IMG/VR virus record: IMGVR_UViG_3300020205_000310
Location: 1 to 36,189 of that record
Direction: 5' to 3' (one strand)
From: a virus
Length of the DNA: 36,189 nt
Every line of letters starts with the position of its first letter. Positions within the stretch are counted from its first letter, which is position 1. Shown here piece after piece: positions 1-36,189 of the stretch. The notes beneath the pieces are model-generated. The model searched no databases. It worked only from the letters and a program-made list of their open reading frames with translations, and had not been told where the DNA came from. A program made the position numbers and the translations under genes.

Positions 1-27
1 CCAACAGCACCACTGCCTACTTCTTAA
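1..27 (+). CDS. C-terminal end of a cut gene, possibly a tail-fibre assembly chaperone
   Basis: Only the last eight codons and a TAA stop at 25-27 lie in the window; the frame starting at base 1 reads PTAPLPTS. Two complete proteins in this window (1658-2167 and 9701-10123) end in WPTDPLL and WPTAPA after a shared YRQALRDI motif, so PTAPLPTS would fit the end of a third member of that tail-fibre assembly chaperone family. The AAAGG overlapping the stop would be the ribosome-binding site of the next gene. An alternative frame ends at the TGA overlapping the ATG at 37. The family assignment is inference from eight residues. Confidence 0.45.
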   Translation, partial: PTAPLPTS

Positions 28-36
28 AGGTACAGC

Positions 37-519
37 ATGACAACGCAAATCATTCAGCCAAACGTAGACGCTACGTTCCTAGCAACGCTGGTAACGTTGG
101 CAGGCAATCAAACGCTGACCAGCAAAACGCTTAAGGGGCCGTTTGAGTTTGTAACGATATCCCCATCCGCGCCTGCGGCAACGTTTCAGTACGATGTACT
201 CACGCAAGGCATTCTGTACTACACAGGCAACGCTACGACAAACTTTACGTGGAATGTGCGGGGCAACAGTGGCACTACGCTGGACTCTTTGCTGCAAACC
301 GGTCAGTCCGTCACGGCAATTCTGATTGTTACCAACAGCACTACAGCTTATTACCCCACGGCATTTACTGTGGATGGAGTTACAGTGACCCCTAAGTACC
401 CCGGTGGTTCGCCCATCACAAACGGCAGTGCCAGTGCCTTGGATATCTACACTTTGACGCTAATTAAGACAGCCGCTGCTACGTACACCGCTCTTGTGTC
501 TCAGATCAAATACGCTTAA
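37..519 (+). CDS. small virion/tail-fibre-associated protein
   Basis: The 160-residue product is rich in Thr, Ala, Ser and Asn and alternates short hydrophobic and polar stretches, as expected of an all-beta virion protein. It has no signal peptide, membrane helix or enzyme motif. The half containing TNSTTAYYPTAF, then VTPKYPGG, then YTLTLIKTAAATYTALVSQ resembles a C-terminal module I know from many marine and cyanophage fibre or baseplate-associated proteins; this is recognition from memory and was not searched. AAAGG lies seven bases before the ATG. It is followed after two bases by the collar-type fibre gene, so it probably belongs to the same receptor-binding assembly. Exact role unknown. 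Confidence 0.6.
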   Translation: MTTQIIQPNVDATFLATLVTLAGNQTLTSKTLKGPFEFVTISPSAPAATFQYDVLTQGILYYTGNATTNFTWNVRGNSGTTLDSLLQTGQSVTAILIVTNSTTAYYPTAFTVDGVTVTPKYPGGSPITNGSASALDIYTLTLIKTAAATYTALVSQIKYA

Positions 520-521
520 AT

Positions 522-1646
522 ATGTTAACCGTCAAAAGTTCACTCGGCGGGTTTACTTCACCTTACGTCTATAAGATTCCTGCCGATACTGTTATTTTTT
601 ACAATGGCACCTATTCTGCTGCGGTAGACGGCTGGGATATTTACACAGACGCGGCCAATAAATTTATTGTAGGCACAGCAACTCAAGGCGAGGTTGCCAC
701 TACGGCTGCCGCCAGCGGAAGTTCTACAGCGACGGGGACAAGCTTATCTACGGCTGGAGCGCATACGGGCGGGTCCGTTAATGTTCTTGGTGGTTCTGGA
801 AGTTTAACTACCTCTCGCAAAAGTGCAGGAGAACATACGCACGCTATAACGGCGGGCGGAACTGCTAGTACTGAATTAAAACCTGTGGGCACAACCATTA
901 CCGTGTTGCGAACTACTACCGAACAACGGTTTTTCCCAGCCAATACCATTCATATCAATGGAACTAATTTGGTCAGTGGAACTCAGAAGTTAGCGGCTAC
1001 CGCCAATCGATACATATCTGGAGGCAGCGCAGTTACGGATACTGCGGCAACAACCCACACCATGACTCTGACTGCGGCTAACTATTCTTCTGGTGCACAC
1101 GGGCACGCTATTGCTCCACATGATGAATACAACACTCCCCAACCATTTAGTTTTCAGACCAGCTATTCATCAGGTGCATCACCTTCTAATCATACACACG
1201 TTGTCACAGCCACGGCGACAGTTAATGCGCTTCGAGGAAAACTTTTAAAGCTGTGGATTGCAGCAGCACGTCAATTGCCAAAAAGTGCTACCGTGGTTAT
1301 GTACTGCGGCAACTTATCCTTACTGCCACCTTACTGGAAAGTCTGTGATGGAACCAACGGCACAATTGATATGCAAGGATATTTCCTTGGGTACGCCACG
1401 TCGTCTGCTACTGCGCACGGTACTGTAACCAGTGAAACAAACACCTACACAACTACTGGCCCTACTGCAGCATCTGACCCTTACATCCATTCGCACTATG
1501 ATCGAAGTGATGTTTATTACACGCAAGTTTATAAGAATCATACTTCGGGTGTATTTACCCACACTCATACGGTAGCTGGTGGATCGGTGACGTCAGACGC
1601 ACTTCCCGCAAACATCAAGCTTGCGTTTATACAACTTGTTATTTAA
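522..1646 (+). CDS. tail fibre with collar-like units and His-x-His motifs
   Basis: The 374-residue protein is a likely receptor-binding fibre. It has five H-x-H motifs (HTH 105-107, HGH 193-195, HTH 224-226, HSH 323-325, HTH 347-349) set in Gly/Ser/Thr-rich beta sequence. In T4 short tail fibre gp12 and related collar-domain proteins (Pfam tail collar, PF07484), such motifs bind a metal ion on the trimer axis. Residues 268-290 (LPPYWKVCDGTNG and the following DMQGYFLG) match the W-x-x-C-D-G core of a collar domain. The N-terminal 20-60 region (GWDIYTDAANKFIVG) looks like a second, degenerate copy. A chaperone-like gene follows 11 bases later, a usual fibre-chaperone pairing. Trimerisation and metal binding are inferred from the family. 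Confidence 0.7.
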   Translation: MLTVKSSLGGFTSPYVYKIPADTVIFYNGTYSAAVDGWDIYTDAANKFIVGTATQGEVATTAAASGSSTATGTSLSTAGAHTGGSVNVLGGSGSLTTSRKSAGEHTHAITAGGTASTELKPVGTTITVLRTTTEQRFFPANTIHINGTNLVSGTQKLAATANRYISGGSAVTDTAATTHTMTLTAANYSSGAHGHAIAPHDEYNTPQPFSFQTSYSSGASPSNHTHVVTATATVNALRGKLLKLWIAAARQLPKSATVVMYCGNLSLLPPYWKVCDGTNGTIDMQGYFLGYATSSATAHGTVTSETNTYTTTGPTAASDPYIHSHYDRSDVYYTQVYKNHTSGVFTHTHTVAGGSVTSDALPANIKLAFIQLVI

Positions 1647-1657
1647 AGGCACACACC

Positions 1658-2167
1658 ATGGCTCATACATATATTACTGTTGATTTTTACAACAACGCAG
1701 CAAGTTGCAGAATTAACGGGAATGACCGTGTTTTTTCGTCTACCAATGCTTTTAAGTATGGTGCGGGTTTTCCCTACTCGGACGAAGTGCGCATTCTTGC
1801 TTACGAGCCAGACCGAAATATTTATGTAGTCGAGTACGCCAACGGGCAAGTAAAATCTGGAGCAGACCTGCATGAGATGGTATGGATTGCTGAGAATTTA
1901 GACAAAATCGAAACAGCAGCTGTTCAAGACGAAATCGAAAATCCTGCAGTTCCGGCCCTGACATTGGTAGAAACCCGTAACGCTAAGTTGTACGTTACAG
2001 ACTGGGTTCTGCAGCGCAAGCAGGAAGAAGACTTACAGAACATACCCAACACAATGGCAGCAGACAAGTTTGCAGCAGTTCTTGCATACCGCCAAGCTCT
2101 ACGGGACATAACCAAGACGTATTCTGATATAAAGACGGTGGTGTGGCCAACCGACCCGCTTTTATAA
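1658..2167 (+). CDS. tail-fibre assembly chaperone paralogue 1
   Basis: The 169-residue protein probably helps fold or trimerise the fibre encoded just upstream. The supporting feature is the C-terminal block LAYRQALRDI followed by WPTDPLL, the hallmark of the phage tail assembly chaperone family (Phage_tail_APC, PF16778). The N-terminal part (DFYNNAASCRINGNDRVF) is a small beta-rich domain found in several such proteins. A paralogue at 9701-10123 carries the same C-terminal block, and the fragment at the left window edge may be a third. The start is the ATG at 1658, with AAAGG eleven bases upstream overlapping the end of the fibre gene. No catalytic motif is present. Confidence 0.7.
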   Translation: MAHTYITVDFYNNAASCRINGNDRVFSSTNAFKYGAGFPYSDEVRILAYEPDRNIYVVEYANGQVKSGADLHEMVWIAENLDKIETAAVQDEIENPAVPALTLVETRNAKLYVTDWVLQRKQEEDLQNIPNTMAADKFAAVLAYRQALRDITKTYSDIKTVVWPTDPLL

Positions 2168-2176
2168 AGGAAATAC

Positions 2177-3241
2177 ATGAAAATTGCCATTTACGCCATC
2201 AGTAAAAATGAAGAACAATTTGTAAAACGTTTCTACGAGTCTGCCAAAAATGCCGATCTTGTTCTTATTGCTGATACTGGTTCTACCGATAACACTGTCA
2301 GTCTTGCCCGGTCTTTGGGCATTACAGTGCATGATATCGCCGTTAAACCTTGGCGTTTTGACAAAGCCCGTGACACTGCACTTAACTTAATTCCCGGAGA
2401 CTATGATGTCTGCATCTCCCTTGACTTGGACGAAGTCATGGAACCCGGCTGGCGTGAAGAAATTGAGCGCGTATGGCAAGAAAACACAACCCGTCTACGC
2501 TATAAATTCGACTGGGGTTGTGGAATTAGCTTTTTCTACGAAAAGATTCATCACCGCACCGGCTACCACTGGCACCACCCAGTTCATGAATACCCCCGCG
2601 CTGACAACCGTACCAAGGAAGTTTACGCCCACACAGATATGCTGCTAGTCAGCCACCACCCTGATCCCACAAAATCTCGTGGTCAGTACATGCCGCTCTT
2701 GGAATTAGCTGTAGCAGAAGACCCCCGCTGCCCCCGCAATGCGTTCTACCATGCCCGTGAGTTGACGTTTTATTACCGCTGGCAAGATGCGATTGTTGCG
2801 CTTGGCAGATACCTAGACATGCCTGAAGCCAACTGGCAGAACGAGCGTTGCTACGCCATGCGCCTTTTAGCTAAATCTCATGACGAACTGGGTCACTCAG
2901 AAGAAGCCTTGAAGTGGGCACGCCTTGCTGTTGCTGAAGCCCCCGGAACTCGTGAGCCATGGGTAGAATTGTCTATGCAGTGCTACCGCAGATCAATGTG
3001 GGCTGAGTCCTACGCTGCCGCGTTATCTGCTCTAAACATCAAAGATAAACAATTGGTGTATACGATGGACCCATCGGTGTGGACTGAGAAGCCGTATGAC
3101 CTTGCCAGCATTGCTGCATGGAACCTTGGCCTCAAAGATTCTGCTATTGAATTTTGCAAAAAAGCTTTAGAATTCAACCCAACGGACAGCAGGCTTGTAT
3201 CTAATCTTGCGTCTATGGTTCCTACCGTGGAGTTGACATGA
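2177..3241 (+). CDS. family 2 glycosyltransferase with helical-repeat tail
   Basis: The 354-residue protein has a GT-A fold glycosyltransferase domain in residues 1-160. SKNEE (9-13) begins the nucleotide-sugar site, DTGSTDNT (33-40) is the usual second element, and LDLDEVM (82-88) carries the metal-binding D83-x-D85. A His-rich stretch follows (HWHHPVHEY, 131-139), then TPR-like helical repeats in about 185-340 (for example SEEALKWARLAVAEAPG). GT2-plus-TPR proteins transfer sugars to protein or glycan acceptors. Lying between a fibre chaperone and the lysis block, it could glycosylate a fibre or alter the host surface; neither is shown by the sequence. Acceptor and donor are unknown. AAAGGAAAT lies just upstream of the ATG. 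Confidence 0.85.
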   Translation: MKIAIYAISKNEEQFVKRFYESAKNADLVLIADTGSTDNTVSLARSLGITVHDIAVKPWRFDKARDTALNLIPGDYDVCISLDLDEVMEPGWREEIERVWQENTTRLRYKFDWGCGISFFYEKIHHRTGYHWHHPVHEYPRADNRTKEVYAHTDMLLVSHHPDPTKSRGQYMPLLELAVAEDPRCPRNAFYHARELTFYYRWQDAIVALGRYLDMPEANWQNERCYAMRLLAKSHDELGHSEEALKWARLAVAEAPGTREPWVELSMQCYRRSMWAESYAAALSALNIKDKQLVYTMDPSVWTEKPYDLASIAAWNLGLKDSAIEFCKKALEFNPTDSRLVSNLASMVPTVELT

Positions 3242-3597
3242 TTGGACGATTGATTGCACTGCTGTTCTTAAGCCGCGAATACGCGCATAGGGCACACCTG
3301 CGCACAACAAGTTACGCTCAGCACGTGGCGTTGGGAGAGTTCTATCCCAGCATTATAGACATTGCTGATTCTTTGACCGAAGCCTACCAAGGGCGACACG
3401 GCATCATTGATGACATCCCCATGCTGGAAGAAACAGACACTGGTGAGCCAGCTGATGTATTGGCTCGTCATTTGGATTCAGTAGAAAAGTTACGCTATAC
3501 AGCAGTTAACAAAACAGATACTGCGCTTCAAAACATTCTTGATGAAGCCGTTGCTCAGTATTTAAGTACGCTGTACAAACTTAGGAATTTGAAGTGA
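3238..3597 (+). CDS. small helical protein, possibly Dps/ferritin-like (DUF5856-type)
   Basis: This gene starts in an ATGA overlap with the glycosyltransferase stop, so translation is probably coupled. The 119 residues are almost wholly helical: LRTTSYAQHVALGEFYPSI, a charged middle, then KTDTALQNILDEAVAQYLSTLYKLRNL. This pattern reminds me of a phage family annotated DUF5856, described as ferritin/Dps-like; that is recollection and was not searched. Metal-ligand candidates H29, E34 and D41 sit in helix-like spacing, but the second half lacks an obvious E-x-x-H ferritin motif. Role in the phage unknown. Confidence 0.55.
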   Translation: MIGRLIALLFLSREYAHRAHLRTTSYAQHVALGEFYPSIIDIADSLTEAYQGRHGIIDDIPMLEETDTGEPADVLARHLDSVEKLRYTAVNKTDTALQNILDEAVAQYLSTLYKLRNLK

Positions 3598-3792
3598 ATG
3601 GAAACCGTAGAAACAAAACTTGCCGTGCATGAAGCTGTCTGCGCTGAACGCTACCGATCTATTGAAGACAAATTAGATCGTAACAAAGACCGTATGAAAC
3701 ATGTTGAATACATGCTCTATGCAGTCATGATTGCTGTGCTATTTGGGCCAGGCGTTGCGGCCACTTTTGTTCAGAAATTTTTAGGTTTATAG
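3598..3792 (+). CDS. small protein with coiled coil and C-terminal membrane helix
   Basis: The 64-residue product begins directly after the previous stop codon (TGA-ATG), with no gap. Residues 1-38 are strongly charged and heptad-like (CAERYRSIEDKLDRNKDRMK). Residues 40-58 (MLYAVMIAVLFGPGVAATF) form one membrane helix. The architecture, an N-terminal cytoplasmic coiled coil plus one C-terminal helix, is like XhlA-type holin accessory proteins. Its place upstream of the holin and endolysin agrees, but sequence similarity is not strong enough to name it. Confidence 0.6.
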   Translation: METVETKLAVHEAVCAERYRSIEDKLDRNKDRMKHVEYMLYAVMIAVLFGPGVAATFVQKFLGL

Positions 3793-3805
3793 AGACACAA
3801 ATGAC

Positions 3806-4090
3806 ATGCGTTGGTTGCTCCTACCATGGTTGCTGTTACTGGCAGGGGCTACTGCAAACGAGAGATGTGTTGTTACGGATTTTTATGCAGTAAGTTGGAT
3901 AAGTGAGCCAACGATGCGCCACATGCAATTGTCTCGGTGGTTGACTACAAATGGTGATGCTTGTGATACTAAACAACTTGCAGGTATTTGGAACAATTTA
4001 GCAATGTGGGCGGGTGTTGCGGACAGCGCAGAGTTACGTGGCAAAGTTCTTTACTACTACGCCAGAGCGGCAGAGAGGGAGAAGAAATGA
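3806..4090 (+). CDS. conserved small secreted protein, function unknown
   Basis: The 94-residue product opens with a clear signal peptide (MRWLLLPWLLLLAGATA) and a probable cleavage after the ATA. No lipobox cysteine is present at the cleavage site, so it is probably soluble in the periplasm. The mature part has two cysteines (C21, C53) that could form a disulfide, and a C-terminal segment, LAGIWNNLAMWAGVADSAEL, followed by a charged helix. I recognise this ending from uncharacterised phage proteins next to lysis genes, with no known function. Its stop overlaps the next start (ATGA). An i-spanin/o-spanin role was considered but no supporting motif is seen. Confidence 0.6.
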   Translation: MRWLLLPWLLLLAGATANERCVVTDFYAVSWISEPTMRHMQLSRWLTTNGDACDTKQLAGIWNNLAMWAGVADSAELRGKVLYYYARAAEREKK

Positions 4091-4326
4091 CGATTGATAC
4101 AATCAGAATGTTTCCCATGGTTATGCCTTCTGGATACCCTCAGGAATATGACTTGGTCGAACGCAAAATGCTAAAGCAGCAAGAGATGCAACAAGCAGCG
4201 CTGGAGCAGAAGAAAGCCCAGATTGCAATTCAAGATTTGGCTTTTGAAATCTACGCAAAAAACGCAGAACAAGCAAAACTAAGAATTGAAATATTCCAAA
4301 ACCGCAAACTGGACCTCTATGCTTAA
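4087..4326 (+). CDS. small coiled-coil protein, function unknown
   Basis: The 79-residue start at 4087 is chosen because its ATG overlaps the upstream stop (ATGA); a longer reading from 3988 would lie wholly within the preceding gene. After MTIDTIRMFPMVMPSGYPQ the chain becomes one long Gln/Lys/Glu/Ala-rich helix (VERKMLKQQEMQQAALEQKK and onward) that should form a coiled coil. There is no signal peptide or membrane helix. The stop overlaps the start of the secreted nuclease by eight bases. No function can be assigned. Confidence 0.6.
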   Translation: MTIDTIRMFPMVMPSGYPQEYDLVERKMLKQQEMQQAALEQKKAQIAIQDLAFEIYAKNAEQAKLRIEIFQNRKLDLYA

Positions 4327-4738
4327 ACTGTTTTTATTGTTTCCAGTTATAGCTATGGCAGCAGAGCCAGCACCACCCATCAAGGCTGTAGTGGCCCGTG
4401 TGATTGATGGTGACACTGTATCGATAGTAGCCAACTGGGTTCCAGACCCTATGAAAAAAGAAATTGCAGTAAGAGTTTATGGGGTGGACACGCCAGAGAA
4501 ATCCTTTCGGGCTCAGTGCGCAAAAGAAGCAGAATTAGGTGCTAAGGCTACTGAATTTACAAAGGCACAGATTGCCAAGGCAAAGAAAATTGAAGTTGCT
4601 TATTTTAGCTGGGACAAGTATGGTGGCCGTGTCTTGGGTGACATTTTGCTAGACAAACAAAGTCTCAGAATGGCTTTGATCAACAATGGTTTTGCTAGGG
4701 AATACTTTGGTGATGCCAAACAATCATGGTGTGAGTGA
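4319..4738 (+). CDS. secreted thermonuclease (staphylococcal nuclease family)
   Basis: The 139-residue product is a calcium-dependent DNase/RNase of the SNase family. The ATG at 4319 is preferred over one 33 bases upstream because it gives a clean signal peptide (MLKLFLLFPVIAMA). The mature domain shows all catalytic positions of staphylococcal nuclease: D32 in VIDGDTV (D21), R52, D57, T58 and E60 in VRVYGVDTPE (R35, D40, T41, E43), and R104 in KYGGRVLGDI (R87). C67 and C138 could form a disulfide. The enzyme should act in the periplasm or outside the cell. It lies inside the lysis block and overlaps genes on both sides, so it is made with the holin and endolysin. Purpose (DNA scavenging, viscosity, exclusion of competitors) is unknown. 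Confidence 0.88.
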   Translation: MLKLFLLFPVIAMAAEPAPPIKAVVARVIDGDTVSIVANWVPDPMKKEIAVRVYGVDTPEKSFRAQCAKEAELGAKATEFTKAQIAKAKKIEVAYFSWDKYGGRVLGDILLDKQSLRMALINNGFAREYFGDAKQSWCE

Positions 4739-5046
4739 TGCAGAACACAAAAGACAAACTAGTTTATACCGTCACTATATGCGTGACTCTGACCCTGTGT
4801 TTCTCCGTGTTAAGCATGGTGGTCAGCTTTATGTTGGGGCTATGGGCCAAGGAAGTGGACAATGCGGAAATTTTCAAAATGATTTCACCAGCATTCAGTA
4901 CCCTAATTGGCGGAATGATTGGGTTCCTGAGTGGTATCAAACTGAACCAAGACGACACGACAGATAAACCAAAGGAGAATAAAGATGATGGGACTAGATG
5001 CGTTGCTGCAAGTGGGCGGGAAGCTGATCGACAAACTGATACCTGA
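4735..5046 (+). CDS. two-helix membrane protein, candidate second holin or antiholin
   Basis: The start overlaps the nuclease stop (ATGA); a second ATG follows at 4738. The 103-residue product has two predicted membrane helices (about 9-37 and 48-69) joined by a short acidic loop, then a hydrophilic tail rich in Asp, Lys and Arg. Topology and length are those of class II holins or antiholins. The last 62 bases overlap the next gene in another frame, so the tail from KDDGTRC onward is constrained by holin coding. Without a family match, the holin role is inference from topology and position. Confidence 0.55.
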   Translation: MMQNTKDKLVYTVTICVTLTLCFSVLSMVVSFMLGLWAKEVDNAEIFKMISPAFSTLIGGMIGFLSGIKLNQDDTTDKPKENKDDGTRCVAASGREADRQTDT

Positions 5047-5392
5047 TCCAGAGGCTAAAGCAAAGGCTCAGTTTGAACTGGCCAAGATGGTTCAGGATGG
5101 TGAGCTGGCAAAACTGGCTAATGAAACTAAGCTGTTTGAGGTTGAGCAGGAAAACGTTACTCGGCGTGCTGAAGCCGATATGGCCAGTGACTCATGGCTG
5201 TCTAAAAACATTCGCCCCATGACCCTCATATTTCTTTTGGCTGCATATTCTGGCTTTGCGATTGCGTCTATATTTGAGTACGAAACCCGTGGTGCTTACG
5301 TTGAACTTCTGGGGCAATGGGGTATGCTGGTCATGAGTTTTTATTTTGGCGGACGTACTATGGAAAAAATTGCTGACAGGGTGAAGAAATGA
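4985..5392 (+). CDS. holin, GTA-type three-transmembrane family
   Basis: The 135-residue protein matches the family called holin of 3TMs, for gene-transfer release (GTA_holin_3TM, PF11351). It has an amphipathic N-terminal region with PDPEAKAKAQFELA, a charged helix, the signature ADMASDSWLSKNIRPMTLIF at 64-83, and hydrophobic helices at about 79-97 and 104-122. A basic C-terminus ends in RTMEKIADRVKK. GGAG lies upstream of the paired ATGs at 4985 and 4988. It would permeabilise the inner membrane at the end of infection. The stop overlaps the endolysin start (ATGA), so the two are translationally coupled. Confidence 0.82.
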   Translation: MMGLDALLQVGGKLIDKLIPDPEAKAKAQFELAKMVQDGELAKLANETKLFEVEQENVTRRAEADMASDSWLSKNIRPMTLIFLLAAYSGFAIASIFEYETRGAYVELLGQWGMLVMSFYFGGRTMEKIADRVKK

Positions 5393-5817
5393 ATTTGACT
5401 GAACACTTTACACTTGAAGAACTTACGCACACAGACCACAGAGAGTTTGACAATATTCCAAATGAAAACGAATTGGAAAACCTCAAACGGCTTGCATCCT
5501 TCCTCGAAGAAGTTAAAACTGCACTTGGCGGAAAACCCGTCATGGTCAACTCAGCTTTTAGAAATAAGCAAGTCAATGATGCTGTGGGCTCTAAAGATAC
5601 TAGCCAGCATCGTATTGGTTGTGCTGTGGACATCAGGGTTCCTGGATTGACACCTGATCAAGTAGTCAAAACAATTATTGCTTCTGGTTTACCCTACGAT
5701 CAAATCATTCGCGAGTTTGACCGATGGACACATCTAAGCATTCCAAACACTCCAGATACCAAGCCTCGCAAGCAAGCTTTAATTATTGATAAAGCTGGTA
5801 CTAGAATTTATGCTTGA
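5389..5817 (+). CDS. endolysin, M15-family peptidase
   Basis: The 142-residue enzyme is a zinc peptidase of the M15 family (Peptidase_M15_3, PF08291) that cuts the peptide part of peptidoglycan. After a short N-terminal segment typical of the family (LTEHFTLEELTHTDH), residues 52-85 carry NSAFRNKQVN and SQHRIGCAVDIRVPG with zinc ligands H74 and D81. WTHLSI supplies the third ligand, H115. There is no signal peptide, so it would depend on the holin for release. It is the last gene of the overlapping lysis run; 60 intergenic bases follow. Confidence 0.87.
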   Translation: MNLTEHFTLEELTHTDHREFDNIPNENELENLKRLASFLEEVKTALGGKPVMVNSAFRNKQVNDAVGSKDTSQHRIGCAVDIRVPGLTPDQVVKTIIASGLPYDQIIREFDRWTHLSIPNTPDTKPRKQALIIDKAGTRIYA

Positions 5818-5851
5818 TACACACCCAATTTAATGGGAAAATACTCAGGTG

Positions 5852-5867
5852 TTTTTTAACAATGTAA
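5852..5867 (+). promoter_or_regulatory. candidate phage regulatory motif, TTTTTT plus AACAATGTAA
   Basis: The 60-base gap after the endolysin holds a T6 tract followed directly by AACAATGTAA, then the AAGGAG ribosome-binding site of the next gene. The same ten bases, also after a T6 tract but five bases further on, occur in the gap at 10132-10152. These are the two largest intergenic gaps of the left arm, which suggests a shared promoter or processing signal. No clear sigma70 -35 box is visible here. The upstream CCCA/TGGG pair is too short for a terminator. Confidence 0.35.
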
Positions 5868-5877
5868 AGGAGCCAAT

Positions 5878-6108
5878 ATGGCAATCGGTTTTGATCAATT
5901 TATGGAAGCGACAGGCGCTGAACTAGTCGCTGGCAACATCATCGTAGGCATTATGGCTGCCCGTAAAAAAGTTGGTAGTTTGGATGATGACGGTGTTTTT
6001 AACCTGAACGACGACGGCAAAGCTTTGGCAGATGAAATTGAAGCTGGTGGTAAAAAAGCAACAAAGTCTAAAAAAGCCGACACTGCTGAAGCCGCTCCTG
6101 AAGCTTAA
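5878..6108 (+). CDS. small acidic protein, function unknown
   Basis: The 76-residue product has an N-terminal helical part (FDQFMEATGAELVAGNIIVG), a central acidic segment (SLDDDGVFNLNDDGK) and a Lys/Ala/Glu-rich low-complexity tail ending AAPEA. A good AAGGAG site lies seven bases upstream. It is the first gene after the lysis block and precedes two large virion genes, so it could be a small virion or scaffolding-like component. I recognise no family. Confidence 0.55.
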   Translation: MAIGFDQFMEATGAELVAGNIIVGIMAARKKVGSLDDDGVFNLNDDGKALADEIEAGGKKATKSKKADTAEAAPEA

Positions 6109-6123
6109 TTAAAAGGTGGGATC

Positions 6124-7794
6124 ATGCCCGGTTTACGTATTGATAATTTTTCCGGTATCGTACCGAGGACTGGTCCCACTGCGCTTGAGGGAAACCAAGC
6201 CCAGATTGCTAATAATGCCAAGCTGACGTCTCTTGAGATTCGTCCTTGGAGAACTCCGACCTTAGAGTACACGCCCAATGGCGGCGCTAGTGTTCAGTCT
6301 GTATTTAAGTTTAGTGGGCCCTCCGGCTCATCACCTGTATGGCTTGAGTGGAACTATGACGTAGACGTTGTCCCTGGCCCAGTAGCCGACTTGTCCGAAT
6401 TTCGTTTGTACTTTACAAGCTCAGGGTTTACCCCTAGAAAGACTAACTGGGCACTTGCTACCAGTTCAGCAACAGCCCCCTATCCAAACAACTATTATGA
6501 GATGGGTGTTCCCGTCCCTGCGGGTGCACCAGCAGTAACCAAGGCTGGTACAGGCACTGCGCCTACAGAAGACCGCTCTTATATATACACATACGTTACT
6601 ACGTTTGGTAGTGTGGCAGAAGAATCTGCCCCTAGTCCAGCAACCATTATTTCAGGTGTTAATACATCAGGCGACGCTGTAACGATTACAAGTTTCTCCA
6701 CGCCTCCCGCTGGCAACTACAACTTTACACACCGCCGTATTTATCGGTCAGTGATTGGAGCTACGACAGCCTCCTATTTGTTTGTGGCTGAGATTCCAAT
6801 TGCCACGGCGACTTATGTAGACACTAAGACAATTGCCCAGCTTGGCGCGGCCTTGCAGTCACTGTATTACACACCCCCACCTTCCACGCTGCAAGGTATT
6901 GTGTCTATGCCTAACGGCTTGCTGGCTGGGTTTACGGGCAATCAAATTTGGTTCTGTGAGCCGTATCTCCCCCATGCTTGGCCTGCTATATACATGCTGA
7001 CTACGGACTACCCCATTGTGGGCCTTGGCGTGTTTGGGAATTCTTTGTTTGTGGGGACCACACGCAATCCTTACATGGTAACTGGCACGACACCGTCCAG
7101 CATGATGCAGGAGAAGCTGTCGCTTGTGCAACCTTGCGTGGCCAAGAAATCTATTGTCTCTGACCAGTATGGCGTTTTGTACGCAAGCCCTAACGGTTTG
7201 GTGTCTATTTCTCCAGGCGCGCAAGAAGTCATGTCTAATGCCTTGTACACCCGTGAGGAATGGCAACTCCTGAACCCGTCGAGCATGATAGGTGCCGTGT
7301 ACAACAACATGTACTTTGGTTTTTACCAAACAATAGCTGGGGCTCGTAAGTCCATTATCATTCTGCGTGGGGATAACCCGCCGTTGGCTACGTTTGATTC
7401 CAACGCCAAAGCTAAGTTTGTTGAACCAGTCACTGGCACAGTGTATTTCTTGTCTGCCGCAGATAACAAGATTTATTCACTTGATACCAACACAGCCGCT
7501 AACACGGTGTTTACATGGCGGTCTAAGAAGTTCATTCACAACCGGCCTACAACTTATGCTGCACTGCAATTACACGCAGATTACGTATACATGGCGGCTA
7601 ACGCTGGTTCGTACCTTACAGTAAATCTGTATGCTGAAGGCCAAGGGGTGCTGACTATTAATATGACTGGCGATGAGCCTGTGCGTATTCCCAACGTGAC
7701 CCGTTCATATTACTGGGAAATTGAAGTTGTTGGAAACGTCCCAGTTCGCCGCGTCACTATAGCCACATCTGTTGATGAGTTGGAGATGGCTTAA
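6124..7794 (+). CDS. 556-residue virion structural protein, probably tail-associated
   Basis: The protein starts MPGLRIDNFSGIVPRTGP, an opening I associate with conserved podovirus virion proteins of unnamed function. It is beta-rich throughout, with no signal peptide or membrane helix. Residues about 135-230 (TEDRSYIYTYVTTFGSVAEE, then NFTHRRIYRS) resemble a fibronectin type III domain. The region after 250 has repeated short strands with VGLGVFGNSLFVGTTRNPY and YGVLYASPNGLVSISP, which look like beta-propeller blades. It shares one base with the next start (TAATG) and sits before the J-like fibre. A tail-hub, stopper or needle-adaptor role is possible but unproven. Confidence 0.65.
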   Translation: MPGLRIDNFSGIVPRTGPTALEGNQAQIANNAKLTSLEIRPWRTPTLEYTPNGGASVQSVFKFSGPSGSSPVWLEWNYDVDVVPGPVADLSEFRLYFTSSGFTPRKTNWALATSSATAPYPNNYYEMGVPVPAGAPAVTKAGTGTAPTEDRSYIYTYVTTFGSVAEESAPSPATIISGVNTSGDAVTITSFSTPPAGNYNFTHRRIYRSVIGATTASYLFVAEIPIATATYVDTKTIAQLGAALQSLYYTPPPSTLQGIVSMPNGLLAGFTGNQIWFCEPYLPHAWPAIYMLTTDYPIVGLGVFGNSLFVGTTRNPYMVTGTTPSSMMQEKLSLVQPCVAKKSIVSDQYGVLYASPNGLVSISPGAQEVMSNALYTREEWQLLNPSSMIGAVYNNMYFGFYQTIAGARKSIIILRGDNPPLATFDSNAKAKFVEPVTGTVYFLSAADNKIYSLDTNTAANTVFTWRSKKFIHNRPTTYAALQLHADYVYMAANAGSYLTVNLYAEGQGVLTINMTGDEPVRIPNVTRSYYWEIEVVGNVPVRRVTIATSVDELEMA

Positions 7795-9704
7795 TGTCTG
7801 CTCTGCCAAGACTACCGGGTATACCCTCAATTTCTCCGGTCCAAGACACGACCATAGCAGCAATCCTTCGCCCAATGAAGGAAAGTATAGAGATTCTTGG
7901 CGGGGCAATATCGGGTAATCCCTTACCTAATGGCACAACTATTAACAGCGGCCTTAATCCTGCCATCTCTCTTACAACCATTACCAATGTCTATGACGGG
8001 GCTACGGACACAACTCCGCCGCCAACACCATCAGGGTTAACCATTAGTGCTGGTTTTACAAACATTCTGTTGAGCTGGACTGACCCTAATACCTCAGGCA
8101 CGTTTCTTAACTATGCTTATACAGAAGTCTGGCGTTCAGTAGATAACGTTTTAGCTAATGCTGTATTGCAAGGTTTTGCCCCAGGCGCAGTTTATTCTGA
8201 CCCCGTAGGAACCAACAAAAGTTTCTACTACTGGATTCGGTTTGTATCTCAGGCTGACATTGCTGGCCCCTACAACAGTTCTATAGGTACGCTTGGTGGT
8301 ACCGGCCTTGTGGGTGGTGTGGACCTTGGCCCTTTGATTGTTGATGCTACCAAGCTGGCAGCTGATGCGGTCGAGTCCGGCAAAATCAAAGACGCTGCAA
8401 TTACGACAACTAAGATTGCTAACCTTGCCGTAGGTAATGCGGCTATTGCCAACTTGGCTGTCACAAATGCAAAAATCGGCAATCTTGCCGTTGATGATGC
8501 AAAAATTTCCGACTTATCGGTCAACAAGCTTACTGCTGGTTCTGTATCCGTAGGGCAGTACATCCAGTCAACTGGCTTTTCCTCCGGTACAAATGGTTGG
8601 AAAATTGACGGTAACGGTTCTGCCGAATTTGGCTCAGCTTCCATTCGTGGGCAAATTACTGCGGCTCAGATTGACTCTCGTGGGCTGTCTATTAAGAACA
8701 GTTCTGGCACAGTTATCTTTGCAGCAGGTACAAACCTTGAAGCTCAGTTCATTAACCCAGCAGCTGGCTGGTTAAATTCAGCACTTGTACCCAGCATAAC
8801 AACAGCTCAAAGCACGGCTGACACAGCAAACTCAAACGCTAGTACAGCACTCTCTACAGCAAATACGGCTAATACAAACGCTTCTACTGCACTTAGTAGC
8901 GTAGCTGGTAAGCTGTCCAAAGCAGGCGACACAATTACTGGACGGGTTACGTTCTCTGTAGCTGACGGTATGTTTGCTGGCACCGACACCAATAATGGTG
9001 TGTATTTTGGTAGCACCGGCCTACTTGGCCGAAAAGCTGGAGTCAATACTTTCTATATAAATACTGCAGGTGATGCGGTATTTGGCGGTTCTCTGTCTGC
9101 AGCTACAGGTAGTTTTGCTGGTTCTATGGCTGTGGGGTCTAGTCCTACACTAGTAACTGGGCCAACCATGACGGGGTCTGGTGCCAATATTTACAGTACT
9201 GGTAACTTTGTTCTTGGGAATGCCGCTACCAATATTTCGTTTAATGGCACAACAATGAAGCTTAACGGCGACATTGTTAATACCAACAGTATCCCGCTGG
9301 GGGCTATCTCTACTACGGTTAGTGCCACAGGCGCTATTAACTTTGTCTTTACAACCAGTACGGCAACTTCGGTCTCAACCGCTGCCACTACATTTCCGGT
9401 CGGTACGGTAATTAATTGTTTTTTTACAGCCGTCAAAGTTGATTATGGCGCTGGAGATATCAATTTACTACTAAACCTTCGGACGTCTGGTGGCACCCTT
9501 GTGGCTACATTCCTAGGGCAGTCAGGCCTTGAAGCAGTACAAACCATGGGACCTGGCGGGGATAAAGTGACTGCTACCTTTACTGGAACCTACGTCATTC
9601 CTTTTGATGGGTCTTTTGTAGTTGAAGCTTATATCTCCAACGGGTACGGTAATTCTTGGACTTGTAAACACGCAGATTTAATTGTATTAGCGAGCAAACG
9701 ATGA
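7794..9704 (+). CDS. host-specificity (J-like) tail tip/fibre protein
   Basis: The 636-residue protein is likely a receptor-binding tip. Residues about 75-170 form a fibronectin type III-like domain (PSGLTISAGFTNILLSWTDP, with YYWIRFVS). Residues 187-246 are six 10-residue repeats of the type KIANLAVGNA. The following segment has FSSGTNGWKIDGNGSAEFGS and ITAAQIDSRGLSIKNSSGT, the C-terminal signature of lambda gpJ-type tip proteins. A second repeat region (TANSNASTALS, TANTNASTALS, about 345-370) looks like a coiled-coil or stalk, followed by a beta-rich head. The next gene, overlapping by ATGA, is a fibre-assembly chaperone paralogue, supporting the fibre assignment. Confidence 0.75.
   Translation: MSALPRLPGIPSISPVQDTTIAAILRPMKESIEILGGAISGNPLPNGTTINSGLNPAISLTTITNVYDGATDTTPPPTPSGLTISAGFTNILLSWTDPNTSGTFLNYAYTEVWRSVDNVLANAVLQGFAPGAVYSDPVGTNKSFYYWIRFVSQADIAGPYNSSIGTLGGTGLVGGVDLGPLIVDATKLAADAVESGKIKDAAITTTKIANLAVGNAAIANLAVTNAKIGNLAVDDAKISDLSVNKLTAGSVSVGQYIQSTGFSSGTNGWKIDGNGSAEFGSASIRGQITAAQIDSRGLSIKNSSGTVIFAAGTNLEAQFINPAAGWLNSALVPSITTAQSTADTANSNASTALSTANTANTNASTALSSVAGKLSKAGDTITGRVTFSVADGMFAGTDTNNGVYFGSTGLLGRKAGVNTFYINTAGDAVFGGSLSAATGSFAGSMAVGSSPTLVTGPTMTGSGANIYSTGNFVLGNAATNISFNGTTMKLNGDIVNTNSIPLGAISTTVSATGAINFVFTTSTATSVSTAATTFPVGTVINCFFTAVKVDYGAGDINLLLNLRTSGGTLVATFLGQSGLEAVQTMGPGGDKVTATFTGTYVIPFDGSFVVEAYISNGYGNSWTCKHADLIVLASKR
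8352..8531 (+). repeat. six tandem 30-base units coding a 10-residue fibre repeat
   Basis: Within the J-like fibre gene, six consecutive 30-base units encode KLAADAVESG, KIKDAAITTT, KIANLAVGNA, AIANLAVTNA, KIGNLAVDDA and KISDLSVNKL. The third to fifth units are most alike in DNA as well as protein (AT-C-AA-CTTG-C-GT pattern). Such decads occur in fibre stalks and could expand or contract by recombination, changing fibre length. Confidence 0.7.
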
Positions 9705-10123
9705 TTCACTACGCTTACTACACCAACACAGGCCGGTACGTCCAATCAGGGACTGCCGTGTCAGAGGTCTCAGAATACGACATTCCTAGCGGATGTTACG
9801 TTTACTACGGTGAGGTAGATGTCGGGTCCCAGTACCATAACTTGGCAACAGACGAGCCTGCTGATAAAGGTGAACCTCCCGCAGCCGGACACATGTTTGA
9901 CTACGCTACCAAAACGTGGGTGCCAAATACAAGCTATCTTGACTCTAAAGCGCGGTTCGAAAGAGGTCAGTTACTCCAAGACAGCGACTGGACTCAAATC
10001 CCAAACAGCCCATTAACTACAGCCCAGCAAACCGCATGGGCTACATACCGACAAGCACTGCGAGATATTCCTGCTCAGTCAGGGTATCCAGTAAATATTA
10101 CGTGGCCTACCGCACCTGCATAA
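9701..10123 (+). CDS. tail-fibre assembly chaperone paralogue 2
   Basis: The 140-residue protein ends in WATYRQALRDIPAQSGYPVN and then ITWPTAPA, the signature of the phage tail assembly chaperone family (PF16778), shared with the 1658-2167 product. The N-terminal part (IHYAYYTNTGRYVQSG) and MFDYATKTWVPN also fit; the latter is a common segment before the chaperone helix. It overlaps the J-like fibre gene by ATGA and so is coupled to its presumed client. The two paralogues differ strongly in their N-terminal halves, consistent with different clients. The gene is followed by the 40-base gap with a promoter-like sequence. Confidence 0.75.
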   Translation: MIHYAYYTNTGRYVQSGTAVSEVSEYDIPSGCYVYYGEVDVGSQYHNLATDEPADKGEPPAAGHMFDYATKTWVPNTSYLDSKARFERGQLLQDSDWTQIPNSPLTTAQQTAWATYRQALRDIPAQSGYPVNITWPTAPA

Positions 10124-10125
10124 AA

Positions 10126-10155
10126 TTTACCTTTTTTGAATAAACAATGTAAGAT
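10126..10155 (+). promoter_or_regulatory. candidate promoter upstream of the ejection-protein block
   Basis: TTTACC (10126-10131) and TAAGAT (10150-10155), 18 bases apart, each match four of six bases of the sigma70 -35 and -10 consensus. The spacer contains a T6 tract and AACAATG, and the ten bases AACAATGTAA (10143-10152) recur at 5858-5867. If used as a sigma70 promoter, transcription would start very near the ATG at 10164. This is a weak consensus match; the shared ten-mer is the stronger reason to note it. Confidence 0.35.
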
Positions 10156-10163
10156 ACAGTCCC

Positions 10164-10616
10164 ATGAGTAATCATACACTTCGGCCCTTGTCCCCATGGA
10201 TAACCGAGTCTGTAAAAGACTTGGAGGCTCAGGAGTTTCTGACGCTTGTATTGAATGCTATTGAAGTCTGGGACGACATTGTCGATAAAGACGACCGCAT
10301 TTCTGTAGACGACATCCATAACGTATTTACTCAACTACTGGTTAAGTTACCAGCCAATGCGTTTTATCAACGAAATTACACAGCGTTAGCTGGAATGATT
10401 ATTGTCATGATCACATCTTGGCACACTTCAAACGCTAACCAAGGCACAGATGAAACTAGAGCTCATGCTTATACGCTACGCAAAGAATTTATAAATTTAG
10501 TTGTTATGTGTGTTGCGCTTACAGACAGTATTGCCCAAGCTCGTATGGCTTCATTATTGGGGTGGACTGATTCTGCAACCAACGATTCTTTTAACGAATT
10601 TTCAAGGGGTGAATAA
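10164..10616 (+). CDS. 150-residue protein of unknown function, virion block
   Basis: The product is mostly helical and acidic, with a hydrophobic stretch near the middle (YTALAGMIIVMITSW, about 72-86) and another at FINLVVMCVALTDSIA (about 112-127). These could be buried helices or two membrane helices. It precedes, with a one-base overlap, the first of three large ejection-type proteins, so it is probably expressed with them. No purine-rich ribosome-binding site is visible upstream of the ATG. I recognise no family and assign no function. Confidence 0.6.
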   Translation: MSNHTLRPLSPWITESVKDLEAQEFLTLVLNAIEVWDDIVDKDDRISVDDIHNVFTQLLVKLPANAFYQRNYTALAGMIIVMITSWHTSNANQGTDETRAHAYTLRKEFINLVVMCVALTDSIAQARMASLLGWTDSATNDSFNEFSRGE

Positions 10617-11665
10617 TGGGATTCTGGGGCGGCTCTTCAGCACCTGCAGCCGATCCAAATATCGGCGAAGCGCAGAAACAAATGTCTGATCTGGCAACAG
10701 AGCAGTGGAACACATTTAAAACCGACATCTATCCAAAGCTTATTGCTCAGATGGATAAAGAAACATCCCGTGCTGATGCAGTATGGGCTATGGATAAAGG
10801 CATTGCTGAATTCCAAATGAAGAATGCGCAGACTGACCGCGCTATTTACGAAACATATGGACTTGCTGCTGGTAAAAAATTAGTCGACGACGCTAATCAG
10901 TATAGTGAAAAAGGCTACCAAGAACAGATGGCTGGCCAAGCTGTCGGCGACATTGCCGCAGCAGAAGAAGTGGCGCGTCAAACCGGAATTCAACGTGACC
11001 GTTCTTATGGCATCGATCCAACATCGGGTCGTTCTGGTTTAGGTTTTAACGCAAACAACGTAACTGCCGCTCTTGCCAAAGCACAAGCTGGCACGCAAAC
11101 ACGCGAAGCTGCTAAGCAACTTGGTCTACAGAAACAAGCCAACGTATACAACATGGCTGCAGGCCTTCCTGCTCAATCGCTTGCTGGTTCCAATGCTGCC
11201 GTAGGCACTAATACTGCAGGCATGGACGCTTCAGGTAAAGCTCTCTCTGGTGTAGCTGTTACATCGGGTGCCATGAATAACGCAACCCAAACTGCTATGG
11301 GCGGATGGAATAACGTTGGGCGTTTAGGCGTTGATAAATATACCGCTGATTTGAAACGTTACTCAGCTGATGCTGAATCATCTGCCGGGTTTGGTAAAGC
11401 CCTCGGTACTTTGGGCGCAGCGTATATGCAGTTTGGTTCTGATATTAATATTAAACAGCATGTGCATCAAATTGGTACGTTAACCAACGGATTCCCGTTG
11501 TATGCGTTTGAATACAAACCAGAATACCAAGACACATGGGGCCACGGTATCCAGATTGGTGTGATGGCGCAAGACATTGAATTAACTTTACCTGAAGCGG
11601 TTTCCATTCACCCCGATGGATACAAACTTGTTGACTACGATAAGGTGATGAATCATGGGATTTAA
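10616..11665 (+). CDS. virion protein with C-terminal endosialidase-type (S74) chaperone domain
   Basis: The 349-residue product begins MGFWGGSSAPAADPNIGEAQ and has a long Ala/Gln-rich helical body (about 15-270), like podovirus internal virion proteins. Residues 274-345 match the intramolecular chaperone of endosialidase (Peptidase_S74, PF13884). They read GSDINIKQHVHQIGTLTNGF, then YAFEYK, GVMAQDIE, PEAV and YKLVDYDKV. The Ser-Lys pair used for self-cleavage in that family appears as S275 and K280 with the usual five-residue spacing, so release of about 75 C-terminal residues is possible. These domains usually end tail fibres and spikes; here the body looks like an ejection protein, which is unusual. 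It overlaps the next gene by 11 bases. Confidence 0.7.
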   Translation: MGFWGGSSAPAADPNIGEAQKQMSDLATEQWNTFKTDIYPKLIAQMDKETSRADAVWAMDKGIAEFQMKNAQTDRAIYETYGLAAGKKLVDDANQYSEKGYQEQMAGQAVGDIAAAEEVARQTGIQRDRSYGIDPTSGRSGLGFNANNVTAALAKAQAGTQTREAAKQLGLQKQANVYNMAAGLPAQSLAGSNAAVGTNTAGMDASGKALSGVAVTSGAMNNATQTAMGGWNNVGRLGVDKYTADLKRYSADAESSAGFGKALGTLGAAYMQFGSDINIKQHVHQIGTLTNGFPLYAFEYKPEYQDTWGHGIQIGVMAQDIELTLPEAVSIHPDGYKLVDYDKVMNHGI

Positions 11666-13289
11666 CTTAGGTGCAGCATTAAGCGGAGCCGCTGAAGGCG
11701 CTTCTGATACTTACTTCAAACTTAAAAAGCAAAAGCGTGAAGACGAGGAGATGCAACAGCGCAAAGAAGTTCACGAGGCTTGGAAGCGTGAGCAGTCCGA
11801 AAATGAACAGCTAAAAGCATTGGCTGGTGAAACACTAGGCCGGTCGGACACCCCTGAAGCATGGAGAACTGCTGGTGGGGCAAGGGGCCCCCAACTTGAA
11901 AACGACCAAGCAGCACTGCCTGCTAATGCTGCAGAAGCTTTCCCTGCGCAAAAAATGTACAGTCGCGACCAAGCGATGAAAGACTTTACAACCAGGGCCA
12001 TGGGTATCAACCCAACCAAGGCAATGGAATACGAGACTAAAGGTTTACAAAACCAAGGCGCTCGCCAAAACCTTAAAAAAGGCGAATATGAGTTGACATC
12101 GCTAGAACGTAGCGCAAGACTAGATTCGGCGTTTGAATCGTACATGGCAGAAACTCATAAAAAACTTACTGGGATGAGGCAAGATATTCAAGGCACGTTT
12201 GATACAGACGGCATGAATGGACTTGTTAAGAAGTATGGTTCTGATTTTAAAGACGCTACAGGTAACTCAGTTGCCTTAGTTGGTAATGCTCTTGTTATCA
12301 AAGACCCCAAAGGCAAAGTAATTGGTCAGCCTGTTACACGTCCCGAAGATGCTGTGAATGCGTTGTCCAACGTGATTGGGCAAAAAGCTATGCAATCTAG
12401 TCTTGATGGTATGTTGCAAAAAGGTTTGTTCCGAAATTCTGCTGAGATGTTGTCGTACTTCAAAGACCGCAATACCATGGAGACGCAGACAAGCAACGCG
12501 CAATCCCAACGTATGTCAGCTATGGCTTCTCAAACTTCAGCCAATGCTTCAGCACAGAATGCAGCAACGCAAGCATCAATTGCGTCTTCTACAATTGCTC
12601 AGAATAATGCGCAAGCAGCCATGTACAACGCACATGCTGGGGTCTACAACCAGACGTTGAAAGTGGCAGAGACCAATAAAGAAGCCCGTGAGGCAATGCA
12701 ACCGTTCCTTGATGACATTGCTAAGCTTGTTGATCCAAATGGTAAAGACAGAGCTGAGTTTGACCGTTTGTCTATGAAAGCAATGGCTGCTGGTGCAACT
12801 AAGTCAGCTGATATTAAAGGTTTGTTTGAATCCGCTAAGCGGGCTGATAAATCAAATGCGCCTGAGGTTGATCCAGAAGCCAAGAAAGCTGCTTACAAAG
12901 AACTGTCTGAAGTTGGTACAGACCCTAAAGCTATTAAAGCCGTTATGGATAAATGGGAAATGGTGTTTGGTCCAAATGAGACTACTAAGGCTGTAATGGC
13001 TGCCGAAGCAAGACGAAAAGCCTCACAGGGAAACCCTGTGGCACCTGCTCCAGCAGCGGCTCCAGCGGCGGCTCCAACAGCAATTCCAACGGCTGCTGCA
13101 CCACCAGCTGCGCCTGTTGCGCCTGCAACTGCACTACCAACTAACATTCCTCCTGTAACATCTTCAACAATTCAGGGACCTAAAAAGTACCAAATTAAAG
13201 GAGTGATTGGGTTGTTTAAAACTCCTGAAGAAGCTCAAGCTGCATGGGCGCAAAAGTATGCGCCTAAAGCCCCTGCTATGTTCGATTAA
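11655..13289 (+). CDS. 544-residue internal virion (ejection) protein
   Basis: The protein starts MGFNLGAALSGAAEGASDTYFKLKKQ, a short glycine/alanine-rich amphipathic segment followed by a long charged coiled coil rich in Gln, Glu and Ala, typical of DNA-ejection proteins of podoviruses. A second helical segment (about 275-335) is almost pure Ala/Ser/Asn/Gln. Residues about 450-500 are an Ala/Pro low-complexity linker. The C-terminal 40 residues (KKYQIKGVIGLFKTPEEAQA and onward) look like a small folded tail, perhaps contacting the giant protein encoded next. There is no enzyme motif. Role inferred from composition and from lying between the S74 protein and the giant protein. Confidence 0.65.
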   Translation: MGFNLGAALSGAAEGASDTYFKLKKQKREDEEMQQRKEVHEAWKREQSENEQLKALAGETLGRSDTPEAWRTAGGARGPQLENDQAALPANAAEAFPAQKMYSRDQAMKDFTTRAMGINPTKAMEYETKGLQNQGARQNLKKGEYELTSLERSARLDSAFESYMAETHKKLTGMRQDIQGTFDTDGMNGLVKKYGSDFKDATGNSVALVGNALVIKDPKGKVIGQPVTRPEDAVNALSNVIGQKAMQSSLDGMLQKGLFRNSAEMLSYFKDRNTMETQTSNAQSQRMSAMASQTSANASAQNAATQASIASSTIAQNNAQAAMYNAHAGVYNQTLKVAETNKEAREAMQPFLDDIAKLVDPNGKDRAEFDRLSMKAMAAGATKSADIKGLFESAKRADKSNAPEVDPEAKKAAYKELSEVGTDPKAIKAVMDKWEMVFGPNETTKAVMAAEARRKASQGNPVAPAPAAAPAAAPTAIPTAAAPPAAPVAPATALPTNIPPVTSSTIQGPKKYQIKGVIGLFKTPEEAQAAWAQKYAPKAPAMFD

Positions 13290-13300
13290 AAGGTCTGTAA

Positions 13301-16300
13301 ATGGCGACACTTGAACAGCTACGGTCTTTATTCCCTGACGCTGGGTCTGACTCTGACGTTATTAAATCGGCGGCAAAAGAGTTTGGACTTAGCCCTGCTC
13401 AAATTGCAACTGATATTGGGTATGACATCAGTAAACCTGGTTTTGTATCGGACGTTAAACGTGGTACCGGCCAAGTCATTGGTGCGTTTGGATCAACTGC
13501 AAGAGACCTTGGATTGCCCAATGTTGGTAAAGCTGTTGAAGGTTACGGCGAAGACATTCAATTTAGAAACCCGTCACAAATCAATACGGTTAAGCAGGCC
13601 TTATCCAGCCCACTTACTACTGCACGTGAAGCACTGGGCGAAGTCGTACCTCAGATTGGCTCGTCCACTGCGTTTGGCTTAGGCGGTCGTTTTATTGGCG
13701 GAGCAATTGGTTCGTTGGCTGGCCCTGGCGGAACTCTACTTGGACAAAGTCTTGGCGCTGCTGGCGGTGCATATGTCGGTAACTTAATCCAAGAATACGG
13801 TGGCATTCGCTCTGAACAACGCGAACAAGGTATTGAAGATAAGAAACGTGCCTTAGGAACCGGTGCTGCAGCTGCGGCTTTAGATACAGCGTTTGGTACT
13901 GAACGCGTTGTCAATAAATTTTTAACCAAGGGCTCTGACATTCTGGCGCGTGAAGCGGGAACCAGTCTTTTAAAGAACGTTGGTAAACAAACTGCTATTG
14001 GTCTTGGCACTGAAGCTTTGACAGAGACTGGCCAGACTGCACTTGAGCGGTATGGTGCTTACAAAGAATTGACTGGTGACGAAGCCCTTAACGAGTATGG
14101 CTTAGCTGCTATCAAAGGCGGTATTGGCGGTGGTGTTATTCGTGGTGGCTTGTCTGCTATTGCTGGTGAGCGCCCAATCCAAAGTGGTAACGATATCCAA
14201 CAGGCGTTTAGTCAACCTGACGTCAGCGGCACACCCACATCCAATATATTGCCTCCACCCCCACCCCCTCCCGCGCCTAATGTTGTAACACCTGCAAACA
14301 ACCCAGACCCAGTAGCCCGTATGGCTGAGCTAGAGGGTTTGACCAAGGGCGCAAATGGTCGTCTGTTGACTGACGTAGAAAATCAAGAATATCAAGCACT
14401 CAAAGCTCAAGCAGCAACTCTGACACCCCCCGCTGTAACAGGCGGCACAACAGATATTGCTCAGCAGACTCAAGCCGCTGCTGCTGAAAATCAGCAAGTG
14501 CAAGAAGCACAGCAAAAGTTAGTCAGCCGTGAAGAAGTGTTTGGCAAAGTAGCCACACTGTACAATCCAGAGAATCCAACTTCGTTAAACATATTTGGGC
14601 AAAACATTGAAGGCCCACGTGTTGAAACATTTGGTAATCGTTTTGCTACTGTATTTAATACACTGCCCCCGCACGTTCAGACACTTGCTCAAGCTATTAC
14701 ACAAGCAAACAAAGCGTTTGCTACGCCTGAAAAGCCAAGCCCACTGGTCAGTTTTAGTTTTAACGCTAACAACCCAGTAACTTCTGCTGAGAAAGCGCTT
14801 GAAGCCTTAGGTAAGGTGATGACCAAGTTCCAGATTGACCACGTTCAATCATTGGATGAAGCAGTACAGATTCTCAACAAGCTCTCGACGACTACCAAAG
14901 GTAATCAACTGGAGCAACTTAACGCCATCTACGAAGCCATTACTGGCCAAGATACAGATGGATTCACAGCAGCACAAGCCACTAAGGCGGAAAAAGGAGC
15001 TAAAGATGGAAAATTGCCATTGCAAACAACTACCGGGCTGGGAGCAGTATCAGTCGAAGGCGGAACAGGACAAGCAAATGATGGAAACGATGGGAATGTA
15101 CAATCCAGCAACGTTCAATCCGTCGGGACAGGAAGTCTCCCTGCAGGATCGCTTGGCCTCCAAACTGGACAGCAGGCAGGAGAAGGAATACGGACTGGCA
15201 CCGGTGCAGACACCAGTGTTGTCGATGGTAATGCGTCGACGCAAGTAATAGGAGCTACAAATGAACAAGCCAGCCAAAGCGCTTTGGGTGGCGGGGAAAC
15301 ATCCGGTCAATCCCAGCAAGCCGGTGCAGCCAACTTGGATCAACAATCTGTTCAAGATGGCTCAAGAACGTATGACCCCCGTATTACCTTCTACTCAACC
15401 GACCTCAGCCACATCTCCAGCGAACGTCGCATCGAAATAATTTCTGATCTGTTATTAAAAGTTTTAGCTCCCAAGCAAGAACGTAAAAATACAGTCCCCG
15501 CAGCAACGCGGGCAGAGATTCTGCGATTGGCTTTATTGGAACAATTCCGCCATACAGACATTGCAGCATATACAGGCCTTAAAGTAGACGCTGTGCAAAA
15601 ACAACTTGAGCGCATGGGCGTTAAGTTGGTTGATGGTGAATTCCAAGTAATCGACCCTGAGTTTGCAGCTCGTATTGTTGCGACTGCTACTTCATATCGT
15701 TCGCCTGAGTTTCCTGATGGAATTGGCCAAGGCGAGCTGTCCGGTTTATACAACACTCGTTATGAAGGTGAAGAGCAATCTGCCGCATCCTTAGCAGAAG
15801 AACTTGAAGCCGGAGAACAAGAAGGTAAACCTGGGGCCAAACTGCAAGAAGAACTAGGTGGTAAAGAAGACGCTGAAGGTCAAACCATGGGCACGGTATC
15901 CACTGCGGGTGGCAGCCAAGGTGCTGTAGATAGTGAAGCCGCTGCGTTTTTTGATAAAGTTGAAAAGCTCCAAACAGAACTGGAAGCATTGCCTCCTAAA
16001 GACCCGCGTCGTGCGGCCAAAGCAGAACAGCTTCAAAAATTGTGGGCTGACTATGCTAAGTCACAAGAAAAGCGCAGAGCCAAGGGCGAGGCTGTTGTAG
16101 AAGAAGGAGACGAAAATGCCGTTCAAGAGTCAAGCACAGAGGAAGTTCCTGTTCAAAAACGAACCGGAGGTGGCAAAAAGGTGGGCAAAGGAAACGCCCA
16201 AGGAGGCAAAGCTGCCGGAAAAGCTGAAGTCAAACAAGAAGCCAAGCCCGAAGAAATAAAAACCCCCGCTGAAGAGTGGGCCAATCTGTCTAAATTAGCT

Positions 16301-19300
16301 CCGGAACTACCTCCATATGACGTTCTTACAAACTCTGAAAAATCTCGGTGGGATGATCTCGTCCGCCGTGGACAAGCTAACCTTGCTGCTGCTGTCAAAA
16401 TTATCGGTGAAAGTGCTCAACCTGCTGGCACAACGGTGGCCAACCAAGGGCCTCAGGCAACGGGCGCTACTGGAACTACTGAAGCGGTAACGCCCAAGTT
16501 TGGTTCAGACCAAGCAGTTGTTAAGAATCCATACACCGCTGCTGAACTAACTACAGAGATTGAAAACTTTATACGTGCTGACATTTTTGACCGCAAGCTG
16601 GTCATTGTTGACAGCATTGAAGACCTACTTAACTCACGCCTGGATGACTTGCGTGCATTGGCTAAAGCCATTAGCGATAAAGGTGCGTATGGTGTTGCTG
16701 CTGATGGCACTGCGTATTTGATTGCCAATCGCATTAGTAAAGGTGAAGGTCGTGCTAAGTTTATGCACGAAGTCGGGGCCCACTTAGGCCTTGAGAACCT
16801 GTTGCCTACAGTTGTCTATGACAAACTGGTCGACCAATTAGAAACATGGGCTGCAGCAAATGATGGCTCACTTGAATCTAAGTTGGCTAACAAAGCTAGA
16901 GAACGTGTAGGTTACGCTGCAACGCCTACTGTAGACCAACGCAATGAATTGTTGGCTTACTTTGTTGAAGAAGCCATGCTGGCGGGTGTTGATCCTACGG
17001 CTACTGCAAAAGAATCAGGTCCGTTGTACGCATGGTTCCGCACACTATGGGCAGCATTTAAAGTTGCGGTTCGTCGCCTTGGATTTAAACCTGAAAAGCT
17101 AACAGCCCAAGACGTGGTTAATATGGCCTACGGTGCCGCCCGTTTGGAAATGTCTGGCACATGGCACGGTACTGCTGCTACGTACCGTAAATTCAACCAC
17201 AACTTTATGAGTACTGGCGAAGGTGCCCAAGCTTACGGTTGGGGTTCTTATCTTGCCCAAGCCGTTGGTATCGGTAAAGGTTACTGGTGGAATGACGTTA
17301 AGCGGAAAGAAATATCTACTGTTGAAAATACAATTAAACAATATGTTGGATGGCGCTTTGAAGAATCAGTTTTGCATCCAGAAGACAGACAAGAAATTGC
17401 CTACGCAGGTTCGCAAATAAAAGTAGCTAAGGACTTAGCAGAAGCAGTTTCTATGAATCCGGCTGAGTATGCGACGCCCGGTTATTTAACGCGCCGTTTA
17501 GTTGAAGCAGGGGTGGACTACATCAAATTAATTTCGCCAACAGGAGAAAAGAAAACTGTTCGAATTGCTCCCCCCGCTGGTAATTTGATGCGTGTTGACA
17601 CTGCTGTATCCAACAGCGAAATGCTTGATTGGGATGCTTCATTTGCTGACCAGCCGCAACTTGTTCGGGACTTTGTCAAAGGCGAGGCTGCCACAATTAA
17701 AGCCATGAACGACAATGGTGCCAGTATTCGTATTAAAAATGGCGAGGATATTTATAAGTATTTGATTCTAAAGTTCTGGGTTGCAAACAACTTTAATGGC
17801 TCGTGGAAAAATGCAACGCCTGAACAGCGTATGGAAGTCAAGAAGCAGTCGTCCAAGTATTTGGAAGCAAACGGCATTCAGGGTATTCGTTTCTTAGATG
17901 CCAACAGCCGTACCCCAACAGCGCTTGACCGCTCTATTGTTTTTGATGGTAAGAAATACACACGCGATGCTTTAGTTGCCCAATCTAAAAACGCTCGTGC
18001 TTTGTCAATTGATGAGCAAATCCCGTTTACCATCATGCGTCATTTGTTGCGCAACACAGTGGCCGAATTCCGCCAAGAACTGCAAGCCAGACAAGAAAGA
18101 TATATAGCAACATTTACAGATTCTCTTGTTAAATCCTTTAGAAAATCAAACTTTCCAGCTGTGGCTGATATAAGAGAACGTGCGCAAAAATCAGCAAGCA
18201 CAACGTATGAAGCTAAGTTATTGGCGTGGCTTGATGCAAATGAAAGCAAAATAAAGATTGTTGACGGCAATCAAGCCCCTGTCACGCGTAACCTTGTTAT
18301 ATTCAATGAGAAGAACATTCAACGCGTTGGCTCAGAAGTTAGTGCTAATAGAGAGCGCATGAAGTTTGGTATTGCTGGCCAACGTTCGTTTGACAACTTA
18401 GACCCTGCCGAAGCCAATAGACTTAAAGCCCAGTTGGTAAAAGCCAAACTGATGGCAGCTGCTGGCAACGGCGCAGACAAGACGTGGACTGAGACCGGAT
18501 GGTTCAAAGGTGTAGACGGTAAATGGAAATATGAAATTCCTGATACCAACGCTAAGTTTAAGCCGCAAAAAACTAACGGTATTGAAGGCAAGGTAAAAGT
18601 AGATGAATTCTACGATCTAGAAGATATCCTTGATCACCCAGCTTTATTTAAAGCATACCCGCAGCTCAAAGATTACCAAATAATGTTTGATCAAGACTTG
18701 CCGCCTAACAATGCAAGTTTTAATGCTTTCCAAGGAAAGATAACAATGTCTGGGCAGGACTGGGCTGATATGCCTACGCTACTGCATGAACTCCAACACG
18801 CTATCCAGTATATTGAAGGGTTTACTCGAGGCGGTTCTTCAGCCTCAATTGCCGATCCATTTGCGTTAAGTTCACTTATTAAATTTCAAGCAATTCTGGA
18901 ACAAAGACAACAAAAAAATGGCGCTAGAGTTGCTGAAGAAATTGTTGGGTTTATGCAGTTGTGGGACGACGATGTTAACGCGGCTCAACTTGCCCTTGCA
19001 ACAAACACTGACCCAAGCCGCAAGGCAACGCTTCAGATGGACTTAGACAGAAAGATTGATGAGTACGTCACAGCCGCAAAAGACACTTTAGAGAATTTTA
19101 ATATTTCTGAAGACCAACTACGAGGTTATTTGTATTCGGGTATTGCAGGCGAACAAGAAGCGCGCTTAGTAGAAGACCGACTTAAGTTGTCAGACACGCA
19201 GCTAAAATACACACTTCCTAGACTGCCATATGATGAACGTGCCACGCTGTTCACAGATAAAACTGGCATGTCCATGAAGTTTGGTGTTACTCCACCAGCT

Positions 19301-22114
19301 ACCGTTGACAGAGCAATCAGTGTGCTGCCAAAGCCACTACAAAAATCAACGCGTGGTATTGTGACCAACCTACTCCATCAAGCCAAGCGTGGTTTGTATG
19401 CGTCTGCAATTACCGAAGACTTAGCTGGCATGGCTAAAAAGTACATGCCTTCGGTGACCAAGTATCTAGAAGCCCAGTACGCACGTCAGGCTACCCGCTT
19501 GACTTTTGAAAAGCGTATTGAAAACATCTTGGCTGCTTATGACAAATTACCTCAAAACCTACAAGGCGAAGGTAAAGGCAGCGTCAATGAATATATTCAT
19601 GACTCGACACGCGAGAAGAAGTGGGGCTATTACCCAGGTGAGCAGCAAATTGGGACTAAGTTATTCCAAGTAGACGAAGACTTCAAGAAACGCTTTGACG
19701 CTTTCCCAGCTGCCGCACAGCAGGTTATTAAAGACGTGTTCCGCCATGGCCACGATGCTTTGACACTTAAACAGCAAGCAGCTGAGAACGCAGTGAACCG
19801 CGAGTTTGAAGCTCGTATTAAAGCTGCCGCCAACGATGCTGATCTGTTACAGCAGATTGCCAAAGAGAAGAAGCAGATGCTTAAACGCATCACTAGTATT
19901 CGCAATGTTAGCGTGGGTGACCCTTATGCGTACCTTGGACGTTACGGTGATTATGTTGTAGTTGCCAAGTCTAAAGAGTTCATTGCTTATGAAGAAGCTG
20001 CCAAGGGTACTCAAGCTCGCGTAGGCGCTGACTCTATTACTGGTGACCCACAGCAAGCCAAGAACTGGTTGCAAGAGAACGTAGCCAACCCAATGCATTA
20101 CGTCGTTCAGTTTGCTGAAACGCAAAACGAAGCCGATGAAATTGCCGCTCAGTTGCAAGCCACTGGTCAATATGACATACAGCCTGAGGATGCAGGTATT
20201 AAAGAAGCCAATGCGTCTTACGTGGGCGGCTCGGATATTCACCTTGCTGTGGCCCGTTTGCGCAACATGGCCTCGCGCTCAGAGTCTACTGATGACAAGT
20301 TAGACAAAGCAATTGCTGATCTGTATCTGATGACTGTTGCTGATGCCAGTGCTCGTGCCTCTGAACTCCAGCGTAAAAACGTTGCAGGCGCAGACAAGAA
20401 CATGATGCGTAACTTGGCTACCAGTGGTCGTGCGGATGCACACTTCTTGGCTACGATGGAACACAGTGATGAGATTAATGACTCACTAGAAGCCATGCGC
20501 AATGAGGCTCGTAATGATCGTCGCGAAGCCATGCCGATGTATAACGAACTGTTTATACGTCACGCGAACAGCATGAACTACCAGCCTGTTGGCGACTTGG
20601 CTACTGCCCTGACACGCATGACAACATTGTGGACTTTGTCTACTAACCCAGCGTTCTATCTCCAGCAGGTGCTTCAGACTTCCGTACTGTCCCTGCCGTT
20701 TATGGCGGGTCGTCTAGGTTACTTCCGTTCTGCTCGGGCAATCAAGCGTGCTTACGGTGACATGTCTGAGTTGGTTAAAGGCTTGGGAGTTAATGAGCAC
20801 ATTAACTTTGATAAGGCCCCCGCAGATGTGCGCAACATGCTCAACACACTGGTTGGCATGGGTAAGATTGACCTTGGTATCGACGCTGAAGCCAAGGCGC
20901 GCACAGGCGAAGACGGCGTGCTTGGTAAAGTAATGCTCAAGCTGCAAGGTGTTAATACACGTATTGAGTCAATCAACCGTGCCACTGCTGCCATCGCTGC
21001 TTACCGTGGGTATTTAGATCGCTATAAGAACGGTGATACGGCTGCGGCTACCAAGTACGCGGCTGATGTAGTGTCCAACACGCACGGCTCTTACGATGGA
21101 TTTAACACACCTCGTATCATGTCAGGCGATGTGGGTAGAGTTGCGTTGCAATTCAAACGCTTCCAGATCATTCAGCTGTCTATGTTAGCCAAGCTGATTC
21201 ATACTTCATTTAAAGGTGCAAGCGCAGATGAAAAAGCTGTAGCTCGTGCTTCACTGAAGTTTATCGTGGCTCACATGGCTGTACTTGGCGGTGCACTTGG
21301 TGTACCGTTTGTCTCCCAAGCCGCTTGGATTCTGTCTAAAGTGTTTGGTGATGAGGACGAGCCCGATGATTACGAGTACAAACTGCGTCGCATGATAGGT
21401 GACGGCCCTGCCGCTGACCTGTTGCTTCGTGGTGTACCTGCCGCATTAGGCTTAGAGTCTTTGGGTAAGAAGTTATCCATGGAAAACGTTGCGTCTCCAT
21501 TTGGTCCTTTTGTAGACCCCGATATAACTTCTCGTACTGGTGCTGAAAAAATGTTAGTGGGGATGATGGGCCCAGCCGCTAATATCGGGCTGAAGTTTAC
21601 AGACGCGCTTGGCATGATGACCAAGGGTAATTACTATAAAGGCCTAGAGTTGGCGTTGCCTAATGGCGTAGCCAATGTGATGAGGGGCATGCGTTTTGCC
21701 AATGAAGGCATTACGATGCGTAATGGGGACTTGGTGTTAAAGCCTGAAGATGTCAGCCTAATTGATGCTGCATTCCAAGCTGTTGGTCTCCCCACAACGA
21801 CCATTACTGATAGACAATACACACAGAAAGTTGTTGTCGAATTTGACAAGTTCTATTCTGAGCGTGCGGCTGATATTAAACGTAGTTATGTGGAAGGTTC
21901 TCGAGACAGTGACTCAGCAGCAATGGCTGAAGCACGTGAAGACTGGCAGAAATTGCAGGAGTCGAGAGTTAAGAACGGTTACAAGCGTCAGTCAATGTCT
22001 GAGTTGTTCCGTGCACCAGCTGAAGCGCGTAAGCGTGAGCGTGGTGTTGTTGGTGGTGTAGAAACCACTAAATCAAATCGTAGGTTTGTCGAGCAAGTAA
22101 GCTCAGTTTCTTAA
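13301..22114 (+). CDS. 2937-residue giant polyvalent protein, PLxRFG type, probably ejected into the host
   Basis: The chain, in order, has these parts: a glycine-rich hydrophobic region (about 125-165); a proline run (about 317-327) and Gln/Gly/Ser linkers; a helix-turn-helix-like segment (about 740-772, ILRLALLEQF through VDAVQKQLERMG); a zincin-like HEVGAH (1156-1161) followed by ELLAYFVEEAM; and an ADP-ribosyltransferase-like polyvalent domain with HGT (1289-1291), STGEGAQAYGWGSYLA (1304-1319), GIRFLDANSR (1528-1537) and NLVIFN (1664-1669). After these come a second zincin HELQH (1829-1833) with EGF-x-RGG after it, a degenerate PLxRFG motif YLGRYGDYVVVA (from 2211), LQFKRF (2616-2621), and a hydrophobic stretch at about 2654-2680. 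These are hallmarks of large polyvalent proteins, which enter the host with phage or plasmid DNA. Each activity is inferred from motifs only. Confidence 0.8.
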   Translation: MATLEQLRSLFPDAGSDSDVIKSAAKEFGLSPAQIATDIGYDISKPGFVSDVKRGTGQVIGAFGSTARDLGLPNVGKAVEGYGEDIQFRNPSQINTVKQALSSPLTTAREALGEVVPQIGSSTAFGLGGRFIGGAIGSLAGPGGTLLGQSLGAAGGAYVGNLIQEYGGIRSEQREQGIEDKKRALGTGAAAAALDTAFGTERVVNKFLTKGSDILAREAGTSLLKNVGKQTAIGLGTEALTETGQTALERYGAYKELTGDEALNEYGLAAIKGGIGGGVIRGGLSAIAGERPIQSGNDIQQAFSQPDVSGTPTSNILPPPPPPPAPNVVTPANNPDPVARMAELEGLTKGANGRLLTDVENQEYQALKAQAATLTPPAVTGGTTDIAQQTQAAAAENQQVQEAQQKLVSREEVFGKVATLYNPENPTSLNIFGQNIEGPRVETFGNRFATVFNTLPPHVQTLAQAITQANKAFATPEKPSPLVSFSFNANNPVTSAEKALEALGKVMTKFQIDHVQSLDEAVQILNKLSTTTKGNQLEQLNAIYEAITGQDTDGFTAAQATKAEKGAKDGKLPLQTTTGLGAVSVEGGTGQANDGNDGNVQSSNVQSVGTGSLPAGSLGLQTGQQAGEGIRTGTGADTSVVDGNASTQVIGATNEQASQSALGGGETSGQSQQAGAANLDQQSVQDGSRTYDPRITFYSTDLSHISSERRIEIISDLLLKVLAPKQERKNTVPAATRAEILRLALLEQFRHTDIAAYTGLKVDAVQKQLERMGVKLVDGEFQVIDPEFAARIVATATSYRSPEFPDGIGQGELSGLYNTRYEGEEQSAASLAEELEAGEQEGKPGAKLQEELGGKEDAEGQTMGTVSTAGGSQGAVDSEAAAFFDKVEKLQTELEALPPKDPRRAAKAEQLQKLWADYAKSQEKRRAKGEAVVEEGDENAVQESSTEEVPVQKRTGGGKKVGKGNAQGGKAAGKAEVKQEAKPEEIKTPAEEWANLSKLAPELPPYDVLTNSEKSRWDDLVRRGQANLAAAVKIIGESAQPAGTTVANQGPQATGATGTTEAVTPKFGSDQAVVKNPYTAAELTTEIENFIRADIFDRKLVIVDSIEDLLNSRLDDLRALAKAISDKGAYGVAADGTAYLIANRISKGEGRAKFMHEVGAHLGLENLLPTVVYDKLVDQLETWAAANDGSLESKLANKARERVGYAATPTVDQRNELLAYFVEEAMLAGVDPTATAKESGPLYAWFRTLWAAFKVAVRRLGFKPEKLTAQDVVNMAYGAARLEMSGTWHGTAATYRKFNHNFMSTGEGAQAYGWGSYLAQAVGIGKGYWWNDVKRKEISTVENTIKQYVGWRFEESVLHPEDRQEIAYAGSQIKVAKDLAEAVSMNPAEYATPGYLTRRLVEAGVDYIKLISPTGEKKTVRIAPPAGNLMRVDTAVSNSEMLDWDASFADQPQLVRDFVKGEAATIKAMNDNGASIRIKNGEDIYKYLILKFWVANNFNGSWKNATPEQRMEVKKQSSKYLEANGIQGIRFLDANSRTPTALDRSIVFDGKKYTRDALVAQSKNARALSIDEQIPFTIMRHLLRNTVAEFRQELQARQERYIATFTDSLVKSFRKSNFPAVADIRERAQKSASTTYEAKLLAWLDANESKIKIVDGNQAPVTRNLVIFNEKNIQRVGSEVSANRERMKFGIAGQRSFDNLDPAEANRLKAQLVKAKLMAAAGNGADKTWTETGWFKGVDGKWKYEIPDTNAKFKPQKTNGIEGKVKVDEFYDLEDILDHPALFKAYPQLKDYQIMFDQDLPPNNASFNAFQGKITMSGQDWADMPTLLHELQHAIQYIEGFTRGGSSASIADPFALSSLIKFQAILEQRQQKNGARVAEEIVGFMQLWDDDVNAAQLALATNTDPSRKATLQMDLDRKIDEYVTAAKDTLENFNISEDQLRGYLYSGIAGEQEARLVEDRLKLSDTQLKYTLPRLPYDERATLFTDKTGMSMKFGVTPPATVDRAISVLPKPLQKSTRGIVTNLLHQAKRGLYASAITEDLAGMAKKYMPSVTKYLEAQYARQATRLTFEKRIENILAAYDKLPQNLQGEGKGSVNEYIHDSTREKKWGYYPGEQQIGTKLFQVDEDFKKRFDAFPAAAQQVIKDVFRHGHDALTLKQQAAENAVNREFEARIKAAANDADLLQQIAKEKKQMLKRITSIRNVSVGDPYAYLGRYGDYVVVAKSKEFIAYEEAAKGTQARVGADSITGDPQQAKNWLQENVANPMHYVVQFAETQNEADEIAAQLQATGQYDIQPEDAGIKEANASYVGGSDIHLAVARLRNMASRSESTDDKLDKAIADLYLMTVADASARASELQRKNVAGADKNMMRNLATSGRADAHFLATMEHSDEINDSLEAMRNEARNDRREAMPMYNELFIRHANSMNYQPVGDLATALTRMTTLWTLSTNPAFYLQQVLQTSVLSLPFMAGRLGYFRSARAIKRAYGDMSELVKGLGVNEHINFDKAPADVRNMLNTLVGMGKIDLGIDAEAKARTGEDGVLGKVMLKLQGVNTRIESINRATAAIAAYRGYLDRYKNGDTAAATKYAADVVSNTHGSYDGFNTPRIMSGDVGRVALQFKRFQIIQLSMLAKLIHTSFKGASADEKAVARASLKFIVAHMAVLGGALGVPFVSQAAWILSKVFGDEDEPDDYEYKLRRMIGDGPAADLLLRGVPAALGLESLGKKLSMENVASPFGPFVDPDITSRTGAEKMLVGMMGPAANIGLKFTDALGMMTKGNYYKGLELALPNGVANVMRGMRFANEGITMRNGDLVLKPEDVSLIDAAFQAVGLPTTTITDRQYTQKVVVEFDKFYSERAADIKRSYVEGSRDSDSAAMAEAREDWQKLQESRVKNGYKRQSMSELFRAPAEARKRERGVVGGVETTKSNRRFVEQVSSVS

Positions 22115-22121
22115 GGAGAAA

Positions 22122-22418
22122 ATGATGAGTGATCCCTCTGGTTTAAAGTCCGCCCACTTAAGTGGTGCAACAACAGGTACTTTATTTACTGGTACTTTTT
22201 ATTTGAAGAGCGTTAACTGCTTGGGTACATCCACAGCAGGTATGCTGACATTTCGTGATGGTGGCGCAACTGGTGCAATTCTTTTGCAACTAGACGTTCC
22301 TGGAAATGCAAACAACACTAACAATGTAAATATTCCAGTCCCTGGGATTTTGTTTGAGACTGATTGCTACATCACCATGCCCACTGGATACAACGTAACT
22401 GTTATCTATGGGGAGTAA
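22122..22418 (+). CDS. small beta-rich protein, probable virion component
   Basis: The 98-residue product (ATG at 22122, second ATG at 22125) follows an AAGGAG site seven bases downstream of the giant gene. The sequence is a run of Gly/Thr/Asn-rich strands (LSGATTGTLFTGTFYLKSVN, then TFRDGGATGAILLQLDVPG and ILFETDCYITMPTGYNVTVI), suggesting a compact beta sandwich like a decoration or fibre-accessory protein. Similar small proteins occur near the structural-gene ends of other phages, without a known function. There is no signal peptide. Confidence 0.6.
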   Translation: MMSDPSGLKSAHLSGATTGTLFTGTFYLKSVNCLGTSTAGMLTFRDGGATGAILLQLDVPGNANNTNNVNIPVPGILFETDCYITMPTGYNVTVIYGE

Positions 22419-22420
22419 CC

Positions 22421-22675
22421 ATGGCAAAGTCACCAGCTTGGCAACGCAAAGAAGGTAAGAACCCTGAAGGTGGATTGAACGCCAAAGGACGTGCTTCTTA
22501 CAACAAAGCGAACCCTGGAAAGCCAGGACTTAAAGCACCACAACCTGAAGGTGGTTCACGTAAAGATTCTTTCTGTGCACGCATGGAAGGAATGAAGAAG
22601 AAGTTGACCAGTGAGAAGACGGCTAAAGACCCTGACTCACGAATTAACAAATCACTACGCGCTTGGAAGTGTTAA
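22421..22675 (+). CDS. small basic conserved phage protein (DUF6321-type)
   Basis: The start at 22421 (ATG two bases after the previous stop) gives 84 residues, MAKSPAWQRKEGKNPEGGLN and onward. A reading 57 bases longer would run through the previous gene. The chain is Lys/Arg/Gly-rich, contains SYNKANPGKPGLKAPQPEGG and SFCARMEGMKKKLTSEKTAK, and ends RINKSLRAWKC. I know this as a conserved phage family that I believe is labelled DUF6321, function unknown. High positive charge suggests nucleic-acid contact. Its stop codon overlaps the A-tract of the terminator, and it is the last rightward gene. Confidence 0.7.
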   Translation: MAKSPAWQRKEGKNPEGGLNAKGRASYNKANPGKPGLKAPQPEGGSRKDSFCARMEGMKKKLTSEKTAKDPDSRINKSLRAWKC

Positions 22676-22706
22676 AAAAACCCCCTAGTTTTTGAGGCTA
22701 GGGGGT
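22674..22706 (-). terminator. intrinsic terminator for the leftward arm
   Basis: A perfect nine-base stem, ACCCCCTAG (22680-22688) paired with CTAGGGGGT (22698-22706), encloses a nine-base loop. On the minus strand it is followed directly by T6-7 (A-tract at 22674-22680 of the plus strand), a canonical intrinsic terminator. It lies 45 bases beyond the stop of the leftward primase-helicase gene. Read rightward, the stem has no U-tract after it, so it should act mainly on leftward transcripts. Confidence 0.88.
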
Positions 22707-22750
22707 AAATCCAACTTAGGAGACAAAACACACTAACGAGGGCAACTACA

Positions 22751-25714
22751 TTAGTGAGCAGATGATACTGCACTTTCTTCAGTTTGCACAAGTGTTACTG
22801 GACCACTGGTGTTTTCTACAGTACCCTCCATGGCTGAGAAGTCAAACGCAAAGCAGGTGCAACTACCAGTTGAGTAGGCTGTACCCCTTCCCATATTGAA
22901 CTTTTCCTGCCAAGGAATAATCCAGCCGTTGTCGGTGGCATACTTAATCATCTCCTTGGGCTCCATGCGGTTCTTGGAACACCAGTCGCCAAAGTCTTTC
23001 TTGGCTAGGAATAACTTCCCGATGTACTTGTCCTTACCCTTGGTAGTCTGATTGCCAATGATGCGACGACCCGCAGGGGTTCCAACGATTCTAGAGATTG
23101 AATCTTCAGGTCCACGGCTATCTGTACGCAAATCACGGTACTCAGTTGTCACTATGATACGGTTGGATAAGTCGCGAATCATGCGGTTCAAGGCATCCGA
23201 AGGCGAAGTCATATTGCCTGCCACGATTGCCTCAGTCAGGTCGCCCATCAGCAATGTAGTAAATTCAACAAGTTTGTCATAGTCGAATGAGATAACCTGT
23301 AAGTCAAGCAGAATCCTGGCAGCCGTTAGAGTTGCAGTCGCATGGCTTCGGAAGAACCTGTACTCACTCTGAGGTAGGATGACAGCCAACTTCGCTTCAG
23401 TAGAAGCCCACAGCTTAGCCACGGCCTCTTGGTTTGTAACCACGTACTTGATAAACGCATCGCCTGCACAACCCATGTTGTCCCGCATCTTGTCAATCGC
23501 ATCTGATACTTCAATGGCGTTCTTAAAGATGGGTACGTTGTACTTGGAGAAGTTGATGGCAATCATACGCACCGCTTCTGCCTGAGTATTGGCATTGTGC
23601 GAGGCTAGTTTGGCGTGCATGTCTTCGTTGGCTGTGATACCAACAACGGCTTTCCAAGTGTGCTGTTCAGCAAATCCAACCTTACCGCCACTAGATGTGA
23701 GTCGGGCTCGGTCAGTACCTTGGGAGACTGTATACGCAAAACTACTTACTTCAGCCGCATCCATGTCGGTCATCTCGTCAAAGACAACAGGCATGTTTTG
23801 GTGAGCACCTACGATAGCCCAACGAGCGTTACGTGTTGCACCATCCTTACCAGCGTAGATCAGTTTATTGGCATCAGCGAGACCATACAGTGCAGCGCGC
23901 CACACTGAGGTTTTACCTTTTCCAGATGCGCCAGAGTTAACTGCAACCAACGCACCGTTGTAGCTGTCCTCACCAAATGGGGTCAGGATAGAACCGTACA
24001 CATTACAGAATACATACTGCGCGGCTTCACTGCTTTCACGGTTGTATATAAAGTTAACAGCTTCAGCGTAACCTTCAACGGTTCCACGTGGGGCAGGATA
24101 TGTATTCTTGTAAGTAGCGGCTGCACCACCAACGTAGACTCTACGAATAGAACCATCGGTGTGATACAGGCGATCACCTAGTAGAAACCCTGCCATGTTG
24201 TCACGCCAACCAAATGAAGTCAGAGTATCAACTTCCCTCTGCTCAGTCATCAGCTTGGTAATTGAGTCACGAATGTACGCAGTCAGGTGCATAGTTGCGT
24301 CCTTATTATTAGAAGGCATCAGTTCGTACTTGGACATGGCCTTGAGTAGATCGGCTGACGAAGCAATAGCGGCTGTGTCAACTTCAAATTCTCTAATGCG
24401 TTTGTCAGGTAAGTGCATCCGAATCGTGAATGCAAACGCCCCATCAGCTTTCTTGATACGCTGAATAGGGTAGAACAGTTGGTAGCAGAATGTAAAGGGC
24501 TGGTTTACACCATCCTTGTCTTTGATAAAACGAATCATCCGATTGTTCTGATACTCGTAAGTCTCAGGCAATGCAGGAACAACAGTCTCGACAACAACTT
24601 CTTCTTCCACAACCTCAAGTACTTGCTCAGCAGGCTCAGGGATGACGCGCCCTAGTTGTAACGGTGTGGTGATCTTGCCCTTATGTGGGCACCCAGCACA
24701 ACCAGCTTCATTGTCTCGCTCAATCCTAGCGCAACTAGTCGGGTCAGCGTTCCAAGTTTCAAAACGTGTTACCACATCCGTATTGGAATGTTTATCAGCG
24801 CGGTTTTCGCTCCATTCATGGGCAAGGTCAATACCTTCGGTGCAGAAAGTCATGAGTCCAATAAGATTGAACCACGTGTGGTATTCCACATCGCCTTTGG
24901 TATCCCGCATCACCCGCATTTGTTGGCAATGGTTAGCGACCAGTCGAGCAGAAGTCTCGTACTGGGGCCCATCGTATGGCGTGATCAAGTCATCATTTAA
25001 ACCAGGCGCTGATGATTGTTTTGGTACGTGAGCTTGAAGTGCTTTTACGGCGCGTGAGACTGTGGCTGCAAATTCTTGTGGCTCAACAAATGTGGGTTGA
25101 GTTTTGACCTTGACTTCACGGACTTCACGTCCAGCTTTGCGATTATGTGAACCTACAGGTCGTAGGATAGAAGACAAGTCAGCAGTGCGAGTTGGGTCAA
25201 CCAGCAGTCCAGCGGCATTGAGTGCGGCTTTAAATTCGTTAGCGATGGTACGCCAACTGTTAGGACCAATGGGTTTAGTCAAAGGCCAATAGCAATGTAG
25301 TCCACCGCCTGAATCAACAAGCATAGGTTGAGGGAACTGGTGTGTCTTGCAGAAACCAAGGATTGCTTTAGCGGCTTCTGTTTTATTCAGATAGCCTTTA
25401 CCTTCAGCGGCCTTGTCTTCACCGCAGTCGATATCAATCCAAAAGGACTTAGCTTTGTCCCAGTTCTGTGCGCCTCGGTATTTGGTTTTGGTTGCACCAT
25501 TTACTTCAGCTTCGTAGCTTGCCGCCTTATAGGAACAGCACGCATGGTAGACAATCAGGTTGCTTTGTGCATCATAAGATTCGATGGCTTGCGCCATGAG
25601 TTCGAGAGACTCATAGGCTTTGTGTGCAATACCTTCGCGTCCAACACGTCCCAACCCTACGAACTTGAACCCCTCCTCAGGAAGGATCGTTTGCAGGAAT
25701 TCGAGCGTGTTCAT
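22751..25714 (-). CDS. primase-helicase: AEP primase plus DUF927 ATPase
   Basis: The 987-residue protein probably primes and unwinds at the phage fork. The N-terminal archaeo-eukaryotic-type primase domain shows FWIDIDCG (91-98, metal ligands D94 and D96), DSGGGLHCYW (134-143, H140) and LLVDPTRTADLSSILRPVGS (170-189, D173). A Cys cluster (C328, C339, C342, H344) looks like a small zinc knuckle. Residues about 385 onward match DUF927 (PF06048), with Walker A SGASGKGKTS (594-603, K601) and Walker B PVVFDEM (642-648, D646, E647). It is the last gene of the leftward arm. The stop of the preceding 83-residue gene lies three bases upstream of its ATG. Confidence 0.85.
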   Translation of the reverse strand: MNTLEFLQTILPEEGFKFVGLGRVGREGIAHKAYESLELMAQAIESYDAQSNLIVYHACCSYKAASYEAEVNGATKTKYRGAQNWDKAKSFWIDIDCGEDKAAEGKGYLNKTEAAKAILGFCKTHQFPQPMLVDSGGGLHCYWPLTKPIGPNSWRTIANEFKAALNAAGLLVDPTRTADLSSILRPVGSHNRKAGREVREVKVKTQPTFVEPQEFAATVSRAVKALQAHVPKQSSAPGLNDDLITPYDGPQYETSARLVANHCQQMRVMRDTKGDVEYHTWFNLIGLMTFCTEGIDLAHEWSENRADKHSNTDVVTRFETWNADPTSCARIERDNEAGCAGCPHKGKITTPLQLGRVIPEPAEQVLEVVEEEVVVETVVPALPETYEYQNNRMIRFIKDKDGVNQPFTFCYQLFYPIQRIKKADGAFAFTIRMHLPDKRIREFEVDTAAIASSADLLKAMSKYELMPSNNKDATMHLTAYIRDSITKLMTEQREVDTLTSFGWRDNMAGFLLGDRLYHTDGSIRRVYVGGAAATYKNTYPAPRGTVEGYAEAVNFIYNRESSEAAQYVFCNVYGSILTPFGEDSYNGALVAVNSGASGKGKTSVWRAALYGLADANKLIYAGKDGATRNARWAIVGAHQNMPVVFDEMTDMDAAEVSSFAYTVSQGTDRARLTSSGGKVGFAEQHTWKAVVGITANEDMHAKLASHNANTQAEAVRMIAINFSKYNVPIFKNAIEVSDAIDKMRDNMGCAGDAFIKYVVTNQEAVAKLWASTEAKLAVILPQSEYRFFRSHATATLTAARILLDLQVISFDYDKLVEFTTLLMGDLTEAIVAGNMTSPSDALNRMIRDLSNRIIVTTEYRDLRTDSRGPEDSISRIVGTPAGRRIIGNQTTKGKDKYIGKLFLAKKDFGDWCSKNRMEPKEMIKYATDNGWIIPWQEKFNMGRGTAYSTGSCTCFAFDFSAMEGTVENTSGPVTLVQTEESAVSSAH

Positions 25715-25717
25715 GGA

Positions 25718-25969
25718 CTACACCCCTGTAATGATGCGCTTGTCTTGTGCCTCGGCTCCAATCTTGAGGGTTTTCCCTATATGGGCAACCGCAACATTTA
25801 GAAGCTCACTGGCTTGAAGCTGAGTTTCCGCAGACTCCACAATGACGCGTCCAATAAGTTCGGCAAGTCCCAAGATAACTTCACCATGGTTGAATCCTTT
25901 ATCATTCAAGGCACCGTTGGCCTCCAACACAACACCGACAACTTTTCGCTGATCTATTTCGTATGACAT
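25718..25969 (-). CDS. small protein of unknown function upstream of primase-helicase
   Basis: The 83-residue product is helical with a regular hydrophobic pattern (GEVILGLAELIGRVIVESAE, then LLNVAVAHIGKTLKIGAEAQ). It has no cysteines, signal peptide or catalytic motif. GGAG lies six bases before its ATG. It is three bases from the primase-helicase start, so the two are probably co-translated, and it might be an accessory subunit. I recognise no family. The 83-base gap upstream (25970-26052) holds only this ribosome-binding site and no clear promoter. Confidence 0.6.
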   Translation of the reverse strand: MSYEIDQRKVVGVVLEANGALNDKGFNHGEVILGLAELIGRVIVESAETQLQASELLNVAVAHIGKTLKIGAEAQDKRIITGV

Positions 25970-26052
25970 ATGTACTCCAAAAACAAAGGGTGGGGGTACT
26001 AACTGCTCGTCCGCAAGCTTAAAAGCCTTTGCACAGCGTTCCCCCCGTTAAA

Positions 26053-26937
26053 TTAGTCGTCGAAGTTCAAGTCATCTAGGTTCAGATCGACAGCGACTTC
26101 AGGTTCAACCACTTTGGGCTCAGGCTTTGGCTCTGCTTTAGCTTTAGGCTTGGGTTCGGCCTTTGGCTTCTCGACCACAGCAACAGGCTTGTCCAATGCG
26201 GCAACAGTCTCGTCAACTGCAACAACACCAGTACCCAAGATAGACGCAACTACCTCAGTATCTACCACGGCTTTGACTTCATTGTAAGCGGCTTCAGGTA
26301 AATAACCCATGGCTTTAAATGTCAGCTTTGGTGTAGCGGCTTCAGCTTCAAATGCGATCTTAGTAACCACTTGAGAGTAGTGCAAGTTGCGTTTTTGCAA
26401 CGCTGCGGCATATTCACTCAGCGCCTTAATAGATGCAGGCGGAACACGCAACAAGTATGGGTCGTTGATTAACCCAGCGGCTGCGATAGCCAAACGCTTA
26501 GAGTCTTGGCACGCCTTACCCTTACCGCCATTGTCACCAATCTTGCTACCCCACTGATTGTGAGCGCAAGTAGAACACTGCTTAGACTGCGGGTTCTTGG
26601 AGTTGTCTTCGGGCTTAACGCCTTCGTTACTGTAGCAGTCAGGTTTCTGATCTTCGCCACCCTCTTGGTAGCCCTTGGCGTAGTACACCTTAGACACACC
26701 TTTGTTGCCTTTGAGCAACACCACCTCAATAGCCGTTGCGGGGCTATCAGGGTCTTTAGGGTTCATCATGGTTGTGCGGTCGCCACCACGCACAATGGCA
26801 AATATCTTGCCTTTGATGGAGACTACGGGAAAACCCGTACTAACGGTTGATATCAAATCACCGTTTAAGTTCTCCACATTTTGGTTCTTTAAATACGCAG
26901 GCAGATTGCCAGATTCAAATGGAATGATTTCGCTCAT
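26053..26937 (-). CDS. putative ssDNA-binding protein with zinc-type cysteines and acidic tail
   Basis: In the 294-residue protein, residues 25-95 form a beta-rich part (FPVVSIKGKIFAIVRGGDRT) that could be an OB-like fold. Four cysteines, C101, C121, C124 and C143, in CSTCAHNQWGS and KGKACQDSKR, look like a zinc site. Residues about 238-280 are a Lys/Pro/Ala/Glu linker, and the chain ends DLNLDDLNFDD. A disordered linker plus an acidic tail with an aromatic residue is the pattern of SSB, T7 gp2.5 and T4 gp32 tails, which recruit partner proteins. Lying among replication genes, an ssDNA-binding role is the best guess, but no family is confirmed. Confidence 0.6.
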   Translation of the reverse strand: MSEIIPFESGNLPAYLKNQNVENLNGDLISTVSTGFPVVSIKGKIFAIVRGGDRTTMMNPKDPDSPATAIEVVLLKGNKGVSKVYYAKGYQEGGEDQKPDCYSNEGVKPEDNSKNPQSKQCSTCAHNQWGSKIGDNGGKGKACQDSKRLAIAAAGLINDPYLLRVPPASIKALSEYAAALQKRNLHYSQVVTKIAFEAEAATPKLTFKAMGYLPEAAYNEVKAVVDTEVVASILGTGVVAVDETVAALDKPVAVVEKPKAEPKPKAKAEPKPEPKVVEPEVAVDLNLDDLNFDD

Positions 26938-26957
26938 GTGTTTTCTCCTGTTAAAAA

Positions 26958-27338
26958 TTATGATCTACGAATGTTAATGGTTCGTTCTACACGCCAGTCA
27001 ATGCCTGGGGGCAGTGTCTCGTGTTCGTCTTTATATTGCTCAACAGCGGATTGAGCCGCACGTTTCTGCAACATATGCCATGCGTTGTTCTCTTTACAGA
27101 ACGTCATGAACGCATCGGGGTCTGCAATGGATGCAGTGGCTTTTGTGGATGTATACGCAGTACCAAATTCTGTGCGTACAGAATCCATGCCTGTAGTCTC
27201 AAATGTTTTGAGCAAGGCCGCTTCAATCTTATCTAATACTTCGTCGACTCTGGCTATCTTGCCATCGTACTCAGCTTTCATCTGAGCTTTCTTGTCGCGC
27301 ACCTCAATGTATTTTGCTACCAACTCTGATATTTTCAT
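26958..27338 (-). CDS. coiled-coil protein of the replication arm, function unknown
   Basis: The 126-residue product has an N-terminal coiled coil (about 1-50, RDKKAQMKAEYDGKIARVDE). A middle part follows with TEFGTAYTSTKATASIADPD, which looks like a beta hairpin, then a helix (AFMTFCKENNAWHMLQKRAA) and the ending LPPGIDWRVERTINIRR. I recognise this ending from conserved phage proteins next to SSB and helicase genes, some loosely annotated as Gam-like or recombination accessory; no function is established to my knowledge. An AGGA site precedes the ATG. It lies 20 bases upstream of the putative SSB gene. Confidence 0.6.
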   Translation of the reverse strand: MKISELVAKYIEVRDKKAQMKAEYDGKIARVDEVLDKIEAALLKTFETTGMDSVRTEFGTAYTSTKATASIADPDAFMTFCKENNAWHMLQKRAAQSAVEQYKDEHETLPPGIDWRVERTINIRRS

Positions 27339-27395
27339 GTTTGTCCTAAGGGGGTGTTAGCTTACTCTTATTTTGTGTATCTGTACTAAGTGTTT

Positions 27396-28961
27396 TCACT
27401 CATCTGATTCAATTCCTTTCATTATTTCAAGTAGTGCACCTTGCAGTTTCTGCTTGGTGCGTAGGCGGGTGTAAATGCGTCTTTCAATATCTGATGCAGC
27501 AATGTGAGCAATCACTGTCGTTCTAGTCTGCCCAGGTCGTCGCACTCGTGCGCAAGCCTGTTCGTATATATCATTGCTGTGGATAGGAGCAAACCAAATG
27601 ATATTGGTTGCCGCTGTAAGTGTCAGTCCATGAGACATGGTCGCAGGGTTTGCCACCAGTATCCTAAGGTCTGTACCGTTTTGAAATTCATGGAATATTT
27701 GATCTCGCTCGGCCTTGCTTGTGCCGCCATGAACTGCCGCCACTGTCCACTCAGTTGACAACTCTTGCATCAGATGTTCTAGAACTCCAGTTAACGGAAC
27801 GAACACGATGACCTTGCCTTCTGAGCCTTCGATCAACTCTTTAAGTACGTCAATGCGTGGCTTGTTTGGAATGTAGATGTGCTCGCCGTCTTTACCATAG
27901 GCAACTCCACAAGCAATCTGAACAAGCTTGTTGGCTTTAACTGCCTCGTTGACAGCAAGGACCTCACCGCCTTCGTATTCAGTTATCAGCTTCTCAAGCA
28001 TGCCTTTGTATGCAGACTTCTGCTCATCGGTCATCTCAGCATCACGGTTGATGAATGTCTGCTCGGGCAAATCGATACAGTCATCCAAGGCAAACCGAAC
28101 TGCGGGTTGCATGATCTTCTTAACAGTATCTACTGCATCAACACGTGGTATCCATTTGAACTGTGTGATCTGTTTCATGACTGAGTCGCGGAACTGACCA
28201 AAGTATTTGGGTACGTCAGGGTTGGTTGGACATACGATTCGGCATTGTGCCCATGCGTCTGTAGGTTCGTGTGGTGTGGGTGCACCAGTCAAAGCCCATA
28301 TACGTCTGTGCGTCTGCTTATTACATATGCTGTTTAGAATTTTCCATCGCTCTGTACTGGCATTTCGGAACATCGCAATCTCATCGACAATAATCAAGTT
28401 AATGTCGGGGCGCTTGGCTAACTCGTCTTGAATCGTTCTAATACCATCGGTATTGATAATGTAAATATCAGAGGGTTGAGCCAATAACTTCTTGCGTCTT
28501 TCTCGTGAGCCATACACAACAGTGGCATCTAAGTGTGGGAACGTCTTGAATATCTCGTCCGCCCAAGTGCGCTCCATTGTAGACAGTGGACAGATAACCA
28601 ATGCACGTGTGATCAACTTAGCATCACGCATGTAGTCATACGCCCATAGTGACGTAACTGTTTTACCCAAGCCCATGCTGTTCAAACAGAACGCACGTTC
28701 ATTCATGGATAGAAAGTTTGCAGTCTCGATCTGTGCCGCAAAAGGTTTGAAACGACCAGGCCACTTATAGTAATAAGTCATCGGGTCAGGCGGATTAAAG
28801 CCTAAGTTTCTCAGCACCTTAACTTCATCAGGTCTGTGTGGAACAGCCACTAATGTCTGCCCATTGTGCGTTACCAACTTTGCGGTTGGTATCGGTATTG
28901 TCACTCTCGTTGGATGTTTTAATTTGAGGATCAACGCCCTCTTATCTTGTCTGACTAGCAT
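27396..28961 (-). CDS. SNF2-type DEAD/DEAH-box helicase
   Basis: The 521-residue superfamily 2 ATPase shows motif I MGLGKT (96-101), motif Ia LVICPLSTMERTW (121-133), motif II DEIA (193-196, in place of DEAH), motif III LTGAPTP (224-230) and motif VI RVRRPGQTRT near the C-terminus. VFVPLTGVLEHL and VANPATMSHGLTLTAATNII are motifs IV-V. These are features of Swi2/Snf2 translocases, which move along duplex DNA and displace proteins. It is a minimal version without extra domains, as in many phages. Its ATG directly abuts the stop of the HNH-like gene. A role in replication, recombination or transcription switching is possible. Confidence 0.87.
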   Translation of the reverse strand: MLVRQDKRALILKLKHPTRVTIPIPTAKLVTHNGQTLVAVPHRPDEVKVLRNLGFNPPDPMTYYYKWPGRFKPFAAQIETANFLSMNERAFCLNSMGLGKTVTSLWAYDYMRDAKLITRALVICPLSTMERTWADEIFKTFPHLDATVVYGSRERRKKLLAQPSDIYIINTDGIRTIQDELAKRPDINLIIVDEIAMFRNASTERWKILNSICNKQTHRRIWALTGAPTPHEPTDAWAQCRIVCPTNPDVPKYFGQFRDSVMKQITQFKWIPRVDAVDTVKKIMQPAVRFALDDCIDLPEQTFINRDAEMTDEQKSAYKGMLEKLITEYEGGEVLAVNEAVKANKLVQIACGVAYGKDGEHIYIPNKPRIDVLKELIEGSEGKVIVFVPLTGVLEHLMQELSTEWTVAAVHGGTSKAERDQIFHEFQNGTDLRILVANPATMSHGLTLTAATNIIWFAPIHSNDIYEQACARVRRPGQTRTTVIAHIAASDIERRIYTRLRTKQKLQGALLEIMKGIESDE

Positions 28962-29225
28962 CTATTTTCCGTATGCGCTTCCATTGCTTCCTCTCCAGCC
29001 ACGGTTCTTTTCTTTATCTACGACACGAAGGTTTGACTTATCGTTTGTGCCCTTACTATCAAGCATCTTCTTGTGGTCAACATCTTTGCCATCGCCCTTT
29101 TTAACTTTGCCATCACGTGCCATCTCTGCTCGTGCTTTGTTACGCATCTCGCGTTTGTCTACTTGCTCAGGACGTGCGTTGTACGCCTTGTCATAAGCCG
29201 CTTTAGTTGGTCCGCCTTTGTTCAT
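28962..29225 (-). CDS. small HNH-like protein
   Basis: The 87-residue protein is Lys/Arg-rich. Its core, KDVDHKKMLDSKGTNDKSNL through RVVDKEKNR (48-75), has the order D-H...N...N of the HNH finger: H51, N65 and N74. The N-terminal Cys pairs often found in HNH proteins are absent, so it is a compact, basic version that may nick DNA or only bind it. A strong GGAGGTG site precedes the ATG at 29225, and the first 23 bases overlap the VRR-NUC gene. The stop touches the SNF2 start. Confidence 0.7.
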   Translation of the reverse strand: MNKGGPTKAAYDKAYNARPEQVDKREMRNKARAEMARDGKVKKGDGKDVDHKKMLDSKGTNDKSNLRVVDKEKNRGWRGSNGSAYGK

Positions 29226-29508
29226 CTTTCACCTCCAAAAAATCAATAAGTTGTTGAACATCATCCACCACGATAGACCATCCACCGTGGGCAAAGATAG
29301 CTTCTAATGTACGATCTTGGTTTGCAGTTGTACATCCCCTCTTCCCTGGAGCCTTGGTCTCTACACCAATAAACTGGCCACGATCGCAACAGATAAAGTC
29401 AGGGATGCCGACTACACCCATACCATTTTGCATGGGCATGAAGAACCAAATGTTGCGCTTCTTTAGTTCTTTCTTAACGGCCTCTTTAACTTTACCTTCA
29501 GGAGTCAT
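29203..29508 (-). CDS. VRR-NUC domain nuclease
   Basis: The 101-residue protein is a stand-alone VRR-NUC (PF08774), a PD-(D/E)XK-type fold. Catalytic residues are visible: D37 in GVVGIPDF, E50 and K52 in GVETKAPGK, and Q64 in TTANQDR. Phage members of this family have been reported to cut branched DNA such as Holliday junctions. The ATG overlaps the stop of the upstream Cas4-like nuclease (ATGA), and the 3' end overlaps the HNH-like gene, giving a compact three-nuclease cassette. Confidence 0.86.
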   Translation of the reverse strand: MTPEGKVKEAVKKELKKRNIWFFMPMQNGMGVVGIPDFICCDRGQFIGVETKAPGKRGCTTANQDRTLEAIFAHGGWSIVVDDVQQLIDFLEVKDEQRRTN

Positions 29509-30158
29509 TGCTTATCCTTGTAGAACTCACACGTTTTAACTGGACACCATCCTTTGCACAGCCCTGAGGGTCGAGCAGGCCAAGCGTCACGCTCGTAAGC
29601 CGATTCCAACTTACGCACCTTCGGAATGAATGTTTGCCAAATGATAGGTACTTGGTCACGAGTAAACGTTTCCTTGTCTATCTTCTTGTCACGCATCCAC
29701 ACGAATCCAGTCACTACTGTGTTTACTTGTGGGTATATCGCAAAGGTGTATCCCGCATACAGCATCAGTTGATGGGTCAGCTTTCGCTTGCCTGTCTTGT
29801 AATCAAGATTAACTGCCTTGTCACCATTGACAATCAGCAAGTCAGCAATACCCCGAGTCCAAGCCTTACCCCATGAAGCAGGCTGGAAATTTTCATCCAG
29901 TGCCATCTCCACTTCGCAAAACTTTTCACCCGCCATGTTTGCTATCTTGGTAGCCAAGCCTTCCCATTGGGACATGCCCTCTGGTAAAGCCGTGCCATCT
30001 TTGATACGATATTCCATAGCTTCATGCACACGACTACCCCATAGAGTCGCTTCAGTGGGAGGCTCTACTATGTCTCGTTTGACACGCACATGGTAAAACT
30101 GCCTAGGGCAGGTTTCGAACTTCTCAAGCTGACTGTATGTCCAAGCGGGTATTGTCAT
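29505..30158 (-). CDS. Cas4/AddB-like iron-sulfur PD-(D/E)XK nuclease
   Basis: The 217-residue protein is a RecB-family exonuclease. Core residues are H45 in WGSRVHEAME, D106 in RGIADLLI, D119 and K121 in LDYKTGK, and Q130 in the following helix. C17 (ETCPRQFYH) and the C-terminal trio C201, C205, C210 (CKGWCPVKTC) have the one-plus-three layout that binds a 4Fe-4S cluster in Cas4 and AddB. Such phage enzymes probably resect DNA ends for recombination or replication. No CRISPR array is seen in the window, so a spacer-acquisition role is not indicated. A near-consensus promoter lies directly upstream. Confidence 0.85.
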   Translation of the reverse strand: MTIPAWTYSQLEKFETCPRQFYHVRVKRDIVEPPTEATLWGSRVHEAMEYRIKDGTALPEGMSQWEGLATKIANMAGEKFCEVEMALDENFQPASWGKAWTRGIADLLIVNGDKAVNLDYKTGKRKLTHQLMLYAGYTFAIYPQVNTVVTGFVWMRDKKIDKETFTRDQVPIIWQTFIPKVRKLESAYERDAWPARPSGLCKGWCPVKTCEFYKDKQ

Positions 30159-30201
30159 AGGGGTTGCGCCCGAGGGGTAAAAACCTCAGGTGATGGTGTG
30201 T

Positions 30202-30229
30202 ATGTTAGGGCATCCATAGCGTATGTCAA
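30202..30229 (-). promoter_or_regulatory. sigma70-like promoter for the nuclease-helicase-primase genes
   Basis: On the minus strand TTGACA (30229-30224, perfect -35) and TAACAT (30207-30202, four of six for -10) are separated by 16 bases. The site lies in the 77-base gap between the polymerase stop and the Cas4-like nuclease start, facing the nuclease. Transcription would begin near 30195 and leave a leader of about 36 bases. It implies that host RNA polymerase can read the downstream part of the arm independently. Confidence 0.62.
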
Positions 30230-30235
30230 GGGGTT

Positions 30236-32086
30236 TTATTTGGCATCTGCATAATTATTTCCAATGTCGCCTTCACACGACACTGGTAAGTTGGCGCACC
30301 ACTTCGGAGGCACTGACATGGTCTCAGTCATGAACTCTAACGCCCAGCTGCTGGCGCTTTTAGGTACGACACAAACTACCTCGTCATGTACAGTTAAAGC
30401 AACTTTGTACCGACAGTCAGCCAGTGGGTTGTCGTTCTTGCGCATCTCCATGTCGATCTTCGCCATCTGATCGAACACAACAATACGGGCCAGTGCTTGA
30501 ACTACGTTCTCAACTACCTTACCACCGTATATCTTGACAGGACCATAGCGTCCTCTGTACTCGCATCCATCACCAGACTTACTCAGTTCAGGATAACGAA
30601 TCATCGTGCCGTTGGGTAAGTGAATGCCCTCAGGTGAACAGCGTAGTTCAATACCAACACCAAATGTTGTCTCATAGCCCTGCGCCATTTTGTCCAATGC
30701 TTTCTGTGCATCCTTCCACAGTTCGGCAATCATGGCGTATTTGGTTCGGTATGTGGTTACAGTCTGCTTGGCTTCGCCTGCATTCATATCAACTGAAATA
30801 CCGCCTTGACCAATCTTCAAAGTACCTTGGAACTTATCAGCACCCATGCCGTAGCCTAGGCCCAAGATGCACGTCTTACCAACAAACCGTTCGACCTTGT
30901 CTGCTTTGGTAACAGGCTTGCCGTACACGATCGATGCAAACTTAGAATAAATATCCACACTGTTGCGGAAATCAACTAGCAAGTCTTCTTGACCAGCCAG
31001 CCACGCCACGACACGCGCTTCAATCTGTGCTGAGTCCACTGCAACAAGTACATGATTGTCGGGTACCTTAATTGATCGCCTGAGTGCACCGCCTCGTGGC
31101 AGGTTCTGTAGGTTCATCTTGTCACCACCACTAGCACGCCCAGTGTGAGCACCCCAGTAGTTCAAGAGGATTGGTAACGCACCACGCTCAGAGATACCCA
31201 AGAACGATTCGGTTCTCGTTTCTTCCAGTGTGGATTTGATACCAAGCCTTGCCGCAACTACAGCTTGCACCGCAGTGTTGGGATGTTCAAGCAGTGCTTT
31301 GAACTCATAGTCTGTCTTGCTAAACGCATACGCTTCTTTATTAGTGCGCAGGCTCGTCTTGAGTGGCGGCTCAACGCCTAGCTTCTTCAGCACCTCGGCA
31401 AACTGTGGGTTGGACATGAGTGCGTCTCTACCAATGGACAAGTCAATACGTTCCATCAACTTGGCCTTCTTGTCTTGAACGTTATTCAGGTGAGCAATCA
31501 GTACATCTCTGTCCAACTCAAGCACTGGGTCAGTGAACATCCGAATCATCAGGTCCTGTATGTACAGTTCCTTCGGAGGGTTGTCTTTCTTGAGGATATG
31601 GAATAAGGTCCAAGTAAGTTCTACATCGTTGTTGCAGTAGTTACCGTAGTTGTCAAGGTCCCCAGGGGTAAAGTCACTGCGTCTTTTACCAAGCGCGTTT
31701 ACCACCTCATTGCCTTTGTGCCCATCTGTAAACTTCTCAGCCAATGCTTTGAGTGAACCACCGACAGTCAAGCCCGTGATAGGTCGAGACATTGACAACG
31801 TATCCAAGTAATACTTCGGAGTGATGCCAAACCGCCAAGCAAGTATGGCTCCATCAAATGCCATGTTATGACAGATCAAGTAGTGGTTAGGGATATCCAG
31901 TTCTTCCAGTGCCATTGCTATCTCACCGTTGGAACCAGTTACCCACTGAGCAGGCGCATCGTCAACTTTGTATGAGAAGCCAATGACTTCAAACTGCGGG
32001 TCTCGGATGTACGCCTCGGTCGTCATCTTGGACAGACTAAACTCTTTTGAATAGTAAGTCTCAAAGTCCAGAGTGATATAACTCAT
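30236..32086 (-). CDS. DNA polymerase, family A, with 3'-5' exonuclease
   Basis: The 616-residue replicative polymerase starts at the ATG at 32086, which overlaps the upstream stop (ATGA) and has AGGAAC before it; a GTG 51 bases upstream is less likely. The exonuclease domain has LDFET (D7, E9), CHNMAFDGA (D78) and YCNNDVE (D154). The polymerase domain has motif A VDSAQIEAR (D351, E356, R358), motif B RFVGKTCILGLGYG (R400, K404, Y412) and motif C VHDEV. Spacing fits a compact phage Pol I-type enzyme without a 5' nuclease domain. It would copy the phage genome together with the primase-helicase and SSB-like protein encoded downstream. Confidence 0.93.
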   Translation of the reverse strand: MSYITLDFETYYSKEFSLSKMTTEAYIRDPQFEVIGFSYKVDDAPAQWVTGSNGEIAMALEELDIPNHYLICHNMAFDGAILAWRFGITPKYYLDTLSMSRPITGLTVGGSLKALAEKFTDGHKGNEVVNALGKRRSDFTPGDLDNYGNYCNNDVELTWTLFHILKKDNPPKELYIQDLMIRMFTDPVLELDRDVLIAHLNNVQDKKAKLMERIDLSIGRDALMSNPQFAEVLKKLGVEPPLKTSLRTNKEAYAFSKTDYEFKALLEHPNTAVQAVVAARLGIKSTLEETRTESFLGISERGALPILLNYWGAHTGRASGGDKMNLQNLPRGGALRRSIKVPDNHVLVAVDSAQIEARVVAWLAGQEDLLVDFRNSVDIYSKFASIVYGKPVTKADKVERFVGKTCILGLGYGMGADKFQGTLKIGQGGISVDMNAGEAKQTVTTYRTKYAMIAELWKDAQKALDKMAQGYETTFGVGIELRCSPEGIHLPNGTMIRYPELSKSGDGCEYRGRYGPVKIYGGKVVENVVQALARIVVFDQMAKIDMEMRKNDNPLADCRYKVALTVHDEVVCVVPKSASSWALEFMTETMSVPPKWCANLPVSCEGDIGNNYADAK

Positions 32087-32262
32087 CTTAAGTTCCTGAC
32101 TGTTGCACGCTTTGTCCAACAGGTTACGCAATGCCACTTTGATGGGCTCATTTGAATGCCGCCTTCAGGCGGTTTAGTCTGCCCACACTTGTCGCAAGTC
32201 TTAAGTTGGTGTATGGGTTGCTTAGCCCCTATATCTAATTGTTGTTTAGCGAATCCGTTCAC
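32083..32262 (-). CDS. small zinc-ribbon protein
   Basis: The GTG at 32262 is proposed as start because AAGGAG lies five bases upstream and it reduces overlap with the preceding gene to 17 bases. An in-frame start at 32313 would add 17 residues but overlap 68 bases. The resulting 59-residue product contains TCDKCGQTKPPEGG and WHCVTCW, two C-x2-C pairs that should bind one zinc. The stop overlaps the polymerase start by ATGA. It may bind nucleic acid or a polymerase partner; function unknown. Confidence 0.65.
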   Translation of the reverse strand: MNGFAKQQLDIGAKQPIHQLKTCDKCGQTKPPEGGIQMSPSKWHCVTCWTKRATVRNLR

Positions 32263-32509
32263 GCGATCTCCTTCCAGTGTTATCAGGTTTTGGACAGTTC
32301 TCGGGTACGTCAACGACGACCCAAATTGCCGCTAGGTTATTTCGGTATTCTGATTTCTCCCATCGGTCGATGTACACCCCAAAAACACTTTCCAATGCTT
32401 TGTTGACAGAACGATTGTTAATCTTAGTTAACTTTGCAATATCGCTTGACTTCAAACCATCGGGGTGTTGTTGGAGTGCATCACGAATAAGATTGTGATT
32501 ACTTTTCAA
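32246..32509 (-). CDS. small winged-helix-like DNA-binding protein
   Basis: The 87-residue protein opens LIRDALQQHPDGLKSSDIAK and continues LTKINNRSVNKALESVFGVY, a three-helix winged helix-turn-helix pattern. A possible wing follows (IDRWEKSEYRNNLAAIWVVV) and then a basic tail rich in Arg. It overlaps the upstream HTH gene by 11 bases. It could be a transcription regulator or an origin or replication accessory; target unknown. Confidence 0.65.
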   Translation of the reverse strand: MKSNHNLIRDALQQHPDGLKSSDIAKLTKINNRSVNKALESVFGVYIDRWEKSEYRNNLAAIWVVVDVPENCPKPDNTGRRSRERIR

Positions 32510-33065
32510 TCTCGAACACCTTTTTCAGTTCTAGATATACCGCCTTGGCCATGCCGACAGACATTGAGTTAACAAGCTGTTCAGCACTTGGAGAACTTGT
32601 CAGTGAAGTCGATGGCATTGGCAGCGCTGCAGTTGCTTGCGCTTTCTTCTCTGCTTGGGCTTTCTTCTTGGCTTGGTACTTAGCACTGTACTCGAGTTGC
32701 TTTGCTCGCTTGATTCTGTATTCAGCACGAGCAATATGTGCCTTGGCAAGTGCTTCCTGTCGATTGAACGCAGGGTACGATTCTCCAACTGCTTGATATA
32801 CAAATTTTCCGTTTGCATTCTTGCTTCGGCTAAGTACACCACGGTCTAGCATCTGTTTGAGTCGAGTAGATATGCCAGTCATGTCGCCACTGTTTACCAG
32901 TGAAGCAAGTTCCACGCTAGTTTTGTTCGGGTACGATTTAATCGTGTCCCAAATTAATTTACTGACGTTGATTTTGTCAGGCGTGATAGGTGACGTTGTA
33001 TCTGCTACATCGTCGTCAAATGTTAAGTTTTCTAATTTCATAAGTTCGCTTTTTAAGTCAGGCAT
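32499..33065 (-). CDS. winged-helix protein, MarR/GntR-like core
   Basis: In the 188-residue protein, residues about 38-95 (IWDTIKSYPNKTSVELASLV, TGISTRLKQMLDRGVLSR and KFVYQAVG) make a classical winged helix. An Ala/Lys/Gln/Glu-rich coiled coil follows (about 105-150), then a Ser/Pro linker and a short C-terminal helix. The N-terminal 35 residues are acidic. A dimeric DNA-binding protein is likely. AAGGAGA lies before the ATG. Together with the next gene it forms a pair of HTH genes just upstream of the polymerase, suggesting control of the replication genes, though no operator assignment can be made. Confidence 0.65.
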   Translation of the reverse strand: MPDLKSELMKLENLTFDDDVADTTSPITPDKINVSKLIWDTIKSYPNKTSVELASLVNSGDMTGISTRLKQMLDRGVLSRSKNANGKFVYQAVGESYPAFNRQEALAKAHIARAEYRIKRAKQLEYSAKYQAKKKAQAEKKAQATAALPMPSTSLTSSPSAEQLVNSMSVGMAKAVYLELKKVFEIEK

Positions 33066-33076
33066 GTAAGTTCTCC

Positions 33077-33313
33077 TTAGTTGTTACGGTCAATGTGCTC
33101 TAATAAACGCTCAAGATAGTGTCGTGCTTTTAATACATCTTTGACACCATCCTTATCCTTGTATCTAGCAATGTACTTAATGACGTTGCCTCGCAAGAAT
33201 CCTTCAAATTCTTCAGCGGTCATCCATGATTGCATGGCTGTCCACGGTTGAACATCTTTGCTTTGGTAGTGATCACCACCGACTTGTGTTTCACTTGCTA
33301 GTGGTTTATTCAT
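33077..33313 (-). CDS. DUF3310 protein
   Basis: The 78-residue product matches DUF3310 (PF11753): VGGDHYQSKDVQPWTAMQSW, then EGFLRGNVIKYIARYKDKDG and KARHYLERLLEHI. This small helical phage family is often found near nucleotide-metabolism and replication genes and sometimes labelled nucleotide-kinase-like; its biochemical role is not established. The ATG at 33313 is chosen for its AAGGA site; a start seven codons earlier would lack one. It overlaps the upstream 64-residue gene by eight bases. Confidence 0.85.
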   Translation of the reverse strand: MNKPLASETQVGGDHYQSKDVQPWTAMQSWMTAEEFEGFLRGNVIKYIARYKDKDGVKDVLKARHYLERLLEHIDRNN

Positions 33314-33500
33314 ATGATTTCCTTTTGGGATCAAGCTTTAGATGAATCATGAGTTGGACTAAACGAGATTCCATTCTCGCTAGTCGTCTCTCAATATGGG
33401 AAAGGCTGTTCAAGTCGTTTGACTTGGGGGAGGCCGCGCCATTTTTCTCCAAGGGCTTTGACCGAAAGAATCCACTGGCGTTGGTAATTGCGTTTAACAT
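33306..33500 (-). CDS. small coiled-coil protein overlapping another small gene
   Basis: The 64-residue reading ends HIERRLARMESRLVQLMIHL followed by KLDPKRKSYE, a clear amphipathic helix like that of short phage proteins of the same ending. The N-terminal 30 residues look unstructured, and the ATG at 33500 has no ribosome-binding site. The first 110 bases overlap the 57-codon reading frame at 33391-33564 in a different frame. Translation may start further in, or depend on coupling. Function unknown. Confidence 0.5.
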   Translation of the reverse strand: MLNAITNASGFFRSKPLEKNGAASPKSNDLNSLSHIERRLARMESRLVQLMIHLKLDPKRKSYE

Positions 33501-33564
33501 GTTTGTTTACTTCATATGATTTAAATGTGTTGATAGCTTTGCGCATGAGTTGGTACTCTGTCAT
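33391..33564 (-). CDS. 57-residue basic protein in a short coupled frame
   Basis: The ATG at 33562-33564 overlaps the stop of the 214-residue gene (ATGA), with AGGAG seven bases upstream, so initiation is well supported. The product runs MTEYQLMRKAINTFKSYEVN, then KHVKRNYQRQWILSVKAL, and ends QPFPY before TGA. It is basic and helical, with no signal peptide or membrane helix. It overlaps the next frame by 110 bases. The start signals are better than those of the overlapping 64-residue frame. No family recognised. Confidence 0.6.
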   Translation of the reverse strand: MTEYQLMRKAINTFKSYEVNKHVKRNYQRQWILSVKALGEKWRGLPQVKRLEQPFPY

Positions 33565-34205
33565 ACTTTAGCTCCTGCCATACGTGCACCGACTGCCGCT
33601 GCTACGGCATTGTCAGTGTCAATCTGTTTAAGAAATTCTGATGCCTTGCTAATTTTCTCAGCAGTGCGCTCAGACTTGACCAACATGCGTTTCATGTAGG
33701 ATTCGGGAATGTAGACACGTACATCGGGCCACAACTTAACTGCTTCGTTAAGTGATTTGCAGTTGTTTAAGAAGTCCTTGATCTGCCGTTGGATAGCTTT
33801 CCACTTTTTGTTGTTCTCGTAGTATGCAACGTCACGTTGCACAATTTCTGCAATGATTGGATGCTCAGAAGGTACATCAAAGTGCGTTGTATAGCTTGAG
33901 GTCTTGGGAGGTGCCGCAGTACCAATAGCAGTCTTGATATGCACCATAGACTTTAGCTCTACTCCATCATGTTGGAACTTAGTGTTGGCACGAAGTTCTT
34001 TGTTGTACACTTTCCAATCATCAGGGATTACATTCTTCAAGTGAAAATGGCTACCCCATATCAATTGCTCGAGGTCATTGGGTAGTGTCTGATAGGTAAT
34101 TTCATCAATTGGTTTCTGAATTAGATTTGCGTCTGCCTCCTTCATGCGAGTAATTTTATTTTCTACATCGTTGATCAGTGTTGCGCTAATAGCTACATAA
34201 GCCAT
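33561..34205 (-). CDS. 214-residue conserved phage protein, function unknown
   Basis: The start at 34205 is chosen because GGAG lies seven bases upstream; a TTG start 51 bases earlier would read through the palindromic leader. The protein begins MAYVAISATLINDVENKITR, an opening I have seen in other phage proteins without a function. A central part has SHFHLKNVIPDDW and YTTHFDVPSEHP, and a long C-terminal helical region follows (WKAIQRQIKDFLNNCKSLNE). No catalytic motif is recognisable. Its position between the VWA-zincin gene and small replication-arm genes gives no clear role. Confidence 0.6.
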   Translation of the reverse strand: MAYVAISATLINDVENKITRMKEADANLIQKPIDEITYQTLPNDLEQLIWGSHFHLKNVIPDDWKVYNKELRANTKFQHDGVELKSMVHIKTAIGTAAPPKTSSYTTHFDVPSEHPIIAEIVQRDVAYYENNKKWKAIQRQIKDFLNNCKSLNEAVKLWPDVRVYIPESYMKRMLVKSERTAEKISKASEFLKQIDTDNAVAAAVGARMAGAKV

Positions 34206-34238
34206 GGTGTTGCTCCGTTTAGTTAGTAAGTTTAGTTC

Positions 34239-34270
34239 ATTATCCGTGATAATCAATAGGGATTAACCCC
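34239..34270. promoter_or_regulatory. paired palindromes in the leader of the 214-residue gene
   Basis: ATTATC (34239-34244) and GATAAT (34248-34253) form a perfect six-base inverted repeat around CGT, flanked by a further TT/AA after one mismatch. Six bases on, GGGATTAACCCC (34259-34270) is a second near-perfect palindrome. Minus-strand GATAAT matches five of six -10 bases, but no good -35 is found at the right spacing. The pair could be a repressor operator or an RNA hairpin controlling the downstream genes. Confidence 0.45.
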
Positions 34271-34274
34271 AAGA

Positions 34275-34652
34275 TCAATACATTGAATGTCTGACAAGAG
34301 ACATTCCAGCGGTCAGGGCAGTATCTTTCAAGAGCCGCAGTCGCATCTCAGGGGTGTAGTGCACCCACTGCCCTTCGTAATAGCCGCTAAGATTTGGCAC
34401 TGCTGTATTGCTTAAGCCTAACTTAACGACCATCTCTGCATCCTTCCCTGTTGGGTTGGAGTAGTCAACATCTTCAGCTTGCACTTGATGGATTACTTTC
34501 ATTCCTGCCAAGTGAAGCTTGAAGTGGTGATCGAACAAGCCCAAGCGAAGCATGACCATGGTTAACTTGTACAGTACCGCAGTCTTTGCCCTCGCTTGAT
34601 TGAATTGTTGTTCGGTTATTACCCGATTAAGACTCGAGTTCGAAGTGGACAT
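34275..34652 (-). CDS. unknown protein after the VWA-zincin gene
   Basis: The start at 34652 gives 125 residues (MSTSNSSLNRVITEQQFNQA and onward) and a 26-base overlap with the VWA gene; an ATG three codons earlier is equally possible, and a still longer reading to 34736 would lie deep inside that gene. The chain is helical (KTAVLYKLTMVMLRLGLFDH), with a middle part VHYTPEMRLRLLKDTALTAG. No motif is recognised. Overlap suggests it is co-produced with the VWA-zincin protein and might be a partner. Confidence 0.55.
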   Translation of the reverse strand: MSTSNSSLNRVITEQQFNQARAKTAVLYKLTMVMLRLGLFDHHFKLHLAGMKVIHQVQAEDVDYSNPTGKDAEMVVKLGLSNTAVPNLSGYYEGQWVHYTPEMRLRLLKDTALTAGMSLVRHSMY

Positions 34653-35739
34653 TTTCACCATAAGGGGCTTCAACGTCACTGCTGATACACCACACGACTG
34701 GATAGCTAGGTGCGTCACCGAAGTCTGTATAGCCATCAGTCAAGCACACAAACACATCGGGGTCGATGCCTTCATTGGCACAGTAATCAAAGCCTGCAGG
34801 CATATGAGTGCCACCGCCTGAATAGAATGTCAACGCTACTTCGTCGCCGCATTCAAACACTTCGTGCTTAACTACGTCAGTGTCGGTATACAAGACATGA
34901 ACCTTGGATGGTCTGCATTGCGTAACGATGCGTGATAGGTGACCGTTGTAGTGATCGAGTTCAACCTGAGAGATTGATCCAGACACATCGACTTGCACAA
35001 CAAGCTCGCCCATCTGTGGCAACTTATCCACGCTAGGCAAGTACACATCAGCAAACCTGCGGTTAGGTCTACGCCACGATTGATTCTGCCTGACCTGCGC
35101 TACGCAGTGCTTCTCAAGAATCTCATACCAAGGGGTCTTGGACTCAAGCATACCTGCGACCAAGTCCTGTAACTTAGCGGATAACTTACCGCGCATCTTA
35201 GCGGCTTGTGCTGCTTCAGCGATCTCGACTTTGATCTGACCCTGCATCTCACGAATCTCGTCAGGTGTCATCTCACGTCCACCATCACCATAGATTACAT
35301 CATCGCCAGTGCCATTGTTGGGAGGACCATCACCACCTTCATTACCATCAGGCAATTCATCATAGATAGTCTCGACTGTCTTATCCTTAGACCCTTTGAT
35401 ATCCACGCAGTTGGGGATACGCTGACCAATATTGCTATCGTCTAGCATATCGTTAATCCATGCATCACCTGCATAGTTCCACTTCTTAGGGTTGCGACTA
35501 CCGAGACGCAGTGCGTGCTGACCCATAACGTGACCGACCTCGTGACATAGACCCCACACCAGTTGCGGTACTTCAAGCTTGTCAATGAAGTCAGGGTTGT
35601 AATAGATACGCGCCTTGCCATCGACTGCCAGTGTTGGGATATCACGTGTCTCAACCATGGGGCGTTTAAGTAGGATGCTTGCCCAGAATGGATGGTCAAG
35701 TACGATTTGTGCTTTGGCTTTGTCTAATTTAGTTGCCAT
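34627..35739 (-). CDS. zincin plus VWA-like protein (DUF2201 type)
   Basis: The 370-residue protein has two domains. Residues 1-115 contain LVWGLCHEVGHVMGQHALRL with HEVGH (66-70) and H75, a zinc peptidase motif matching the putative metallopeptidase of DUF2201 (PF13203). An acidic Gly/Asp/Asn linker (about 130-155) and a helical part follow. Residues about 243-370 are VWA-like (PF09967), with metal site D251-x-S253-x-S255 (VDVSGSIS), T311 (GGGTHM) and D335 (LTDG). In cells such proteins usually act with MoxR-type AAA+ ATPases. The gene immediately upstream is cut by the window edge and is not recognised as such. Substrate unknown. Confidence 0.85.
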   Translation of the reverse strand: MATKLDKAKAQIVLDHPFWASILLKRPMVETRDIPTLAVDGKARIYYNPDFIDKLEVPQLVWGLCHEVGHVMGQHALRLGSRNPKKWNYAGDAWINDMLDDSNIGQRIPNCVDIKGSKDKTVETIYDELPDGNEGGDGPPNNGTGDDVIYGDGGREMTPDEIREMQGQIKVEIAEAAQAAKMRGKLSAKLQDLVAGMLESKTPWYEILEKHCVAQVRQNQSWRRPNRRFADVYLPSVDKLPQMGELVVQVDVSGSISQVELDHYNGHLSRIVTQCRPSKVHVLYTDTDVVKHEVFECGDEVALTFYSGGGTHMPAGFDYCANEGIDPDVFVCLTDGYTDFGDAPSYPVVWCISSDVEAPYGENVHFELES

Positions 35740-35741
35740 GT

Positions 35742-36189
35742 TTAACCTTTAGTTACGTTGAATGTAAATACTTCATTGTGATCAACTGATTCACAAATCC
35801 GTTTCGCTCTGTCCAAGTCTGCTTGGCTTCTTATTAATGGGGTGATCTCTCGTGCAGTCCTTGCATTGATTAGATTGAAGAAGTGGTAGTCATATTGGTG
35901 CTTCTCAAACAGAGTCTCGATCGTACTAGACACCTGTTTACTACGCCATGAGTTGTAGGATTGATCGCCATTCTCCATACGCCACGCGGCAAAGTCACCC
36001 ATGATGAGTTCATGTATCTGAGTTACTTGTGCGGGGTTTAAGTCCTCACCCTTGGCATCGTGGGTCCCATACTCTCTACGAATCTGCAAGCCATGGTAGT
36101 CAGCCAATCCCTTGGTCAGAACCACAGCCACCGATGAGTAACCACCTCGTGCTACACCATCCATGATCATTCGCTTGACTGAGTTCTTC
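35742..36189 (-). CDS. C-terminal part of a cut gene, function unknown
   Basis: The frame is open through the right edge. The first in-frame ATG is at 36170, but KNSVKR codons precede it with no stop, so the gene probably starts outside the window. The visible 148 residues are mixed and charged, with GYSSVAVVLTKGLADYHGLQ, then NPAQVTQIHELIMGDFAAWR and YHFFNLINARTAREITPLIR. The stop lies two bases before the VWA-zincin start, so the two genes are in one operon. Adjacent position makes it a candidate for the C-terminal part of a partner of the VWA protein, but no AAA+ motif is visible in this part. Confidence 0.6.
   Translation of the reverse strand, partial: KNSVKRMIMDGVARGGYSSVAVVLTKGLADYHGLQIRREYGTHDAKGEDLNPAQVTQIHELIMGDFAAWRMENGDQSYNSWRSKQVSSTIETLFEKHQYDYHFFNLINARTAREITPLIRSQADLDRAKRICESVDHNEVFTFNVTKG

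Follow-up and report, generated by a model that had tools for sequence, protein, structure and literature searches.

A viral polyvalent protein with conserved ends, exchangeable internal cargo and candidate processing sites at its module borders

The window analysed here is the whole 36,189-base record of an uncultivated virus, which is probably a fragment. It carries, as a single copy, a gene for a large polyvalent protein, which is an ATG-to-stop frame of 2937 codons without internal stops. This gene and the late-gene run that precedes it are as follows.

6124-7794: match to 'internal virion protein', in the late-gene run before the polyvalent gene
7794-9704: tail fibre, in the same late-gene run
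10164-10616, plus strand: 150-residue protein conserved in close relatives (PHROG 21390; synteny)
10616-11665, plus strand: virion structural or DNA ejection protein (PHROG 8003, 'virion structural protein', 1e-36; PHROG 4287, 'DNA ejection protein', 7e-10)
11655-13289, plus strand: 544-residue protein directly upstream of the polyvalent gene, hypervariable in the synteny comparison of relatives
13301-22114, plus strand: polyvalent protein gene, 2937 residues

The gene order around the polyvalent gene was kept in close relatives, several of them with the 22122-22418 gene, while distant relatives kept parts of it. The original prediction had placed the protein in the ejection slot, directly behind two ejection-type proteins. 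The slot was borne out, with virion and ejection genes preceding the polyvalent gene and their order conserved in relatives. As for the two neighbours, the product of 10616-11665 has ejection-type homology while that of 11655-13289 matched no family in the PHROG scan, so this part of the prediction holds for one of the two only. In L002 and L019 the outer genes are 88-99% identical to those of the window, but the 544-residue product only about 29-30%. This protein may act as a partner that is matched to the polyvalent, cargo-bearing protein. Directly after the polyvalent gene lies a gene for a 98-residue protein (22122-22418), which is conserved at 55-82% in several relatives and gave no family match. 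The genes past the polyvalent gene on the opposite strand include matches to primase, helicase and polymerase. A beta-1,4-glycosyltransferase match (PHROG 13126, E=8e-101) was also found among the late genes, at 2177-3241.

The modules of the polyvalent protein, all on the plus strand, are the following.

13301-16495, plus strand: residues 1-1065, N-terminal chassis in which a globular helix-turn-helix island lies among long linker-like stretches (conservation in closer relatives; composition)
15509-15613, plus strand: helix-turn-helix segment, residues 737-771 (supported through relatives)
16496-17155, plus strand: zincin 1 module of the HEXXXH type, residues 1066-1285, with HEVGAH at 16766-16783 (alignment of relatives, 80 viral loci)
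17156-18355, plus strand: predicted ADP-ribosyltransferase (ART) module, residues 1286-1685, with H1289, Y1317 and D1533 (conserved blocks, relatives' profiles, model match)
18425-18562, plus strand: LPD23 domain, residues 1709-1754 (Pfam PF18838, E=2.3e-15)
18785-18799, plus strand: zincin 2 motif HELQH of the HEXXH type, residues 1829-1833 (conserved in relatives)
19286-22111, plus strand: C-terminal chassis with PLxRFG tail, PYAYLGRYG at 19922-19948 (NF032893, E=2e-87; PHROG 10089, E=1e-50)

The helix-turn-helix was weak in the window protein alone (Sigma70_r4_2, E=0.058; 4e-4 for the isolated segment), while among 13 relatives Sigma70_r4_2 was matched in 11 (best 1.3e-6) and HTH_23 in eight. 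Through these relatives, residues 737-771 can be assigned as a probable helix-turn-helix of the sigma-70 region 4 type. The HEVGAH of zincin 1, which starts at residue 1156, was conserved in relatives together with an invariant downstream Glu, Ala and Tyr (ELLAYFVEE); HEVGAH with this Glu forms the signature of zincin metallopeptidases. HELQH, which falls inside the LPD23 module (residues 1686-1992), is of the HEXXH type, and both zincins are predicted metallopeptidases. The sequence profile of zincin 1 gave no convincing match in the PDB.

Residues H1289, Y1317 and D1533 lie in conserved blocks and agree with the H-Y-D active site described for the ARTs of polyvalent proteins by Iyer et al. 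(2017; PMC5512222). The window protein did not match Pfam ART-PolyVal (PF18760) at E<=1, while in the alignment of the middle region nine of 23 rows matched it at E<=0.1 (best 2e-5), so that homology to this family is established via relatives only. Structural matches were also sought with predicted models: the AF2 model of the ART region resembled viral 'ART-PolyVal-like' models of BFVD (E about 6e-9), whereas a Foldseek search of both AF2 models against the PDB returned nothing useful and matched no PDB ART. The PLxRFG tail scored 294 bits with NF032893 over residues 2269-2914, against a curated cut-off of 100. The C-terminal chassis (residues 1993-2937) was predicted to be helical by AF2 and had no PDB match by Foldseek or by sequence profiles. 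Similarity to phage isolates, as seen by tblastn, was limited to the tail and the LPD23-zincin.

A helix-turn-helix, two zincins, an ART, an LPD23 domain and a PLxRFG tail are therefore combined in one polypeptide, as in phage polyvalent proteins of the known kind, and each domain named in the original prediction was recovered. Its suggestion that the exact domain order may be new did not survive, because L002 and L004 have the same order, as does L003 over the part that its contig covers; architectures of this sort were, moreover, already described in 2017 (PMC5512222). The polyvalent proteins of Iyer et al. are also large multi-domain proteins encoded near late genes, with zincins, an H-Y-D ART, LPD domains and DNA-binding segments. 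They are described there as having variable architectures, while the window protein has an N- and a C-terminal chassis with one internal cargo bay.

The name of the tail family in PHROG and RefSeq suggests another function, the protection of phage DNA from type I restriction in the manner of DarB, and PHROG 10089 ('DarB-like antirestriction') indeed matched residues 1972-2930. DarB is defined by an adenine methylase and a SWI2/SNF2 helicase. This match is confined to the tail, and the LPD36-adenine methylase-SWI2/SNF2 helicase of DarB had no match in the window protein in the Pfam, PHROG and NCBIfam scans, so the name is no guide to function, and we consider this role very improbable. Counter-restriction by the DarB mechanism was accordingly set aside as unlikely, the enzyme domains of DarB being absent. 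PADLOC also gave no match for the window protein; its library lists defence systems, which makes this result weak with respect to counter-defence, a possible function of the protein.

The closest precedent for the slot bears the same family name. The DarB-like gp69 of Burkholderia phage JC1 was found in the virion by mass spectrometry and is encoded directly after two virion proteins (PMC9144972). Compared by description and family name, this Bcep22-like protein and the window protein share the PLxRFG/'DarB-like antirestriction' tail family and are each the product of a single huge gene behind two virion genes; gp69 is 4515 residues long, while the window protein has 2937 residues, an ART and zincins, and no methylase-helicase match. 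Synteny and this distant virion-borne relative suggest that the window protein is packaged in the virion, from which it would be ejected with the DNA.

Relatives were collected from IMG/VR scans and compared by blastp. Across about 40 of them, the ends of the protein formed a conserved chassis and the middle was exchanged. The identity of the tail was about 34-99% in the main group and fell to about 20-22% in distant relatives, while the N-terminal part was kept in closer relatives only. Breakpoints recurred near residues 1066, 1686-1691 and 1990-2002, where cargo was missing or replaced. Residues 1286-1685 were absent from four relatives (L005, L006, L011 and L012), and other relatives lacked about 1166-2000 and had other modules instead. 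The alternative cargo included ParB_N (L002 and L010), an ATLF-like zincin (L037 and L040), ART-PolyVal and, in L033, L035, L040 and L053, a YkuD (L,D-transpeptidase) module, which is possibly a cell-wall payload.

Two relatives illustrate the exchange. L086, which is one contig with L018, was 64% identical to the window protein over residues 1066-1691, 35% over the C-terminal chassis and about 23% over the N-terminal part; the difference between block and tail implies that the zincin-ART block moved between lineages. The outer genes of L019 were 93-99% identical to those of the window, yet its 544-residue upstream gene was only 30% identical and its cargo was replaced, so diversity is concentrated at the polyvalent locus. 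A conserved N- and C-terminal chassis with an internal cargo bay would be a new layout, as read from the sequences of one lineage. The MuF polymorphic toxins of temperate phages (PMC5576092) are also phage structural proteins with exchangeable effector domains, but their variable domain is C-terminal, behind MuF, whereas in the window protein two chassis parts flank an internal cargo; no N-terminal MuF domain was matched in the window protein in Pfam and PHROG scans.

The protein could also be mainly structural, an internal or ejection protein whose enzyme-like domains have decayed or take part in assembly, without an effector role. Its gene does lie in the late structural slot, and the large helical PLxRFG tail is conserved down to about 20% identity. 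However, the active-site residues of the ART and of both zincins are intact and conserved, and the cargo is exchanged for other enzyme families, which makes a purely structural role improbable.

Each module border of the window protein carries the short motif (M)KFG, which was observed three times against 0.5 expected by composition.

16496-16504, plus strand: junction motif site 1, K1066-F-G, 90 residues before HEVGAH (alignment, motif statistics)
18362-18370, plus strand: junction motif site 2, K1688-F-G (alignment of relatives)
19277-19285, plus strand: junction motif site 3, K1993-F-G, where the C-terminal chassis starts (alignment, tail-junction comparison; linker with low AF2 confidence in both models)

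In the wider set, the motif class is a hydrophobic residue followed by [KRQ]-[FY]-[GS], usually then by K or R, and lies at module borders, before HEXXXH and before the PLxRFG tail. We counted it in an independent set of 29 proteins, outside those that formed the idea and with less than 60% zincin identity. Positions -95 to -80 of HEXXXH held the motif in 10 of the 29 proteins against 0.96 expected (p=2e-8), and the motif with a basic residue in nine against 0.15 (p=2e-14); ahead of PLxRFG it was found in 10 of 15 against 1.24 (p=3e-8), while reversed and permuted control motifs were at expectation. An unbiased scan of 39 proteins ranked [KRQ][FYW][GS][KRQ] first of 1284 reduced-alphabet 4-mers in the linker before the HEXXXH zincin (13 against 0.71 expected, p=1e-12). 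All of these p-values are optimistic, since the compared proteins share ancestry. About two thirds of the independent set lacked the motif before the zincin, as did several prophages.

The motif was associated with the type of peptidase. Of 27 proteins with a HEXXXH zincin, 24 had it at the tail junction; of 13 with a HEXXH zincin, none did (p=5e-8). The tail identities of the two classes overlap (29-100% and 34-79%, respectively), so the motif follows the peptidase type and not the chassis. In most members the subtypes were paired at both sites, HEVG[AGS]H with KFG or QFG and HEVGVH with [KR][FY]S. In Vibrio phage 1F273_PE002 the motif lies at -89 and +124 of HELIGH. The Vibrio fischeri phage douglas 12A4 has it at positions -90 and +124 relative to HELITH, which would place cut ends near residues 1873 and 2087 of its 3027-residue frame. 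A gammaproteobacterial prophage (L221) has RFS at 1868, RYSR at 2104 and RFSK at 2307, around a HEILAH zincin and ahead of the PLxRFG tail; two of these three copies come after NPDT or NPDI. We rejected a universal junction motif, since the tail junctions of HEXXH-type members and several PLxRFG prophages are without it.

The three sites of the window are all AAG TTT GGT, and in 13 relatives every site except one has AAG for the lysine, though AAA is commoner in the window gene. The motif could thus be a recombination seam, or a frozen cassette edge, in which a short shared DNA word, ATGAAGTTTGGT, lets cassettes recombine and nothing is cut. The identity of the three window sites fits this explanation, as do the coincidence of the cassette breakpoints with the motif and the between-site codons of 13 relatives, which were identical in 55 of 75 comparisons against 35.6 expected from codon usage. 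However, in distant phages the peptide class persists amid unrelated flanking sequence, although its residues and codons differ (QFS, RYS, RFS), and HEXXH-type proteins lack the motif at the tail junction although cassettes swap there as well. We therefore regard a seam without cutting as unlikely, while the motif could be seam and cut site at once. The motif-to-motif block may also be inherited as one piece, which would by itself give the association of motif with peptidase.

AF2 confidence was low around the border sites, which lie in linker-like parts of the models. Site 1 was modelled as a short beta-strand (model residues 27-30) and might therefore belong structurally to the zincin. The motif could also serve structure or docking, as a strand or linear motif with which the linker packs against the zincin or some other virion protein and where nothing is cut. 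Such an element would account for the strand beside the zincin and for the spacing to HEXXXH, fixed at 80-95 residues. It accounts poorly for sites 2 and 3, which are in low-confidence linkers distant in sequence from the zincin, and for the recurrence of the peptide class at up to three unrelated positions per protein; we rate it as slightly less probable than the seam.

The motif statistics point instead to the junction motifs being, most likely, candidate cut sites of the built-in HEXXXH peptidase. We give a probability of about 0.6 to the reading that the protein is a virion-carried chassis with exchangeable cargo, in which the motifs are processing sites of the HEXXXH peptidase for the release of modules. 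The two chassis parts, residues 1-1065 at the N-terminus and 1993-2937 with PLxRFG at the C-terminus, would probably anchor the protein in the particle and aid ejection, while the middle would supply the HEXXXH zincin and a payload, here the ART and the LPD23-zincin. Self-cutting at 1066, 1688 and 1993, which the motif statistics suggest, would free a peptidase-ART piece of about 620 residues and an LPD23-zincin piece of about 305 residues from the two chassis parts. The freed ART could then modify host proteins early in infection, as its H-Y-D site and the precedent of phage T4 Alt suggest. Alt is also an ADP-ribosyltransferase that is packaged and injected, as described in PMC5512222, but it has an R-S-E active site in place of H-Y-D and is not polyvalent.

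The same paper proposes that the MPTase splits polyvalent proteins, without giving a cleavage site, and neither the passages of it found here nor the open-licence literature searched yielded a cleavage motif for the zincins of these proteins. It also describes DdrB of phage P1, a polyvalent protein with a C-terminal zincin, as processed prior to packaging, and the virion RNA polymerase of N4, also with an MPTase, as packaged unprocessed, which counts against processing. In DdrB (L182; phage P1 24542-27529, minus strand), RFS occurs once, at residue 756, which is 116 residues before HELGHH. Unlike the usual motif, this RFS has no basic residue after S; a cut there would give an N-terminal piece of 82 kDa, near but not equal to the 76 kDa reported. 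A self-processing code common to phage polyvalent proteins, in which the HEXXXH zincin and [KRQ]-[FY]-[GS] border sites co-vary and any cargo between the sites is released after injection from a general exchangeable delivery chassis, is a tentative extension to which we give a little less than even odds.

The protein itself is thus of a known kind, and what is new is its cargo-bay layout together with the candidate processing code. The layout would allow early-acting phage effectors to be listed automatically, by taking whatever sits between the conserved ends. A candidate motif with a matching peptidase type turns the 2017 proposal of cutting by zincins into a simple experiment, and the processing code, if real, would explain how such proteins come apart into separate tools inside the bacterium.

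Follow-up and report, generated by a model that had tools for sequence, protein, structure and literature searches.

The window analysed here is a stretch of 36189 b of marine phage DNA that comprises the entire public IMG/VR record IMGVR_UViG_3300020205_000310, which is linear. Its gene content is organized by strand: according to PHROGs, genes for virion components (internal virion protein, tail fibre and structural proteins) occupy the plus-strand half, and the minus-strand half contains small genes alongside those for a primase/helicase, a DNA helicase and a DNA polymerase A. A plus-strand ORF of 2937 aa (13301-22114) exceeds all other genes in length by a wide margin. Among the plus-strand genes of the virion half, the one located at 2177-3241 shows a strong match to phrog_13126, which is named beta-1,4-glycosyltransferase (E 7.9e-101).

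The gene under study encodes a DUF2201 protein and lies in the replication arm, at the record end (Table 1). It had been described in the earlier note as coupled to a cut upstream gene and to a downstream gene, and the layout agrees with this description: 2 bases separate the stop codon of the cut gene from the ATG of the DUF2201 gene, the downstream ORF overlaps the DUF2201 3' end, and all three genes are on the minus strand. The overlap holds for the first three in-frame ATGs of the downstream ORF, being shorter if translation starts at 34661 or 34652. Since the window is the whole record, it is the record end, and not the window, that truncates the upstream gene. No Pfam match was obtained with the partial copy in the window or with full-length copies from relatives. 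Two candidate identities were discarded: a weak PHROG match to endonuclease V (E 0.014; E 0.11 with the full-length protein) was taken as chance, and the possibility that it represents the end of an ATPase was rejected because the full-length copies in relatives constitute a separate 185-aa family with no family match. Further downstream, the conserved 231-aa protein scored 20.2 bits against Nmad5, a nucleotide-modification-associated domain, and stayed below the cut-off of 27.

The DUF2201 protein is 100% identical to those of the nearest relatives (L002/L003), and the cut gene is 87% identical (35742-36188 compared with L003 4558-5115). At the nucleotide level, the record is 89% identical to L003 over its last 200 bases and 92-100% identical across the next 3.4 kb, a drop that possibly marks a recombination edge.

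Table 1. Genes and predicted sites at the DUF2201 locus (window coordinates).
Feature	Position	Strand	Basis or remark
DUF2201 protein, 370 aa	34627..35739	(-)	ORF list, Pfam, PHROGs
Upstream gene, 3' part, 148 aa, runs off the record	35742..36188	(-)	185 aa in L002/L003; clade-specific family
Downstream overlapping ORF, 153 aa from first ATG	34275..34736	(-)	No family
231-aa protein, conserved downstream	33561..34256	(-)	Family in 44 loci
DUF3310 gene (neighbour)	33077..33334	(-)	Pfam E 3e-17
DNA polymerase A with 3'-5' exonuclease domain	30236..32137	(-)	Pfam and PHROGs; marks the replication arm
HExxHxxxxH motif, residues 66-75 (candidate zinc site, predicted catalytic Glu67)	35515..35544	(-)	Conservation
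Asp92 (putative alternative third metal ligand)	35464..35466	(-)	Invariant in 27; 76/77
MIDAS DxSxS, residues 251-255	34975..34989	(-)	77/77
MIDAS T311	34807-34809	(-)	76/77
MIDAS D335	34735-34737	(-)	77/77

Domains and metal sites of the DUF2201 protein

Both Pfam domains of DUF2201 were detected above their curated cut-offs and in the expected order, namely DUF2201_N (PF13203; E 4.9e-45, 154.7 bits, cut-off 23.2) and the VWA-like domain (PF09967; E 3.2e-18, 66.5 bits, cut-off 26.4). They correspond to an N-terminal zincin-like domain, a putative metallopeptidase, at about residues 3-237, and to a C-terminal VWA domain at about residues 246-365. The protein also matched PHROG_1314 (E 1.5e-83). 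Judged from a dN/dS of approximately 0.13-0.16 against the copies in L007, L012, L020 and L047, this is a real gene under purifying selection.

The intact zinc (H66, E67, H70) and VWA metal sites anticipated in the earlier note were borne out by the Pfam domains and the alignments. Indeed, H66, E67, H70, D251, S253, S255, T311 and D335 were invariant in a 27-sequence alignment reaching down to 24% identity, as were H75, N88, D92 and N96. In a set of 77 non-redundant relatives drawn from phages, plasmids and bacterial genomes, the MIDAS residues D251, S253, S255 and D335 were always kept and T311 was missing once. The zinc-site residues were retained in 76 (H66, H70, H75 and D92) or 75 (E67) of the 77 relatives, and the whole HExxHxxxxH motif in 74. 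H75 and D92, both nearly invariant, are the candidates for the third zinc ligand.

An AlphaFold2 model of the protein reached a mean pLDDT of 79.8, and its VWA part a Z of 11.2 to solved VWA domains. A Foldseek search with the whole model retrieved mainly VWA domains, including the MIDAS domain of MDN1 (rank 10) and NorD of NorQD (rank 12); for the zincin half, a weak selecase row was the sole result (rank 47, E 0.27). Nothing relevant was retrieved when solved structures were searched with the protein sequence.

Many records name this protein an HNH endonuclease, a label borne by PHROG_1314 and by RefSeq phage entries such as N4 gp25 (L076 3165-4307). However, no Pfam HNH domain was found in the window protein at E values up to 1, nor in the scanned plasmid and schitovirus relatives, and the conserved residues are those of the zincin motif and the MIDAS. 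The label, widespread as it is, thus looks like a misannotation that has spread, and there is next to no chance that the protein is an HNH endonuclease.

Gene neighbourhood beyond the record end

Of the 55 loci that the search for relatives yielded, 48 (L002-L049) are close, their best segment being no less than 59% identical. In 36/36 close loci with at least 1.8 kb of upstream sequence, genes for an AAA+ ATPase (PHROG_1297) and for a protein of ~297 aa were found upstream, on the same strand and in the same order; grouped at 90% identity of their DUF2201 proteins, these loci form 17 groups. This count leaves aside 12 close loci with less upstream sequence, the fragments L050-L053 without a full gene, and the distant L054-L056. 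PHROG_1297 was detected in 37 of 40 scanned records, and those without it (L016, L017 and L036) have 0.9-1.4 kb upstream. Thus, the ATPase is absent from the window because the record ends before it. The earlier note had suggested looking rightward for an AAA+ gene and for a conserved gene order, and both were present in these 36 loci; an ATPase gene was also found nearby in the 16/16 phage records sampled below. In L002/L003, the order is ATPase, an ORF of 148-160 aa, the ~297-aa gene (DUF3150-like, see below), a small protein, the 185-aa protein (the cut gene) and DUF2201. The ~297-aa gene is absent from the three distant loci, two of which have the ATPase directly upstream; in L056, two partial ATPase matches lie on the opposite side of the DUF2201 gene.

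The clade ATPase, of about 334 aa, matches PHROG_1297 with an E of 5.6e-71. The Pfam AAA_5 cut-off was passed by the ATPases of L042 (23.5, cut-off 22), MinM2 and jumbo phage 30-2, and was not reached by those of L003 and N4, the L003 copy reaching no Pfam AAA cut-off; PHROG_1297 and the profile match given below are the basis for its predicted placement among MoxR proteins. A sub-threshold bpMoxR match was obtained for the L042 ATPase, and no VMAP or beta-propeller domain, as in ternary conflict systems, was found in the neighbours scanned. The small protein occurs in 32 loci and, as a hydrophobic stretch exceeds the usual threshold of 1.6 in 31/33 sequences, it is probably a single-pass membrane protein.

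The ~297-aa protein had no match in Pfam, PF11348 (DUF3150) included. Nevertheless, tblastn with this protein retrieved three 65-kb cyanobacterial phage records, one of which (MinM2) is annotated as DUF3150 (E 5e-11), with the order MoxR ATPase, small gene, DUF3150, three small genes and VWA-like protein. Continuing from the cyanobacterial phage DUF3150, tblastn reached 43 plasmid records. The ATPase, DUF3150-like and VWA-like genes are neighbours on six of the seven plasmids examined (L078, L079, L081-L084), the seventh (L080) having 3.6 kb between the ATPase and the DUF3150-like gene. Comparison of phage and plasmid profiles with hhalign gave a probability of 99.9 for the DUF3150-like proteins (E 2.8e-33, 281 columns) and of 100 for the ATPases (E 7.5e-61), and 0.2 for an unrelated pairing used as control. 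These comparisons identify the ~297-aa protein as a divergent member of a DUF3150-like family. The suffix is used because the PF11348 cut-off was not reached: the profile detected 0/11 when run directly on phage records, and an annotated plasmid DUF3150 relative scored 22.1 bits (cut-off 24.9). The structure model of the DUF3150-like protein is mostly helical (mean pLDDT 61.5), and a structure search with it gave no match at E 0.001. No paper was found in the literature search for DUF3150.

Among 12 bacterial genome loci, 11 have the ATPase and four the DUF3150-like gene (L085, L086, L087 and L089); L085 and L086, neither of them Burkholderiales, had been kept out of profile building. Proteobacterial plasmids, phage MinM2 and some bacterial genomes all show the ATPase-DUF3150-DUF2201 order. 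Burkholderiales and Rhodovastum plasmids, as well as MinM2, share with the window clade the same three families in the same order, and the plasmid DUF2201 proteins are ~27-32% identical to the window protein.

The domains, the intact sites, the gene linkage, the co-occurrence and the relation to the plasmid cassette are directly observed; complex formation, proteolysis and the client are inferred. It seems rather probable that the DUF2201 protein acts as VWA adaptor subunit in a MoxR-like AAA+ remodelling machine, with phage replication or host complexes as its likeliest clients. The other genes of this machine, located beyond the record end, would be those for the AAA+ ATPase, the DUF3150-like helical protein and, in most of the clade, the small probable membrane protein. 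By analogy with NorQ/NorD, the ATPase would form a ring on which the VWA domain docks, gripping the client via its MIDAS metal; ATP hydrolysis would then force a change of conformation on the client by pulling, and its exposed parts could be cut or held by the fused zincin domain. Because the gene sits with replication and nucleotide genes, the clients would most likely be replication or host complexes met before assembly, and a role before assembly is also suggested by the replication-arm position together with the timing of the middle genes of N4.

Distribution among phages and loss of the zinc-site glutamate

The DUF2201 protein matched 507 phage records in tblastn. An ATPase gene was found nearby in all 16 sampled records with DUF2201 (upstream on the same strand in 15, on the other strand in TH18), and a DUF3150-like gene in one (MinM2). 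Its lack in the other 15 phages and in the three distant IMG/VR loci indicates that the ATPase-DUF2201 pair does not need DUF3150, and the pair without the third gene occurs in N4-like and jumbo phages. Two phages with a related polymerase, KPP25 and Rollin, lack both the ATPase and the DUF2201 genes, indicating that presence and absence of the pair go together and that the cassette is no fixed part of that replisome. In the cultured phage RHph_TM3_14A, the ATPase and DUF2201 genes are followed by DNA polymerase I, a RecB-family exonuclease, VRR-NUC and an SNF2 helicase, an order much like that of the window's right arm, with no DUF3150-like gene detectable. In the jumbo phages BF and Munch, the pair lies between genes labelled structural or hypothetical and thymidylate synthase, a setting that weighs against the remodelling machine as described above. 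The jumbo Pseudomonas phage 30-2 has a 498-aa gene between ATPase and DUF2201 (L075 3434-4930), with sub-threshold matches to Vsr/MTES_1575 endonucleases.

The two exceptions at E67 among the 77 relatives are both Schitoviridae: Littlefix, with HLAMH (L103 5977-7203), and OLIVR1, in which the motif is wholly gone (L106 5980-7185). ZX86, added after the 77-set because no relative is closer to the OLIVR proteins, has also lost the predicted catalytic Glu, its motif reading HMLWH (L110 1292-2506). The three proteins are full-length and retain both Pfam domains, DxSxS and a neighbouring ATPase gene; from their sequences, they are natural pseudo-peptidases. This bears on the possibility that the pair is a two-polypeptide ATP-dependent protease, whose ring feeds clients to the zincin domain as the main active part. 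Such a protease would agree with the invariance of HExxH and H75 (27/27) and with the HExxHxxxxH motif in 74/77 relatives, but three phages that dispense with the predicted catalytic Glu while keeping DxSxS and the adjacent ATPase argue against it, making this reading distinctly improbable. Loss of the Glu with the MIDAS kept suggests that ATPase-VWA remodelling is the core activity and proteolysis is optional, and strict MIDAS retention as opposed to occasional Glu loss fits a remodelling core with cutting as an extra. The gene annotated as a 'ClpP-like protease' before the ZX86 ATPase (L111 2680-3435) corresponds in Pfam to AAA (E 3.3e-12), a second AAA protein, and the idea of a replacement protease was therefore dropped.

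Published counterparts and possible clients

The available text of PMC4193335 lists N4 gp24 and gp25 as middle genes and among the 14 core genes of N4-like phages, annotated as 'unknown' and 'vWFA domain', respectively, and that of a roseophage paper describes gp24 as a putative AAA ATPase (PMC2784036). The pair is thus core in N4-like phages (Schitoviridae), coliphage N4 included. N4 gp24/gp25 resemble the window clade in having the same two families in the same order, a location in the middle-gene region and a full-length DUF2201 homologue, but no DUF3150-like gene was detected nearby and N4 belongs to a different phage group. Among the matches listed, phage DUF2201 proteins are ~24-31% identical to the window protein. 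The gp25 of the CRISPRi-ART paper belongs to another phage, as seen in its available text (PMC11879866), and was set aside.

Group 2.2 jumbo phages encode a MoxR and metallopeptidase-vWA pair, that is, the same domain fusion with an ATPase partner as in the window clade, for which a role in virion assembly with processing was proposed (Iyer et al., 2021; PMC7824862). It differs from the window clade in having been published as a pair with that virion-assembly role, no third gene being mentioned in the available part of the paper. Accordingly, the pair could be a virion-assembly chaperone and processing protease that folds and trims structural proteins, a reading that also draws on the binding of ATV p618 (MoxR) to the VWA protein p892 and to virion proteins (available text of PMC4124505) and on the location of the pair beside structural-labelled genes in Serratia phage BF. 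However, the three-gene version occurs on plasmids, which make no virions, so that plasmid carriage argues against a purely virion role. In the window, the cassette gene shares the minus strand with the polymerase, helicase and primase genes, whereas the virion genes identified are on the plus strand. In addition, a replication or nucleotide gene is annotated at 13/16 sampled phage loci (flanks of 4-12 kb), and gp24/gp25 of N4 are middle genes (PMC4193335). We consider a virion-assembly role unlikely.

Cellular counterparts are the MoxR-VWA chaperones NorQ/NorD, RavA/ViaA and CbbQ/CbbO, which combine a MoxR-type ATPase, as is predicted for the window clade, with a VWA partner keeping the MIDAS; the available text on NorQD reports that MoxR-VWA remodelling acts through the MIDAS site (PMC9976466). 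In these systems, the clients are host enzymes and the VWA proteins come from another family, and the N-terminal part of NorD is without obvious homologue, whereas the DUF2201 protein has there a zincin-like domain. ATV p618/p892 likewise pair a viral MoxR ATPase with a VWA partner, but they take part in tail development and lack a metallopeptidase domain, according to the accessible part of PMC7824862. The word DUF2201 was not found in the available part of the eLife 2020 paper on MoxR-vWA ternary systems (PMC7159879).

The earlier note had regarded phage versions as rarely studied. This is fair as regards function, since no published function of, or experiment on, a phage ATPase-DUF2201 pair was found in the literature searched, but the pair itself is already in print for N4-like and jumbo phages. 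Neither a DUF3150-like third gene for this phage clade nor its match to the plasmid cassette nor the zinc-site losses turned up in these searches, and all three appear to be new. The plasmid link and the natural losses raise the question of whether the ATPase, the MIDAS or the peptidase Glu is needed.

Alternatively, the cassette might act as a host take-over or counter-defence factor that disarms a host complex threatening phage and plasmid DNA alike. The occurrence of the cassette in both phages and conjugative plasmids, the timing of the middle genes in N4 (PMC4193335) and the small probable membrane protein in 32 loci would be in line with this idea. Conversely, PADLOC gave no significant match for the 8 proteins tested, its library covering mainly defence and not counter-defence, and core status in N4-like phages over many hosts suggests a general rather than host-specific job. 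We see a host-directed factor of this kind as a possible but unlikely explanation. An NCBIfam search added nothing useful. Somewhat less doubtful, although still tentative, is a wider version of the remodelling machine, in which the AAA+ ATPase, the DUF3150-like protein and the zincin-VWA protein would form a three-component machine common to tailed phages and conjugative plasmids and serving incoming DNA elements as such, for example by remodelling a host replication, membrane or defence complex. Proteolysis would be optional and lost in some schitovirus-type phages, and the cassette would belong to an ancient mobile-element toolkit rather than being a virion chaperone.

The plasmid cassette differs from that of the window clade in its setting, some copies being near type IV secretion or PRTRC genes. 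The Cupriavidus cassette is close to a PRTRC-system gene (L079 1-240), and those of Burkholderia and Caballeronia plasmids adjoin type II/IV secretion ATPase or VirB-type genes (L082 6407-8816; L084 7598-8647). The plasmid genes preceding the cassette (~505-519 aa) have no Pfam match. Among bacterial genomes, the DUF2201 copy of a Terriglobia MAG (L096 5989-6671) is split across two frames, with no ATPase match nearby, and is perhaps a decaying copy.
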